Source: Candidatus Intestinimonas merdavium (GTDB lineage: Bacteria > Bacillota > Clostridia > Oscillospirales > Oscillospiraceae). From it: a DNA stretch of 64,000 nt. The stretch covers positions 1 to 64,000 of the forward strand of contig DXCX01000027.1 of assembly GCA_019115785.1 (NCBI GenBank). Reading direction: 5' to 3'. Of this stretch, positions 1 to 64,000 are shown piece by piece. The notes under the pieces are model-generated. The model worked only from the letters and a program-made list of their open reading frames with translations. It did no database searches and was not told the origin of the DNA. The translations under genes and the position numbers were made by a program. Within the stretch, counting starts at the first letter, position 1. Each line of letters starts with the position of its first letter.

Positions 1-8
1 ACAAAAAA

Positions 9-25
9 ACGGCTCTGAAAGCCGT
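9..25 (-). terminator. Intrinsic terminator closing the minus-strand parA-parB-HTH operon
   Basis: ACGGCT-CTGAA-AGCCGT stem; read on the minus strand it is followed by TTTTTTT (plus-strand A7 at 3-9). Confidence 0.75.
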
Positions 26-41
26 CAAATGTGATGATGAT

Positions 42-368
42 TTACTTTTCCGTTTTGTGGTTATCCTGCACCGGATTTTCCGTTAATGGTATCCTGTGCA
101 GGATATATCGTACACCACTGATATGTCCCTCTGGGCTGTACGTCCGGTGTCGTTCCACATATCCGGCCTGTTCCAGTTCTCGGACAGCATTGCCCACCGC
201 TTCAATGCCGTCCTTATTCAGTTCAGCCAGATTGCGTATGGTAAAATTCCAGTCCGGTACTTCTTTCATTTTATCCAGCATCAGAGAGAACAGCCCCTTT
301 GCCTTCAAGGAAAGGGTTTTGTTTTGGAGGTGGTGTTCATCCATAGGCAATTTGTCATTCTGGCGCAT
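42..368 (-). CDS. Helix-turn-helix domain protein of a mobile element (replication/partition-associated)
   Basis: 108-aa ORF MRQNDKLPMDEHHLQNKTLSLKAKGLFSLML...; winged-helix/replisome-organiser-like N-terminus; directly downstream of parB. Confidence 0.6.
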   Translation of the reverse strand: MRQNDKLPMDEHHLQNKTLSLKAKGLFSLMLDKMKEVPDWNFTIRNLAELNKDGIEAVGNAVRELEQAGYVERHRTYSPEGHISGVRYILHRIPLTENPVQDNHKTEK

Positions 369-369
369 A

Positions 370-1308
370 TCATCGCTCCTGTTCCCGCAGCTTTTTCCGC
401 TGCCACTGATCCAGCAGCTTGATAATCACTTCTTCCATCTGCTTCGGCGTATAATTGGGGGGAAAATACTTTTGCAGCCGGTCATTTTTCAGCGTCACTT
501 TACGAGCCAGTGTTTTGTCCTCACGGAGTAACACCTCCATGACGTTGGTATCCAGCTTCCCCTCCTCGCTGAGTTCCTTGAACCGCTTGGCCTGTCCCAA
601 ACTGGGGGATACCTCATCCCGTTCCATGATAACCCAAAGGGCCGCTTGCTCTTTCTCGTTCAGATGGGAGATATAATCTGCTGCCGGTGTGACCTTCAAA
701 ACTCCCTTGTCCACCTGCTCCAGAAGGGGTGGAATTAACTTGGTGAGATTCACAAATCGCTGTATTTGAGTTGCACTTTCACCAACTTGCTCGCCTAAAA
801 TATGCACCGATCTTCTTCCACGAAAATTGTCTCCAACTTGGGTACAATTTTTTTGTGGCCGTCCAGCCTGCCGTTTCATGGCCTCCAGTTTCAAGCTGTA
901 TGCCCTGGCTTTCTCACTGGGCAGCAAGTCCTCACGGGTGATGTTGTAGTCCACCACCAGAATGTCAGCTTCATCATCGGTGTATTCCCGGACGATGACC
1001 GGCAAACTCTCCAAACCCACGGTTCTGGCACAGTAGTCACGACGATGGCCGGAGATAATCTCATAGCCACCCTCTGTACGGGGCCGAACAATCAGCGGTT
1101 CCGCAATGCCCACCTGCTCAATGCTGTCCATCAGCCGAACCAAGTCGGGCGTAGGGCGCTCGATGGAGTAGGGCTGTCTGGCATAAGGGTGGATTTCATC
1201 AATGGGGATGTTCAGGATACGCTCATGGCTGTCCTGCTGCCGCTCCTCCTCGGTCTTGAACAGATCATCGAGAGAGGTCAGGCCCATGTTTTTGACGTTG
1301 CCTGCCAA
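370..1308 (-). CDS. ParB/RepB/Spo0J family partition protein
   Basis: 312 aa with ParB N-terminal motifs (IPIDEIHPYARQPY..., EIISGHRR, LPSEKARAYSLKLEAMKRQAG); adjacent to parA. Confidence 0.9.
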   Translation of the reverse strand: MAGNVKNMGLTSLDDLFKTEEERQQDSHERILNIPIDEIHPYARQPYSIERPTPDLVRLMDSIEQVGIAEPLIVRPRTEGGYEIISGHRRDYCARTVGLESLPVIVREYTDDEADILVVDYNITREDLLPSEKARAYSLKLEAMKRQAGRPQKNCTQVGDNFRGRRSVHILGEQVGESATQIQRFVNLTKLIPPLLEQVDKGVLKVTPAADYISHLNEKEQAALWVIMERDEVSPSLGQAKRFKELSEEGKLDTNVMEVLLREDKTLARKVTLKNDRLQKYFPPNYTPKQMEEVIIKLLDQWQRKKLREQER

Positions 1309-2074
1309 GTTTCAACACCTCCTGCGTAAAAGATTCATAGGCACCCGCAACCCGTCCGTCCTTGTCATGCTCAAAGATGTTTTTATGCTCCAGGCTGATT
1401 TCGGCGGCACGGATGGAACGGGGAATTTCGCTGCGGAATACCCGGCCTCCATAGGCTACCCGGATTTGGTCAATGACGCCACGGGAAAGGGTGGTTCGGC
1501 TATCAACCATTGTCATCAGGATTCCCCCAATTTCCAGGCCGGGATTCAACTGCCGCTTTACCCGCATCACTGTTTTGAGAAGCTGCTCCAAGCCTTTTGC
1601 GGGAAGGTAGTGGGCTTGTACCGGGATAATCACGCTGTTGGCTGCGGTCAGTGCGTTGATGGTCAGCATCCCCAGGGATGGCATACAGTCCACAATGGCG
1701 TAGTCATAGTCTTTCTGGACGGTGCTGAGATATTGCCGTAAAACCGTTTCACGGCTCATGGTGTTGACCAGCGTCACCTCAGTGGCAGATAGTTCGATGT
1801 TGGCAGGCATCAGATCCACGCCGTCCGCATGGTGCAGAATCCCGTCGTGGGGCGCAAAGGGCTGGTCGGTAATGATTTTCGTCATGATGGTCGCCAAGGT
1901 GGGATTCAGCTCATCGGGCTGTTCCCAGCCAAGCAGCTGCGTAAGGTTCCCCTGGGCATCTGCGTCAACAAGGAGAACTTTTTTACCTTGCCGAGAAAGA
2001 CCAATGGCGAGACTTGCTGCCGTGGTGGTTTTCCCGACACCGCCCTTCTGATTTGCCAGTGCGATAGTGTGCAT
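1265..2074 (-). CDS. ParA/Soj family ATPase
   Basis: 269 aa; deviant Walker A KGGVGKTTTAASLA and Walker B-type motif YAIVDCMPSLGMLT. Confidence 0.93.
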   Translation of the reverse strand: MHTIALANQKGGVGKTTTAASLAIGLSRQGKKVLLVDADAQGNLTQLLGWEQPDELNPTLATIMTKIITDQPFAPHDGILHHADGVDLMPANIELSATEVTLVNTMSRETVLRQYLSTVQKDYDYAIVDCMPSLGMLTINALTAANSVIIPVQAHYLPAKGLEQLLKTVMRVKRQLNPGLEIGGILMTMVDSRTTLSRGVIDQIRVAYGGRVFRSEIPRSIRAAEISLEHKNIFEHDKDGRVAGAYESFTQEVLKLGRQRQKHGPDLSR

Positions 2075-2193
2075 AGTGGCACCTCCGTTTCGTTTTCGGG
2101 CCTGTCCCTCAAAAGAGGGGGGCCGCTATTATTCTTTTCTCGGTAAGTAATCTTTTCTTACTCCAGTCAGTATCACTACAATCCGTCTTATTA

Positions 2194-2420
2194 GTCTCCG
2201 ATTTTCGGAGGTCAAGACTTCGGATTTGCCGAGTTTTAGAAATCCGATTTTCGGAAGTCTTGACTTCTGTTTTTCCGAGTTCTTGACCTTCGATTTTCGG
2301 AAGTCTTGACCTCTGTTTTTCCGAGGTCTTGATTTCTGTTTTTCGGAAGTCTTGACCTTCGATTATCCGAGGTCTTGACCTCTGTTTTTCCGAGGTCTTG
2401 ATTTCCGATTTTCCGAAGTC
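2194..2420 (-). repeat. Tandem array of about 10 degenerate 23-bp units with internal dyad symmetry, in the 3' part of repA
   Basis: Minus-strand units such as GACCTCGGAAAAACAGAGGTCAA, GACTTCCGAAAATCGAAGGTCAA, GAACTCGGAAAAACAGAAGTCAA; the best units read GACCTC-N9-GAGGTC. Confidence 0.9.
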
Positions 2421-2788
2421 TGGTTTTCTCCGGCAAAGTTTTTAACGTAAATCAGGGAGGCTCGTCCCTGGCCTTGACGAACACGTTCGATTAAACCAAC
2501 TCCTTTCTTAGTGTCCAGCTCATTGAATAACTTGATTGCCTTCTCGGTTTTGTAACCAAGTGTAGCAGCCACATCTTCAAAAGTGAAAACAATGTAAACA
2601 CGGCCTTGATCGTCGTGCCATCCGTTCTTCATGGACAGGCTCATGCGGTCAAGCAATATACCGTAGAGCAACTTTGCATCGGTTGATATACCGGCGAACC
2701 GGCTGTCTGTAAAAAGCAGCTTGGGGATGCGGTAAAACGAGAACTGCTCCGCTTCATAACCGTAATAATAGGAAAGCTCCACAGCCAA
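2363..2788 (-). CDS. Replication initiator protein A (RepA_N-type), C-terminally curtailed inside the 23-bp repeats
   Basis: 141 aa MAVELSYYYGYEAEQFSFYRIPKLLFTDSRFAGISTDAKLLYGILLDRMSLS..., the RepA N-terminal domain of mobile elements; stops at a TAA within a repeat unit. Confidence 0.82.
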   Translation of the reverse strand: MAVELSYYYGYEAEQFSFYRIPKLLFTDSRFAGISTDAKLLYGILLDRMSLSMKNGWHDDQGRVYIVFTFEDVAATLGYKTEKAIKLFNELDTKKGVGLIERVRQGQGRASLIYVKNFAGENQTSENRKSRPRKNRGQDLG

Positions 2789-2813
2789 AATATCACCTCC
2801 TTGGGACAGATGA

Positions 2814-2858
2814 AGCCCGGAAGTCCTTCTCCTAAATGACTTCCGGGCTTTATTTTTC
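2814..2858. terminator. Strong hairpin with T-tract between repA and the sigK-proximal junction
   Basis: Perfect 12-bp stem AGCCCGGAAGTC (2814-2825) / GACTTCCGGGCT (2838-2849) followed by TTTATTTTT on the plus strand. Confidence 0.75.
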
Positions 2859-2993
2859 CTTAAAATTATCTGGATACCAGGATTTTGGCATCATAAAGGA
2901 TGTCCAAATGACGGTTATACCCATCCACCCGCACGGAGCCTGACAACAGCTTGGGTGCGCCACTTTCCTCAAATTGGTCGTTTGCTTTAGCCG

Positions 2994-3506
2994 TTAAAAA
3001 AATATTATACGCAGACTGGCAGTCAGGATGATCTCATCTCCATCGGAACCATCGGTCTAATCAAAGGAGTGACCACATTTAAGCCAGATAAAAATGTCCG
3101 CTTGGCTACCTATGCAAGCCGATGCATTGAGAATGAAATTTTGATGCATTTTCGCGCACAGCGAAAGCCCCAAGGGGAGGTATCGCTGTCGGACAGCCTG
3201 GAGGGGGATGGAGATGACGGGTCCCTTTCATTAATGGATGTGCTCAGTGTGGATGATGATATGTTGGAAGAGTTGGACAATCGGGATGCGCAGGAGCAAG
3301 TGCGGCGATGTGTGGCACAGTGTCTTAGCAAACGCGAGAGGACAATCATCGTACAGCGATACGGGCTGGACGGATATGCGCCCAGGACCCAAAGGGAAAT
3401 TGCTGCCGAAAGTGGCATCTCCCGGTCCTATGTGTCCCGCATCGAAAAGAAAGCATTAGAGAAGCTGAGAGTGGCGTTAGAGTCGGGAAAGGGGACGGCA
3501 GGTTGA
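2994..3506 (+). pseudogene. sigK: 3' portion of a sigK-like RNA polymerase sigma factor gene (N-terminal half missing at a mobile-element junction; possibly a skin-like split gene rather than a dead one)
   Basis: In-frame reading from 2994: LKKYYTQTGSQDDLISIGTIGLIKGVTTFKPDKNVRLATYASRCIENEILMHFRAQRK...TQREIAAESGISRSYVSRIEKKALEKL, the region 2-4 of SigK; in-frame TAG at 2988 and no sigma region 1.2 upstream. Confidence 0.8.
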
Positions 3507-3545
3507 TTCCAAAGCCCGAGCGTGGTACACTAGGATAAACTAATT

Positions 3546-3583
3546 GAGGGCGGTAGGGACTGGACATTGGATCCGCCGCCCTC
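3546..3583 (+). terminator. Hairpin downstream of the sigK fragment (weak T-tract)
   Basis: GAGGGCGG (3546-3553) / CCGCCCTC (3576-3583), followed by TCCCTGTTATTTT. Confidence 0.45.
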
Positions 3584-3627
3584 TCCCTGTTATTTTAGGG
3601 AAACTGGCATATAAAGAGGAAATGCTT

Positions 3628-6282
3628 ATGAAAAGACTGGCTGTCGGCATTCTAGCCCATGTGGACGCAGGTAAGACCACCCTGTCAGAAGGTATGCTTT
3701 ATCGGAGTGGATCTCTCCGACGTCTGGGTAGGGTGGACCACCAAGACGCCTTTCTGGACACCGATCCCATCGAGCGGGAGCGGGGGATCACCATTTTCTC
3801 CAAGCAGGCGATACTGCCTCTAGGGGAGACCTCCATTATCTTGCTTGACACACCTGGACACGTTGATTTCTCCAGTGAAGCAGAGCGGACCATGGGTGTG
3901 CTGGACTATGCCATTTTGGTGATCAGCGGCACGGATGGCGTCCAGGGCCATACAATGACCTTGTGGCGCCTTTTACAACGCTATCACATACCAGTTTTTC
4001 TTTTTGTAAACAAAATGGACCTGCCCGGAGCTGATCGCATGTCTCTCCTGGCCGAGCTGAAGCACAAACTGAACGATGGCTGTGTGGATGTGGAGGACGA
4101 GGACGGACAGAGCTGGCTGGAGGAAGCTGCCATGTGCGATGAATCCGCCATGGAGACATATCTGGAGCGCGGCACTTTGAGCGATGACGATCTGGCCGGA
4201 CTGATCGCCAGGCGGAAACTTTTCCCCTGCTGCTTTGGCTCTGCCCTGAAGCTGGAGGGAGTGGACCGACTGCTGGACTGTCTGAATCGGTACACACGCC
4301 AGAAGGAGGCACCAAAGGACTTTGGCGCCAGGGTTTTTAAGATTGCCCGAGATGGTCAAGGCAATCGTCTTACCTATTTGAAGGTCACTGGCGGAGCTTT
4401 GAATGTGAAAGATCTCCTCACAAATCGCCGGCCCGACTTGCCTGATGATAAAATATGGGAGGAGAAGGTAGATCAGATTCGGGTCTATTCCGGAGTGCGC
4501 TTCCAGGTGGTGGAGCGGGCAGAGCCGGGGACTGTGTGCGCCGTCACTGGACTAAGTCATACCCGAGCTGGGGAGGGCCTGGGGTTTGAGACGCCCGGGG
4601 AAGAACCAGCTTTGGAGCCGGTCTTTTCCTGCCAGGTCCTGCTGCCGGAGGGCCAGGATCCCTATACTGCCATGACAAAGCTCCGCCAGCTGGAGGAGGA
4701 GGACCCCCAGCTCCACCTGGTTTGGGACGAACAACTCCGGAAGATTCATATCCAACTTATGGGGCAGATTCAGCTGGAGGTGCTCCGGCGGCTTGCACAG
4801 GAGCGGTTTGGTCTGGAGGTTTCATTTGGGGCGGGGGGCATTGTCTATCGGGAAACCATCGCCGCTCCAGTGGAGGGGGTGGGACATTACGAGCCGCTGC
4901 GGCACTATGCCGAAGTTCACCTTCTCTTGGAGCCGCTGCCGCCTGGGAGCGGCCTGCGGTTTGGCACCGCTTGCCCAGAAAATATGCTGGAGGGTCGCTG
5001 GCAGCGTTTGGTTCTTACCCACCTGGAAGAGCGGGTCCATCTCGGCGTGCTTACCGGATCCCCCATCACCGACATGAGTATCACTTTAACGGCAGGTAAG
5101 GCACATGAGAAGCATACAGAGGGGGGAGATTTTCGTCAAGCAACCTATCGGGCAGTGCGCCAGGGTCTGATGGAGGCAGAGAGCGTTCTCCTGGAGCCGT
5201 GGTATGACTTCCGCCTGGAGCTCCCCGAAGAATATGTGGGGCGAGCTATGTCTGATCTCCAGCGTATGGGCGGGCAGGTTGAGGCCCCGGAGACCCTGGG
5301 AACAGAGACGGTACTCACCGGCGCAGCGCCAGTGGCCGGATTGGGAGATTACGCCCGAGAGGTGACGGCCTACACCAGAGGACGGGGGCATCTGACCTGT
5401 GTTTTCCGGGACTATGAGCCCTGCCAGGACCAGGCCAAGGTGGTGGAGGAACGGGCCTACGACCCAAATCGGGACCTGGAAAATCCCGCTGACTCAGTGT
5501 TCTGTGCCCACGGAGCCGGATATGTGGTGAAGTGGGATAAGGTACCGGAGATGGCCCATGTAAGCAGCGGCATAGATCTATCACCATCAGAGCCAAAGAG
5601 GGAAGCCGTTCCTACTGTGGTGACCCGAAGAGGCTGGTCTGGGTCCCTGGAGGAGGATAAAGAGCTACAGGCCATCTATGAGCGGACCTATGGTAGGGTG
5701 GAGCGGGAGGCCTTTCGCCCTGTTCCTAAACCGGCTCGGACCAGCCTGGATGGGGAGAAGTACCGGATCATGGAGCAGGAGCGGGGGCCAGAATATCTGT
5801 TGGTGGATGGTTACAATATTATTTTTGCCTGGGAGGAGCTCAAAAAAGTGGCGCAGGACCACCTGGATGCCGCGCGGAAAATGCTGATGGACCTTCTGAG
5901 CAATTATCAGGGGTTCCGCAAGTGTGAGGTCATTCTGGTTTTTGACGCTTATAAGGTGCCGGGAAATCTGGGTGAAGTCTCCCGCTACCATAACATTTAT
6001 GTGGTCTACACCAAGGAGGCGGAGACAGCGGACGCCTATATCGAAAAGACTACCCTTGAACTGGGGAAGAAGCACAGAGTCCGGGTAGCCACCTCGGACG
6101 GAGCGGAGCAGCTCATTATTCTGGGCCACGGGGCTCTGCGCTTGTCGGCTACGGTGTTCCGGCAGGAGGTGGAGCAGGTGAGTGGCCAGATTACTGCGGT
6201 GCTGGCCAAAAACAATCACCGGGAGCCCTCGGCACCTGTGCGGCACGCCATGGGTAAGGCTATGGAGAAAAAGAAACGCTAG
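3628..6282 (+). CDS. EF-G/TetM-like translational GTPase fused to a C-terminal YacP/Rae1-like NYN ribonuclease domain
   Basis: AHVDAGKTT, RERGIT, DTPGH and NKMD GTPase motifs; EF-G domain IV/V region; C-terminus EYLLVDGYNIIFAWEELKK...VILVFDAYKV...VVYTKEAETADAYIEK...VRVATSDGAEQLIILGHGA is NYN/YacP-like. SD AGAGGA precedes the ATG. Confidence 0.88.
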   Translation: MKRLAVGILAHVDAGKTTLSEGMLYRSGSLRRLGRVDHQDAFLDTDPIERERGITIFSKQAILPLGETSIILLDTPGHVDFSSEAERTMGVLDYAILVISGTDGVQGHTMTLWRLLQRYHIPVFLFVNKMDLPGADRMSLLAELKHKLNDGCVDVEDEDGQSWLEEAAMCDESAMETYLERGTLSDDDLAGLIARRKLFPCCFGSALKLEGVDRLLDCLNRYTRQKEAPKDFGARVFKIARDGQGNRLTYLKVTGGALNVKDLLTNRRPDLPDDKIWEEKVDQIRVYSGVRFQVVERAEPGTVCAVTGLSHTRAGEGLGFETPGEEPALEPVFSCQVLLPEGQDPYTAMTKLRQLEEEDPQLHLVWDEQLRKIHIQLMGQIQLEVLRRLAQERFGLEVSFGAGGIVYRETIAAPVEGVGHYEPLRHYAEVHLLLEPLPPGSGLRFGTACPENMLEGRWQRLVLTHLEERVHLGVLTGSPITDMSITLTAGKAHEKHTEGGDFRQATYRAVRQGLMEAESVLLEPWYDFRLELPEEYVGRAMSDLQRMGGQVEAPETLGTETVLTGAAPVAGLGDYAREVTAYTRGRGHLTCVFRDYEPCQDQAKVVEERAYDPNRDLENPADSVFCAHGAGYVVKWDKVPEMAHVSSGIDLSPSEPKREAVPTVVTRRGWSGSLEEDKELQAIYERTYGRVEREAFRPVPKPARTSLDGEKYRIMEQERGPEYLLVDGYNIIFAWEELKKVAQDHLDAARKMLMDLLSNYQGFRKCEVILVFDAYKVPGNLGEVSRYHNIYVVYTKEAETADAYIEKTTLELGKKHRVRVATSDGAEQLIILGHGALRLSATVFRQEVEQVSGQITAVLAKNNHREPSAPVRHAMGKAMEKKKR

Positions 6283-6351
6283 ACCTGGGTATCCGTCATA
6301 TCTCACGGCCCGTCCGAATAGGATGAGTTGAAACAGTGAGGATAGGAGGCG

Positions 6352-7305
6352 GTGGCCGTGGAGCGCGTGCGGCGTTGGGAGAGCAGGAGCCGGCGGACGG
6401 CGAGCCGACGGCGAAGCGTAGGAAGCGGACGGCGGGATGGGCGGAACGTGTCCCTGGCCCCGCGGGAGAAACGACGGCTCCTCCAGCTATGCGTGTGTGC
6501 GGTACTCTTCCTGCTGGTCTTTCTGGGGCGAGGGGCCATTCCCGGCGGTATGGGGGAGGTTCGCGGCGAGCTCCTCCATATCATTCAGACAGATACTGAT
6601 TTCAAGACGGTCTTTGCCGAGCTGGGGCGTGCCGTGGATCAGGGAGAGAGTGGGACAGAGGTCGTTACCCAGGTGTGGAAGTCCGTACTGGGGCTTGAGG
6701 AGGACTGGAGTCCCTATACCTTTACTCACCGTGACAATCCCCTCTATCTGCAGGAGGTGGAACGTCTGTCTGAGCGCGCTGGTACACTGCACTTGCTAGA
6801 TGCCTTAGGAGCACCTCCAGTCCTCTCTGAGGGAGAGCGTACACGGCCGCCCGAAATCATAGAAACCCCTGCCGCAGAGGGGGTGGAGGTTCAGGAAACG
6901 GATCCGTTGAAAGTGGGGGAGACCGTTGCGCCGGTGATGGCGCCGGTCTCCTCTGGTTTTGGGCTCCGGGAACACCCTATCGAAGGCGGGGAAAAATTCC
7001 ATAACGGCTTGGATATGGCCGCCAACTATGGAACAGACATCAAAGCGTTTGCTACCGGTGTAGTGGACTACATCGGAGAGAGCCCAGCCTATGGACAGTA
7101 TCTTCAAATTCAACATGCCAATGGAGTGACCAGCTTCTATGCGCATTGCAGCCGACTTTGTGTCCAGCCTGGGCAACAGGTCGCCGCAGGAGAAAAGGTG
7201 GCTGAAGTGGGAGATACTGGTGAGGTTACCGGCGCTCATCTCCATTTTGAAATAAAGGTAAATGGAGAGTTGGTGGACCCGGCGGATTATATCGGGACGG
7301 AGTAG
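6352..7305 (+). CDS. spoIVFA: M23 family metallopeptidase, SpoIVFA-like
   Basis: N-terminal TM segment; C-terminal LytM-like fold (GFGLREHPIEGGEKFHNGLDMA...GAHLHFEIKVNGELVDPADYI); directly upstream of a SpoIVFB-like M50 gene. Confidence 0.7.
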   Translation: MAVERVRRWESRSRRTASRRRSVGSGRRDGRNVSLAPREKRRLLQLCVCAVLFLLVFLGRGAIPGGMGEVRGELLHIIQTDTDFKTVFAELGRAVDQGESGTEVVTQVWKSVLGLEEDWSPYTFTHRDNPLYLQEVERLSERAGTLHLLDALGAPPVLSEGERTRPPEIIETPAAEGVEVQETDPLKVGETVAPVMAPVSSGFGLREHPIEGGEKFHNGLDMAANYGTDIKAFATGVVDYIGESPAYGQYLQIQHANGVTSFYAHCSRLCVQPGQQVAAGEKVAEVGDTGEVTGAHLHFEIKVNGELVDPADYIGTE

Positions 7306-7308
7306 GCC

Positions 7309-7902
7309 GTGGAAGTGAAAAAAGGAATCACATGTGACCCTGGCTTCCTCATCCTGGCATCCGAGCTTGTTTTATTGGATGGGGAAGGCGTGCTGCCCTG
7401 GGCCACGTTGGCCGCCGCCGTCCATGAGTTGGGCCATTATGCCGCTGTTCGGCTTCAGGGAGGGAGTGTAAGGGGATTACGCCTGACAATCTCAGGCGGA
7501 GAAATGCCCCTGGATCAGCGGCATCCCCTGACCTATGCTGGAGAGCTGATAGCCATTCTGGCCGGTCCGGCGGCCAATTTGCTGTTGGCTCTGGCGGCAC
7601 TGCGTCTGGGGAGCGGACGAGAGGAGGGATGGCTCCTGGCAGGGCTGAGCCTGTGCCTTGGATGGTTCAATCTGCTGCCGGTATGGCCACTGGATGGAGG
7701 GCGGGCACTGATGCTCATTTTGACAGGATTCCTACCCCACGATACAGCTGCGGCAGGGGTACGGGTTTGCTCCCTGGCCCTGGGCTTCGGTCTGCTGACG
7801 GGGGGGCTCAGTCTTCTGGCCAGGGGAGGTGGTGCTACTCTGGCACTCATGGGTGGTTGGCTGCTGGCTTGTCAGTTCCGGGGGAGAAAAGTGGGAAAAT
7901 AG
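7309..7902 (+). CDS. spoIVFB: M50 site-2 protease, SpoIVFB-like
   Basis: HELGHYAAV (HExxH) and NLLPVWPLDGGRAL motifs, multiple TM segments; follows spoIVFA. Confidence 0.75.
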   Translation: MEVKKGITCDPGFLILASELVLLDGEGVLPWATLAAAVHELGHYAAVRLQGGSVRGLRLTISGGEMPLDQRHPLTYAGELIAILAGPAANLLLALAALRLGSGREEGWLLAGLSLCLGWFNLLPVWPLDGGRALMLILTGFLPHDTAAAGVRVCSLALGFGLLTGGLSLLARGGGATLALMGGWLLACQFRGRKVGK

Positions 7903-7904
7903 GC

Positions 7905-7933
7905 TTGCAATTTTCCTTTCTCTATGGTATCAT
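7905..7933 (+). promoter_or_regulatory. Sigma-A-type promoter for rplS
   Basis: TTGCAA-17 bp-TATCAT. Confidence 0.55.
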
Positions 7934-7951
7934 ATTTTGGCTTTGATAAAG

Positions 7952-8013
7952 GGTGGTCCTCTGCGGCGGCGCTCCAAAATGGAGGAGCGGCATAAAGAGC
8001 CGGTACGACCGCC
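7952..8013 (+). promoter_or_regulatory. Structured rplS leader (L19 leader candidate)
   Basis: Nested pairing GGTGGTC/GACCGCC (one G-U), CTCT/AGAG and an inner GCGCTCC-AAAAT-GGAG(G)AGC hairpin just before the rplS SD. Confidence 0.45.
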
Positions 8014-8034
8014 TATAAACAGGAGGAAGTAAAA

Positions 8035-8376
8035 ATGGATCTCATGCAGAATTTCAATGAGAAGTACCTGAAGGCCGAGCCTCCCAAGGTGGAAGTGGGC
8101 GACACCGTTCGGGTGCACATTAAGGTCAAGGAAGGCAACCGTGAGCGTATCCAGGTTTTTGAGGGTACCGTGATCGCGAAGAAGCACGGCGGCATTGCTG
8201 AGACCTTTACTGTTCGCCGTGTCTCTTACGGCGTTGGTGTGGAGAAGGTCTTCCCCCTCCATTCCCCCGTTATCGAGAAGATCGAGACCGTCCGCACCGG
8301 TAAGGTGCGCCGGGCCAAGCTCTACTACCTGCGTGACCGCGTGGGTAAGAGCGCCAAGATCAAGGAAAAGCTGTAA
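8035..8376 (+). CDS. rplS: 50S ribosomal protein L19
   Basis: 113 aa [50 protein letters not shown]...[22 protein letters not shown]. Confidence 0.98.
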
Positions 8377-8390
8377 GAAGCGTGAGAAAA

Positions 8391-8416
8391 AGGAGCGGTT
8401 CGCCGCTCCTTTTTTC
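8391..8416 (+). terminator. rplS terminator
   Basis: AGGAGCGG-TTCG-CCGCTCCT followed by T6. Confidence 0.9.
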
Positions 8417-8582
8417 ATTTTGTGGACAAGTCTATAGATCGCTCAAGACGCCCAAAAAGAAGGGGCTTATCACTCTTTTTTTGTATCTTTTTTCAAAAAA
8501 GTGACAGAACTCTTTTCATTTCACCGGAAAGTGTTGTATAATGATGACTATAATGAGACCAGGGAGGAAGGAGCTGAACGGC

Positions 8583-9455
8583 TTGAACATACAATGGTAT
8601 CCCGGCCATATGACCAAGACCCGCCGGATGATTGAGGCTGATCTGAAGTTGGTGGACCTGGTGGCGGAGGTCATTGATGCCCGTATCCCTCGGTCTAGCC
8701 GAAACCCGGATATTGACGAGTTGGTGGGGACCAAACCTCGGCTCATTGTTCTCAACCGTGCCGATCAAGCTGACCCGGCACTGAACAAGGCATGGGAGAA
8801 ATGCTTCCGGGCCCGAGGTTGCGCTGTCCTGGAGACCGACAGCAAGACTGGAAAGGGTGTGGACCAGTTTTCCAATGTGGCTAGGGGGGCGCTAAAGGAG
8901 CAGATTGCCCGGTGGCGGGAGAAGGGACAGGTAGGCCGACCTGTCCGTGTGATGGTGGTCGGTGTGCCCAATGTAGGCAAGTCCACCTTTATTAATAAGG
9001 TGGCACGACGGAAGTCAGCTAAGGCACAGGATCGGCCCGGGGTTACCCGCGGCAAACAGTGGGTGGCCGTAGACGCCGGTTTGGACTTGCTGGATACGCC
9101 CGGTATCCTGTGGCCCAAATTTGAGGACCAGGAGGTGGGCCGTCGTTTAGCCTACACCGGTGCCATCAAGGATGATATTATGGATGTGGAAGAGCTGGGC
9201 TGTACCCTTATGGAGGAACTGGCATCCAGGTATCCTCAGGCTCTGGCGGAACGCTATAGGCTTACCCTGGAGGCCGGTACACCCGGCTGGGTACTGTTGG
9301 AGGCAGCGGGGCGTAAGCGCGGTTTCCTCATCTCAGGGGGTGAGGTAGACCTCAACCGTATGGCCCGAGTGCTGTTGGATGAGTTTAGAGGTGGAAAACT
9401 TGGACGCTTTACACTTGAAGCGCCGGAAGGGGTTGAGCGGTGTGGAGCAGATTGA
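8583..9455 (+). CDS. rbgA: Ribosome biogenesis GTPase YlqF/RbgA
   Basis: Circularly permuted GTPase: IQWYPGHMTKTRRMIEADLKLVDLVAEVIDARIP, NRADQAD, GVPNVGKSTFIN, DTPGILWPKFED; TTG start with SD GGAGGAAGGAG. Confidence 0.93.
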   Translation: MNIQWYPGHMTKTRRMIEADLKLVDLVAEVIDARIPRSSRNPDIDELVGTKPRLIVLNRADQADPALNKAWEKCFRARGCAVLETDSKTGKGVDQFSNVARGALKEQIARWREKGQVGRPVRVMVVGVPNVGKSTFINKVARRKSAKAQDRPGVTRGKQWVAVDAGLDLLDTPGILWPKFEDQEVGRRLAYTGAIKDDIMDVEELGCTLMEELASRYPQALAERYRLTLEAGTPGWVLLEAAGRKRGFLISGGEVDLNRMARVLLDEFRGGKLGRFTLEAPEGVERCGAD

Positions 9456-10065
9456 CCTCTGGGCAGTTGAGTCGCAGTGCCGTCAGGAGGGCGCCCTGTT
9501 GGTCTGTGGTGCTGATGAGGCGGGCGCAGGCCCCCTGGCCGGGGATGTGTATGCCGCGGCAGTCGTCTTGCCCTGGGGATGGGTTCCTGAAGGACTCAAT
9601 GATTCCAAAAAGCTGTCTCCCAAGGTCCGGGACCGACTGTTTGACAAGATTCGGGAAAAGGCGGTGGCCTGGGCGGTGACTTCTGTAGATGCCGCTACCA
9701 TTGACCAAATCAATATCCTGTCCGCCCGATTGCTGGCTATGGACCGGGCCATCCGGGCCCTGGACCCAGCAGCTGATTTCGCCCTGATCGATGGGAATCG
9801 CGACAAGGGAATCTCCTGTCCACACCGCACAGTAGTAAAGGGTGACAGTCTCAGCGCCAATATTGCAGCAGCATCTATTCTGGCCAAGGTAAGCCGGGAT
9901 CGATATATGGAAGAGATGGCCAGACAATATCCAGAATATGAATTTGACCATCACAAAGGCTATCCAACCAAGCGCCATTATGAGCTGTTGCGGCGGTATG
10001 GTCCCTGCCCTATCCATCGAAAGAGCTTCCTTAAAAAGCTCTACGGGGAAGGTGAAGAGCTGTGA
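9379..10065 (+). CDS. rnhB: Ribonuclease HII
   Basis: DEAGAGPLAGDVYAAAVVLP, LNDSKKLSPKVRDRLF, SILAKVSRDRYMEEMA..., DHHKGYPTKRH. Confidence 0.9.
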   Translation: MSLEVENLDALHLKRRKGLSGVEQIDLWAVESQCRQEGALLVCGADEAGAGPLAGDVYAAAVVLPWGWVPEGLNDSKKLSPKVRDRLFDKIREKAVAWAVTSVDAATIDQINILSARLLAMDRAIRALDPAADFALIDGNRDKGISCPHRTVVKGDSLSANIAAASILAKVSRDRYMEEMARQYPEYEFDHHKGYPTKRHYELLRRYGPCPIHRKSFLKKLYGEGEEL

Positions 10066-10430
10066 CGGGCGGCGACCGACAGCTTTTGGGCCGTTGGGGA
10101 GAATCTCAGGCGGCGGACTGGCTCAGAGCGAGGGGCTGGCGTGTGGTAGCTGCGGGCTGGAGGTGCCGATATGGTGAGATTGATTTGGTTGCAGAGAACG
10201 ACAAGTATATTATCTTTACAGAAGTGAAGCTCCGAAAAAACGCTGTTTTTGCGCCTGCCAGGGCCTTCGTGGACCACAAAAAGCAGGAGAGGGTTCGCAT
10301 CTCAGCCCAGCTCTATCTGCTGAAGCACCCATCCGCACTTCAACCCCGATTTGACGTGGCGGAAGTCTATGCCCCGGAGGGAACAGCCACCCAGAAACCG
10401 GAAATCAACTACATAGAGGATGCGTTTTAG
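10062..10430 (+). CDS. yraN: YraN/UPF0102 family nuclease-fold protein
   Basis: LGRWGESQAADWLRARGWRVVAAGWRCRYGEIDLVAEN...IFTEVKLR; follows rnhB. Confidence 0.9.
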   Translation: MTGGDRQLLGRWGESQAADWLRARGWRVVAAGWRCRYGEIDLVAENDKYIIFTEVKLRKNAVFAPARAFVDHKKQERVRISAQLYLLKHPSALQPRFDVAEVYAPEGTATQKPEINYIEDAF

Positions 10431-10432
10431 CT

Positions 10433-11368
10433 ATGGACTTGTTTGATGGACACTGTGATACTGTATTAAGCTGTTACCTGGAGGGCGGGGGGCTCCGTAG
10501 ACGGTCAGGGCAGCTGGATTTGGAGCGAAGGCAGGGAAGGGGACATTGGGCGCAGTTCTTCGCTATTTTCGGCTCCACAGAGGACATGCCTGGCCGCCCA
10601 CTGTGGGAGGTTTGTTTAGAGGAATATGCGCTCTTCCGGGGAGAGTTAGACTCAAATTCTGATCTTGTATCTTTCTGCCGATGCGGGGCAGAAGCAGAGG
10701 TTGCCATTTCCACCGGTAAGATAGCAGCATTTCTATCGGTGGAGGGCGCGGAGTTGCTGGATTGTGATCTGAAGAAGCTCCGGTTGGCACACCGGATGGG
10801 GGCAAGGGCGGTGAACCTTACTTGGAACCACCCCAATGCACTTTCAGGCACCAATGCACAGGAAAAGGAGCGGGGTCTCTCTGAGCAGGGAAGAGCCTTT
10901 GTGAAAACCATGGGGGAGCTGGGCATGCTGGTAGATGTATCCCACCTGTCTGATCCCGGCTTCTGGGATGTCATGGAGACGACCACCCGGCCGGTAGTGG
11001 CCACCCATTCCAATGCACGATCGGTCTTTCCCAATCCAAGGAACTTGACCGATGAGCAATTTACTGCCATAATAAACACCAATGGGGTTGCCGGTCTCAA
11101 CATGTACGCCGGTTTCCTGGGAGATGACCCAGACCTGGACACAGTGGTTGCCCATCTGGAGCATTTCCTTTCTCTGGGTGGAGAAAACAATGTGTCTGTG
11201 GGGGGCGACTGGGACGGCTGTACCCGCCTGCCCCAGGGAATCAACGGTATTCAGGATCTGGAGAAACTCTATGAGCATTTGCTCCGGCACAATTACTCTG
11301 AGCCTCTGCTGGAGAAGCTCTTCTATTCTAATCTGATGAGGGTCGTGAACGAAGTATGCAGTATGTAA
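10433..11368 (+). CDS. Membrane dipeptidase family (M19) protein
   Basis: DGHCDT, MGARAVNLTWNHPN, VDVSHLSDPGFWDVM, PVVATHSNAR, SVGGDWDG. Confidence 0.9.
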   Translation: MDLFDGHCDTVLSCYLEGGGLRRRSGQLDLERRQGRGHWAQFFAIFGSTEDMPGRPLWEVCLEEYALFRGELDSNSDLVSFCRCGAEAEVAISTGKIAAFLSVEGAELLDCDLKKLRLAHRMGARAVNLTWNHPNALSGTNAQEKERGLSEQGRAFVKTMGELGMLVDVSHLSDPGFWDVMETTTRPVVATHSNARSVFPNPRNLTDEQFTAIINTNGVAGLNMYAGFLGDDPDLDTVVAHLEHFLSLGGENNVSVGGDWDGCTRLPQGINGIQDLEKLYEHLLRHNYSEPLLEKLFYSNLMRVVNEVCSM

Positions 11369-12843
11369 GCACAAGGAATAAAAATCAAAAATGCAGCGCG
11401 GCCCAGGCGATTGCCCAGGGCCTAGCTCTGGATGGCGGGCTACTGACACCGGAGGTGCTGCCCAAGCTTTCTCCCAATGGGCTGAAAACTATGACTGACA
11501 TGTCCTACCAACAACGGGCTGTATTTGTGATGGGCTCCTATCTGGATGATTTCACAGCCTCCGAGCTCTCCGCCTTTGCCAGCCGGGCTTATGGGCCTGA
11601 CAAATTTGACACCAAGGCGGTGGCGCCGGTACGCCAGCTGGATGACCGGACTTACTGCCTGGAGCTCTGGCATGGGCCCACCTGTGCCTTCAAGGACATG
11701 GCCCTTCAGATGCTGCCGCACCTGCTTTCGGCCTCTTTGGGGAAAAATGAGGAGCAGAAGACAGTGTGTATCCTGGTGGCTACCTCCGGCGATACCGGCA
11801 AAGCGGCCTTGGAGGGCTTTAGGGATGTGGATCGGACCCGAATCTTGGTATTCTATCCCAAAGATGGGGTTTCTGACATTCAACAGCTGCAAATGCAAAC
11901 CCAGGAGGGAGATAATGTGGGGGTTTGTGCCGTGGTGGGCAATTTTGATGATGCCCAGACCGGTGTAAAGCAGCTCTTTTCCGACGCCGCGCTCCGTGAC
12001 ACGCTGGCTGGCCGCGGGTACTTTTTCTCCTCGGCGAACTCCATCAACTGGGGCCGCATCCTGCCGCAGATCGTCTACTATATCTCCGCCTATTGTGACC
12101 TTCTCAAGGAGGGTAAGATCCAGAAAGGGGACCCCATTAACGTCTGCGTGCCTACGGGGAATTTTGGGAATATCCTCTCGGCATATTATGCTAAGCAGAT
12201 GGGCGTTCCCATTCACAAGCTCATATGTGCCTCTAATCAGAACAATGTCCTCACTGATTTTATCAAAACCGGTATCTACGACCGGAACCGCCCCTTCTAT
12301 AACACCATGTCTCCCTCCATGGATATTCTCATCTCCTCCAACTTGGAGCGGATGCTCTTCGAGTTCACGGAGCGGGATGATGTGGCTGTAAAAGAGTACA
12401 TGGCGGCGCTGGCTTCGGAGGGACGTTACGAGGTCAGCGAGAAGGTAAAAAAGCAGCTGGATAAGTATTTTGCCGCCGGCTGCTGCAGTGATGGGGACAC
12501 GCAGGCCATGATCGCGAAGATGTGGAAGGACAAGGGTTATCTCATCGATACTCATACCGCCGTGGCCTTCCACGTTTTGGAGGAGTATCGTCGGGGGACG
12601 GGGGACGATACCCCCTCTGTGGTGGTATCTACCGCCAGCCCCTTTAAGTTCTGTGACAATGTTCTGGGCGCGCTGGGAGTCGCCAGCCTGGCGTCTGGCA
12701 CTGACATCCTGGACCAGCTCGCTCAAGTTACCGGGGTCCCGGTGCCCACACCTCTGGCCAATCTAAAGGGGAAGGAAGTCCGCTTCCAACAAATCACCGA
12801 AAAGGACCATATGGCTGACCGGGTGCTGGAGATGCTTCGGTGA
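11356..12843 (+). CDS. thrC: Threonine synthase
   Basis: 495 aa; MQYVSTRNKNQKCSAAQAIAQGLALDGGLLTPE..., GPTCAFKDMALQMLPHLL, VATSGDTGKAALEGF. Confidence 0.95.
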   Translation: MQYVSTRNKNQKCSAAQAIAQGLALDGGLLTPEVLPKLSPNGLKTMTDMSYQQRAVFVMGSYLDDFTASELSAFASRAYGPDKFDTKAVAPVRQLDDRTYCLELWHGPTCAFKDMALQMLPHLLSASLGKNEEQKTVCILVATSGDTGKAALEGFRDVDRTRILVFYPKDGVSDIQQLQMQTQEGDNVGVCAVVGNFDDAQTGVKQLFSDAALRDTLAGRGYFFSSANSINWGRILPQIVYYISAYCDLLKEGKIQKGDPINVCVPTGNFGNILSAYYAKQMGVPIHKLICASNQNNVLTDFIKTGIYDRNRPFYNTMSPSMDILISSNLERMLFEFTERDDVAVKEYMAALASEGRYEVSEKVKKQLDKYFAAGCCSDGDTQAMIAKMWKDKGYLIDTHTAVAFHVLEEYRRGTGDDTPSVVVSTASPFKFCDNVLGALGVASLASGTDILDQLAQVTGVPVPTPLANLKGKEVRFQQITEKDHMADRVLEMLR

Positions 12844-12864
12844 GCATGAGAAGGAGGTAGACCC

Positions 12865-13554
12865 ATGGCTCTATTTGCCCTGGGCGACCCCCACCTGTCG
12901 CTGGGGGCCGACAAGCCTATGGATGTCTTCGGCGGTGCCTGGGAGGGATATATGGACAAGCTTTCTGCCGGCTTCGGCGTGGTGGGGCGGGAGGATACCG
13001 TGGTCCTGTGCGGGGATATCTCCTGGGGTATGAGCCTGGAGCAGGCAAAACCCGATTTTGCCTGGCTGAACGCCCTGCCAGGAAGGCGGAAGCTTCTTTT
13101 AAAGGGCAACCACGACTACTGGTGGACTACAGCCTCCAAAATGAAGACCTTCTTTACTGAAAACGGCTTTCAGACACTGGACATCCTCCATAATAACTGT
13201 CACTTTTATGGGGATGTAGCCCTGTGCGGTACTCGAGGGTGGTTTTATGAGGAGGATCAGCAGGGACACAATGAAAAAGTCTTCAACCGGGAGCTTATTC
13301 GCCTGGAGGCATCGCTGAAGGCAGCCGGAGACAGACCCAAGCTGTGTTTTCTCCACTATCCACCGCTCTACCAGGGTTATACCTGTCCTGAGATACTGGC
13401 TCTGTTGGAGCGGTACAGGGTAGCGCGGTGCTACTACGGGCATCTCCACGGGGGCAGCCACCGATTGGCCATCGAGGGGGAGCACAATGGTGTAGACTAT
13501 CGTTTGGTGGCGGCCGACTACCTGCGTTTCGTACCAAAGCTGGTACTCCCGTAA
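12865..13554 (+). CDS. Metallophosphoesterase
   Basis: GDPHLS, LCGDISWG, LLKGNHDYWW, YGHLHG phosphoesterase motifs. Confidence 0.88.
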   Translation: MALFALGDPHLSLGADKPMDVFGGAWEGYMDKLSAGFGVVGREDTVVLCGDISWGMSLEQAKPDFAWLNALPGRRKLLLKGNHDYWWTTASKMKTFFTENGFQTLDILHNNCHFYGDVALCGTRGWFYEEDQQGHNEKVFNRELIRLEASLKAAGDRPKLCFLHYPPLYQGYTCPEILALLERYRVARCYYGHLHGGSHRLAIEGEHNGVDYRLVAADYLRFVPKLVLP

Positions 13555-13664
13555 GGCCTAAAAGAAGAATTTTTTCGTTTTTGAAAAAAAGAGTGGAAAA
13601 ATCCCAAAAGATTTGGTACTATAGATAGGATTCTGATATTACACATTCAGGAGGAAGTAAGTAG

Positions 13665-15068
13665 ATGAACGTCAAGAGTAAGGAAAATCAGGAGAATAGC
13701 GCCGTCGAGCTGGTCATCGAGGTGGGCGCCGAGGAGTTTGAGGCTGCGGTGGACAAAGTCTATCGCAAAAACCGGAAGAACATTGCTGTCCCCGGCTTCC
13801 GGAAAGGCCATGCCACCCGGAAGATCATTGAGGGCATGTATGGCTCTGGCGTGTTCTACCAGGACGCCATCGACGAGCTCTATCCTAACGCTTATGCCCA
13901 GGCCGTGGAGCAGGAGGGGCTGGATCCTGTGGCCTATCCCAAGGTGGAGATTCTGGAGGTGGGCAAGGATGGCTTTACCTTCAAGGCCCTGGTCACGGTC
14001 CGTCCTCCCTTTGAGATCGGTAACTATAAAGGCCTGACCGCATCCAAGGAAGAGGTGGAGATCACCCCTGAGGATGTGGAGAACGAACTGAAGCCCTATG
14101 TTCAGCGGGCTACCCGTCTGGTAAATGTGGAGCGGGAAGCCAAGGAGGGCGATACGGTCCTCATTGACTTTGAGGGCTTCAAGGACGGCGTGCCCTTTGA
14201 GGGCGGCAAGGGCGAAAACCATGCCCTGGAGTTGGGTTCCCACTCCTTCATTCCCGGCTTTGAAGAGGGCGTCGTGGGCATGAAGCCCGGCGATGAGAAG
14301 GACCTGGATGTTACCTTCCCCGAGGACTACACGCCCGAATTGGCCGGTAAGCCTGTGGTCTTCAAGGTCAAGGTCCATGAGGTAAAGGAGCCTCAGGCTC
14401 CCGTGGTGGATGATGAGTTTGCCAAGGATGTATCTGAGTTTGATACTCTGGAGGAGTTTAAAAAGGACCTGGAGACCAAGCTGAGGGAGCGCCGTGAGCA
14501 CGCTGCCCAGCACGCCTTTGAGGATGCCATTACTGATGCGCTCATCGGCGAGCTGAAGGTAGAGTTGCCCCAGGCCATGATCGAATTCCGTGGCGATCAG
14601 GTCCTTCAGGAGTATGCTGATCGCTTCGAGCGCCAGGGACTGCCCTTCCAGCAGTATCTGCAAATGACCGGCCAGACCCTGGATGCCATGCGTGAGCAGG
14701 CCAAGGCCGCCGCTGAGCACCAGATCAAGATTGAGATGGCACTGGATGCCGTGGCCGCTGCTGAGAACATGACCATTACCGACGAGGAGCTGGAGGCCGA
14801 GTACAAGGCGCTGGCCGAGCAGTATGGCATGGATGTGGAGCAGGTCAAGGCTGCCGCTGCGCCTGAGGATGTGAAGGCCACACTCCTGCGCCGGAAGGCC
14901 ATGGAGCTGGTAAAGGCTGAGGCCAAGGCGGAAAAGCCCAAGAAGACGGCCAAGAAAAAGGCCGCTAAGGAGGAAGAGCCTGCCACCGAGGGAGAGGCTG
15001 CTCCTAAGAAGCGCACTACCCGTGCCAAGAAGGGCACCCCTGACAAAACTGAGGAGCCCACTGAATAA
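13665..15068 (+). CDS. tig: Trigger factor
   Basis: N-terminal [18 protein letters not shown], PPIase domain ([62 protein letters not shown]); upstream of clpP-clpX. Confidence 0.96.
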
Positions 15069-15157
15069 GGAATAACCTTCCTCCAACCGGGCATACTTTT
15101 CAGCGTATACTGTTTTTGGCCCGGGAAGGGCCAGCGGAAAAAGGAGATTTTATCGCT

Positions 15158-15748
15158 ATGTTCCATTCCAGCCTCGTACCTTACGTGGTGGAGCAGACCA
15201 ACCGGGGAGAGCGGTCTTACGACATCTTCTCCCGGCTGCTCAACGACCGGATCGTCTTCCTGGGGGAAGAGGTAAATGCCACCACTGCCAGTCTGGTGGT
15301 GGCCCAGCTTCTCTACCTGGAGGCCCAGGACCCGGACAAGGATATCCAGTTCTACATCAACAGCCCCGGAGGATCCGTTACCGACGGGATGGCCATCTAC
15401 GACACCATGCAGTATGTCAAGTGTGATGTGTCTACCATCTGCATCGGTATGGCTGCCAGCATGGGTGCCTTTCTGCTCTCCTCTGGCGCCAAGGGCAAAC
15501 GATTTGCTTTGCCCAACGCGGAGATCATGATCCACCAGCCCTCAGCTGGCACCCAGGGTCAGATCACGGACATGGCCATCCATCTCAAGCGGCTGGAGAT
15601 CATCAAGAAACGGATGAACCATATTTTGTCCGAGAACACGGGCAAGCCCATCGAGGTGGTCACCGCCGACTGTGAGCGCGACAACTTTATGTCTGCTGAT
15701 GAGGCTGTGTCCTATGGTATCATTGATAAGGTCATCACAAGGAAGTGA
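15158..15748 (+). CDS. clpP: ATP-dependent Clp protease proteolytic subunit
   Basis: [66 protein letters not shown]. Confidence 0.97.
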
Positions 15749-15893
15749 TGAGACCATCGGATGGCACAACCAGGCCGGGCGAGGGGTCAAGAGGAGCAAA
15801 GCCCCTGGCTTTTGCCCCTCCTGACCACGCTTTCAGGCATAGGATGCCATATCCGACCTTGGGCTAGTTGGCCCAAATAAAGAGGTGAAACCC

Positions 15894-17210
15894 ATGCCTA
15901 AAAATGACGATAAGCGGTCGGTTCGCTGCTCTTTCTGCGGTAAGCATCAGGAGCAGGTGGCCCGGATCATTGCCGGACCAGGAGCTTATATCTGCAATGA
16001 GTGTGTCCATCTGTGCATGAGCATCTTGGACGAAGCGGGTGATGAGCCCATAGAGGACCGGACCGATATTCCCGATGTGATTCCCACGCCCCGGGAGATC
16101 CGAGATGTGCTGGACGAGTATATTATCGGCCAGGAAGCGGCCAAGGTGGCCCTCTCCGTGGCGGTGTATAACCACTATAAGCGTATCTATTTCGGCGGTG
16201 GGGACGATGTTGAGCTGCAAAAGAGCAATATCCTTCTTATGGGACCCACGGGCTGCGGAAAGACACTCTTTGCGCAGACCTTGGCCCGGATTCTGAAGGT
16301 CCCCTTTGCCATTGCTGACGCCACCACCCTCACCGAAGCTGGGTATGTGGGTGATGATGTGGAGAATATCCTCCTGCGGCTGGTTCAGGCCGCAGATTAT
16401 GACATTGAATTGGCTCAGCGTGGTATCATCTATGTGGATGAGATCGATAAGATTGCCCGCAAGAGTGAGAATACCTCCATCACCCGAGATGTGTCTGGCG
16501 AGGGTGTCCAGCAGGCTCTGCTGAAGATCCTGGAAGGCACTGTTGCAAACGTACCGCCTCAGGGCGGCCGTAAGCACCCCCACCAGGAGTTCATCCAGAT
16601 CGACACAAAGAACATCCTCTTTATCTGTGGCGGCGCGTTTGATGGGATTGATAAAATCATTGAGCAGCGTCTGGACAAAAAGTCCATCGGCTTTGGTGCC
16701 GAGATCGAGAGCAAGAAGGAGAGGGATGTTTCAGCTTTGCTGCGGGAGATCCAGCCTCACGATTTGCTGAAATTCGGCATCATCCCCGAGCTGGTGGGGC
16801 GGCTTCCTGTTATCACTGCCCTTCAGTCTTTGGGAAAAGAGCAGCTGGTGCGTATCCTCACCGAGCCAAAAAACGCTTTGGTGAAGCAGTACAAGAAGCT
16901 GTTGGAGTATGATGAGGTGGAGCTGGAGTTCCAGCCTGAGGCACTGACCGCTGTGGCCGAGAAGGCCATTGAGCGTGGTATCGGCGCCCGTGGACTCCGG
17001 GCAGTGCTGGAGGAGGTCATGACCCAGGTTATGTACGACGTCCCTTCAGACAGTACCATCGCTAAGGTGATCATCACACCGGCCTGTGTTACCGATCGGG
17101 CGCAGCCGGAGCTGATCCGAGATCCGGACCGGCCCGCCCGTCCCCGTCTGGGCGGCGCGGCCCTCCGGGCTGAGCACGGCGGTCTGCGAACCCAGAGCAA
17201 TGTGTCTTAA
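15894..17210 (+). CDS. clpX: ATP-dependent Clp protease ATP-binding subunit ClpX
   Basis: Zinc-binding [11 protein letters not shown]...[33 protein letters not shown]. Confidence 0.97.
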
Positions 17211-17221
17211 AGAAGGAAATG

Positions 17222-17258
17222 AGCAGGACGGGGGCAAGTCTCCCGTCCTGCTTACTTT
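17222..17258 (+). terminator. clpX terminator
   Basis: AGCAGGACGGG (17222-17232) / CCCGTCCTGCT (17242-17252) followed by TACTTTTC. Confidence 0.75.
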
Positions 17259-17349
17259 TCCATATGAACAAAAGGTCTCCTCAGTGGGTATCAAATGCCT
17301 TCCTGCTGGGGATGTTCACGATTTTTAAACAAGCCCTAGGAAGTGATCC

Positions 17350-19761
17350 ATGATGACCAGTGAACCCAATACCATCACCACCGTGCCTGTCCTGGCCCTG
17401 CGGGGTCTGACCATTTTTCCCAATATGCTTCTCCATTTTGATGTAGGTCGTGGAACCTCGATCAAAGCGCTGGATGAGGCCATGGCTGAAGGCCTCCCCA
17501 TCTTTCTGGTGGCCCAGCGCGACCTTACGGTGGAGGAGCCAGGGGAGAAAGACCTCTACACCATCGGCACTGTCTCCACTGTCAAGCAAATTCTCAGACT
17601 CCCGGGGGAAAATGTGCGTGTCATGGTGGAGGGCTCCTCTCGGGGGAAGCTGGTGAGTCTGAGTAAGACAACCCCCTTTCTCCAGGGGGAGGTGGAGGTG
17701 CTCTCTGTACCTGAGCACACCCGGAACACCCCCAGGACCGAAGCGCTTATCCGCAGTACTTACGAGCTTTTTGAGCGGTACGCCGAGCTCTCTCCCCGAA
17801 TGACTGGAGATGTGCTCATTAGTGTGCTCTCCAGTGAGGACCCAGGCTATATCGCCGACTATATCGCCCAGAATATCGCCATGCGAGCCTCTGACAAGCA
17901 GGCCATTCTGGAAGAACTCCATCCTGTGCGGCGACTCTCGAAGCTGGCTCACGCCCTGGGCAGGGAAGTCTCCATCCTTGAGCTGGAGCAGGAGGTTCAG
18001 TCCAAAGTCCGGGAGCAGCTGGCGGATAACCAGCGGGATTATGTACTGCGAGAACAGCTCAAAGTTCTCCGGCAGGAACTGGGGGAGGGGGAGAATGGCG
18101 ATAGCGAGCAGGATGAGTACCGTGCCCGTATCGAAAAGGCCGGCCTCCCCGAGGAGGCCGCAAAGAAGGCGGAAAAGGAGCTTGCCCGGCTGTCCAAGCA
18201 GCCCTTTGGTTCCGCTGAGGCCACCGTTATCCGCAACTATTTGGATGTATTGTTGGATTTGCCCTGGAACAAGCGCACCAAGGAGCGTACCGATGTGGCG
18301 GCAGCCAGAAAAATCCTGGATGACGACCACTATGGTCTTCAGAAGGTAAAGGAGCGCATTCTGGAATTTTTGGCGGTGCGCCAGCTGGCCCCCGAGCTCA
18401 AGGGACAGGTCATCTGTCTGGTGGGCCCGCCTGGTGTGGGTAAGACCTCTATCGCCATGTCGGTAGCCCGGGCCACTGGGCGAAAGCTGACCCGGATCTC
18501 TCTGGGTGGTGTCCATGATGAGGCTGAAATCCGTGGACACCGTAAGACCTACGTGGGAGCTATGCCCGGACGTATCATTGACGGTATCCGCCGTGCGGGA
18601 AGCCATAACCCCCTGCTGCTACTGGATGAAATTGACAAACTGGCCTCCGATATCCATGGTGACCCTGCTTCAGCCTTGCTGGAAGTGCTGGATGGGGAGC
18701 AGAACAGTACCTTCCGGGATAACTTCCTGGAGGTCCCCTTCGACCTTTCCGAGGTCTTCTTTATTACGACGGCAAATACCACCGACACCATCCCCAGACC
18801 GCTGCTGGATCGGATGGAGGTGATTGAACTCACCAGCTATACCGATGAGGAAAAGCTTCAGATTACCAAAGAGCATTTGCTGGCGAAGGAGCGCAAGCGC
18901 CACGGTCTGAAAAAATCTCAGCTCAAGCTTACCGACGACGCCATTCGAGCACTGATTACCGGCTATACCAGGGAGTCAGGGGTCCGGGTGTTGGAGAGGC
19001 GAGTTGCCGCGTTGTGCAGGAAAGCTACGATGAAGATCATCTCTGAAGATGTAAAGCAAGTTTCCTTAACTGCATCTGATTTAGAAGAATTTCTTGGCCC
19101 GAGACGTTACCATCCAGATCACCGGGAAACCGGGAAGCTGGTGGGCGTGGTAAACGGCCTTGCCTGGACGCAGGTGGGGGGTGAGATGCTCCAGGTGGAA
19201 GTCAATGTGGTGCCTGGCAGCGGTAAGGTGGAGCTCACCGGCAACCTGGGAGATGTAATGAAGGAGTCTGCTCGTGCAGCCCTGAGCTATATTCGGAGCC
19301 GAACCCAACGCTTGGGCATTGAGGAGGACTTCTATAAGACCAAAGATATCCATGTCCACTTTCCGGAGGGGGCTGTGCCCAAGGATGGGCCCTCGGCGGG
19401 CATTACCATCACCACTGCCATGGTTTCTGCCCTCACTGGTGCGCCAGTGCGGCAGGACATAGCTATGACAGGTGAAGTTACTTTACGGGGCAGGGTGTTG
19501 GCTATCGGTGGACTGCGGGAAAAGACAATGGCAGCGCTGCGCAATGGGATGAAGACAGTATTGATTCCTGCCGATAACGTGGGAGACTTGGAGGAAATCG
19601 ACCAGACGGTCCGTGCGGCCCTTCACTTTGTACCGGTGGAGCATGTGGATCAGGTGCTATCTGTAGTCCTGGAGATGGAGGGGACTCGTGCCCTGCCCGA
19701 TCTGGAAGCCGTGTCTGAGCCCGCCCAGGGAACGGTACACTCCTTGGATCTCAAGCAGTGA
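17350..19761 (+). CDS. lon: Endopeptidase La (Lon)
   Basis: 803 aa; LUD N-domain, GPPGVGKTSIAMSVARATGR, catalytic PKDGPSAGITITTAMVSALTG. Confidence 0.97.
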   Translation: MMTSEPNTITTVPVLALRGLTIFPNMLLHFDVGRGTSIKALDEAMAEGLPIFLVAQRDLTVEEPGEKDLYTIGTVSTVKQILRLPGENVRVMVEGSSRGKLVSLSKTTPFLQGEVEVLSVPEHTRNTPRTEALIRSTYELFERYAELSPRMTGDVLISVLSSEDPGYIADYIAQNIAMRASDKQAILEELHPVRRLSKLAHALGREVSILELEQEVQSKVREQLADNQRDYVLREQLKVLRQELGEGENGDSEQDEYRARIEKAGLPEEAAKKAEKELARLSKQPFGSAEATVIRNYLDVLLDLPWNKRTKERTDVAAARKILDDDHYGLQKVKERILEFLAVRQLAPELKGQVICLVGPPGVGKTSIAMSVARATGRKLTRISLGGVHDEAEIRGHRKTYVGAMPGRIIDGIRRAGSHNPLLLLDEIDKLASDIHGDPASALLEVLDGEQNSTFRDNFLEVPFDLSEVFFITTANTTDTIPRPLLDRMEVIELTSYTDEEKLQITKEHLLAKERKRHGLKKSQLKLTDDAIRALITGYTRESGVRVLERRVAALCRKATMKIISEDVKQVSLTASDLEEFLGPRRYHPDHRETGKLVGVVNGLAWTQVGGEMLQVEVNVVPGSGKVELTGNLGDVMKESARAALSYIRSRTQRLGIEEDFYKTKDIHVHFPEGAVPKDGPSAGITITTAMVSALTGAPVRQDIAMTGEVTLRGRVLAIGGLREKTMAALRNGMKTVLIPADNVGDLEEIDQTVRAALHFVPVEHVDQVLSVVLEMEGTRALPDLEAVSEPAQGTVHSLDLKQ

Positions 19762-19774
19762 TGGGGGAGGAGAC

Positions 19775-20374
19775 ATGATCAATCTGCAGATGGCAGAATT
19801 TGTCCGCTCCGCGGCGAAGAGAGAGGATTTTCCTCGGGACGGACTGCCTCAGATCGTATTTTCCGGGCGTTCCAACGTGGGAAAGTCTTCGGTGATCAAC
19901 CGCCTCTTGGGGCGAAAAAACTTTGCCAGAGTGGGCAGTGCGCCGGGAAAGACCACTCACATCAATTACTTCAAGATCGATGGGAAGTTTTATTTGGTAG
20001 ACCTTCCGGGCTATGGATACGCTAAGGTTTCCCAGGCAGAGAAAGCCCGGTGGGGCAGACTCATTCAGTCTTGGTTCGATGACCCCACTCTGATGACCCT
20101 GGGCTGCATGCTTGTGGACGCCCGGCATAAGCCCACGGCGGATGACTGTACCATGGGGAACTGGTTTAAAGAGACAGGTCGGCCCTATGTTGTGGTTGCC
20201 AATAAGCTGGACAAGCTGAAGAAGAGTGAGATTGAGCCAAATCTTCAACGCATCCGCGAGACCTTAGAGCTGGACAAATCTGTAAGGGTCATCCCCTTTT
20301 CGGCAGAAAAGGGGGATGGCCGGGACGCATTGCTGGGTGAACTGGCTGAGCACATTGGGGAGGGATTCCGATGA
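19775..20374 (+). CDS. engB: Ribosome biogenesis GTP-binding protein YsxC/EngB
   Basis: FSGRSNVGKSSVINRLLGRKNFARVGSAPGKTTHINYFKID, DLPGYGYAKV, NKLDKLK; after lon. Confidence 0.95.
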   Translation: MINLQMAEFVRSAAKREDFPRDGLPQIVFSGRSNVGKSSVINRLLGRKNFARVGSAPGKTTHINYFKIDGKFYLVDLPGYGYAKVSQAEKARWGRLIQSWFDDPTLMTLGCMLVDARHKPTADDCTMGNWFKETGRPYVVVANKLDKLKKSEIEPNLQRIRETLELDKSVRVIPFSAEKGDGRDALLGELAEHIGEGFR

Positions 20375-21129
20375 GATATGTCCGTGTGGAGCGACTGGGA
20401 AAGGTGCGCTGGGGCGTGCTGGACGGAGAGGTGGTCCACACCCTGAAATATCCTCCGTACGCGGGGGAGACCGAGTACTACGACGGCAAGACCTGGGATG
20501 TGGAGAAGTGCAGGCTCCTGGCCCCCTGCGAGCCTGGAAAGATTGTGTGCCTGGGGAAGAATTACCGGGATCACGCAGAAGAGATGGGGGAGGGCATACC
20601 CGAGCAGCCTATTTTGTTCATTAAGACGCCCAACTGTGTCAACGACCCTGAGGGGGAGGTCCATGCGCCAGCTTTTGTCCGACGCCTGGATTATGAAGGA
20701 GAACTGGCCATCGTTATGAAAAAACGAGCCAAGGACCTGAAGCCCGAAGAGGTGTGGGGCTATATTCTGGGATTTACCTGCCTCAATGACGTCACTGCCC
20801 GTGACATTCAGAAAGGGGATGGACAGTGGACCCGTGGCAAGTGTATGGATGGCTTTGCTCCAGTGGGACCGGTGGTCACCGATGAAATAGATCCCACCGA
20901 TCTGCTGCTGGAGACCCACCTTAACGGTAAAACGGTTCAGTCCGCCCGGACGGCTCAATTTATGACCAAAATCCCAGAGATGCTCGCCTTTATCACAGCT
21001 TCTATGACTCTTGAGCCTGGTGACCTGGTAGCTACTGGCACACCAGCCGGCATCGGTCCCATGGTACCTGGCGACACTGTAGAGGTGGAGATCCAGGGGA
21101 TCGGGACCCTCCGCAGCCGGGTGGTGTGA
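20371..21129 (+). CDS. Fumarylacetoacetate hydrolase family protein
   Basis: KIVCLGKNYRDHAEEMG, LDYEGELAIVM, GFTCLNDVTARDIQ, DLVATGTPAGIGPM. Confidence 0.92.
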   Translation: MRYVRVERLGKVRWGVLDGEVVHTLKYPPYAGETEYYDGKTWDVEKCRLLAPCEPGKIVCLGKNYRDHAEEMGEGIPEQPILFIKTPNCVNDPEGEVHAPAFVRRLDYEGELAIVMKKRAKDLKPEEVWGYILGFTCLNDVTARDIQKGDGQWTRGKCMDGFAPVGPVVTDEIDPTDLLLETHLNGKTVQSARTAQFMTKIPEMLAFITASMTLEPGDLVATGTPAGIGPMVPGDTVEVEIQGIGTLRSRVV

Positions 21130-21136
21130 GAGCTGG

Positions 21137-21170
21137 CCAACTTGTGCTTTTGGTCACAAGTTGGTATAAT
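21137..21170 (+). promoter_or_regulatory. Promoter overlapped by a perfect 10-bp inverted repeat (probable operator)
   Basis: CCAACTTGTG (21137-21146)-N8-CACAAGTTGG (21155-21164), directly followed by TATAAT (21165-21170); TTGTGC 17 bp upstream of it. Confidence 0.6.
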
Positions 21171-21201
21171 CAACGTTAAGCAAACGGAAGGGGGCGGCGG
21201 C

Positions 21202-21927
21202 ATGCTGCGGCATATCCCACTGGGAGGGATGTACAACCTCCGGGACTTGGGCGGCTATCCCGTTACCGGCGGTGGAGAAACGGCCTGGGAGCGGATGCTC
21301 CGGGGTGATAACCCGGAGCATCTTACGGAAGAAGACATTCAGTGGCTTCTGGAACGGGACATTACCACGGTAGTGGACCTGCGGAGCGAGGCCGAGGTCG
21401 GACATAAGCCCGACCAGCTTTCTGGAGTCCAGGGCTTTTCTTACCTCAACTGTCCCCTCCTGGAGACTGACCGGATGCCCAATCTAGAGAACGATGTGGG
21501 CGCCGGATATTTTCGGGTGCTGGAGGGGCGACGCCGTATGGTCAAGGCCTTACGGGCAGTGGCGGCCGCCCCGGGCGGTGTCCTCTTCCACTGCACAGCG
21601 GGGAAGGACCGCACCGGCCTGATGGCCGCCCTGCTTCTGGGTCTTGCCGGAGTGGGGCGAGAGGAAATTTTGGCCGACTATCAGGTGTCGGAAACCTATC
21701 TTGCAGATGTGATCTGCCAGATCAAGACGAAAGTTCCTGACCTCTCGGCCTTTGCCGGCGCCTCCAAGGCAGAGTATCTGAACGATTGTCTGAAGCTGGT
21801 TGAGACAAAGTATGGCTCCATCCACGGATATATTCAGGCCATCGGTTTGACGGAGGAGGAGCTCATCGCTCTGAGGAGAAAGCTTCTGCCAGCAGACGTC
21901 ACCGGAGGAGGCCGATCTCTTGGGTAA
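21202..21927 (+). CDS. Tyrosine-protein phosphatase (PTP-like family)
   Basis: NLRDLGGYPV and catalytic HCTAGKDRTG (HCxxGxxR). Confidence 0.9.
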   Translation: MLRHIPLGGMYNLRDLGGYPVTGGGETAWERMLRGDNPEHLTEEDIQWLLERDITTVVDLRSEAEVGHKPDQLSGVQGFSYLNCPLLETDRMPNLENDVGAGYFRVLEGRRRMVKALRAVAAAPGGVLFHCTAGKDRTGLMAALLLGLAGVGREEILADYQVSETYLADVICQIKTKVPDLSAFAGASKAEYLNDCLKLVETKYGSIHGYIQAIGLTEEELIALRRKLLPADVTGGGRSLG

Positions 21928-22597
21928 TTTTTCCGATTTTGCGCAACATATGGACTGGGCAGGGCTGGTGGATATGCTCTTATCGGTAGTGGCCATTCTG
22001 CTCTGTTTAACGGTCCACGAGACCTGCCACGGTTTGGCGGCCTGGGCACTGGGAGATCCCACCGCCAAGCGGCTCCACCGTCTTTCCCTCAATCCGTTAC
22101 GGCACATCGATCCCTTCGGCGCCCTCATGATGCTGGTGGCCGGTTTTGGATGGGCAAAGCCTGTTCCGGTAGATATGCGGTATTTCAAGCACCCGAAATC
22201 GGGCATGGCCATCACCGCTCTGGCGGGGCCTGTCTCCAATCTGGCTATGGCCTACTTGGCACTTTTGCTTCGGGCTGTCCTGCTGGCAGTTTATCATCCG
22301 GGTGCGGTGGTGTTGGAGGGGGCAGTGGACTTCTGTGAAACTTTGGCCATCCTCAATGTGGGTCTAGGGATCTTTAACCTGATCCCCTTTCCGCCCTTGG
22401 ACGGCTCCAAAATACTGGGGGCCTTTTTACCGGATCGTGCCTACTATCAGCTTATGCGTTATGAGTGGTGGGGGATGCTCCTCCTCATGGTGCTGTTGTG
22501 GCTGGGGGTATTCAGTGGCCCTCTGAGCGCCGCCCGGACCTGGGTGCTGGACTTGCTGCTCCAGAATGCGGCCTGGCCCTACTATCTGCTCACATAA
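21920..22597 (+). CDS. Site-2 protease family (M50) membrane protein
   Basis: TVHETCHGLAAW (HExxH), NLIPFPPLDGSKIL; hydrophobic TM pattern. Confidence 0.88.
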   Translation: MGNFSDFAQHMDWAGLVDMLLSVVAILLCLTVHETCHGLAAWALGDPTAKRLHRLSLNPLRHIDPFGALMMLVAGFGWAKPVPVDMRYFKHPKSGMAITALAGPVSNLAMAYLALLLRAVLLAVYHPGAVVLEGAVDFCETLAILNVGLGIFNLIPFPPLDGSKILGAFLPDRAYYQLMRYEWWGMLLLMVLLWLGVFSGPLSAARTWVLDLLLQNAAWPYYLLT

Positions 22598-22618
22598 CAT
22601 GAAAGGGAGAGGACGCCG

Positions 22619-23416
22619 TTGGACGGGCCCATTTATCATCTGGAAAAAGTGGTGAAGGCCAAGACAGAGGATCTGGAGGACTTCACTGGCCCTCTGGATT
22701 TGATCCTGGCCCTGCTGAGCAAAAATAAAATGGAGATCAAAGACATCCAGATCTCCGTGATTCTGGAACAATACCTGGCCTGGATGGAACGGAGAAAAGC
22801 GCTGGATCTAGAGGTTGCCAGTGACTTTGTCACTATGGCAGCCCAACTGGTCTTCATCAAGTCCCGGATGCTCCTTTCCATCCATGATGAGGAGGCGCTT
22901 TCCGAGATGGAACAGCTCATTGCTTCTCTGGAGGCCCACCAGCGGCATGAGGATTATCTGAAGATCAAAGCGGTGGCGCCGGAGCTTTCCGACCGGTTTG
23001 ATCTGGGGCGGGATTACATTGTCAAAGGCCCGGAGGCGATGCCCGCCGATCGGACCTACAGCTATGCTCACGACCGGGATGATCTGCGTCGGGCCATGCT
23101 GGCCGTACGGGAGCGGATGGGCACCCTGCTGCCGCCGCCGGTAAGTGTCTTTGACGGCATCGTGGGCAGGGAGCCCTATCCGGTGTCAGATAAGGCCGCC
23201 GAGCTCATCCAGCGACTGGTCCGCTTTGGTGTAACCAGATTCCGTGCCCTCTTTCTGGGCAACCGGAGCCGCTCTGAGGTGGTGGCCACCTTCATCGCTG
23301 TGCTGGAGCTGTGTAAGGCCAGGCGCATCCGCCTGGCGGGTACCGATACCGAATGTACAGTGACCTGTACGGGGGAAGGGGAGACCCAGATGGAAATCTC
23401 CACGGACGCCTATTGA
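22619..23416 (+). CDS. scpA: Segregation and condensation protein A
   Basis: DFTGPLDLILALLSKNKMEIKDIQISVILEQYLAWM; precedes scpB. Confidence 0.92.
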   Translation: MDGPIYHLEKVVKAKTEDLEDFTGPLDLILALLSKNKMEIKDIQISVILEQYLAWMERRKALDLEVASDFVTMAAQLVFIKSRMLLSIHDEEALSEMEQLIASLEAHQRHEDYLKIKAVAPELSDRFDLGRDYIVKGPEAMPADRTYSYAHDRDDLRRAMLAVRERMGTLLPPPVSVFDGIVGREPYPVSDKAAELIQRLVRFGVTRFRALFLGNRSRSEVVATFIAVLELCKARRIRLAGTDTECTVTCTGEGETQMEISTDAY

Positions 23417-23439
23417 CATACGGAAGGGGGGAGGGCCCT

Positions 23440-24108
23440 TTGAACGACCTAAAGGAGATTGAATCGGCCATGGAGGGCATCCTGTTTGCCTCTGGTGAGC
23501 CGGTCGGAGTGGAGCGGCTGTGTCTGGCTCTGGAGATCGACCGGGCTACCGCGGATGCAGTTGCCCAAAAACTTATGGATGACTATAGCTATCACCGCCG
23601 GGGTATCCGGTTGGTACGTCTGGAAACCAGCTATCAGCTCTGCTCGGCGCCGGAGCACGCTGATCTTATTCGCAAAACATTTGAGAGCCGACGCCCTCCC
23701 AAGCTGTCGCCTCCAGCTTTGGAGGTGCTGGCCATCATCGCCTACTACCAACCCACCACCCGGGCCTATGTAGACCAGGTCCGCGGAGTAGACAGTGCCT
23801 ACACCGTAGGCTTGCTTTTGGACCGGGAGCTTATCGAAGAGTGCGGCCGTCTGGCCGTACCCGGTCGTCCTATCCTGTATCGCACCACACCGGTTTTCCT
23901 GCGCTCTTTCGGTCTGAGCAGCCTGGATGATCTCCCGGAGCTCCCTGCCGCCGCACCGGATGAGGAGCAGTTGAAGGCAGACATGCAGACAGCATTGGAG
24001 CGTCTTCGGGATCTGAGAGAGGAAGGGGAGGAGCCCACCGAAGAGGAGTTGCGTGCAGCGGCGGAAACCCTGGCTCGGGCCGAAACACGGTCAGGTGAGG
24101 GAGGCTGA
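23440..24108 (+). CDS. scpB: SMC-Scp complex subunit ScpB
   Basis: IESAMEGILFASGEPV, LSPPALEVLAIIAYYQPTTRAYVDQVRGVDS. Confidence 0.95.
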   Translation: MNDLKEIESAMEGILFASGEPVGVERLCLALEIDRATADAVAQKLMDDYSYHRRGIRLVRLETSYQLCSAPEHADLIRKTFESRRPPKLSPPALEVLAIIAYYQPTTRAYVDQVRGVDSAYTVGLLLDRELIEECGRLAVPGRPILYRTTPVFLRSFGLSSLDDLPELPAAAPDEEQLKADMQTALERLRDLREEGEEPTEEELRAAAETLARAETRSGEGG

Positions 24109-24114
24109 GTCCCT

Positions 24115-24783
24115 GTGATCTGGATGGTCCTGGTATGCATTCTGGTGGCGTTATTTCTGGTATCCCTCATCCGGGTGGGGGTAAGAGCAGAATATGACCA
24201 GCGGCTCACCGTTCGTCTTCGGGTGGGACTGGTATCGCTACGGGTTTATCCTTTGCGCCGAAAAAAGGCAAAAAAGGAGAAAAAAGTGTCCACCAGACCA
24301 AAGCGGCAGAAAAAGCAGACGGAGTCAGAGGCCAAAGGAAAGGTTTCCCAAGATAAGCTCTCTTTGCTGCGGTCCCTGCTGCCGGTGGCATTGCGTGCAG
24401 CGGGGAGTCTTCGGCGGAAGATCTCGGTAGATCTGCTGGAGGCCCATATTCTGATGGCTGGAGGTGATCCGGCCTCAGTGGCAGTCGCCTTTGGCAGCGC
24501 CAACGCCATCATTGGTATGGTATTACCCCTTTTGGAGCAGAATTTCCATATCCGCCAACGGGATATCCGCACGGCGGTAGATTTTCAGCGGGCACACTCA
24601 GAGGTGTGGGCAAAGCTCTCTCTGTCCCTGACCGTGGGACAGGGCGTTGCATTTGCTTTGCACTTGGGGTGGCAGTCCCTGTGTGTCCTGATGCGCTGGA
24701 GACGACGACAGGACGAGAAGAAAGCGACCAAACAGATAACAGAAAGGGCGGTAGAATATGGAAAAGAACCATCCCATCAGTGA
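24115..24783 (+). CDS. DUF2953 domain-containing protein
   Basis: N-terminal TM, charged linker and conserved C-terminal region; overlaps the start of ytfJ. Confidence 0.75.
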   Translation: MIWMVLVCILVALFLVSLIRVGVRAEYDQRLTVRLRVGLVSLRVYPLRRKKAKKEKKVSTRPKRQKKQTESEAKGKVSQDKLSLLRSLLPVALRAAGSLRRKISVDLLEAHILMAGGDPASVAVAFGSANAIIGMVLPLLEQNFHIRQRDIRTAVDFQRAHSEVWAKLSLSLTVGQGVAFALHLGWQSLCVLMRWRRRQDEKKATKQITERAVEYGKEPSHQ

Positions 24784-25192
24784 GCTTATGTCTACCACGA
24801 TGCAAAAAATTCGAGAGATGGTGGACGTCAACACCATCGTGGGCACTCCCATTCACACTGATGATGGCGTAACTCTTATCCCCGTGTCCCGGCTATCCTT
24901 CGGCTTTGCCTCCGGAGGCAGTGATTTTACCACTAAAAACCAGAAGCCTGACGCAGAGAATTCCTTTGGCGGCGGCAGCGGCGCCGGTGTCAACATTGCC
25001 CCTGTGGCCTTCCTTATTGTCAAGGGAGATTCTGTGAAGCTGCTGCCTGTGGCGCCCCCTGCCGGAAACGCGGTAGACCGGGTGGTAGAACTGGTACCTG
25101 AGATGTTTGACAAGGTCACCGGCTTTATCGAAAAGCAGGATAAGGGCGACAAAGAGCCTGCTGAAAAGCACGCAGGCCATTACCAGGAGTGA
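24758..25192 (+). CDS. ytfJ: GerW family sporulation protein YtfJ
   Basis: HPISELMSTTMQKIREMVDVNTIVGTPIHTDDGVTLIPVSRLSFGFASGGSDF...GGGSGAGVNIAPVAFLIV. Confidence 0.93.
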   Translation: MEKNHPISELMSTTMQKIREMVDVNTIVGTPIHTDDGVTLIPVSRLSFGFASGGSDFTTKNQKPDAENSFGGGSGAGVNIAPVAFLIVKGDSVKLLPVAPPAGNAVDRVVELVPEMFDKVTGFIEKQDKGDKEPAEKHAGHYQE

Positions 25193-25264
25193 CTGGGGCA
25201 GCCGAGGATAATCCTGTGGTATGGCACGCATACTAATGGCATCTATCCTTTGAGGTGATGCCAC

Positions 25265-26365
25265 TTGAAGCGTTTTGCCGTTCTTTTGATGGCGCTGTCC
25301 TTGATCTATCCCACTGCCTATGCGGCGGGGCCGGTCGTCTCGGCCGCCTCCGCCATTTTAGTGGACGCTGAGAGCGGCCGGGTTCTATATGAGAAGGATG
25401 CCCATACCCGGCGGGGCATTGCCAGCACCACAAAGCTGATGACGTCCCTGGTGGCGGCGGAAGCGGTCATAGATCTGAGTGATCAGGTGGAGATTTTGAG
25501 GGAAGATACTCTCACAGAAGGTTCTTCTATGTATCTGAAAGTGGGAGAGCGTGTCACGGTGGAGGCCCTTTTCTATGGACTCCTGCTCCAGTCAGGCAAC
25601 GATGCCGCACTGGCCCTTGCCCGGTACTGCGCCGGGGATGTGGAGACCTTTGTTTCCTGGATGAATCAAAAGGCCCGTGACCTGGGTATGATGGACAGCC
25701 ACTTTGCCAATCCCAACGGTCTGGATGACGATGGACACTACTCCACCGCCGCCGACATGGCCCTTCTGGCAGCGGCTTGCATGGACAATGAACTACTGGC
25801 AAAGATAGTCTCCGCCAGGACGGCCACAGTAGGGGAACGGACTTTTGCCAACCACAATAAGCTGCTGAGTTTATATCCCGACTGCGTGGGTATGAAGACG
25901 GGTTATACCAAGGCTTCTGGACGCACTCTGGTATCGGCAGCCCGACGGGACGGCCAGTTGCTGTTGTGTGTCACCCTCAATGACCCTGATGACTGGAAGG
26001 ATCACGCCGCTCTTTTTGACTATGGCTTTGAGACCTTTTCCCGGTGTCTGCTGGCCAGTGCGGGTGGGGCAGTAGGGCTGGTGAGAACCACCGGCGCCCT
26101 GGTACCTGCGGTTCCGGTGCGGACGGCAGAGGAGGTGCGCTATCCCCTCATGGAGTCGGAGCATGTCCAGGCCAAGATAGAGCTGCCCGACAGCATCCAG
26201 GCACCAGTGGGTGATGATGTATCGGTGGGGTCATTGAATTTTACTCTGGATGGGGAGGTCATTGGGAAAACCTCTTTGGTATGTGCTTCTGGGGTCCATT
26301 CCAATCAGGCTCCAGCCGCCAGTCCGCTGGAGCGTCTATGGTCCCTCTTCCCCTGGGCGGGTTAA
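25265..26365 (+). CDS. dacF: D-alanyl-D-alanine carboxypeptidase (S11, DacF-like)
   Basis: Signal peptide; STTKLMTSLVA (SxxK), SGNDAALALA, KTGYTKASGRTLVSAARR. Confidence 0.9.
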   Translation: MKRFAVLLMALSLIYPTAYAAGPVVSAASAILVDAESGRVLYEKDAHTRRGIASTTKLMTSLVAAEAVIDLSDQVEILREDTLTEGSSMYLKVGERVTVEALFYGLLLQSGNDAALALARYCAGDVETFVSWMNQKARDLGMMDSHFANPNGLDDDGHYSTAADMALLAAACMDNELLAKIVSARTATVGERTFANHNKLLSLYPDCVGMKTGYTKASGRTLVSAARRDGQLLLCVTLNDPDDWKDHAALFDYGFETFSRCLLASAGGAVGLVRTTGALVPAVPVRTAEEVRYPLMESEHVQAKIELPDSIQAPVGDDVSVGSLNFTLDGEVIGKTSLVCASGVHSNQAPAASPLERLWSLFPWAG

Positions 26366-26406
26366 GCCGCCCATACATCTCAAATTCAGAAGAAAGAGGT
26401 GCCCTC

Positions 26407-27102
26407 ATGGAGGAACGCCTGCAAAAGCTGCTCTCCGCTGCCGGCCTCTGTTCCCGGCGCTCGGCGGAGGACTATATCGAGGCCGGTCGAGTCACCGTCA
26501 ACGGCCGACTGGCTAAGTTGGGAGACAAGGCCGATCTAAGCAGGGATCGGGTGGCTTTGGATGGAGTGGAGGTGGGCCCGGCGGTGGATCCGGTCTATCT
26601 CATGCTCAATAAGCCCAGAGGCTATGTGACTACCCTCTCCGATGAGGAGGGGCGTCCTACGGTAGCTCAGCTGGTGGCCGACTGCGGTGTTCGGGTATGG
26701 CCGGTGGGGCGGCTGGACTTGGACTCCGAAGGGCTGCTCCTTCTCACCAATGATGGAGTCCTTACCCATCATCTCATCCATCCCAGCCATGAGGTGGACA
26801 AACAGTACTTAGTGATGGTCACCGGCGATATTGAGGCTGCGCTGCCGGTACTCAATGGGCCCATGGAGTTGGACGGAGTGGCACTGTCACCCGCCCAGGT
26901 GGACCGGTTGGGGCCCAATCTGCTCTCTTTTCAGATCCACGAGGGAAAAAACCGGCAGATCCGCCGGATGTGTCAGCAAGTGGGCCTGACAGTAAAGGCA
27001 CTCCGCCGCGTACGGGAGGGACAGGTTCAGTTGGGAGGGCTCAAGCTGGGTAAGTGGCGCTACCTTACCGACGAGGAAGTGGCCCTGTTAAAGGCACGAT
27101 AA
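26407..27102 (+). CDS. rluB: Pseudouridine synthase, RsuA/RluB family
   Basis: S4 domain RLQKLLSAAGLCSRRSAEDYIEAGRVTVNG; LNKPRGYVTT; VGRLDLDSEGLLLLTNDG. Confidence 0.93.
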   Translation: MEERLQKLLSAAGLCSRRSAEDYIEAGRVTVNGRLAKLGDKADLSRDRVALDGVEVGPAVDPVYLMLNKPRGYVTTLSDEEGRPTVAQLVADCGVRVWPVGRLDLDSEGLLLLTNDGVLTHHLIHPSHEVDKQYLVMVTGDIEAALPVLNGPMELDGVALSPAQVDRLGPNLLSFQIHEGKNRQIRRMCQQVGLTVKALRRVREGQVQLGGLKLGKWRYLTDEEVALLKAR

Positions 27103-27139
27103 TTATGCAAGAAAATAGATTCTGTCTTGCAGATCGTGC

Positions 27140-27168
27140 TTGATTTTCCTTCCGGTTCCCGCTATGAT
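27140..27168 (+). promoter_or_regulatory. Sigma-A-type promoter upstream of the MurR/RpiR regulator
   Basis: TTGATT-17 bp-TATGAT; roughly 100-nt leader before the ATG. Confidence 0.55.
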
Positions 27169-27278
27169 AGTATTTGTTGAGCCGCCGACAGAGGATGATA
27201 AGCGTCCGCAGCATGGACCTTTTGGTCTGAACAGTAGCCCGGAATACGCCGGGGAGGAAATGTGAGGGTACCCCTATT

Positions 27279-28148
27279 ATGTCAAGGGATATTTTGACCG
27301 CCATTCAGAATCGTATGCCAACTTTTTCCAAGGGACAAAAGCTCATTGCGCATTTTATACTGGATTCTTATGACAAGGCCGCTTTTATGACGGCCAGCCG
27401 TCTGGGCAAAACGGTCAATGTCAGCGAGTCCACTGTGGTGCGTTTTGCCGCTGAGCTGGGCTATGATGGCTATCCCAGCATGCAGAAGGCATTGCAGGAG
27501 ATGATCCGCAGCAAGCTCACCTCCATCCAGCGCATTGAGGTGGCCAACGACCGCATTGGTGACCAGGATATTCTCTCAACCGTGATGCAGTCTGATATTG
27601 AGAAGATACGGCTCACACTGGAGGAAACTGATCGGGGAGGCTTTCATCGGGCGGTGGACGCACTTCTGAGTGCCCGACGGATTTATGTGATGGGGGCGCG
27701 GTCGGCTGCTGCTTTGGCTGATTTTCTGGGCTTTTATTTTAATTTGATTTTTGACGATGTGGTCCTCATCCGAACCACCTCAGTAAGTGAGACGTTTGAG
27801 CACCTGCTACGTGTGAGCTGCGAGGATGTTGTGATCGGCATCAGCTTTCCCCGCTATTCCAGCCGCACGGTGCAGGCCCTGCGCTTCGCCCGGGACAGAG
27901 GGGCCAACGTGGTAGCGATCACAGACTCGGAAACGTCTCCTCTAACGGAGACGGCAACCGTTGCCCTGCTGGCCAAAAGTGATATGGCCTCCTTTGTGGA
28001 CTCCCTGGTGGCGCCGCTGAGTCTGATCAATGCGCTTATCGTTGCAGTGGGAAGGCGAAAGAACGCCGATGTGGCACAGACTTTCTCCACACTGGAGAAG
28101 ATTTGGTCGGCCTACGGCGTATATGAACAAGTAGAGGAAGAGAACTGA
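27279..28148 (+). CDS. MurR/RpiR family transcriptional regulator
   Basis: N-terminal HTH (TASRLGKTVNVSESTVVRFAAELGYDGYPSMQKALQ) plus SIS domain (MGARSAAALADFLGF). Confidence 0.93.
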   Translation: MSRDILTAIQNRMPTFSKGQKLIAHFILDSYDKAAFMTASRLGKTVNVSESTVVRFAAELGYDGYPSMQKALQEMIRSKLTSIQRIEVANDRIGDQDILSTVMQSDIEKIRLTLEETDRGGFHRAVDALLSARRIYVMGARSAAALADFLGFYFNLIFDDVVLIRTTSVSETFEHLLRVSCEDVVIGISFPRYSSRTVQALRFARDRGANVVAITDSETSPLTETATVALLAKSDMASFVDSLVAPLSLINALIVAVGRRKNADVAQTFSTLEKIWSAYGVYEQVEEEN

Positions 28149-28149
28149 T

Positions 28150-29397
28150 TTGACGCAGGAAGAAAAGCGTGTCATTGTCATAGGGGGAGGCGCCGCGGGC
28201 ATGCTTGCGGCGCTGACTGCTGCCCAGCTGGGAGTACCTGTCATCCTCCTGGAGCGCAATCAAAAGGTGGGGCGGAAGCTCTACATCACCGGGAAAGGTC
28301 GATGCAATCTGACCAACGACTGTTCCCCAGAGGAAGTTCTGGCCAATGTGCCCCGGAACAGCAAGTTTCTCACCAGTGCCGTCACCCGTTTTCCACCCAT
28401 AGAGGTGAAGGATTTCTTTCGTGACCTGGGTGTCCCTCTGAAGACGGAACGGGGGCATCGGGTCTTTCCGGTGTCTGATAAGGCCGCAGATGTGGTGGAC
28501 GCCCTCTTTTTCGCCCTTCGACGGGCCGGAGTGGAGTTGGTCCAGGACCGTGCGAGGGAGGTTCTTACTGTTGGTGGGGTGGTCAGAGGGGTGAGAGGGG
28601 AGCGAGGAAGCTATGCCGGCAGCGCCGTCATTCTGGCTACCGGCGGCGCATCTTATCCCCTCACCGGGTCAACTGGGGATGGTTATGCCATGGCCGCTGC
28701 CATGGGTCATACGATCCTTCCTCCAAAGGCTTCTCTCATCCCTCTTGTGGTGGAGGGAGATGAGTGTCCCAGCATGCAGGGTCTCTCTCTACGGAATGTG
28801 GCGGTAAAGGTAAAAAACGAAAAGGGCAAAGTGATCTTTCGCGAGCAAGGGGAAATGCTTTTTACCCACTTCGGACTTTCAGGTCCCCTTATCCTCAGTG
28901 CCAGTGCCCATATGCGGGATTACGAAAAGGACCAGTATACCATTGTGATCGACCTAAAACCCGCTCTGGATGAAGCGGCCTTAGATGCCCGGCTGGTACG
29001 GGAGCTTACGGGACAGCCCAATCGTGCCTTCCACAATGTACTAGAGACTTTGGCGCCCCGGTTGTTGATCCCAGTGCTGGCCAAGCGTGCGGGCATCCCC
29101 TCGGATTTGCCGGCAAACGCGGTTACTAAGGTCCAGCGCCGACACCTTCTGGAAACCCTCAAGGGGCTTTCCTTTCCGGTGGCAGGTCCCCGGCCGGTCG
29201 AGGATGCCATTGTCACCAGCGGAGGTGTAAAGGTCTCCGAGGTGGACCCCAAAACGATGGAATCCAAGCTGGTGCAAGGGCTTTACCTTGCGGGTGAGCT
29301 GCTGGATGTGGATGCCTATACCGGCGGTTTTAACCTCCAGATCGCCTGGTGTACTGGACGTGCAGCCGGCCAGGCGGCTGTGGAACGGCTTCAATGA
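28150..29397 (+). CDS. NAD(P)/FAD-dependent oxidoreductase (HI0933/BaiN-like)
   Basis: VIVIGGGAAGMLAALTAAQLG, GRKLYITGKGRCNLTND, LATGGASYPLTGSTGDGY. Confidence 0.92.
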   Translation: MTQEEKRVIVIGGGAAGMLAALTAAQLGVPVILLERNQKVGRKLYITGKGRCNLTNDCSPEEVLANVPRNSKFLTSAVTRFPPIEVKDFFRDLGVPLKTERGHRVFPVSDKAADVVDALFFALRRAGVELVQDRAREVLTVGGVVRGVRGERGSYAGSAVILATGGASYPLTGSTGDGYAMAAAMGHTILPPKASLIPLVVEGDECPSMQGLSLRNVAVKVKNEKGKVIFREQGEMLFTHFGLSGPLILSASAHMRDYEKDQYTIVIDLKPALDEAALDARLVRELTGQPNRAFHNVLETLAPRLLIPVLAKRAGIPSDLPANAVTKVQRRHLLETLKGLSFPVAGPRPVEDAIVTSGGVKVSEVDPKTMESKLVQGLYLAGELLDVDAYTGGFNLQIAWCTGRAAGQAAVERLQ

Positions 29398-29429
29398 CGG
29401 AGTTGAAAAAGAAAATAGGAGGCAGAGAC

Positions 29430-30110
29430 ATGGGACATAAGAGCGTGGCCATCGACGGCCCCTCTGGAGCAGGAAAGAGCACCTTGGCTAGGCAGGTGGC
29501 CAAAGCGCTCGGTTTTCTTTATGTGGACACCGGCGCCATTTACCGTACACTGGGACTGTTGGCTCTGGAACAGGGAATAGACCCGGCAGATCCGGCGGCG
29601 GTACAGGCGCTGTTGCCTCAGGCTGACATTCGCCTGGCCTACGACAGCGGCGATGGCCTCCAGCACATGTATCTATGCGGCCGGGATGTCACCGAGGATA
29701 TCCGACGCCCAGAGGTCTCTCTGGCGGCGTCATCAGTGTCAGCCATCCAGACGGTGCGGGATTTTCTGATGGAGACCCAGCGGGAGCTGGCCCGTCAGCA
29801 TGATGTGGTTATGGATGGCCGTGACATCGGTACGGTGGTACTGCCCCAGGCCGATGCCAAGATCTTTCTCACCGCATCTCCAGAAGCCCGGGCCAAACGC
29901 CGCTGCGATGAGCTGGCTCAACGAGGGACACCCCAGGCGCTGGATACCGTGTTAGCCGAGATTGTGGAACGGGACCGGCGCGACACCACCCGGGCATCTG
30001 CACCCCTGCGCCAGGCCGCGGATGCCGTCTTAGTGGACACCACCGATCTGGATCTGGCGGAGAGTCTTCAGGTGTTGATGGACGCCGTCAGAGGGGAGCT
30101 TAATCGATGA
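29430..30110 (+). CDS. cmk: (d)CMP kinase
   Basis: VAIDGPSGAGKSTLARQVAKALGFLYVDTGAIYR, VMDGRDIGTVVLP. Confidence 0.96.
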   Translation: MGHKSVAIDGPSGAGKSTLARQVAKALGFLYVDTGAIYRTLGLLALEQGIDPADPAAVQALLPQADIRLAYDSGDGLQHMYLCGRDVTEDIRRPEVSLAASSVSAIQTVRDFLMETQRELARQHDVVMDGRDIGTVVLPQADAKIFLTASPEARAKRRCDELAQRGTPQALDTVLAEIVERDRRDTTRASAPLRQAADAVLVDTTDLDLAESLQVLMDAVRGELNR

Positions 30111-30706
30111 GGACCTTTTATAATGTGATCTATATGATTGTCTTTCCATTTTTTAACTTTGTTCACCCCGGCCGCGCGGTGGGCCGTGAGAACATCCCGA
30201 AGGGCGGAGTGCTGGTGTGTGGCAACCACACCGCTATGTCTGATCCCCTGTTTTTGGCCTTTGCATTTCGGCATCAGAACCAGCTCCGTCCTATGGCAAA
30301 GGCAGAGCTTCTACGGGTCCCCTTTATCGGTTGGATTCTCCGCCATGTGGGTGTGTTCGGTGTGGAACGGGGCAAGTCAGATGTGGGGGCCATCAAACAG
30401 GCCATGAAGTATTTAAAAGAGGGCGAAAAAGTCCTCCTCTATCCGGAGGGCCACCGGATCCATGAGAGCAGGGGGGAGCAGGGAGAGGCAAAAAATGGAG
30501 CTGCCATGCTGGCTGTCCGGTGCGGTGTCCCCATCCTTCCCGTCTATGTGCCGGAACAAAAGCCCTGGTTTCGACGGACCACTGTGGTGATCGGAGAGCC
30601 CTATATGCCTCAGGTGTCCAGTCGGAAGGGGACGGCAGAAGAGTATGACGCCATTACCAACGATCTGATGGAGCGCATCCGAAAGCTGGGAGATAAGGTG
30701 GTATGA
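30107..30706 (+). CDS. plsC: 1-acyl-sn-glycerol-3-phosphate acyltransferase
   Basis: NHTAMSDPLFLAFAF (HxxxxD), YPEGHR. Confidence 0.93.
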   Translation: MRTFYNVIYMIVFPFFNFVHPGRAVGRENIPKGGVLVCGNHTAMSDPLFLAFAFRHQNQLRPMAKAELLRVPFIGWILRHVGVFGVERGKSDVGAIKQAMKYLKEGEKVLLYPEGHRIHESRGEQGEAKNGAAMLAVRCGVPILPVYVPEQKPWFRRTTVVIGEPYMPQVSSRKGTAEEYDAITNDLMERIRKLGDKVV

Positions 30707-32637
30707 AAATCGAACTGGCCAAGTCCGCAGGCTTCTGTTATGGCGTGAAGCGAGCGGTGGAGATGGCGGAGCAGACTGCCCAGTCTGGTGGCTCCGTACT
30801 GCTGGGACCGGTGATACACAATGACCATGTGGTGGCCAAGCTGGAGCGTAAGGGCGCCGTCTTAGTCCATTCTGTTGAGGAAGTTCCGCCGGGCTCACGG
30901 GTGATTCTGCGTTCCCACGGGGAAGCACGGCGGGTCCATGAGGTTCTGGAGGAGAAGGGGTGTCAGATCGTGGATACTGCCTGTCCCAATGTCCAGCGCA
31001 TCCATCGACTGGTGGCGGATGCTGAGGCGGCGGGGCGGCAGCCGGTCATCATTGGTACGCCGGACCACCCGGAGATTGTGGCTATTGCCGGCTGGTGTCA
31101 GCACCCGGTGGTACTGCCTGATGGAGCAGCGCTGGCTGCATGGATCGCTGAGCGTCCAGAACGGCGGGAAATGCCGCTGACACTGGTCTCTCAGACCACA
31201 TCTACCCGGAAAATTTGGGATCTCGCCATAGAAACAGCAAAAAAAGAGTGTACAAACGCTGAAATTTTTGATACAATATGTAATGCTACGTATATACGGC
31301 AGACGGAAGCCCAGAAATTGGCAGCCCACTGCGATGCGATGATCATCATCGGAGACCGCAAAAGCTCCAATACCAAGCGGCTTTCGGAGCTGTGTCGCGC
31401 CCTTTGTCCCCGAGTGGTCACCATTGAGGGGGCAGAGGAATTGGAACCGGCCTCCTTTGCGGGGACGGCTTCGATCGGCATCACCGCGGGGGCATCGACG
31501 CCCGGGTGGATTATAAAGGAGGTCTATGACAAAATGAGCGACGAAATCATGGAGATCGAGGAATCCTTCGCTGATCTGCTGGAGAAATCGATCAAAACTT
31601 TAAATACAGGAGAGAAGGTCACCGGTGTCGTCACTGAGATCACGCCCACTGAGATCTATGTGGACCTGGGCACTAAGCATGCTGGCTACATTCCTGTATC
31701 TGAGCTGACCGACGATCCCACCGTAAAAGTGGAAGACATTGTCAAGGTGGGCGACGAGATTGAGACCTATGTGATGCGCGTCAACGACGCCGAGGGTGTG
31801 GTCACGCTGTCCAAAAAGCGTCTGGATACCGTCAAGAGCTGGGATGATGTAGAGGCCGCCCGTGAGGCTGGCACCGTGGTGGAAGGCGTCATTACCGAGG
31901 AGAACAAGGGCGGTGTTGTGGCTTCTGTCAAGGGTGTGCGCGTGTTTATCCCTGCCTCTCAGACTGGACTGCCTCGGGACGCTTCCATGAGCTCTCTGCT
32001 CAAGCAGAAGGTGCGTATGAAGATCACTGAGGTCAACCGTGCCCGCCGCCGCGTGGTGGGTTCCATTCGCGCCGTGGAGCAGGCCGAGCGTGCCGAGAAG
32101 GCCGCCAAGGTTTGGGCTGAGATTGAGAATGGCAAGCACTATAATGGCGTGGTGAAGTCCCTGACTTCTTATGGCGCCTTTGTGGATATTGGCGGCGTAG
32201 ACGGTATGGTTCACATCTCCGAGCTCTCTTGGAGCCGCATCAAGCACCCCTCCGAGGTGGTCAGTGTGGGAGATCCCGTGGACGTGTATGTCATCTCCTT
32301 TGACCCGGAGAAGAAGAAAATCTCCCTCGGTATGAAGGATCGGAGCCAGGACCCCTGGACCGTATTCACCGACAAGTACAGCGTTGGTGATGTGGCTAAC
32401 GTTAAAGTTGTCAAGCTGATGACCTTTGGTGCCTTCGCCGAGATCGTCCCCGGTGTGGATGGCCTTATCCACATTTCCCAGATTGCTGATCACCGCATCG
32501 ACAAGCCCGGCGACGTGCTTGCCGAGGGTGATATGGTGGATGTGAAGATCACCGACATCGACATGGAGAATAAGAAGGTTTCCCTGTCCATTCGCGCCCT
32601 GCTGGAGGAGCCCGCTCCCGAAGAGGATGAGGCGTAA
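30703..32637 (+). CDS. ispH: Bifunctional 4-hydroxy-3-methylbut-2-enyl diphosphate reductase / 30S ribosomal protein S1
   Basis: IspH motifs (KSAGFCYGVKRAVEMAE, RSHGE, DTACPNV, GITAGASTP) fused to four S1 repeats (GVVTEITPTEIYVDLGTKHAGYIP..., YGAFVDIGGVDGMVHISELSW, FGAFAEIVPGVDGLIHISQI). Confidence 0.96.
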   Translation: MKIELAKSAGFCYGVKRAVEMAEQTAQSGGSVLLGPVIHNDHVVAKLERKGAVLVHSVEEVPPGSRVILRSHGEARRVHEVLEEKGCQIVDTACPNVQRIHRLVADAEAAGRQPVIIGTPDHPEIVAIAGWCQHPVVLPDGAALAAWIAERPERREMPLTLVSQTTSTRKIWDLAIETAKKECTNAEIFDTICNATYIRQTEAQKLAAHCDAMIIIGDRKSSNTKRLSELCRALCPRVVTIEGAEELEPASFAGTASIGITAGASTPGWIIKEVYDKMSDEIMEIEESFADLLEKSIKTLNTGEKVTGVVTEITPTEIYVDLGTKHAGYIPVSELTDDPTVKVEDIVKVGDEIETYVMRVNDAEGVVTLSKKRLDTVKSWDDVEAAREAGTVVEGVITEENKGGVVASVKGVRVFIPASQTGLPRDASMSSLLKQKVRMKITEVNRARRRVVGSIRAVEQAERAEKAAKVWAEIENGKHYNGVVKSLTSYGAFVDIGGVDGMVHISELSWSRIKHPSEVVSVGDPVDVYVISFDPEKKKISLGMKDRSQDPWTVFTDKYSVGDVANVKVVKLMTFGAFAEIVPGVDGLIHISQIADHRIDKPGDVLAEGDMVDVKITDIDMENKKVSLSIRALLEEPAPEEDEA

Positions 32638-32663
32638 TCTCACTGTTGAAAGATAAGCATGAA

Positions 32664-32693
32664 AAGGACCCGTCCAGATGGCGGGTCCTTTTT
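32664..32693 (+). terminator. ispH-rpsA terminator
   Basis: AAGGACCCG-TCCAGATGG-CGGGTCCTT followed by TTT. Confidence 0.85.
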
Positions 32694-32757
32694 GTCATTT
32701 TTACGCTTCTTGACCGGGAAATGACATCCTTTTTGCGGGAGGTACAATGGTTTTTAC

Positions 32758-32786
32758 TTGCTAAATAGAGATAAATGGTATATAAT
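32758..32786 (+). promoter_or_regulatory. Sigma-A-type promoter for carD
   Basis: TTGCTA-17 bp-TATAAT. Confidence 0.65.
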
Positions 32787-32842
32787 AAACTTGAATTTTA
32801 AATTTGTCAAGTCATTTTTCATAAGTCAAGGAGGTGGTTATC

Positions 32843-33319
32843 ATGTTTCAGATAGGAGACAAAATTGTCCATCCGATGCATGGTGCCGGTGTGATCGACA
32901 GCATCGTCAGCAAGAAGGTCAACGGCGTGGTGCGGGACTACTATATTCTCAAGCTGCCAGTGGGAGGCATGCTGGTCATGATACCCACCGAGCACACTGA
33001 GGAGATTGGAGTCCGACCCGTGGTGGACCGCGATGAAGCTGATCGCCTGATTGCCGCCATGCCCGACATTGAGGTGGACATGACTCAGAACTGGAATCGC
33101 CGTTATCGGGAGAACATGCTTCGGATCAAAAGTGGTGATCTGATGGAAGTGGCCCGGGTGGTGAAAGGACTCATGCTTCGGGATGAGAACCGTGGACTTT
33201 CCACGGGTGAAAGGAAGATGCTTCACTCCGCCAAGCAGATTCTCATTTCCGAGCTGGTCCTCTCTCAGGATGCCAGCTATGAGGACGTGGAAAAGCGTAT
33301 CAATACTGCTATGAGCTGA
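32843..33319 (+). CDS. carD: CarD family transcriptional regulator
   Basis: MFQIGDKIVHPMHGAGVIDSIVSKKVNGVVRDYYILKLPVGGMLVMIPTEH; C-terminal helical domain. Confidence 0.94.
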   Translation: MFQIGDKIVHPMHGAGVIDSIVSKKVNGVVRDYYILKLPVGGMLVMIPTEHTEEIGVRPVVDRDEADRLIAAMPDIEVDMTQNWNRRYRENMLRIKSGDLMEVARVVKGLMLRDENRGLSTGERKMLHSAKQILISELVLSQDASYEDVEKRINTAMS

Positions 33320-33336
33320 CCATCTGGAGAATCAAG

Positions 33337-33360
33337 AAGGAGCCGCAAGGCTCCTTTTTG
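33337..33360 (+). terminator. carD terminator
   Basis: AAGGAGCC-GCAA-GGCTCCTT followed by TTT. Confidence 0.85.
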
Positions 33361-33403
33361 TCTCGGAAAAAGTTCCATTCAGGTCGAAAGGAGTGCTTCC
33401 ATT

Positions 33404-34132
33404 ATGTCCATCTTTGGCGCGCTGCGAAAAAAACATCCGGAAGTGCCGTTTTGCACCGCCGTGGTACCGGCCGCCGGCACCTCTACCCGAATGGAGGGCC
33501 AGGATAAGATGCTCCTAGAACTGGGGGGGCGTCCGGTACTGGTGTTGACCCTCCAGGCATTGGAGGCCTGCCCCCTGATCCATGAGATTGTGGTGGTGAC
33601 CAGAGAGGACCTGGTGGTACCGGTAAGCCGATTGTGTCGGGATTTTGGACTGGAAAAAGTATCCAAGGTGGTGACCGGTGGCGCTACCCGTACACTGTCG
33701 GTGTTGGCTGGCATCCGCTCCTCAGATCCAGAAGCGGCTCTCATCGCGGTCCATGATGGCGCCCGGCCTTTTGTCACCCAGGAGGTACTGGAGGAGGTGA
33801 TTCGCAAGGCGGCAGTGTGCGGTGCGGCAGCTCCAGCCATTCCGGTGACCGATACGGTGAAGCGGGCGAGAGATGGTGTGGTGGAGGAGACACTGGACCG
33901 GGAGACGCTTTTTGCCGTCCAGACTCCCCAGGTTTTTGAGGCATCCCTCCTGAAAGCTGCCCTCCAGAAGGCGGCGGAGGATGGCGTCACGCTTACGGAT
34001 GACTGCGCCGCTGTGGAGCGGTTGGGTATGCAGGTATCCCTCACCAGAGGTGACCGGGCCAATCTGAAACTCACTACCCCCACGGATTTAGATTTTGGGC
34101 TGGGTATTTTGATCGGAAGGGGAGAGGCTTGA
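33404..34132 (+). CDS. ispD: 2-C-methyl-D-erythritol 4-phosphate cytidylyltransferase
   Basis: [47 protein letters not shown]; next to ispF. Confidence 0.95.
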
Positions 34133-34614
34133 TGGCGGAGTTGCGGATCGGGCACGGTTATGACGTTCATAAGATGACAGAGGGGCGGAAGCTTATCTTG
34201 GGTGGTGTAGATATTCCGTGGGAGAAGGGGCTGTTGGGACACTCTGACGCCGATGTTCTCACCCACGCGGTGATGGATGCTCTGCTGGGTGCGGCTGGGT
34301 TGGGTGACATTGGGAAGCTTTTCCCTGATAATGACCCCGCTTTTGCGGGAATTTCCAGCCTGGTCCTGTTGGACCGGGTGTGTGACCGACTGCGTGGGGA
34401 GGGGTGGCAGGTTGGCAATGTGGATGCCACAGTGGTAGCCCAGCGTCCCAAGCTGTCCGGCCATATCCCACAGATGCGGCAGAATTTAGCTCTCCACCTG
34501 GGTGTGCCCCAAGAGCGGGTAAATGTGAAGGCCACCACAGAGGAGGGCCTGGGCTTTACCGGCACCGGACAAGGTATGGCGGCTCACGCTGTGGCCCTGC
34601 TGGAGCGGAGCTGA
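34132..34614 (+). CDS. ispF: 2-C-methyl-D-erythritol 2,4-cyclodiphosphate synthase
   Basis: [63 protein letters not shown]. Confidence 0.96.
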
Positions 34615-34618
34615 GAAA

Positions 34619-34665
34619 AGAGGAGCTAAGTACGTCCCGCAGGGAGCACTCAGCTCCTCTTTTTG
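34619..34665 (+). terminator. ispDF terminator
   Basis: AGAGGAGCT (34619-34627) / AGCTCCTCT (34652-34660) followed by TTTTT. Confidence 0.8.
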
Positions 34666-34713
34666 GTATCCCCAGAAGGGGGGAGGGCATAGAATGCTCC
34701 AGAGAGGAGCGTA

Positions 34714-34974
34714 ATGCCTATGGTCTATTATCTCATCGTCTGCCGCTCGCTGACCTATGCCCAGCGAACGGCAGCCGTGCTGGAGCGGGGAGGCATCACC
34801 GGAGTGGTTCTGCGGGCTCCAAAATCCATTGTGGGAGAGGGCTGCGGCTATGCGGTAAAAGTTTCAGAACGGCGCCTCGCCCAGGCCCTCGTACTGCTCA
34901 ATCGGGCAGAGCTGAAACCAAAAGGGGTCTATATCGCAGAGTCGGACGGCAGCTATCGTCAGGTGGGGCCATGA
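34714..34974 (+). CDS. DUF3343 domain-containing protein (putative Se/S carrier-like)
   Basis: 86 aa MPMVYYLIVCRSLTYAQRTAAVLERGGITGVVLRAPKSIVGEGCGYAVKVSER...; ATGA overlap with the downstream aminotransferase. Confidence 0.8.
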   Translation: MPMVYYLIVCRSLTYAQRTAAVLERGGITGVVLRAPKSIVGEGCGYAVKVSERRLAQALVLLNRAELKPKGVYIAESDGSYRQVGP

Positions 34975-36095
34975 TCTACCTGGATTCCGCCGCGACCACG
35001 CTCCAGAAACCGCCCATGGTGGCCCGTGCGGTGTTCAGCGCCATGAGCCGTATGGCCAGTCCAGGAAGGGGCGGCTACCCGGCCGCTATGGCGGCTGCCA
35101 ATACCATTTTTGCCTGTCGGGAGGCCGCCGCAGATCTGTTTCATGTGTCGGAGCCCGACCGGGTGGTACTCACCATGAATGCCACGCACGGCCTAAACCT
35201 GGCCATCAAGACCCTGGTCTCCCCTGGAGATACCGTACTCATATCTGGCTATGAACACAATGCTGTCACCCGGCCTCTGACGGCTATCCCTAATGTATCG
35301 GTGAAGATAGCGGATGCCCCGCTGTTTCAACCGGAAGCCATGGTAGAGCGATTTCGAGAACTGCTGACCCAGGAGGTCAGCTGTGTCATTTGTACCCATG
35401 TGTCCAATGTCTTCGGCTACGTGCTGCCGATCGAGGATATTGCCGCCCTATGCCAGCAGCGAGGTGTGCCCCTGATCCTGGATGCCTCCCAGTCCGCAGG
35501 TACCCTACCTGTCTTCCTGGAGGAGTTGGGCGCCGCCTTTATTGCCATGCCGGGCCACAAGGGGCTCTACGGTCCCCAGGGAACCGGACTTCTGCTCTGT
35601 GCGCAGTCGGCAACCCCCCTCATCGAAGGTGGGACCGGCTCTCTCTCCATGCTACAGGAGATGCCTGATTTTTTACCCGATCGTCTGGAGGCTGGCACCC
35701 ACAATGTCCCCGGTGCGGCCGGACTGCTGGAAGGACTGCGCTTTGTCCAGCGCAAGGGAACAGCGCATATTTGGGAGCACGAACGTCGTCTGGCTGCCCA
35801 GTGTGTCCGGGCATTGTCTAGTATCAAAGGCGTTGAAGTCTATGCCGAGCCTCAGCTGGCCCGTCAGGCGGGAGTCGTTTCCTTCCGGGTGGGGGGTATT
35901 GACTGCGAGGAAGTGGGCACATATCTGGCCCGCCAGGGGATCGCTGTGCGATCCGGACTTCACTGCGCCCCTCTGGCTCACCGTACAGTCGGGACCCTGG
36001 AGACAGGGACTGTACGGGTCAGTTTTTCCGCTTTCAACATGCCCGGCGAGGTCCGCAGCCTGGTTCAGGCTGTGTCCCGCCTCCATGTCCTTTGA
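34971..36095 (+). CDS. Aminotransferase class V / cysteine desulfurase-like protein
   Basis: MIYLDSAATTLQKP, DASQSAGTLPV, AMPGHKGLYGPQGTG (PLP Lys), RSGLHCAPLAHRTVG (candidate catalytic Cys). Confidence 0.9.
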   Translation: MIYLDSAATTLQKPPMVARAVFSAMSRMASPGRGGYPAAMAAANTIFACREAAADLFHVSEPDRVVLTMNATHGLNLAIKTLVSPGDTVLISGYEHNAVTRPLTAIPNVSVKIADAPLFQPEAMVERFRELLTQEVSCVICTHVSNVFGYVLPIEDIAALCQQRGVPLILDASQSAGTLPVFLEELGAAFIAMPGHKGLYGPQGTGLLLCAQSATPLIEGGTGSLSMLQEMPDFLPDRLEAGTHNVPGAAGLLEGLRFVQRKGTAHIWEHERRLAAQCVRALSSIKGVEVYAEPQLARQAGVVSFRVGGIDCEEVGTYLARQGIAVRSGLHCAPLAHRTVGTLETGTVRVSFSAFNMPGEVRSLVQAVSRLHVL

Positions 36096-36110
36096 CCACG
36101 TCCGCGTTCT

Positions 36111-36145
36111 GCGAGGGCCACGGTTTCTCTGCCGTGCGCCCTCGC
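36111..36145 (+). terminator. Hairpin terminator candidate between the desulfurase gene and cdaA
   Basis: GCGAGGGC-CACGG...CCGTG-C-GCCCTCGC, followed by a weak T-rich stretch (ACGCTTTATTTC). Confidence 0.55.
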
Positions 36146-36202
36146 ACGCTTTATTTCGGCCATTTCTGAGAGAAGTTCAGGGAAATTTAATAAGCGGGGT
36201 CC

Positions 36203-36231
36203 TTGCCATTTGTCAGTGGATACAGTATAAT
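36203..36231 (+). promoter_or_regulatory. Sigma-A-type promoter for cdaA-cdaR
   Basis: TTGCCA-17 bp-TATAAT. Confidence 0.65.
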
Positions 36232-36280
36232 ATTTGAAATGGGCGGGAGGTCATTGAGTCCGCCCTTGGGGCATTTTGGG

Positions 36281-37189
36281 ATGTGGGAGATAATGGAAAT
36301 GACGGATATCTTACAGTGGATGTATCAGTACATCCAGACCTTTAACATTTCCATATTCGATATTGTGGACGTGACCATCATTGCGGTCATCATCTACCGG
36401 CTCCTCATGCTAGTACGGCGGAGCAGGGCGGCACAGGTGGCCAAGGCCATTCTGTTGCTGCTGGCCGCCCTGGTGCTGTCATCATCCACTATGCTAAACC
36501 TGCGGGTCATTCATTTCTTTCTCTCCCATATGGTGGAGATGGGAATGTTGGCTCTGATCGTGGTGTTCCAACCAGAGATTCGCCGGTTCCTGGAACAGCT
36601 TGGCAGCACCACCCTGGGTGATATGTTCAGCAGGGAGGAGGCGCCGCCGGAGGTAGAGGAGGCCATTGCTCAGACGGTACAGGCCTATGCCTCTCTCTCC
36701 AGGGACAAGGTGGGCGCACTGATGGTTTTTGAGCGGAAGGTACCCCTGGACGATATTATTAAGACGGGGACCGCTCTGGACTCCACCGTAGCGGCAGAGC
36801 TCCTCAAGAATCTTTTTTGGAACAAGGCACCTCTCCACGATGGTGCTGTCATCGTCCGTAATGGTCATATTGTGGGAGCAGGATGTGTGCTACCTCTGTC
36901 TGGAAACATCAACCTTTCTCGGGATTTGGGAATGCGCCACCGTGCAGGCATCGGTATGAGCGAGAACTCTGATGCCGTGGTGGCCATTGTCTCTGAGGAG
37001 ACCGGCTCCATCTCTGTGGCTGTCAATGGTATGCTCAAACGCCATTTGGCGCCTGAAACGTTGGAGCGGCTGCTGCGCAACGAATTGCTGCCCAAAGAGG
37101 AGTCCACTGGTTCCTCCAATAAGTTCTCCGCCCTATTCAAGTCGAAAAAAGGTGACAAACACGATGGGGAAGAAGTTCACGGAAAGTAA
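36281..37189 (+). CDS. cdaA: Diadenylate cyclase CdaA
   Basis: Three N-terminal TM segments; DAC motifs HDGAVIV and LGMRHRAGIGMSE. Confidence 0.95.
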   Translation: MWEIMEMTDILQWMYQYIQTFNISIFDIVDVTIIAVIIYRLLMLVRRSRAAQVAKAILLLLAALVLSSSTMLNLRVIHFFLSHMVEMGMLALIVVFQPEIRRFLEQLGSTTLGDMFSREEAPPEVEEAIAQTVQAYASLSRDKVGALMVFERKVPLDDIIKTGTALDSTVAAELLKNLFWNKAPLHDGAVIVRNGHIVGAGCVLPLSGNINLSRDLGMRHRAGIGMSENSDAVVAIVSEETGSISVAVNGMLKRHLAPETLERLLRNELLPKEESTGSSNKFSALFKSKKGDKHDGEEVHGK

Positions 37190-38450
37190 AATCTTCAATA
37201 TCATTCTGTCTATCCTCATCGCCCTGGGGCTGTGGGCCTATGTGACCGCCAGTGTGACCGATGTAGGCGAGTCCACCGTACACAACATTCCAGTGACGGT
37301 AGTAGGGGAGGAAGCTCTGAACGCCAAAGGCCTGATGATCGACCCCAATACCAAGCTCACGGTCAGCGCCCGGGTCAGCGGAAACCGGAACCTTTTGGTG
37401 AGCATGGCCTCCAATCCGAGTGAATATTTTAGTGCCACCATCAATGTGGCCGAGGTGACCGAGCCTGGCACCTACAATCTCAACTGTACCATTACACCGG
37501 AATTTACCTCTCTCACCTCTACGGGGGTGCAGGTGATGGATCAGGAAGGTAAGACCATACAGGTCGTGGTCACCCGACTGATGTCCAAGACAGTGGAGGT
37601 CCGGGGGGTCTTTGAGGGTACGGTAGATGAGGACAACAACTACCGAGCCAACGCGGTGGAAGTCACGCCAGGCACCATCAAGGTCCAAGGTCCCGAGTCC
37701 CTGGTCAACCAGGTGGAGTACGCTCAGGTCACCATCACAGGTGATCATCTCACCAAGACCTATACCGGTGAACTGGGTTTCCAGTTCATGACTGCCGACG
37801 GCGAAGTGGTGGATGACGATGACCTCACTACCAATGTGAACACAGTCAGCGTGGTCATGCCGGTGGTCAAGACTATGGAGGTCCCGCTGGGGGTGGAGTA
37901 TGTCTATGGCGGCGGCATCACCGAAGAGAATTTTGAGCGCTATGTGACTGTGGACATCCAGCCCGCTACCATTCAGGTCTCCGGTGATGAGGGGGATGTG
38001 TCTTACCTGGAGGGGAAAGCCATCACCATTGGTAAGATCGACCTTTCTCAGGTGGTTCAGGACCAACAGGAATTTGTCTTCCCCATTGAGCTTACGCCGG
38101 AACTGAGCAATGACAGCGGTATCACCCAGGCCACGGTTACCATCACCATCCGCGGGCTGGAGACAAAGACGGTGGAGACCTCCAATATTGATATTATCAA
38201 TACGCCGGAAGGATTTACCGCTGATGCAGTGACCCAATCCCTTCAGGTAAAGGTCCGGGGCCCCGCTGACGCATTGGACATCGTAGAGGGTTATCAGATT
38301 CGAGTGGTGGTGGATCTGGAAGGTCAGAACCTACGGCAAGCCCAGTTCCCCTTTACGCCCAAGATCTATTTGGATGGTGACAGCCGCTGTGGCGTGATCA
38401 GCCCCGGCAGCAGCGGGTACATTGTCGTGGTCAATATCCAGTCGCAATAG
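37164..38450 (+). CDS. cdaR: YbbR-like domain protein, CdaA regulator
   Basis: N-terminal TM plus repeated YbbR-like beta domains; overlaps cdaA. Confidence 0.92.
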   Translation: MGKKFTESKIFNIILSILIALGLWAYVTASVTDVGESTVHNIPVTVVGEEALNAKGLMIDPNTKLTVSARVSGNRNLLVSMASNPSEYFSATINVAEVTEPGTYNLNCTITPEFTSLTSTGVQVMDQEGKTIQVVVTRLMSKTVEVRGVFEGTVDEDNNYRANAVEVTPGTIKVQGPESLVNQVEYAQVTITGDHLTKTYTGELGFQFMTADGEVVDDDDLTTNVNTVSVVMPVVKTMEVPLGVEYVYGGGITEENFERYVTVDIQPATIQVSGDEGDVSYLEGKAITIGKIDLSQVVQDQQEFVFPIELTPELSNDSGITQATVTITIRGLETKTVETSNIDIINTPEGFTADAVTQSLQVKVRGPADALDIVEGYQIRVVVDLEGQNLRQAQFPFTPKIYLDGDSRCGVISPGSSGYIVVVNIQSQ

Positions 38451-38464
38451 GAGAGTTTTTTGCT

Positions 38465-38884
38465 ATGACACAAACTGCGCAAATCAAACAGACCTTTCCC
38501 AATGGCACCGCCGAAGTGGCGGTGATCCGACAGGGCGCATGCGCCCATAACTGCTCCGAGTGTGGTGGCTGCATGACAGCTGCCCAGCCTACGGTCACCG
38601 CTCTGGCTGAAAATACCGTGGACGCCAAGGTGGGGGAACTGGTGGTGGTAGAGACGGAAAACGCTCAGCTTATGGGTATCATCGCCTTTGTCTACCTAGT
38701 ACCCATGGTCCTGCTGGTGACCGGTTATCTGCTGGCGCAAGCCTTTGGCCTTACCCAGGGCTGGTGCATTCTGGCTGGCGTCATAGCTTTCGGCGTCAGT
38801 GTGCTGTTCATCGTTGCGCTAGATCGCTGGGTCAAACGCCGCAAGTCCATTCAGTTCCGCATTGTGGCCCACAAAGAGGCCTGA
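38465..38884 (+). CDS. SoxR-reducing system RseC family protein
   Basis: Cys cluster CAHNCSECGGC, two TM helices, basic C-terminus. Confidence 0.88.
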   Translation: MTQTAQIKQTFPNGTAEVAVIRQGACAHNCSECGGCMTAAQPTVTALAENTVDAKVGELVVVETENAQLMGIIAFVYLVPMVLLVTGYLLAQAFGLTQGWCILAGVIAFGVSVLFIVALDRWVKRRKSIQFRIVAHKEA

Positions 38885-39759
38885 TGTTCGGCTATGTGGT
38901 CCCGCTGCGGGGGGAATTAAGGGTTCGGGAGCTGGACGCCTATCAGGGGATTTATTGCGGCCTGTGCCACACCTTGGGACATCGTTATGGCTTTTTCCCA
39001 AGATTGCTCCTCAACTATGATTTTGCTTTTTTGGCCATGGTCCTTGCCCAGCCAGGGGAGACCATGCGGTTGGAGCGGCGGCGCTGTGTGGCCTGCCCTC
39101 TGCGGGGGAAGCAAGTCTGCCCGTCTCGGCCTGGTCTTGATACCGCAGCCGACGAGAGTGTTATCCTCACCTACTGGAAGCTGCGGGACAGTGTGGCCGA
39201 CCATGGCCTTTTTCGGGGGTTACCTGCGCGGATTTTGAGCCTTCTGCTCCGGCCTTCTTATCGGAAGGCCGTTCTGCGGCAGCCAGACTTTGACCGCAAA
39301 ACCGTGCGTTGCCTGGAAGAGCTTCATGAGTTAGAGAAAATGCGCTCCCCCTCGTTGGATCGGACAGCGGATACCTTTGCACGCATCCTGGCATCTGCAG
39401 CACCATCCACCGGGGAAACGGTGCGTGACCGTGCATTGGGCCAGATGCTTTACCATGTAGGCCGATGGATCTATCTGGTGGACGCCTGGGATGACTTGAA
39501 AGAGGACCGAGACTCAGGAAGTTACAATCCATTGCTTTTGCGCTTTCCGGACGGGCCGGAGGCCCATCAGGAGGAGGTCCGTCTCACTCTGCGGCATTCG
39601 CTGAATCTGGCGATATCCGCCTGCAATTTGACAGATGCCGGCCCATGGAATGGTGTTGTCATGAATATCCTGTGCCTGGGTCTCCCTATGGTCGAGGAGG
39701 CTGTCTTCACTGGGGAGTGGCGCCGGCGCAAGAAAGAAAACAGGGAGAACAAACTATGA
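38884..39759 (+). CDS. DUF5685 family protein
   Basis: [36 protein letters not shown]...; Cys-rich [14 protein letters not shown]. Confidence 0.82.
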
Positions 39760-40358
39760 ACGATCCATACAGTGTACTGGGTGTCAGCCCGGATGCCAGT
39801 GATGAGGAGATCAAGCGGGCCTATCGGGAGTTGGCCCGGAAATATCATCCGGACAACTACCAAAACAATCCTCTTGCAGACTTGGCGGAAGAAAAGATGA
39901 AGGCCATCAACGAGGCCTATGACGCCATTACCAAGCAGCGCTCCGGACGGAATAGCGGCGGTTATCAGAGCTCCTATCAGCAGAGCGGCTATCAACAGCG
40001 GCAGGGACAATCCGCCGGCACCTCGGTGTATGCCCGCGCCCGGCAGGCCATTAATCTAGGAAACTTGACCCAGGCGGAGCAGTTACTTCAGTCGGTGCCG
40101 GGGCAGGATGCGGAATGGCATTTTCTCATGGGCTCCATCGCCTATCGTAAGGGCTGGTTGGATGAGGCCATGCAGCAGTACCAGATGGCCTGCAATATGG
40201 ACCCCGGCAATCTGGAGTACCGCCAGGCATACAACATGATGCGCCAGGGTGGACAGGCTTACCGTCCCTATGGATACACCACTGGAGGCATGGATTCCTG
40301 TGACTGCTGTACTACCCTCTTATGTCTCAACTGCCTGTGCGGCGGATGCGGTCATTAA
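39756..40358 (+). CDS. J-domain protein with TPR-like region and Cys-rich C-terminus
   Basis: [35 protein letters not shown] (HPD); C-terminus [21 protein letters not shown]. Confidence 0.9.
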
Positions 40359-40359
40359 G

Positions 40360-40896
40360 ATGAGAGATCAGACACATTATGTCAGGAAAATAACACTGGC
40401 AGCCATACTGACCGCCCTTTCCCTGGTCGTGCTGTGGGCGGCGGTTTTGGTGCCCTGGGGTCGGATCGGTCTGATCGCTGTGGCTGGACTGATGCCCGCC
40501 GCTGCCGTCATCTCTGCTGGACCTATGGCAGGGGGACTCTGCTGGGCAGGGACATCGCTGCTGGCGCTCATCCTGCTGCCCAGCAAAGACTGTGGCCTGC
40601 TCTACCTGTTTTTTTTCGGCCTCTACCCCTTGATAAAGTATTTCGCTGAGCGTCTGCGCAGGCTGCCACTGGAGCTGGTGTTGAAGCTGGCTTTTTTCAA
40701 TGCCGTCCTCACAGTACTGTGGTTTGGATTCCGGAGTATCTTTTTGTGGAGTATACCCCAGGCGGAAAAACTGGGCTGGCTCCTCTATCCCGCCGGGAAT
40801 GTAGTTTTCCTGGCCTATGACTACGGTTTCAGCAAACTCATCGCCTTTTATGTGATCCGCGTAGACCGGTCTATGCGCCGGGGCCGTAGTGGCTGA
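40360..40896 (+). CDS. Conserved integral membrane protein of unknown function
   Basis: 178 aa with at least five hydrophobic segments; positioned directly after the J-domain gene. Confidence 0.75.
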   Translation: MRDQTHYVRKITLAAILTALSLVVLWAAVLVPWGRIGLIAVAGLMPAAAVISAGPMAGGLCWAGTSLLALILLPSKDCGLLYLFFFGLYPLIKYFAERLRRLPLELVLKLAFFNAVLTVLWFGFRSIFLWSIPQAEKLGWLLYPAGNVVFLAYDYGFSKLIAFYVIRVDRSMRRGRSG

Positions 40897-40932
40897 ACTG
40901 AATAACAGAAGAGAAGAAAGGGGAGACCACCC

Positions 40933-41811
40933 TTGGTCCGCAGTATGACTGGCTATGGCAGAGGGGAGGCCGTGCTCCGCGGCCGCTCCATTGTAGTGGA
41001 GGTTCGATCGGTGAATAACCGGTACCTGGATTGCAATATTAAGATGCCAAGAGCCTATATTTTTGCCGAGGATGCCATGAAGTCCCGCATCCAAAGCTCC
41101 ATTTCCCGAGGGAAGGTGGACATCTTTGTCACAATGGACAGCACAGGGGCAGACGCTGTCACTGTGAAGGTGAACCACTCGGTGGCAGCAGGATATGTCA
41201 AATCGCTGCAGGAGCTCAAGGATACTTACCACCTATGGGGCCTGCCTGATTTGTCCCTGATAGCTCATTTCCCAGATGTGCTTCAGACAGAAAAGGCACC
41301 TGAGAACGTGGAGGAGGTCGCCGCGGATATCTGCTCCGTGTTGGATCAGGCATTGACCGACTATGCTGTAATGCGGGAGCGGGAGGGGGAGCGGCTCTCC
41401 GCCGATATTCTATCCCGAGCCGATACCATTGAAGCTCTCACCACTCAGGTGGAGGATCGGAGCCCTAAAACGGTAACGGAATACCGTGCCCGACTGGAGA
41501 CAAAGATGCGTGAAGTCCTCCAAAACCAGCAGCTGGATGAGAGCCGTATCCTCACCGAGGCAGCTATTTTTGCTGACAAAGTGGCGGTGGATGAGGAGAC
41601 CGTCCGTCTGCGCAGTCACCTCTCCCAGCTCAGGACTATGCTGAAGCAGGGCGGTCCCATTGGCCGCAAACTGGATTTTCTTATCCAGGAGTTTAACCGG
41701 GAGGCCAACACCATTGGCTCGAAGTGCAACGACCTGGAAATTTCCCGCCATGTCATTGATATCAAGGCGGAGATCGAGAAGATCCGGGAGCAGGTCCAGA
41801 ACATCGAGTGA
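40933..41811 (+). CDS. yicC: YicC family endoribonuclease
   Basis: [71 protein letters not shown]; precedes remA-gmk. Confidence 0.95.
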
Positions 41812-41825
41812 GAGGAAGCGGCGGC

Positions 41826-42101
41826 ATGAAGCTCATCAATATCGGTTTTGGAAATATGGTCTCGGCGGGTCGACTCATTGCGGTGGTGAGTCCGGAATCG
41901 GCCCCCATCAAGCGTATGGTTCAGGAGGCTAGAGAGCGAGGCGTTCTGATCGACGCCACCTTTGGCCGGCGGACTCGGGCGGTACTGGTCATGGACAGCG
42001 ACCACATCGTACTTTCAGCTATCCAGCCAGAGAAGGTTGCCGGTCGATTTGCTGGCGGGGAGCCGGAGACGGGAGATGAGGAAGAGGAGGTGGAAGACTA
42101 A
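41826..42101 (+). CDS. remA: DUF370 / RemA-like regulator
   Basis: [69 protein letters not shown]. Confidence 0.95.
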
Positions 42102-42712
42102 TGGCACTCAAGAAAAAGACGCATGGCCAGTTGATCGTTCTGTCCGGCCCCTCCGGTGTGGGCAAGAGCACAGTGATTGCCGAACTGCTCAGCCAGCGGC
42201 AAGATATCCATTTTTCTGTCTCCTTTACGACTCGAAAGCCACGCGTGGGTGAGGCCAACGGAGTCAACTACAATTTTGTGGATCGGACGGAGTTCGAGGG
42301 AATGATCGCTCGGGGAGAGTTGCTGGAGCATGCGGAGTATGTGGGTAATTACTATGGCACCTCATTGAAGGTCATCCAGGAGAAACTGAATGCTGGGATT
42401 GATGTGCTTTTAGACATTGAGGTTCAGGGTGCGGCAAAAGTCCGGATGAGGTGCCCTGAAGCAGTGCTTATCTTTATCATTCCGCCCTCCTTTGAGGAGC
42501 TCTCCCGCCGCTTGAGGGGGCGCAACACCGACAGCGAGGAGGTTATCGCTGGACGGCTCACTCAGGCCAGAGAGGAATATGCCCAGATCCCCAATTATGA
42601 CTATCTGGTGGTCAATGACAAGGTCTCTGATGCTGCGGCTGAGATCATCTCTATCCTGGTGGCGGAGGACTGCCGTACCAGAAATCGGATGCACCTGGTA
42701 GAGGGGATCTGA
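42101..42712 (+). CDS. gmk: Guanylate kinase
   Basis: LIVLSGPSGVGKSTVIAELL, SFTTRKPRVGEANGVNYNFV, DIEVQGAAKVR. Confidence 0.97.
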   Translation: MALKKKTHGQLIVLSGPSGVGKSTVIAELLSQRQDIHFSVSFTTRKPRVGEANGVNYNFVDRTEFEGMIARGELLEHAEYVGNYYGTSLKVIQEKLNAGIDVLLDIEVQGAAKVRMRCPEAVLIFIIPPSFEELSRRLRGRNTDSEEVIAGRLTQAREEYAQIPNYDYLVVNDKVSDAAAEIISILVAEDCRTRNRMHLVEGI

Positions 42713-42785
42713 AGATCTCCTGCCCAGTGTCCATACCGGACATTGTTCCGGATATTATTACACCGTAAAAGGAGTTGGATCTGTT

Positions 42786-42995
42786 ATGATGCTCTATCCT
42801 GCTATGAAGGACCTGCTGTCTCAAGTACCCAGCCGCTATCAGTTGGTGAACGTTGTAGCCCATCGCGCTCGTCAGATCGCCGCCGATGCCGAGGAGGGTG
42901 GCTATCCCCTCAATGATAAGCCTGTGAGCATTGCAATTCGTGAGATCGCCGAGGGCAAGGTGGATCTGAGCTTGCCGCCTCAGCCCCAGGCTTGA
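42786..42995 (+). CDS. rpoZ: DNA-directed RNA polymerase subunit omega
   Basis: 69 aa; SRYQLVNVVAHRARQIA, KPVSIAIREIAEGKV; between gmk and priA. Confidence 0.92.
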   Translation: MMLYPAMKDLLSQVPSRYQLVNVVAHRARQIAADAEEGGYPLNDKPVSIAIREIAEGKVDLSLPPQPQA

Positions 42996-43100
42996 CCTTT
43001 GTCCGGGAGTTCCGGATATATTCCCAGGTCTGATGGAAGTGCCGGATGGGCAGATAAGCCCCCGGCGCTTGCCTTTTCTTTGACGGAAGGGGGAGGTGCG

Positions 43101-45581
43101 GTGGATGTGGTGGTCATCGCCAAGGTAGCCCTGGCGGCGGCTGCCTACGCCATTGATAAGCCCTATGACTATCTGGTCCCGGCAGAACTAGAGGGCAGGG
43201 CAATACCTGGTGTCCGGGTATTGGTCCCCTTTGGACGGGGCAATAAGCACACCGAAGGCATTGTCCTTGCGCTGTCCGATACAGTGCCGTCTGGCAAACG
43301 GCTTAAGGAGGTCTACACTGTACTGGATGACGCTCCGGTCTTGGATGAGCAGGGCCTGAAGCTGTGTCTGTGGATGCGGGAGCGGTATTTCTGTACAGTG
43401 TACGATGCCGCACGTGCCATGCTGCCAGCTGGGCTGTGGTTTTCTATTCGGGATACCTATCAGATTGCCCCCGGCGTGGACCGGGAAGCCTCATACGCTG
43501 CGGCGGGACGCTCCCGACGGGCTGAGCAGATCCTAGACCTGCTCTGGGCTTGTGGGGGTGCCGCTGAGCTGGGCCAGATCCACGCCGCACTGGGCACCGC
43601 CGATCCAGCTCCCGCATTGAAGATACTGACTGAGCATGGGGTACTCAGACTGGAGACCAGTGCTCAGCGAGGGGTGGGAGATAAGCGAGAAAAGGTGGCT
43701 GCCCTGGCTCTGCCGGCAGAGGATGCAATGGCCAGTGTGTCATCCAAGCGGCGGAGCGCCCCACTGCGTTACGCTGTGGTGGAGCTCCTGTGCGCGGTGG
43801 GCAGCACCAGTGTCAAGGAGCTCTGCTACTTTACCGGCGCTTCCAATGCTACCATCCGCTCGCTGGTGAAGAGCGGCCTGGTCACTTTGAAGGAGCGTGA
43901 GGTTTTCCGAGGTGGACATGAGGAGGCGACGGGACCCGTGTCGTCGCTGCCGCCTCTCAATGGAGAGCAAGAGATTGCGTTTCAAACATTGGACTGCCTA
44001 TGTCGGTCGAAAGAACCTGCTGTAGCGCTTCTTTATGGTGTAACGGGCAGTGGAAAGACCCAGGTGTACCTTCGGCTGATCCAGGCCGCTCTGGACAGGG
44101 GACAAACTGCTATGGTACTGGTTCCTGAGATTGCCCTTACTCCGCAGCTGCTGCGGATCTTTACCGCATACTTTGGAAGTGATGTTGCGGTGCTTCACAG
44201 CTCTCTTCGTGCGGGCGAGCGGTATGATGAATGGAAACGTCTGCGCGCCGGCCGTGCACGTGTGGCACTGGGCACACGATCCGCCGTTTTTGCCCCCCTG
44301 GGAAATCTGGGCCTTATTATTTTGGATGAGGAGCAGGAGGGAAGTTACAAATCGGAAAATCCGCCCCGATACCATGCCAGGGAGGTTGCCAAATACCGCT
44401 GCGCTAAGGCCGGTGGACTGCTGGTTCTGGGCTCTGCCACCCCGTCAGTAGAGAGTATGTATCTGGCCCAAAGTGGCGTCTATCATCTGGTAACACTGAG
44501 CAAACGATATAATGAACGGGCCCTTCCCGCCGTCTATGTCACCGACATGAAGGAGGAACTCCGGGCCGGCAACGGCAGCAGCATCAGTGCGCAGCTTAAG
44601 AGAGAGCTGGCGTCCAATTTGGAGCGGGGAGAGCAGTCCATTCTGTTTCTCAACCGCCGGGGCGCCAGCCGCATGGTTTCCTGTGGAGAGTGTGGCGAGG
44701 TGCCGGTGTGTCCAAGGTGTTCCGTTCATCTTACCTACCACTCAGCAAATCATCGGCTGATGTGCCACTATTGCGGCTATTCTGAACCGCTTCCGAACAC
44801 ATGCCCGACGTGTGGCGGAACCCTCAACTTTATTGGAGCTGGTACCCAGAAGGTACAAAGTGAACTGGAGGAGCTCTTCCCCGGAGTAGAGATTCTTCGC
44901 ATGGATGCCGATACTGTTTCGGTCGCCGACGGACACCAGAAATTGCTGGATCGATTTCAAAAGGGAAAGGTTCCCATCCTGGTTGGGACCCAGATGGTAG
45001 CCAAGGGCTTGGATTTTGAGAATGTGACCCTTGTGGGAGTGATTGCCGCCGACTTGGCCCTGTATGTAGACAGCTTCCGGGCTTCAGAGCGGACGTTCTC
45101 CCTTCTCACTCAGGTGGTGGGGAGGGCTGGCAGGGGAGAAAAAAGTGGCCGGGCGGTGATCCAAACCTATACCCCGGACAATGATGTGATCCGCTGTGCC
45201 GCCATCCAAGATTATGACCGCTTCTATGCGCAGGAAATCAATCTAAGGCGGCTCATGGACTATCCGCCGTTTCGGGATGTCTTTGTTCTGACCGCGTCTG
45301 GAATCGATGAGTCCGCCGTATTCCGAAAATGTCAAAAACTTCGCCGTAGTTTGGAGGACTGGGCAGCAGCCTGGAGAGACTATGATGCACGGCCGCGTTT
45401 GCTGGGTCCAGCTCCGGCCTCTGTGGCGAAAGTCAACAATCGCTATCGCTACCGCCTCACCCTGCTTTGTCAGAATACCAAAGAGGTCCGGCAACTCATT
45501 TCCACCCTGCTCATAGCCGCCGCCAATGACCGAGAGATCCGGGGGGTTTCGGTGTTTGCCGATGTGAACCCATATGATTAG
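43101..45581 (+). CDS. priA: Primosomal protein N' (PriA)
   Basis: GVTGSGKTQVYLRLI, LDEEQEGSYK, zinc-binding CGECGEVPVCPRCSVHLTYH...CHYCGYSEPLPNTCPTCGG; GTG start assigned at 43101. Confidence 0.95.
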   Translation: MDVVVIAKVALAAAAYAIDKPYDYLVPAELEGRAIPGVRVLVPFGRGNKHTEGIVLALSDTVPSGKRLKEVYTVLDDAPVLDEQGLKLCLWMRERYFCTVYDAARAMLPAGLWFSIRDTYQIAPGVDREASYAAAGRSRRAEQILDLLWACGGAAELGQIHAALGTADPAPALKILTEHGVLRLETSAQRGVGDKREKVAALALPAEDAMASVSSKRRSAPLRYAVVELLCAVGSTSVKELCYFTGASNATIRSLVKSGLVTLKEREVFRGGHEEATGPVSSLPPLNGEQEIAFQTLDCLCRSKEPAVALLYGVTGSGKTQVYLRLIQAALDRGQTAMVLVPEIALTPQLLRIFTAYFGSDVAVLHSSLRAGERYDEWKRLRAGRARVALGTRSAVFAPLGNLGLIILDEEQEGSYKSENPPRYHAREVAKYRCAKAGGLLVLGSATPSVESMYLAQSGVYHLVTLSKRYNERALPAVYVTDMKEELRAGNGSSISAQLKRELASNLERGEQSILFLNRRGASRMVSCGECGEVPVCPRCSVHLTYHSANHRLMCHYCGYSEPLPNTCPTCGGTLNFIGAGTQKVQSELEELFPGVEILRMDADTVSVADGHQKLLDRFQKGKVPILVGTQMVAKGLDFENVTLVGVIAADLALYVDSFRASERTFSLLTQVVGRAGRGEKSGRAVIQTYTPDNDVIRCAAIQDYDRFYAQEINLRRLMDYPPFRDVFVLTASGIDESAVFRKCQKLRRSLEDWAAAWRDYDARPRLLGPAPASVAKVNNRYRYRLTLLCQNTKEVRQLISTLLIAAANDREIRGVSVFADVNPYD

Positions 45582-45593
45582 GAGGATACAACC

Positions 45594-46085
45594 ATGGCAC
45601 TGAGAAAGATCCTTACCGATAAGGACCCCGCATTGCACAAAGTTTGCCGTCCAGTTACCAACTTTGACCAGCGTCTTTGGGATCTGCTGGACGATCTGAA
45701 AGAGACATTGGCTGATGCCAACGGCGCCGGATTGGCCGCACCTCAGGTAGGTATTTTGCGTCGGTGCGTCATCGTTGTGGATGATCAAGACCAAATGCTG
45801 GAGCTGGTGAATCCTGAGATCATCTGGCGCTCCGAGGAGCTTCAGAACGGCTGGGAGGGCTGTCTCAGTGTTCCGGGAAGATGGGGTGCCGTGGAGCGCC
45901 CCTTGCGTGTACGCGTCAAGGCCCAGGACCGGAGTGGGGCTTGGTTCGAGGTGGAAGGGGAGGCCATTGTGGCCCGTTGTTTCTGCCATGAGCTGGACCA
46001 CCTGGATGGCCATGTCTTTACAGAGCTCACAGAGCGGCTCTATACTCAGAAAGAGCTGGATGAGATGTATAAGGAGGAGGACTAA
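45594..46085 (+). CDS. def: Peptide deformylase
   Basis: GAGLAAPQVG, EGCLSVPG, CHELDHLDG. Confidence 0.97.
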   Translation: MALRKILTDKDPALHKVCRPVTNFDQRLWDLLDDLKETLADANGAGLAAPQVGILRRCVIVVDDQDQMLELVNPEIIWRSEELQNGWEGCLSVPGRWGAVERPLRVRVKAQDRSGAWFEVEGEAIVARCFCHELDHLDGHVFTELTERLYTQKELDEMYKEED

Positions 46086-46087
46086 GC

Positions 46088-47017
46088 GTGCGTATCCTCT
46101 TTATGGGTACCCCTGATTTTGCAGTGGTCTCTCTGACTGCCCTCCTGGAGGCTGGCCATCAGGTCTGTGGTGTCTTTACCCAGCCAGACAAGCCTAAAAA
46201 TCGCGGGATGAAGCTCCAGGCAAGCCCTGTAAAGGAGTTTTCCATTTCGCATAACATCCCAGTATTTCAGCCAGTGAAAATGAAGGATGGGGAGGCTATT
46301 GGCTATATTCAGGACTTGGACCCTGAGCTCATCGTGGTAGCGGCCTATGGCCGTATTCTGCCAACGGATATCCTGGACTATCCCCCCCTTGGCTGTATCA
46401 ATGTCCACTCCTCTCTGCTGCCAAAATACCGGGGGGCTGCCCCCATTAACTGGGCCATCCTCAATGGAGAGAAGATAACGGGTGTCACCATCATGCACAT
46501 GGCAGAAGAATTGGACGCTGGTGACATCATTCTTCAGAGAGAGACACCCATCGCCCCTGATGAGACGGCACCGGAACTCTTTGAACGGTTGGCAAAATTG
46601 GGCGGAACGCTGTTGGTAGAGGCGGTAGATCTGTTGGCACGGGGAGAGGCTCCTCGTATACAGCAGGACGCAGAGAAATCCACCTATGCCCCCATGCTTA
46701 GTCGGGAACTCTCTCCCATGGATTGGTCCAAACATGCCCAGACCCTCCATAATCAGGTGCGTGGACTGTTACCCTGGCCCTGTGCCACAGCGGAATTTGG
46801 CGGCGTTAGGTGTAAAGTATTTTCCGCTGATATGATTGATGCTACAGCGAATTTAGGGCCGGGTACCATTGTGGAAGCCGGGAAGTCAGGTATTGTCATG
46901 GCCTGCGGTGGAGGAACGCTTTTGCGGGTGAGGGAGCTCCAGCCCGATGGGAAAAAGCGAATGGCAGCGGCGGATTTTCTCCGTGGCCATCCTCTAATGA
47001 CAGGTGAAAAACTGTAA
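46088..47017 (+). CDS. fmt: Methionyl-tRNA formyltransferase
   Basis: RILFMGTPDFAVVSL, NVHSSLLPKYRGAAPINWAILNGE; GTG start. Confidence 0.97.
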   Translation: MRILFMGTPDFAVVSLTALLEAGHQVCGVFTQPDKPKNRGMKLQASPVKEFSISHNIPVFQPVKMKDGEAIGYIQDLDPELIVVAAYGRILPTDILDYPPLGCINVHSSLLPKYRGAAPINWAILNGEKITGVTIMHMAEELDAGDIILQRETPIAPDETAPELFERLAKLGGTLLVEAVDLLARGEAPRIQQDAEKSTYAPMLSRELSPMDWSKHAQTLHNQVRGLLPWPCATAEFGGVRCKVFSADMIDATANLGPGTIVEAGKSGIVMACGGGTLLRVRELQPDGKKRMAAADFLRGHPLMTGEKL

Positions 47018-47046
47018 TGTAAAAGAGTAGGAAGAGGAGTGATCCT

Positions 47047-48483
47047 ATGGCCGGTAATGCCCGGGAGGTTGCGCTGCTCACCCTGTCGGCTTGTGACCGA
47101 CAAGGTGCCTGGTCGGACCTTTCACTGAAAAAGAATATCCGGGCTGCCGGCCTGGACAATCGGGACGCCGCGCTGGCAACCCGCCTTTGCTTTGGTGTGC
47201 TTCAAAATCGACTGCTGCTGGACTTCTATATCAGTAAATTTTCTACGGTGAAGCCAGATCGGATGGAGAACAAAGTCCTTAACGCTTTGCGGCTGGGCGT
47301 CTATCAGATGGCCTTCCTTACTCGGGTGCCTGCAAGCGCCGCCGTCAATGAATCAGTGGGTTTGGTGAAGCGGTATAGTAAAAACCCCAGAAGTCCGGGG
47401 CTGGTCAACGGCATTCTCCGGTCCGTGGCACGAAACATCGACCGATTGCCCACCATCCCGGATGAGGACCCGATTTCCTATCTCTCTATGCGCTACAGCC
47501 ACCCGGCGTGGCTGGTGAGGACCTTTTGGGAGACCCTTGGGCCGGTGGAAACGGAACAGCTTCTGACTCTGAATAACGGGGAGCCGCCCACAGTGGCCCA
47601 GATTAACCCGCTTCGGGGGAGCATGGAGGAGATATTGACCTCTCTGCGTGCTGATGGGGCAGAGGTGGAGCCCCATCCCTGGCTCCCGGATTGTGTTACC
47701 CTCACCGGGGGCGGTGATCTTGAAAATCTCACTGCCTTTCAGGAGGGGAGGATCTATATCCAGGACGCTGGGGCACGTCTGGCCGTATTGGCGGCGGAGC
47801 CCAAACCCGGTATGACCATACTGGATGCATGCGCTGCCCCTGGCGGTAAATCCTTTGCTGCCGCCATTGAAATGGAAAACCAAGGGAAACTGGTCTCCTG
47901 TGATATCCATGCACATAAAAAGGCCCTGATCGATTCCGGCGCTCGACGGCTGGGCCTTACCTGCATCACCCCAGCCGTGCAAGATGGCAAAGTCCGCCGG
48001 GCTGAGTGGGAGAAATCCTTTGATCTGGCAATGGCGGATGTCCCTTGCTCTGGATTGGGCATCATCCGAAAAAAGCCAGACATTCGCTACAAAGACCCGG
48101 TGCCTTTGGCTGGGTTACCTGCGGTGCAGTCGGCCATTTTATCCAATGTTTCCGCTTATGTAAAGCCTGGGGGAGTTTTGCTGTACTGTACCTGCACCTT
48201 ACAAACTTCAGAAAACGAGGATGTGGTGAATGCCTTTCTTTCCGCCAATCCGGAATATGCGTTGGAGGGCTTTACCCTCCCTGGACCGGTGGGAGAGGTG
48301 CCGGATGGCATGGTCACCTTGTGGCCCCAGCGCCACGGAACCGATGGTTTTTTCTTTGCCAAGCTGAGGAGGCGGCCTGATAGTGCCATCGGCTATGGAA
48401 AGACTCTCTCATCGGACAGGATGGCACAGACTGTTCAAGAAAATGGACAGATATTGTCGGAAAAGTCCGGTGGAGGAGTATGA
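47047..48483 (+). CDS. rsmB: 16S rRNA (cytosine-C5) methyltransferase RsmB
   Basis: NusB-like N-domain; DACAAPGGKSFAAA, ADVPCSGLGIIRKKPDIRYK. Confidence 0.95.
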   Translation: MAGNAREVALLTLSACDRQGAWSDLSLKKNIRAAGLDNRDAALATRLCFGVLQNRLLLDFYISKFSTVKPDRMENKVLNALRLGVYQMAFLTRVPASAAVNESVGLVKRYSKNPRSPGLVNGILRSVARNIDRLPTIPDEDPISYLSMRYSHPAWLVRTFWETLGPVETEQLLTLNNGEPPTVAQINPLRGSMEEILTSLRADGAEVEPHPWLPDCVTLTGGGDLENLTAFQEGRIYIQDAGARLAVLAAEPKPGMTILDACAAPGGKSFAAAIEMENQGKLVSCDIHAHKKALIDSGARRLGLTCITPAVQDGKVRRAEWEKSFDLAMADVPCSGLGIIRKKPDIRYKDPVPLAGLPAVQSAILSNVSAYVKPGGVLLYCTCTLQTSENEDVVNAFLSANPEYALEGFTLPGPVGEVPDGMVTLWPQRHGTDGFFFAKLRRRPDSAIGYGKTLSSDRMAQTVQENGQILSEKSGGGV

Positions 48484-48484
48484 C

Positions 48485-49552
48485 ATGATTGACATCAAAT
48501 CAATGACCTCGGAAGAACTGGGTGCTTTGCTTAAGGAGCAGGGGGAGCCCAGGTTTCGGGGCAAACAGATTTTTACTTGGCTCCATCGAGGAGCGATTTC
48601 CTTCCACGAGATGACCAATCTGCCTAAGGCGTTGCGGGAGCGTCTGGACAGCCAGTGTGTCATCACCCATCCGGAGGTGGTCCGAAAGCAGATCTCAGCT
48701 CAGGATGGGACCATCAAATACCTTTGGCGGCTTCTGGATGGAAATTGCATCGAAACGGTTTTGATGCGTTACCACCATGGGAATACTGTATGCATCTCCT
48801 CTCAGGTGGGGTGTCGCATGGGCTGTGCTTTCTGTGCTTCCACACTAGGTGGCAAGGTTAGAGACTTAACACCTTCAGAGATGATAGATCAGGTTCTCTT
48901 TACTCAGATCGATGCTGGTGTGCCCATTTCCAATATTGTCCTTATGGGGATTGGCGAACCACTGGACAACTTTGATACAGTACTGCGCTTTTTGGAGCTA
49001 GTAAACCATCAGGATGGGCTCAACATCGGTATGCGGCACATTTCTCTTTCTACCTGTGGCCTTACGGATAAAATTGACAAACTTGCGGAGCATCGGTTAC
49101 AATTAACTCTATCAGTTTCTCTGCATGCGCCGGATGATGAGACAAGGAGCAAAATCATGCCGGTGAACCGGGGGATCGGAGTAAAAAAGCTTTTCGACAC
49201 TTGCCGGCGTTATTTCGAGACGACAGGTCGGCGTATCTCTTATGAGTACGCCATGATCGATGGGGTCAATGACAGTGACGCTCAGGCTGACCTTTTGGCC
49301 AGCCATCTCAAAGGAACACCGGGACACGTGAACCTAATTCCTCTCAACGAGGTAAGGGAGAGCCCACTGAAGCCCAGCCGCCGGGTGCTGGAATTTCAGC
49401 AGCGTTTGGAAAGACAGGGTGTCACCGTGACGGTGCGGCGGAAGTTGGGAAGTGACATCGATGCTTCCTGCGGACAACTGCGGCGAAAAGCTATGGGCAT
49501 GGCATCTGAGCCGTCGGCGGACAATGTTCGGCCGAATGGCCGAAAGGACTGA
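48485..49552 (+). CDS. rlmN: 23S rRNA (adenine-C2)-methyltransferase RlmN
   Basis: CRMGCAFCAST radical SAM motif, GIGEPLDNFDTV, final Cys in DIDASCGQLR. Confidence 0.97.
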   Translation: MIDIKSMTSEELGALLKEQGEPRFRGKQIFTWLHRGAISFHEMTNLPKALRERLDSQCVITHPEVVRKQISAQDGTIKYLWRLLDGNCIETVLMRYHHGNTVCISSQVGCRMGCAFCASTLGGKVRDLTPSEMIDQVLFTQIDAGVPISNIVLMGIGEPLDNFDTVLRFLELVNHQDGLNIGMRHISLSTCGLTDKIDKLAEHRLQLTLSVSLHAPDDETRSKIMPVNRGIGVKKLFDTCRRYFETTGRRISYEYAMIDGVNDSDAQADLLASHLKGTPGHVNLIPLNEVRESPLKPSRRVLEFQQRLERQGVTVTVRRKLGSDIDASCGQLRRKAMGMASEPSADNVRPNGRKD

Positions 49553-49558
49553 TTCAAC

Positions 49559-50287
49559 ATGAATATATGGGGCATCACCGATGTGGGAGTGGTTCGGAAG
49601 CAAAATCAGGACAACTACCACATTGAGCTCCTGGCAGAGGATATGGCGCTTGGTATCGTCTGTGATGGCATGGGTGGAGCCAAGGCGGGCAATGTCGCCA
49701 GCCAGTTGGCGGTAGAAACCTTTTTGGATACGGCCAATGCCCAGCCGCCGGAGCAATGGCGGAATGAGCCGGAAGCACTTCTACACTTCGCGGCAGAACA
49801 GGCCAACGGCGCCGTTCATTTCCGTGCGAGTGTCGACGCTGACTGCCGGGGTATGGGAACTACCATGGTGGTAGCACTGGCCATCGGCAATCAGGCCTAC
49901 ATCCTGAATATCGGTGACAGCCGATGCTACCTGGTGCGGCCGGAGGGTATTTCTCGGGTGACGCGGGACCACTCTGTGGTGGAGGACCTGGTGGCCCGGG
50001 GGCAGATTACCCCAGAGCAGGCCAGGCAACACCCGCAGAAAAACCTAATTACCCGGGCTTTGGGAGCGGAATCCCAGCTCCGGGCTGATCTCTTCCGCCA
50101 GTCCGTGGAGCCGGGCGACGCCTTGCTCCTCTGTTCTGACGGTTTGAGCAACGTGGTCTCGGATCAGGAACTCCTCTATGAGGTCCTCCACGGCGGCCCT
50201 GCGGAGGACTGCTGTCGGAGACTGCTGGACATTGCGTTGTCCAGAGGCGCACCGGACAATGTGACCGCGGTCCTGCTTCAGATGTAA
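49559..50287 (+). CDS. stp: PP2C family Ser/Thr protein phosphatase
   Basis: ITDVGVVRKQNQDNY, VCDGMGGAKAGNVAS, GDSRCYLV, LCSDGLSNVV. Confidence 0.95.
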   Translation: MNIWGITDVGVVRKQNQDNYHIELLAEDMALGIVCDGMGGAKAGNVASQLAVETFLDTANAQPPEQWRNEPEALLHFAAEQANGAVHFRASVDADCRGMGTTMVVALAIGNQAYILNIGDSRCYLVRPEGISRVTRDHSVVEDLVARGQITPEQARQHPQKNLITRALGAESQLRADLFRQSVEPGDALLLCSDGLSNVVSDQELLYEVLHGGPAEDCCRRLLDIALSRGAPDNVTAVLLQM

Positions 50288-50306
50288 CAAGGAGGATACC
50301 CCCATT

Positions 50307-52397
50307 ATGGATCAATACATAGGGAAATTGCTGGACAACCGATATGAGATCCTGGAGCGGATCGGTACCGGTGGCATGGCGGTGGTGTTCAAGGGACGGG
50401 ACCACCGACTCAACCGGCTGGTGGCAATCAAGATCCTCAAGGACGATTTGGCCAAGGATGCCGAGTTCCGACGCCGGTTCCACGACGAATCTCAGGCAGT
50501 GGCCATGCTCTCCCACCCCAATATCATGGCGGTATACGATGTAAGCCGCTCTGAGCAGGTGGAGTATATTGTCATGGAGCTCATCGACGGCATTACCCTC
50601 AAGCAGTATATGCAGCGCAAGGGAGGCCCTCTGAGTTGGAAGGAATCCCTCCATTTTATAACCCAGATTATGAAGGCACTCTCCCACGCCCACGGTCGGG
50701 GTATCATCCATCGGGATATCAAACCCCAGAACATTATGGTCCTGCGAGATGGCAGCATCAAGGTCACCGATTTTGGCATTGCCCGCTTGGCCTCTGCGGC
50801 TCAGAGCACCTTGACCCAGGAGGCTCTGGGTTCTGTCCACTATATCTCTCCTGAGCAGGCCAGAGGCAGCCGTATTGACGGCCGCAGCGACATTTACTCC
50901 GCCGGCGTGGTGCTTTACGAGATGCTCACCGGTCGTCTGCCCTTCGAGGGGGACACACCGGTGTCGGTAGCCATTCAACACATCAACTCCATTCCTCTTC
51001 CGCCCCGGGAGCTCAATCCAGATATTCCAGAGGCTCTGGAAGCCATCACGATGAAGGCCATGGCGCCTAAGGTGGAAAATCGCTACCGCAGCGCCGACGA
51101 CATGCTATACGATCTGGAGGAGTTCCGAAAGGACCCCAATATTGACTTAGAATACGATCCAACCAAACTTTTTGCTACGCCCGATGTGGCCGACGAGCCC
51201 ACCCAGGTCATTGGTACAGGGGTGCGCCGGCGAAGCGCACAGGGAGACACCGGCTCGGTGCGCCGCCGAAATCGGGAGGAGTCCGATTACGAGACACGTG
51301 TAACCCCCATGGAGCGTTCCCGAAAACGGCAGAGAAGCAGCATGTCGGTGCCTCTAGCTGTAGCCTCTATCCTGGTCTTTATCATTGGAATCGGAGTATT
51401 GCTCTGGGTGGTCTTCTTCAGTAACAGCTTCGAGTCCGATAGCCGTCATACCGTACCAAATCTTTACGGCATGACAGTAGAGGAAGCTATGTCCGACCCC
51501 AAGGTGGAGGGTATTTTTGAGATATTAGAAGGGGGGTCCGTGTCCAGCAGTCTGCCAGTGGGGCAGATTGTCTCCCAGGATCCGGCAGCCAAGCAACAGG
51601 TCACTGGAGAGAACCTTACGATCACCGTGACCACCAGCGCTGGTGAGGAGCCCATCTACATGCCTGACCTTGTAAACAAGGACTATCTGGAGGCGCAGCA
51701 GACTTTGCTGGATCTTGGCATCCCCAAGGCCAACGTTACTATGACCTGGGAGTATTCCGATGAGACCACAAAGAATAATGTGACCAGGACCGTCCCTCTG
51801 GCGGACAGCGCGCTCCAACCAGACACCATGGTAGAGATCTTTGTCAGCCAAGGCCCAGAGGTGGCCCAGCGGACCATGCTTTTCGTAGAGGGTATGACGC
51901 TCTCCGCCGCCAAGGATCTTCTGGAGGGCGAGAAGGGTCTGGGGCTGGTGGTAAAAGTCGTCTATACGGACAGCGATGAACCCGAAGATACCGTGCTCCT
52001 CCAGAGCATCCCTGCCGGCACTCAGGTGGACGAGGGGACTACGGTAACACTCCAGGTGAGCAATGGCTCCGGCAGTGTGTCCGAGGAGGTGCCTGGTATT
52101 GAGAGCCCGGCACCGGAGGACCCCACACCCACGCCCTCGCCGTCTCCCAGCATTGATCCAGACGTGAAGACAATCCAGTACTCTGTGACCCTGCCTGACG
52201 GCGATCCAAACGATATCGTCAAAGTAGAGGTTCGTGGTTCCGGATACGATCAGAGCAGAGAGGTTTCGCTCCTGGTCCGTGAAGTTGTCTTCAATATCAC
52301 TGGCAAGGGAAAGCAGAAGTTTGACATTTATTTTGACGGAGAGCGGGGCTATAGCATTGAGGTCAACTTTGATACTGGGGAAGTGAAGCTAGGATGA
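50307..52397 (+). CDS. prkC: Ser/Thr protein kinase with PASTA domains
   Basis: Kinase motifs GTGGMAVVFKG, IIHRDIKPQNIMV, DFGIA; TM segment; three PASTA-like repeats. Confidence 0.96.
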   Translation: MDQYIGKLLDNRYEILERIGTGGMAVVFKGRDHRLNRLVAIKILKDDLAKDAEFRRRFHDESQAVAMLSHPNIMAVYDVSRSEQVEYIVMELIDGITLKQYMQRKGGPLSWKESLHFITQIMKALSHAHGRGIIHRDIKPQNIMVLRDGSIKVTDFGIARLASAAQSTLTQEALGSVHYISPEQARGSRIDGRSDIYSAGVVLYEMLTGRLPFEGDTPVSVAIQHINSIPLPPRELNPDIPEALEAITMKAMAPKVENRYRSADDMLYDLEEFRKDPNIDLEYDPTKLFATPDVADEPTQVIGTGVRRRSAQGDTGSVRRRNREESDYETRVTPMERSRKRQRSSMSVPLAVASILVFIIGIGVLLWVVFFSNSFESDSRHTVPNLYGMTVEEAMSDPKVEGIFEILEGGSVSSSLPVGQIVSQDPAAKQQVTGENLTITVTTSAGEEPIYMPDLVNKDYLEAQQTLLDLGIPKANVTMTWEYSDETTKNNVTRTVPLADSALQPDTMVEIFVSQGPEVAQRTMLFVEGMTLSAAKDLLEGEKGLGLVVKVVYTDSDEPEDTVLLQSIPAGTQVDEGTTVTLQVSNGSGSVSEEVPGIESPAPEDPTPTPSPSPSIDPDVKTIQYSVTLPDGDPNDIVKVEVRGSGYDQSREVSLLVREVVFNITGKGKQKFDIYFDGERGYSIEVNFDTGEVKLG

Positions 52398-53302
52398 CGG
52401 AAGGGATCGGTATGATCCGCAAGGCCCTCAGCGGCTTCTATTATGTAGATGATGGGAGCGGGGAGCTGGTGTCCTGCCGGGCCCGTGGCAAGTTCCGGCA
52501 TAAGAAAATCACGCCCCTGGTAGGCGATCGTGTGAAGTTTACCCGCCTCTCCGATGGCTCTGGAGCCCTGGATGAAATCCTACCTCGTAAAAATCAGTTT
52601 CAGCGTCCCGCTGTGGCCAATATCGACCAGTTGGTCATCATTGTCTCTGGTGCGATTCCAGTCACTGAGCCCTTCCTCATAGATCGGGTAGCCGCAATCG
52701 CTGATAGCAAGGAGCACTGTGATTGTCTCATCTGTATCAATAAATGTGATCTGGAGCCCGGGGATGAGCTCTACAAAATCTATACTGCTGCCGGTTTCCC
52801 CACTATACGGGTCAGTGCTACAACAGGAGAAGGGATCGATACCCTTAGAGCGGCAATATCTGAAAAGGTATCTGCCTTTACAGGAAATTCCGGCGTGGGA
52901 AAGTCGAGCATCCTCAATGCGCTGTCGCCTAGCTTTCATCTCCAGGTTGGTGAGGTGAGCGAAAAGCTGGGACGGGGACGCCACACCACCCGCCATGTGG
53001 AGCTCTACCGATTGGAGACCGATGCCGTGGTGGCCGATACCCCCGGCTTTTCCTCCTTTGATACAGAGCGTATGGAGCTGCTGAGAAAAGAGGAGTTGGA
53101 GCTCGCTTTTCGCGAGTTCCGTCCCTACCTTGGTGCGTGCCAATTTGTGGGGTGCTCACATGTAAAGGAAAAGGGCTGTGCAATTCTTGCTGCTCTGAGA
53201 GAAGGAAAGATTATGCCCAGTCGGCATGCCAGCTATATCCGCCTGTGGGAGCAGGTCAAAGACCTGCGTGAATGGGAGTTGGAAAAGCACAGAAAAGGCT
53301 AA
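52394..53302 (+). CDS. rsgA: Ribosome small subunit-dependent GTPase A
   Basis: FTGNSGVGKSSILNAL, GRHTTRHVELYRL, DTPGFSSFD, zinc site CQFVGCSHVKEKGCAI. Confidence 0.96.
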   Translation: MTEGIGMIRKALSGFYYVDDGSGELVSCRARGKFRHKKITPLVGDRVKFTRLSDGSGALDEILPRKNQFQRPAVANIDQLVIIVSGAIPVTEPFLIDRVAAIADSKEHCDCLICINKCDLEPGDELYKIYTAAGFPTIRVSATTGEGIDTLRAAISEKVSAFTGNSGVGKSSILNALSPSFHLQVGEVSEKLGRGRHTTRHVELYRLETDAVVADTPGFSSFDTERMELLRKEELELAFREFRPYLGACQFVGCSHVKEKGCAILAALREGKIMPSRHASYIRLWEQVKDLREWELEKHRKG

Positions 53303-53313
53303 GGCACACATTG

Positions 53314-53374
53314 CGCCTCCTTTTGCGTATACTGGTAACAGCAATGCCAGTCTGCGTGGAAGGAGGCGTTTTTT
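53314..53374 (+). terminator. Terminator-like hairpin at the rsgA end whose 3' arm contains the spoVM Shine-Dalgarno
   Basis: CGCCTCCTT (53314-53322) / AAGGAGGCG (53360-53368) followed by T6 (53369-53374); the spoVM ATG is at 53375. Confidence 0.6.
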
Positions 53375-53446
53375 ATGAAGATCGTAGTGGTCCGCTCCCC
53401 AAAATATCTGCGGGGCGTGCTGAAGGCCCTCTTCGGCCTGCGCTGA
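53375..53446 (+). CDS. spoVM: Stage V sporulation protein M (23 aa)
   Basis: MKIVVVRSPKYLRGVLKALFGLR; same size class and PK(F/Y)L.G(I/V) amphipathic pattern as B. subtilis SpoVM; SD AAGGAGG 8 nt upstream; located after prkC-rsgA as in Bacillus. Absent from the supplied ORF track. Confidence 0.85.
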   Translation: MKIVVVRSPKYLRGVLKALFGLR

Positions 53447-53453
53447 AAAAATG

Positions 53454-53482
53454 GAATAGCTTGGAATCCTTGTACATATGCT
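53454..53482 (+). promoter_or_regulatory. Candidate sigma-E-type promoter for sipL-spoIVA
   Basis: GAATA-16 bp-CATATGCT just upstream of sipL. Confidence 0.35.
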
Positions 53483-53514
53483 CCCTGTAGAAACGCTACA
53501 AGGAGAGGAACGCT

Positions 53515-55041
53515 ATGGAGCTGGAACTGAAGACCACCCAACTCAACTGCTACGATACCGTTTTGGATACCACGCTCTTTCAGGAGGAGACTCTGGAGAG
53601 CATCGTCCCAGACGCCTGTCCGGATATCCTGCGCATCGTGGACATGGAGGCGGCGGTGTGTCTGGGCACCAAGGAGGCCCAGGAGGGCAAAGCGGAGGTG
53701 ACCGGAACAGCCCGGTGTGCCGTTCTCTATGAGGCGGAGAGCGGTGAAGGGGTGCGGCGGATTACCGTCAATATCCCCTTCACCTGTACCGCCGAGGTGC
53801 CAGGGCTTACTCGACAGTGTCGGCTGTTGACGGAGCCACGGGTCATGTGGGCGGATGCTCGGAGCCTTAACCCCAGAAAGGTACTGGTAAGGGTAAGCTT
53901 GGCCATCGGCGTCCAGGCATTTGCCTCTCAGAGCGCCAGCTTCTGTGACAGAGTGGATGGCCAGGATCAAAATGGGATACAAACACTGGAAGAGCCTCAG
54001 ACCGCTTGTTTTATCATTGGTGTAGAGGAAAAATCCTTCACATTTTCGGACGACCTGAGCCTGTCAGCCACCCGGCCTCCGGCAGCGGAGATCCTGAAAA
54101 GTCGGGTAGATTTGGTATGTGGGGAATCCAAGCTCATTGGTAACAAGCTCATCTTCAAAGGGGAAGCGGGACTAAGGCTGGTGTACCGGGAACCGGGAGG
54201 CGGACTGTGTAGTGCCGATTTTACCCTGCCGTTCTCACAAATCATGGAGGTGAGCGGCGTAGGGGAGGAGGCAGACTGTGCTCTGTCGGTGGTCCTTACC
54301 GGAATTGACTGTACTTTGGATGGTGACGAGGGACGGATGATGTCAGTGGCGCTGGGTATGCTGGCTCAGGCCGTGGTCCGGGAGGAGCGGCAGGTGACAC
54401 TCCTCTCTGACATCTACAGTACATCCTATGACCTGACAGTCCAGCGCCGGAATTATACCCTGGATCGTTTGCTGGAACACGGAGAGCGGAGAATTACCAC
54501 GCGGGAGCTCCTGGAGACTACATCTCCGGTCCGTGAGGTGTGCGATGTCCATATTCATGTTGGCCTGGTGGAAGCGGAACGGGATGGTGACCAGGGGCGG
54601 TTGAAGGCGGAGCTCTCTGCTACGGTGGTCTATCTCTCAGAAGAGGGCATCTTGGAGTCGATTACCCGAACCATTTCCGCTATGTGTCCGGTGGAGTTTC
54701 CGGCAGGTGCCACATGCAGCTGCCACTGTGCCTGTTCCGGAGAGGGGGCAGCGGCTCCTGCCGGCGGCGGTGTGGAGCTGCGGTGTCCTTTGGAGTTCCG
54801 TTATCTGTTCCTACTGCCCCGTCAAACTGCTGGCGTATCCCAGGTCCGGCTGGAGGAGGATGCTCCTCGGGATCTTGCCGCTCGGCCCTCAATCGTACTC
54901 CGGGCGGTGGAGGAGGGAGAGCGGCTCTGGGACATCGCGAAGGCCTATGGAACCACCATGGAGGACATCGTCCAAGCCAACAGCCTGGGGGAGGAAGCTC
55001 CCGTGGCGGGGCGTGTCCTGCTCATCCCCAAGAAGCGGTAA
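53515..55041 (+). CDS. sipL: DUF3794 + LysM protein, SipL-like (SpoIVA-interacting)
   Basis: 508 aa with DUF3794 repeats (PDACPDILRIVDMEA..., YDLTVQRRNYTLDRLLEHGERRITTRELLE) and a C-terminal LysM (RAVEEGERLWDIAKAYGTTMEDIVQANSLGEEAPVAGRVLLIPK); directly upstream of spoIVA. Confidence 0.85.
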   Translation: MELELKTTQLNCYDTVLDTTLFQEETLESIVPDACPDILRIVDMEAAVCLGTKEAQEGKAEVTGTARCAVLYEAESGEGVRRITVNIPFTCTAEVPGLTRQCRLLTEPRVMWADARSLNPRKVLVRVSLAIGVQAFASQSASFCDRVDGQDQNGIQTLEEPQTACFIIGVEEKSFTFSDDLSLSATRPPAAEILKSRVDLVCGESKLIGNKLIFKGEAGLRLVYREPGGGLCSADFTLPFSQIMEVSGVGEEADCALSVVLTGIDCTLDGDEGRMMSVALGMLAQAVVREERQVTLLSDIYSTSYDLTVQRRNYTLDRLLEHGERRITTRELLETTSPVREVCDVHIHVGLVEAERDGDQGRLKAELSATVVYLSEEGILESITRTISAMCPVEFPAGATCSCHCACSGEGAAAPAGGGVELRCPLEFRYLFLLPRQTAGVSQVRLEEDAPRDLAARPSIVLRAVEEGERLWDIAKAYGTTMEDIVQANSLGEEAPVAGRVLLIPKKR

Positions 55042-55056
55042 AAGGAGGCATCTCCA

Positions 55057-56535
55057 TTGGAAGATCGTAACATCTATGAGGACATTGCACGGCGTACGGA
55101 GGGCGATATCTACATCGGCGTGGTGGGTCCGGTGCGGACGGGTAAGTCCACCTTTATCAAACGGTTTATGGAGACATTGGTACTGCCGAACATCGAGAAT
55201 GTCTATCGCAAGGAACGGGCCCGGGATGAACTACCGCAGAGCGGTTCCGGACGTACCGTAATGACGGCCGAGCCTAAATTTGTCCCGGAGGAGGCGGTGG
55301 AGCTTACGATGGAGGGCGGCACCCGTATGTCGGTGCGTCTTGTAGATTGTGTAGGCTATATGGTGCCAGGCGCTGTAGGTCAGACTGAGGATGATCAACC
55401 TCGGATGGTGACCACGCCTTGGTTCGACCACCCTATTCCCATGACGGAGGCAGCAGAGATCGGTACCCGAAAGGTGATTTCCGAACATGCAACCATTGCT
55501 GTGGTGGTCACCACAGATGGCAGTGTCACCGACATTCAAAGGGAAGACTACCTGGAGGCGGAGGAGCGGGTCATTACAGAACTCAAAGAGTTGGGGAAAC
55601 CCTTTCTGGTCCTTCTCAATTCCGCCTTTCCAAATTCGGAGCGAGCAAGGGCAATACGAAATGATATTGCCGGAAGATACGATGTAACCTGCATGGCGGT
55701 AAACTGTCTGGAGCTGAGCCAGGTCGACGTGACAGACATCATTCGGGCAGTTCTCTTTGAATTTCCGCTTCGGGAACTAGATCTGAACCTCCCGGCCTGG
55801 GTGGATGCGCTTCCGGGGGACCACCCGATTAAAAGTGGTCTTTACACCGCCATTCGGGAACAGGCCAGTGGGCTCCGACGCATCCGGGATGTGGACGGCG
55901 TAATTTCTGCCATCGGCAGCAGCGAAGGGGTCAGCAGAGCTCAGGTTACATCTGTGGAGCTGGGTACTGGTTTGGCTGCCGCCGATTTGGAGCTGCCCCG
56001 GAGCCTTTTCTACGAGACGCTTTCCGCCCAGTCCGGCTTCTCCATTCAGGATGATGGAGACCTTATGGGCCTACTTACCCAGCTCTCTGAGGTGAAGCGC
56101 TCTTATGACAAAGTGGCCGACGCCCTTCGTGAGGTAAAGGAGACAGGGTATGGCATCGTGGTGCCCACCACCGACGAGCTGAAGCTGGAAGAGCCTGAGA
56201 TTGTCCGGCAGGGTGGGAGATATGGGGTCCGCCTCAAGGCCTCTGCCCCCTCGATCCATATGATCCGCGCCGACATAGAGACGGAAGTCTCTCCCATCGT
56301 GGGCAACGAAAAGCAGTCAGAGGAGATGGTCCACTATCTGCTTCAAGAGTTTGAGGGGGATACCAAGGCCATCTGGCAATCCAATATCTTTGGACGCTCC
56401 TTCCATGAATTGGTCAGTGAGGATCTGAATACCAAGCTCAAACGGATGCCGGAGGATGCCAGAAGCAAGCTTCAGGAGACCCTACAGCGCATCATTAACG
56501 AGGGCTCCGGTGGGCTCATCTGTATCATTCTGTAA
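55057..56535 (+). CDS. spoIVA: Stage IV sporulation protein A
   Basis: NIYEDIARRTEGDIYIGVVGPVRTGKSTFIKRFMETLVLPNI, RMSVRLVDCVGYMVPGA, C-terminal EGSGGLICIIL-type end. Confidence 0.97.
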   Translation: MEDRNIYEDIARRTEGDIYIGVVGPVRTGKSTFIKRFMETLVLPNIENVYRKERARDELPQSGSGRTVMTAEPKFVPEEAVELTMEGGTRMSVRLVDCVGYMVPGAVGQTEDDQPRMVTTPWFDHPIPMTEAAEIGTRKVISEHATIAVVVTTDGSVTDIQREDYLEAEERVITELKELGKPFLVLLNSAFPNSERARAIRNDIAGRYDVTCMAVNCLELSQVDVTDIIRAVLFEFPLRELDLNLPAWVDALPGDHPIKSGLYTAIREQASGLRRIRDVDGVISAIGSSEGVSRAQVTSVELGTGLAAADLELPRSLFYETLSAQSGFSIQDDGDLMGLLTQLSEVKRSYDKVADALREVKETGYGIVVPTTDELKLEEPEIVRQGGRYGVRLKASAPSIHMIRADIETEVSPIVGNEKQSEEMVHYLLQEFEGDTKAIWQSNIFGRSFHELVSEDLNTKLKRMPEDARSKLQETLQRIINEGSGGLICIIL

Positions 56536-56539
56536 AAAA

Positions 56540-56579
56540 TGCCGCGGACCTACTCCATTTTTGGAGTCGGTCCGCGGCA
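56540..56579. terminator. Bidirectional terminator between spoIVA (+) and the decarboxylase gene (-)
   Basis: TGCCGCGGACC / GGTCCGCGGCA with nested ACTCCA-TTTT-TGGAGT; A6 (56534-56539) on the spoIVA side. Confidence 0.75.
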
Positions 56580-56595
56580 CTTCTTGTCTGCGCGG

Positions 56596-57939
56596 CTATA
56601 TCCTTTCCTGCACCACAGAGACGGTATCAAAGCCCAGATCCATCATGAGGGCGACAGCTTCCATGGTAATACGTTCGCCGCTGACGGCAATGGGGATAGC
56701 CGGGGGACAGGACACTGCCGCGCCGGCGCAGACTCGGCCGGCCGCCACCGCCACCGGCACCTCCTCCCAGGGGGAGAGCATGGCTGTTCTGGGAGAGAGC
56801 ACCCGCTCACCGGGTGTGGGCAGAGCTGTGGGGGAACGCCGGGGTCTGGGATGAAAGCCGACAAAAGCCGTTTCCACCCGATGGAAATCGGACTCAGACG
56901 CATCCGCGGCATACATAAGTACCACCTCATCCGGGTCAGAATACTCCGGCTCCACACCATTTTGTCGTAATAGGGTAGCCAGTTCATACCCGGAACAGCC
57001 CGCTGCCCAGCCATCTATTACCAGCTTCAAGGGCTCTCCGAAGCGCACTGGTACCCCTTTGGCCACGAGTCTCTCTTTTAGTTCGTCCAGCCGACGGACC
57101 ACTCGCTCCAGACGTTGGGTGTAGCAGTGAACTAGATGGTGGTTACAGGCATCCAGGGACTGGAGAATGAGATAGGAGGGACTGGAGGAGCCGAAGAGGG
57201 CCAATGCCTGCCGGGCCTCATGCTCATAGGACGCCATAGCAGAGGAGGAGACATGGAGATAAGCGCCGCCAGTAAGCACAGGCAAGGTCTTGTGGGCAGA
57301 GTCACAGCACAGGTCGGCACCCAGGTCCATGGGATGGCGTGAGGGAGACAGAAAGCGGAGATAGGCTCCATGGGCGTTGTCAACCAGGAGAGGAACCCCG
57401 TGCCGATGACAAACGTCAGCAAGAGCGCCAATGTCCAGCATGCCGCCCAGATAGTCGGGAGAGGTAACATATACCGCCAAAGGAGACGCATCCTGATCAG
57501 CGAGCACACGCTCCAATCCGGCGGGGGAGAGGGGACAGGCACACAGAGAGCTTTCCCCCTCAGGGAGAAGCCAATGTGGCTCCAGATCCAGAAGGGCACA
57601 GGCATGGAGGAAGGCCTTATGGGCGTTGCGGCCAGCCAGCACCGTTCGGGAAGTGGCAGATACCCGGTGGAGCATGGCCAGATAGAGCATGGCTTTCACA
57701 CACTGGGAGGAGCCGCCGGCACTGTAGAAGGTGTGGCGTGTGCCAAAGAGGGTGGAGGCATTGTTCTCGCTTTCCAGAATGATGCCCTTTGGGTGAGAGA
57801 GATCGTCGGCACCCTCTACCTCTGTGATGTCCAGCGCCTCACAGCCCAGGGGCCCAGCTCCCTTATGACCAGGCATATGAAGCCGGGCATTGCCGGCATC
57901 AGCGTAGCCCCTGACAAAGTCGCAGATGGGGGTATTCAT
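56596..57939 (-). CDS. Orn/Lys/Arg decarboxylase-family, PLP-dependent aminotransferase-fold protein
   Basis: ARLHMPGHKGAGPLG, LLVDNAHGAYL, DSAHKTLPVLTGGAYLHV (PLP Lys); ATGA overlap with scfB. Confidence 0.88.
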   Translation of the reverse strand: MNTPICDFVRGYADAGNARLHMPGHKGAGPLGCEALDITEVEGADDLSHPKGIILESENNASTLFGTRHTFYSAGGSSQCVKAMLYLAMLHRVSATSRTVLAGRNAHKAFLHACALLDLEPHWLLPEGESSLCACPLSPAGLERVLADQDASPLAVYVTSPDYLGGMLDIGALADVCHRHGVPLLVDNAHGAYLRFLSPSRHPMDLGADLCCDSAHKTLPVLTGGAYLHVSSSAMASYEHEARQALALFGSSSPSYLILQSLDACNHHLVHCYTQRLERVVRRLDELKERLVAKGVPVRFGEPLKLVIDGWAAGCSGYELATLLRQNGVEPEYSDPDEVVLMYAADASESDFHRVETAFVGFHPRPRRSPTALPTPGERVLSPRTAMLSPWEEVPVAVAAGRVCAGAAVSCPPAIPIAVSGERITMEAVALMMDLGFDTVSVVQERI

Positions 57940-59318
57940 GCCTGCCGCTCCTGGCTTTGGGCTACCTGTAACATGATAGCACACTCCATCCGCTTTTTGA
58001 AGAGCTCGCAGCCGTAGGGATAGATGCCCCGGATACTGCCAGAGGCGTGGTAGCTGTTGGCGGCGCAGCCTCCAGAGCAGTAGAGTCTGGCCCAGCAGTC
58101 GGCGCACTCCGGACGGGCATATGCGTTACAGCTGCGGAACTCGTCCTGAATGGCAATGTTGGTCACCCCATCCCAGATGTTGCCCATGGAATATTTGGGA
58201 TCTCCCACAAACTGGTGGCAGGGAAAGAGCTCTCCCCAGGGAGTGACCGCCATGTATTCGGTGCCGCTGCCGCATCCAGAAATACGTTTGTAGATACAGG
58301 GACCGTGCTTGAGGTCCAGGATATAGTGATAGAAGGTGAAGGGGCGTCCCTCCCGCTGACGGCGCAGCATCTCCTGGGCCAGATTCTCATACTGCTCAAA
58401 AAGTACAGGCAGATCATCCTGCGTGAGCGCGCAGGGATCATCAGGCGCGCACACCACTGGTTCCATGCTCAATTCAGTGAAACCCAAGTCAGCCATATGG
58501 AGGATGTCACTGAGAAAGTCCGTGTTGTAGTGGGTATAGGTACCCCGGATGTAGTAGCTCTTATTGCCTCGCCGCTCCACAAAATGCTGAAACTTGGGTA
58601 CAATGGTGTCGTAGCTGCCGTTGCCAGCATAGTCCTTCCGAAAACGGTCATGGACCTCCTTCCTGCCATCCAGGGAGAGGACCACATTGTGCATCTCCTG
58701 ATTGCAGAAGTCGATAACCTCGTCGTTTAGCAGCACACCATTGGTGGTAAGGGTAAAGCGAAAATTCTTGTTATGAATGGGTTCCAGACTCCGAGCATAG
58801 GCCACCAGATCCTTCACCACCTGCCAGTTCATCAGGGGCTCGCCGCCAAAAAAATCCACCTCCAGATTCCGGCGGGTACCAGAATGGGCGACAAGGAAGT
58901 CCAGCGCCTGCTTGCCCACATCGAAGGACATGAGGGCCCGTTCTCCCTGGTACTTGCCCTGACTGGCAAAACAGTAGGAGCAGCTCAGATTACAGGTATG
59001 AGCCACATGAAGACACAGGGCCTTGATGACGTTGGAGTGGTTTTTGTAGTCAGCCGCCATTGGGGCATAGGTGTCGGGGGTAAAAAGCTTGTGGTCAGCT
59101 TCCAGGGCGGCCACATCGTCGATGCAGGCTTGGACGTCCTCTTTGGTGACATCCGGGCGGTCTGGGTAATTGGCCAGAATACGCTGACAGATCTCCTCAG
59201 GGGAGTGGTCGGGATAAAGGGCAATGATGTCATATGCCACCTCGTCCACCAGATGGACCGAGCCGCTGCAAGTGTCCAGGACGATATGATATCCGTCCAG
59301 TTTGTATTGATGTACCAT
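57936..59318 (-). CDS. scfB: Thioether cross-link-forming SCIFF peptide maturase (radical SAM/SPASM)
   Basis: HVAHTCNLSCSYCFASQGKY (CxxxCxxC), FFGGEPLMNW, SPASM region CNAYARPECADCWARLYCSGGCAANSY; next to the SCIFF precursor. Confidence 0.95.
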   Translation of the reverse strand: MVHQYKLDGYHIVLDTCSGSVHLVDEVAYDIIALYPDHSPEEICQRILANYPDRPDVTKEDVQACIDDVAALEADHKLFTPDTYAPMAADYKNHSNVIKALCLHVAHTCNLSCSYCFASQGKYQGERALMSFDVGKQALDFLVAHSGTRRNLEVDFFGGEPLMNWQVVKDLVAYARSLEPIHNKNFRFTLTTNGVLLNDEVIDFCNQEMHNVVLSLDGRKEVHDRFRKDYAGNGSYDTIVPKFQHFVERRGNKSYYIRGTYTHYNTDFLSDILHMADLGFTELSMEPVVCAPDDPCALTQDDLPVLFEQYENLAQEMLRRQREGRPFTFYHYILDLKHGPCIYKRISGCGSGTEYMAVTPWGELFPCHQFVGDPKYSMGNIWDGVTNIAIQDEFRSCNAYARPECADCWARLYCSGGCAANSYHASGSIRGIYPYGCELFKKRMECAIMLQVAQSQERQA

Positions 59319-59384
59319 AAATCTTGATTCCTCCACGGGATGATCTCATCTTTGAATAGAGCCTCAACTGGCCCATAGAAAAAA

Positions 59385-59411
59385 AGTGCCGCCTCACTGC
59401 AAGGCGGCACT
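59385..59411 (-). terminator. Hairpin with T-tract between scfA and scfB
   Basis: AGTGCCGCCT / AGGCGGCACT; on the minus strand followed by TTTTTTTCTATGG. Confidence 0.75.
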
Positions 59412-59428
59412 CAGGGTTCGACGTCTGC

Positions 59429-59575
59429 TTACTGCTCGTTGTTCTCGCAGGGCTGGTTGGCCACGCCGCAGCTGGTCTTGCAGGCGGACTGGCAGGAAGT
59501 CTGGCACTCGCCGCAGCCGCCGGTGGTCACGCTCTTGCAGAGGTCACGGGTTTCGATGGTCTTGATTCTATCCAT
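59429..59575 (-). CDS. scfA: Six-cysteine peptide SCIFF (ranthipeptide precursor, 48 aa)
   Basis: MDRIKTIETRDLCKSVTTGGCGECQTSCQSACKTSCGVANQPCENNEQ; Cys-rich, directly upstream of the SCIFF maturase. Too short for the supplied ORF track. Confidence 0.93.
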   Translation of the reverse strand: MDRIKTIETRDLCKSVTTGGCGECQTSCQSACKTSCGVANQPCENNEQ

Positions 59576-59634
59576 GGTCCAAGTCTCCATTCATTTCATT
59601 CTGTTCTGCGCAAAGCACAGTTTTTCCTCTATAC

Positions 59635-59663
59635 AGATTAAAACAAGAATGGCCGATTGTCAA
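59635..59663 (-). promoter_or_regulatory. Sigma-A-type promoter for scfA
   Basis: Minus strand TTGACA-17 bp-TAATCT. Confidence 0.55.
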
Positions 59664-59677
59664 GAGGGAAACGCCCC

Positions 59678-60307
59678 TCAATCGGTAAAGGCGAAGGAGC
59701 GGAGAGCCGCAGCATCGGTAAGGTAGAGAGCACGATAGCTGGTCTTGAGCCATCCGCGCCGGGTGAATTCTCCCAACACCCTACTTACTGTTACCCGGCT
59801 CACCCCTACTGCGGCGCCGATTTCCTCATGGGTACAGCGCAGAGCTCCGTTAGACTCCGGTGGAATGGTGAGAAGGTATCGGGCCACTCGCTGATCCGCT
59901 GGATGGAAGGACATTCCATCCACATGGTCAGAAAGAAGACGAATGGTCCGTGCCAGGTATTGAAGCATGGGGATGGCCAGCTCCGGGTGAGCCCGGAGAA
60001 CGCCGTCCAGCCGCTCACGGTCTACGGAAACCACCTGGCACTCTGTCACCGCTACAGCTGAAGACACCCGGGGGCAACCATCAAAAAAGGCGGCCTCACC
60101 CATCAAATCTCCCGCTCGGTGGGTAGTAAGCACCCGCTCGTCTCCTGTCTCTGAGCTGATATAGCTCCGTGCGCTGCCAGAGAGAAGGTAATAAAAAGTA
60201 TCAGCCTCTGTACCTTGGAGGTAGATGAGTTGACCCGGCGTGTAGGTCTTAGACGCCTGCCCCTGTGCCAGAGGCGCCCAGGGCGTATTTTCCTGCCGCT
60301 CTGCCAT
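59678..60307 (-). CDS. Crp/Fnr family transcriptional regulator
   Basis: cNMP-binding fold plus C-terminal HTH (EEIGAAVGVSRVTVSRVLGEFTRRGWL). Confidence 0.93.
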   Translation of the reverse strand: MAERQENTPWAPLAQGQASKTYTPGQLIYLQGTEADTFYYLLSGSARSYISSETGDERVLTTHRAGDLMGEAAFFDGCPRVSSAVAVTECQVVSVDRERLDGVLRAHPELAIPMLQYLARTIRLLSDHVDGMSFHPADQRVARYLLTIPPESNGALRCTHEEIGAAVGVSRVTVSRVLGEFTRRGWLKTSYRALYLTDAAALRSFAFTD

Positions 60308-60337
60308 AGGATGTCCCGCCTTTCTGTCTTTTGAGGC

Positions 60338-60367
60338 ATTGTATCATGCTTTACATTCTTTCTGCAA
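60338..60367 (-). promoter_or_regulatory. Candidate promoter for the Crp/Fnr gene
   Basis: Minus strand TTGCAG-18 bp-TACAAT. Confidence 0.45.
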
Positions 60368-60414
60368 GCCCTCTGCCATAATAAAGCCAATCAAACAAAC
60401 AGGAGGGACTAAGT

Positions 60415-61674
60415 ATGGGTATGACCATGACCCAGAAGATCCTGGCAAAGCACGCGGGGTTGACGTCTGTGGAAACCGGGCAGCTCATCGAGGCAAAGCT
60501 GGACCTGGTGCTCGGCAATGATATCACCACCCCAGTTGCCATTACTGAATTTGACAAGGCAGGACTCACACAGGTCTTTGACAAGGATAAAATTGCCATC
60601 GTCCTGGACCACTCCGCCCCCTGCAAGGACATCAAGTCCGCCCAGCTCTGTGCGCAGGCCAGAGCCTTTGCGGAGCGATTTGACATCACTCATTTTTATG
60701 ATGTTGGTCAGATGGGGGTGGAACACGCCCTCATCCCGGAAAAGGGTCTGGCTGCCCCCGGCGAGGCCATCATCGGCGCCGATTCTCACACCTGTACCTA
60801 TGGCGCCCTGGGCGCTTTCTCCACTGGCGTAGGCTCCACCGATATGGCCGCCGGTATGGCCACCGGTCTTGCATGGTTCAAGGTTCCATCTGCCATCAAG
60901 GTGACCATCACCGGCAAGTTTGCCCCCTATGTGAGCGGTAAGGATGTGGTCCTTCACCTCATTGGTCAGATCGGTGTGGACGGCGCCCTTTACAAGTCCC
61001 TGGAGTTTGCTGGAGAGGGCGTGGCCCAGCTTACCATGGATGATCGCTTTACCATCGCCAACATGGCCATCGAGGCCGGTGCCAAGAACGGTATCTTCCC
61101 GGTGGACGATCTGACCAGAGCCTACCTCAAGGGCCGCGTGGACCGCCCCTGGGAGGCAGTGGAGCCCGATCCTGATGCCGTCTATGATCAAGAGGTGGTT
61201 ATAGACCTCTCCACCCTGCGCCCCACTGTAGCTCTGCCCCACCTACCTTCCAACACCCGGACTGTGGATGAGGTGGCGGGCATGCCCATTCAACAGGTTG
61301 TCATCGGATCTTGCACCAATGGCCGGCTCAAGGACTTGCAGGAGGCCGCTGATATTCTCAAGGGCAGAAGGGTGCACAAGGGTGTGCGGTGTATTGTTCT
61401 GCCTGCCACCCAGCAGATCATGATGGACGCCATGGCCCAGGGTCTTATCCAGACTTTCATCGAGGCTGGCTGCGCCGTCTCCACCCCTACATGCGGCCCC
61501 TGCCTGGGAGGACACATGGGTGTGCTGTCCAATGGAGAACGGGCGGTATCTACCACCAACCGTAACTTTGTGGGCCGTATGGGGCCCACCGACTCCGAGA
61601 TTATTTTGGCTAGCCCCGCTGTGGCGGCGGCCTCCGCCGTGGCCGGCTGCATTGCCGACCCGGCAAAGTTGTAA
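60415..61674 (+). CDS. leuC: 3-isopropylmalate dehydratase large subunit
   Basis: [51 protein letters not shown]. Confidence 0.95.
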
Positions 61675-61689
61675 GGGAGGAGCAAGGCA

Positions 61690-62175
61690 ATGAAGATCTA
61701 TAAATATGGCGATAATGTGGATACTGACGTCATCATTCCCGCCCGTCATCTGAACAACCCCGACCCCAAGGCCCTGGCCTCCCATTGTATGGAGGACATC
61801 GACGAGAAATTTGCCTCCACTGTGGAACCAGGAGATATTGTGGTGGCTGGTGCCAATTTTGGCTGCGGTTCCTCCCGAGAGCATGCCCCTCTGGCTTTAA
61901 AATCCTGTGGTGTGAAGTGTGTCATTGCCAAGAGCTTCGCTCGTATCTTTTACCGTAACTCCATCAACATTGGTTTTCCCATCTTGGAATGTTCCGATGC
62001 CGCTGAGGCCATTCAGCCTGGTGACACTGTTACAGTAGACTTTAAGACTGGCATCATCTCCGATGAGACGCAGGGAAAAACATTTCAGGCTGCACCCTTC
62101 CCGGCCTTTGTGGATGGTATCATCGAGGCAGGCGGCCTCCTTAATTCCTTGAAGATGAGAGGTGTGGCGAAATGA
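61690..62175 (+). CDS. leuD: 3-isopropylmalate dehydratase small subunit
   Basis: [47 protein letters not shown]. Confidence 0.96.
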
Positions 62176-63248
62176 ATTACAAGATCGCACTGATCAGGGG
62201 CGATGGGATTGGTCCCGAGGTAGTAAATGAGGCCGTAGGAGTTATGGAGGCCGTAGGTAAAAAATTCGGCCATACCTTTACGTTCGTGGATGTACTCCTG
62301 GGCGGCTGCGCCACTGATGCTGTAGGGAAGAGCTACCCCGATGGCACTGCTGAGAAATGTAAATCCTGTGATGCCGTGCTGCTGGGTGCGGTGGGAGGCC
62401 CGAAGTGGGGATCTGACAAGCCTGCCGAACAGCGGCCTGAGACCGCGCTGTTGGCCATCCGAAAGGATCTGGGTCTCTATGCAAACCTTCGTCCCGCTGC
62501 CCTTCGTCCGGCTATGCTCGATGCCTGCCCACTGAAAAAAGAGACGGCTGAGAAGGGCATTGACCTCATGATGGTTCGGGAACTCACTGGTGGCATCTAC
62601 TTCGGGAAGCGTGATAAATATCAGACTGAGGACCGCGGGATAGAGTGTACCGATCTCATGGCCTACTCTGAGAAGGAAATTGAACGCATTGGCCGCCGCG
62701 CCTTTGAGCTGGCCCGGCTCCGCCGAAAAAAGGTCTCAAGTGTGGACAAGGCAAATGTACTAGAGACAAGCCGTTTGTGGCGGAGTGTCATGCACCGGCT
62801 GGCAGAGGAATATTCCGATGTTCAGTACGAAGATGTCCTGGTGGACAACTGCGCCATGCAGTTGGTGCGTGACCCGGGCCAGTTCGACGTAGTGGTCACT
62901 GAGAATATGTTTGGCGATATTCTCTCAGATGAGGCCTCGATGGTCACCGGCTCTATCGGCTTGCTGCCCTCTGCCTCGATCGGCGATACAGCTCCCGGCC
63001 TCTATGAGCCTATCCACGGCTCTGCCCCTGACATTGCCGGACAGGACAAGGCCAACCCCATTGCCACCATACTGTCAGTTGCCATGATGTTCCGCTACTC
63101 CTTTCAGCGAGCGGAAGAGGCCAATGCCATTGAGGCGGCAGTGGACGCAGTGTTGGCTGAGGGCTGGCGGACCCCTGACATCGCGGAGTCCGGCGTAAAA
63201 GCCATTGGTACCAAAGAAATGGGGAGGCTCATCCGGGAACACATTTAA
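62172..63248 (+). CDS. leuB: 3-isopropylmalate dehydrogenase
   Basis: [95 protein letters not shown]. Confidence 0.97.
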
Positions 63249-63265
63249 TGAAAATGGAGATATCC

Positions 63266-63303
63266 AGCGGCGGGACGTCATGTTTGACATCCCGCCGCTT
63301 TTT
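63266..63303 (+). terminator. leuCDB terminator
   Basis: AGCGGCGGGA (63266-63275) / TCCCGCCGCT (63290-63299) followed by TTTT. Confidence 0.85.
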
Positions 63304-63403
63304 GCTGTGTGGGCAGTGGCGCTGGCTCAGGGTAAAATCCCTTGCATCCCGCCAAAATTTCTGCTAGAATTTTGAATAATACCAGAGAAGGGAAGTGGCT
63401 GCT

Positions 63404-64000
63404 GTGGTGCTCACCATCGATATTGACAATTCCACCACCAATGTGGGGCTTTTTGATCGGAGTGGGACCCTCCGCTTTCGCTCCGGGCTCACCACCAGCC
63501 GCAATCCTACGCGGGACCAGTGTGCTATCAGTTTAATGAACCTCTTTACCCTTTATCATGCCGACCTGAAGGAAGTTTCTGGAGCGGTGATCTCCAGTGT
63601 TGTGCCGTCAGTGACGGCCCACATGTCGGGGGCCGTGGAACTCCTCACAGGCAAGGCTCCCATGCTTATGGGACCGGGTATTAAAACGGGACTCAATATT
63701 AAATCTGATCTCCATAACCAACTTGGTTCTGATATCGTCGCTTGTTCTGTAGCGGCTATGGAGCAGTATCCCACCCCTATTATCATCATTGATATGGGTA
63801 CAGCTGTCACCATGTCCTACCTGCATGACCGTACATACGAAGGCTGCATGATCTTTCCCGGGGTGTTGGTAGCTCTGGATGCCCTGTCCGAGCGGGCGGC
63901 AGCTCTGCCCCATATTTCTGTGGAGCCACCTGCCTTTATTTTTGGCCACAATACCGTAGACGCGATGCGCTCTGGCGTGGTCTATGGAAATGCCAGCATG
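63404..64000 (+). CDS. coaX: Type III pantothenate kinase (truncated by window end)
   Basis: GTG start; VVLTIDIDNSTTNVGLFDRSGTL..., PSVTAHMSGAVELLTGKAPMLMGPGIKTGLNIKSD, IIIIDMGTAVTMSYL, EGCMIFPGVLVALDAL; open to base 64000. Confidence 0.93.
   Translation, partial: MVLTIDIDNSTTNVGLFDRSGTLRFRSGLTTSRNPTRDQCAISLMNLFTLYHADLKEVSGAVISSVVPSVTAHMSGAVELLTGKAPMLMGPGIKTGLNIKSDLHNQLGSDIVACSVAAMEQYPTPIIIIDMGTAVTMSYLHDRTYEGCMIFPGVLVALDALSERAAALPHISVEPPAFIFGHNTVDAMRSGVVYGNASM

Follow-up and report, generated by a model that had tools for sequence, protein, structure and literature searches.

The spoVM, sipL and spoIVA genes, which encode proteins of the spore-coat basement, are consecutive, all on the + strand and immediately 3′ of the prkC-rsgA genes in the window (the whole 64,000-nucleotide stretch of DNA that was analysed). 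This arrangement raises the question of whether the three genes are expressed as one unit, and of how they could be kept apart from the transcription of a vegetative operon located directly upstream.

A coat-gene module behind a vegetative operon

The upstream vegetative operon comprises a prkC-type PASTA Ser/Thr kinase gene (50307-52397, + strand; NF033483, E = 8.9e-172) and the ribosome GTPase gene rsgA (52394-53302, + strand; TIGR00157, E = 4e-61), the final vegetative gene before the module. spoVM (53375-53446, + strand) encodes a 23-aa amphipathic membrane anchor, MKIVVVRSPKYLRGVLKALFGLR. sipL (53515-55041, + strand) encodes a protein with two PF12673 (SPOCS/SipL) domains and a C-terminal LysM domain (PF01476), over cut-off. 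spoIVA (55057-56535, + strand), which begins with a TTG start, encodes the polymerising coat ATPase, a full-length match to the TIGR02836 equivalog (E = 1.5e-217) with three Pfam domains, ATPase, middle and C-terminal. The intergenic gaps are 68 bp between spoVM and sipL and 15 bp between sipL and spoIVA. The adjacency and identities of the three genes, first proposed in a sequence-only reading of this DNA, are borne out by the ORFs at these positions and by their domain and equivalog matches; that reading did not include the vegetative prkC-rsgA context, the two promoters nested in hairpins, or the two-TM gene of relatives described below.

The SpoVM ORF aligns to NCBIfam SpoVM_broad over residues 1-22, with E = 3.5e-4 and 20.5 bits, below the 31-bit cut-off. 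This cut-off is exceeded in just 7 of the 81 genomes of the window's family and, since most family relatives score under it, SpoVM_broad under-represents this lineage. In a family-wide alignment with B. subtilis SpoVM as a seed row, the window protein can be aligned to SpoVM along its length and displays the P9 and G14/A18/G21 pattern. As for SipL, W472 is located 12 residues past I460, as W475 is relative to I463 in C. difficile, where W475 stabilises SpoIVA binding (PMC6436350). The LysM residue at the W472 position is a Trp in 124 of 124 SipL sequences; because W472 is both the counterpart of W475 and invariant, binding of SipL to SpoIVA is, by analogy, likely here. For the direct SpoVM-SipL-SpoIVA complex suggested by the sequence-only reading, the published evidence considered here concerns the SipL-SpoIVA pair, in C. 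difficile (PMC6436350).

Downstream of spoIVA, a terminator-like inverted repeat (56540-56579; -34.8 kcal/mol, z = -8.35) separates it from a convergent minus-strand gene. An OKR decarboxylase-like gene (56596-58107) and a SCIFF-peptide maturase gene (57936-59336, - strand; TIGR03974, E = 2.2e-228) are convergent to spoIVA.

The gene order recurs in related genomes

The closest named genomes belong to Pseudoflavonifractor, Flavonifractor and Intestinimonas (Oscillospiraceae). The window's family was sampled at roughly one genome per genus. Each of the 38 genomes in which spoVM and sipL were both located has spoVM directly 5′ of sipL, and sipL was adjacent to spoIVA in 25 of 68 genomes. Across the order, sipL and spoIVA are adjacent in 38 of the 74 genomes with both genes, spread over 13 families; outside the order, none of the 64 genomes of the class in which both genes were located has sipL beside spoIVA. 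The full three-gene order is present in five families of the order (f1, f3, f5, f59 and f63), one of which mostly has spoVM flipped. Around SpoIVA loci from named genomes, sipL was within the fetched stretch in 48 of 80 cases, accompanied by spoVM in 45 of these 48. Because the adjacency recurs in many genera and families, it is not due to chance, and the linkage noticed in this one genome thus extends well beyond it.

The order is not fixed. Some related genomes have sipL-spoIVA without spoVM, or spoVM-sipL without spoIVA, and in family f71 spoVM precedes spoIVA and not sipL. In Oscillibacter and Dysosmobacter (L079, L087, L091, L092), an opposite-strand operon, which reads as an amino-acid ABC transporter, splits sipL from spoIVA. 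Outside the order, spoVM is divergent from the spoIVA match at a distance of 365-404 bp in family f18 (L051, G093, G123, G214), and at about 2.2 kb in another genome (G190). In C. difficile, spoIVA is CD2629 and sipL is CD3567 (PMC3789822), while spoVM sits beside CD25622/rpmB (PMC5607322); these separate positions agree with the statement in the sequence-only reading that the three genes are unlinked in this species. We found no description in the open-access literature of spoVM/sipL insulation in Oscillospiraceae or of this gene order.

Two predicted promoters of mother-cell type

A sigma-E-type promoter of sipL-spoIVA is predicted at 53454-53482 (+ strand), with the -35 GAATAGC (53454-53460), a 14-nt spacer and the -10 CATATGCT (53475-53482). 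It shows the sigma-E pattern of an ATA -35 core, a 14-nt spacer and a CATA -10. The promoter is conserved: a sigma-E-like score is reached by 80 of 84 sipL leaders versus 6 of 84 shuffled leaders, and 73 of these 80 promoters have the 14-nt spacer, the lineage motifs being GCATAnC for the -35 and CATATAGT for the -10. The spoIIIAA promoters of the family share this layout, and the spoIIIAA operon is a sigma-E operon. Since such a promoter separates sipL from spoVM in nearly every genome, sipL-spoIVA appears to be a transcription unit of its own, in which the two genes are likely co-transcribed. In addition, a terminator is located between spoVM and sipL in 10 of 84 genomes.

spoVM is itself preceded by a putative sporulation promoter of sigma-E/K type (53306-53333, + strand), with a weak -35-like ACACATT (53306-53312) and the -10 CGTATACT (53326-53333), kept in relatives as CATATGCT or CGTATACT. 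The weakness of the -35 leaves the sigma factor uncertain; the promoter could be recognised by sigma-K or by SpoIIID-assisted sigma-E. The co-regulation suggested by the sequence-only reading is therefore supported by a promoter of mother-cell type before each of spoVM and sipL-spoIVA, with a mother-cell sigma factor the likely regulator.

Both promoters overlap predicted hairpins that reach the next Shine-Dalgarno sequence

A long hairpin (53313-53368) followed by TTTTTT (53369-53374) occupies the + strand from 53313 to 53374, immediately before the ATG of spoVM. In the window its folding energy is -37.9 kcal/mol (z = -5.84), and 0 of 200 shuffles were as stable. The -10 CGTATACT is inside its 5′ side and the SD AAGGAGGCG (53360-53368) inside its 3′ arm; the predicted openness of this SD in the window is 0.000 in read-through RNA versus 0.41 in the sporulation transcript. 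Because the SD is in the 3′ arm and the TTTTTT comes directly after, the hairpin may both stop transcripts arriving from rsgA and conceal the SD. Nine relatives carry an equivalent hairpin with differing arm sequences. A terminator scan limited to 3-8 nt loops misses these long hairpins, and an Rfam search of window positions 50000-57500 gave no match.

The sipL leader contains an anti-SD hairpin (53468-53503, + strand), in which CCTTGTA (53468-53474), in the promoter spacer, pairs with TACAAGG (53497-53503), the start of the sipL SD. No U-tract follows it. Predicted openness of the sipL SD is 0.18 in read-through RNA versus 0.83 in the sigma-E transcript in the window, and 0.33 versus 0.64 across the lineage (p = 2e-9). 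The spoVM hairpin is the stronger of the two elements; by itself, the sipL hairpin is weak in the window genome (z = -1.42, arm excess -1.4 kcal/mol) and, as it is not significant alone, the argument for it is made at the level of the lineage.

The position of the hairpin shifts relative to the -10 and the ATG, so that MAFFT misregisters the arms in column-based covariation. For this reason, we used a cross-genome permutation of duplex energies, in which the upstream segment of a genome was paired either with the SD segment of that genome or with those of other genomes. For sipL, own-genome pairing of the arms beat 10000 of 10000 permutations (z = -11.2, n = 124), and the matched arms persisted when the set was thinned to roughly one genome per genus (z = -8.1), as well as among leaders less than 55% identical (z = -7.9). 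When the target was slid along the leader, the signal peaked at the SD (z = -7.3) and was about -2 elsewhere, a permutation background that probably comes from base composition. Taken singly, fewer than half of the genomes are significant. The arms match less where a terminator separates spoVM and sipL (p = 0.013, n = 10 versus 74, uncorrected and one of several comparisons). Read-through from spoVM does not account for two loci (L046, L050) at which the arms of the sipL leader are matched although spoVM faces away from sipL.

Hairpin position tracks the leading gene

A hairpin that serves for insulation is expected at whichever gene opens the unit. In 58 of 101 loci, spanning several families (L036, L091, L172 and L205 among them) and a relative from the class (L062), the vegetative genes are followed by a small ORF for a two-TM protein, mostly of 47-64 aa, and only then by spoVM; this ORF is missing from the window locus, and has no Pfam match over any cut-off. 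The SD of this ORF has matched arms (z = -8.8, 0 of 5000 permutations). In genomes with the small ORF ahead, the spoVM SD shows no matched-arm signal (z = +2.0), and in genomes without it, the spoVM arms are matched (z = -7.8). The hairpin thus tracks whichever gene comes first, in a test that the model could have failed. In the same permutation test, no matched-arm signal was detected for spoIVA behind sipL (z = +1.3) or for the negative control spoIIIAA (z = -0.2), and the positive control sigG had matched arms in the window's family (z = -6.5). Many sigG leaders of the family (L243-L272) form long hairpins that enclose the -10 (AATACT) and have the RBS as 3′ arm.

A model for insulation from read-through, and its alternatives

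Based on these sequence comparisons, spoVM and sipL-spoIVA are probably two mother-cell units, each insulated from prkC-rsgA read-through by a promoter-nested hairpin. The two units would be embedded separately behind the vegetative operon, each with its sporulation promoter nested in a hairpin that extends as far as the SD of the following gene. Both arms would be present in RNA from vegetative read-through, and the hairpin would form; before spoVM, the hairpin and its U-tract would also terminate transcription, and before sipL, the hairpin would only hide the SD. By contrast, RNA made with the sporulation sigma factor would start 3′ of the 5′ arm, lack the hairpin and be translated. SpoVM, SipL and SpoIVA would then be made together in the mother cell and not in growing cells, and the LysM domain of SipL would bind SpoIVA as in C. 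difficile. A plausible reason for such insulation is that a coat scaffold able to polymerise by itself could be harmful during growth.

That the three genes instead form a single sporulation operon, transcribed from the promoter 5′ of spoVM and with its products in one complex, would be in agreement with their consecutive position on the same strand, the 15-bp gap between sipL and spoIVA, the conserved gene order and the binding of SipL to SpoIVA in C. difficile (PMC6436350). However, this reading, and with it the earlier notion of one co-transcribed cluster, conflicts with the sigma-E-type promoter that 80 of 84 genomes have between spoVM and sipL, with the terminators that separate these two genes in 10 of 84, with the relatives that have sipL-spoIVA minus spoVM or spoVM-sipL minus spoIVA, and with the split between sipL and spoIVA in Oscillibacter and Dysosmobacter. 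The promoter inside the cluster, the terminators and the loci at which the genes are split led us to reject a single operon as improbable.

The hairpins could also be ordinary features, that before spoVM being the rsgA terminator and that before sipL a fortuitous structure or a DNA-level dyad such as an operator. In favour of this, TTTTTT does come after the spoVM hairpin, and dyads that overlap promoters are often operators; however, the sipL hairpin has no U-tract, the arm sequences vary from genome to genome while still matching inside each one, something that a conserved protein site would not need, and the hairpin follows whichever gene is first, making this explanation unlikely. A further possibility, which we regard as very improbable, is that sporulation transcripts also fold into the hairpins, whose role would simply be to damp or time translation in the manner of the small RBS hairpin at B. 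subtilis sigG. The spoVM SD of the window indeed reaches an openness of only about 0.4 in the predicted sporulation transcript, but the 5′ arms coincide with the promoter spacer and the -10, ahead of any transcription start that such a promoter would be expected to give.

Relation to known systems

A large read-through hairpin has been published for B. subtilis sigG (spoIIIG) (PMC5942855 and work cited there). As proposed here, its 3′ arm is at the RBS, it forms only in RNA reading through from the upstream operon, and transcription from the promoter of sigG itself begins within the hairpin (PMC5942855). The hairpins described here are of this type, the 3′ arm covering the RBS and the 5′ arm falling within the promoter of the same gene or 5′ of it, and their pairing is conserved by matched changes across genomes. 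Unlike in B. subtilis sigG, the genes concerned here are mother-cell genes (spoVM, the small gene preceding it, and sipL) behind a housekeeping operon, and the arrangement is repeated in tandem, a U-tract accompanying the earlier of the two hairpins; the hairpin also moves to whichever gene comes first. A hairpin-nested sporulation promoter, already reported for one Bacillus gene, thus appears to be present in many gut Oscillospirales.

We see roughly even chances that Oscillospirales reuse this promoter-in-terminator or anti-SD-hairpin insulator wherever a sporulation gene is located behind another unit, that it travels with the first gene and gives way to an ordinary terminator once one is gained, and that most relatives make an undescribed two-TM protein with SpoVM. 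If so, developmental genes can sit inside a housekeeping operon without leaking, matched promoter-SD arms provide a sequence test by which developmental genes insulated in this way can be recognised in spore formers not yet in culture, and an observation made on a single B. subtilis gene becomes a lineage-wide rule. The adjacency of coat genes, though conserved, need not imply one transcript, and the comparison singles out a small membrane protein encoded next to spoVM.

The coat basement of C. difficile likewise involves SpoIVA, SipL and SpoVM, with a SPOCS-LysM SipL and its critical LysM Trp (PMC6436350, PMC5607322), and all three proteins are under sigma-E control (PMC6436350, PMC5607322). 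Unlike here, the C. difficile genes are unlinked, and SpoVM is largely dispensable (PMC5607322). CD25622, a gene of roughly 50 aa directly upstream of and co-transcribed with C. difficile spoVM, has been called Peptostreptococcaceae-specific (PMC5607322). Unlike this CD25622-spoVM unit, the window locus has no small gene ahead of spoVM; where Oscillospirales loci do have the two-TM ORF, it occupies the same position before spoVM as CD25622, a likeness of position.
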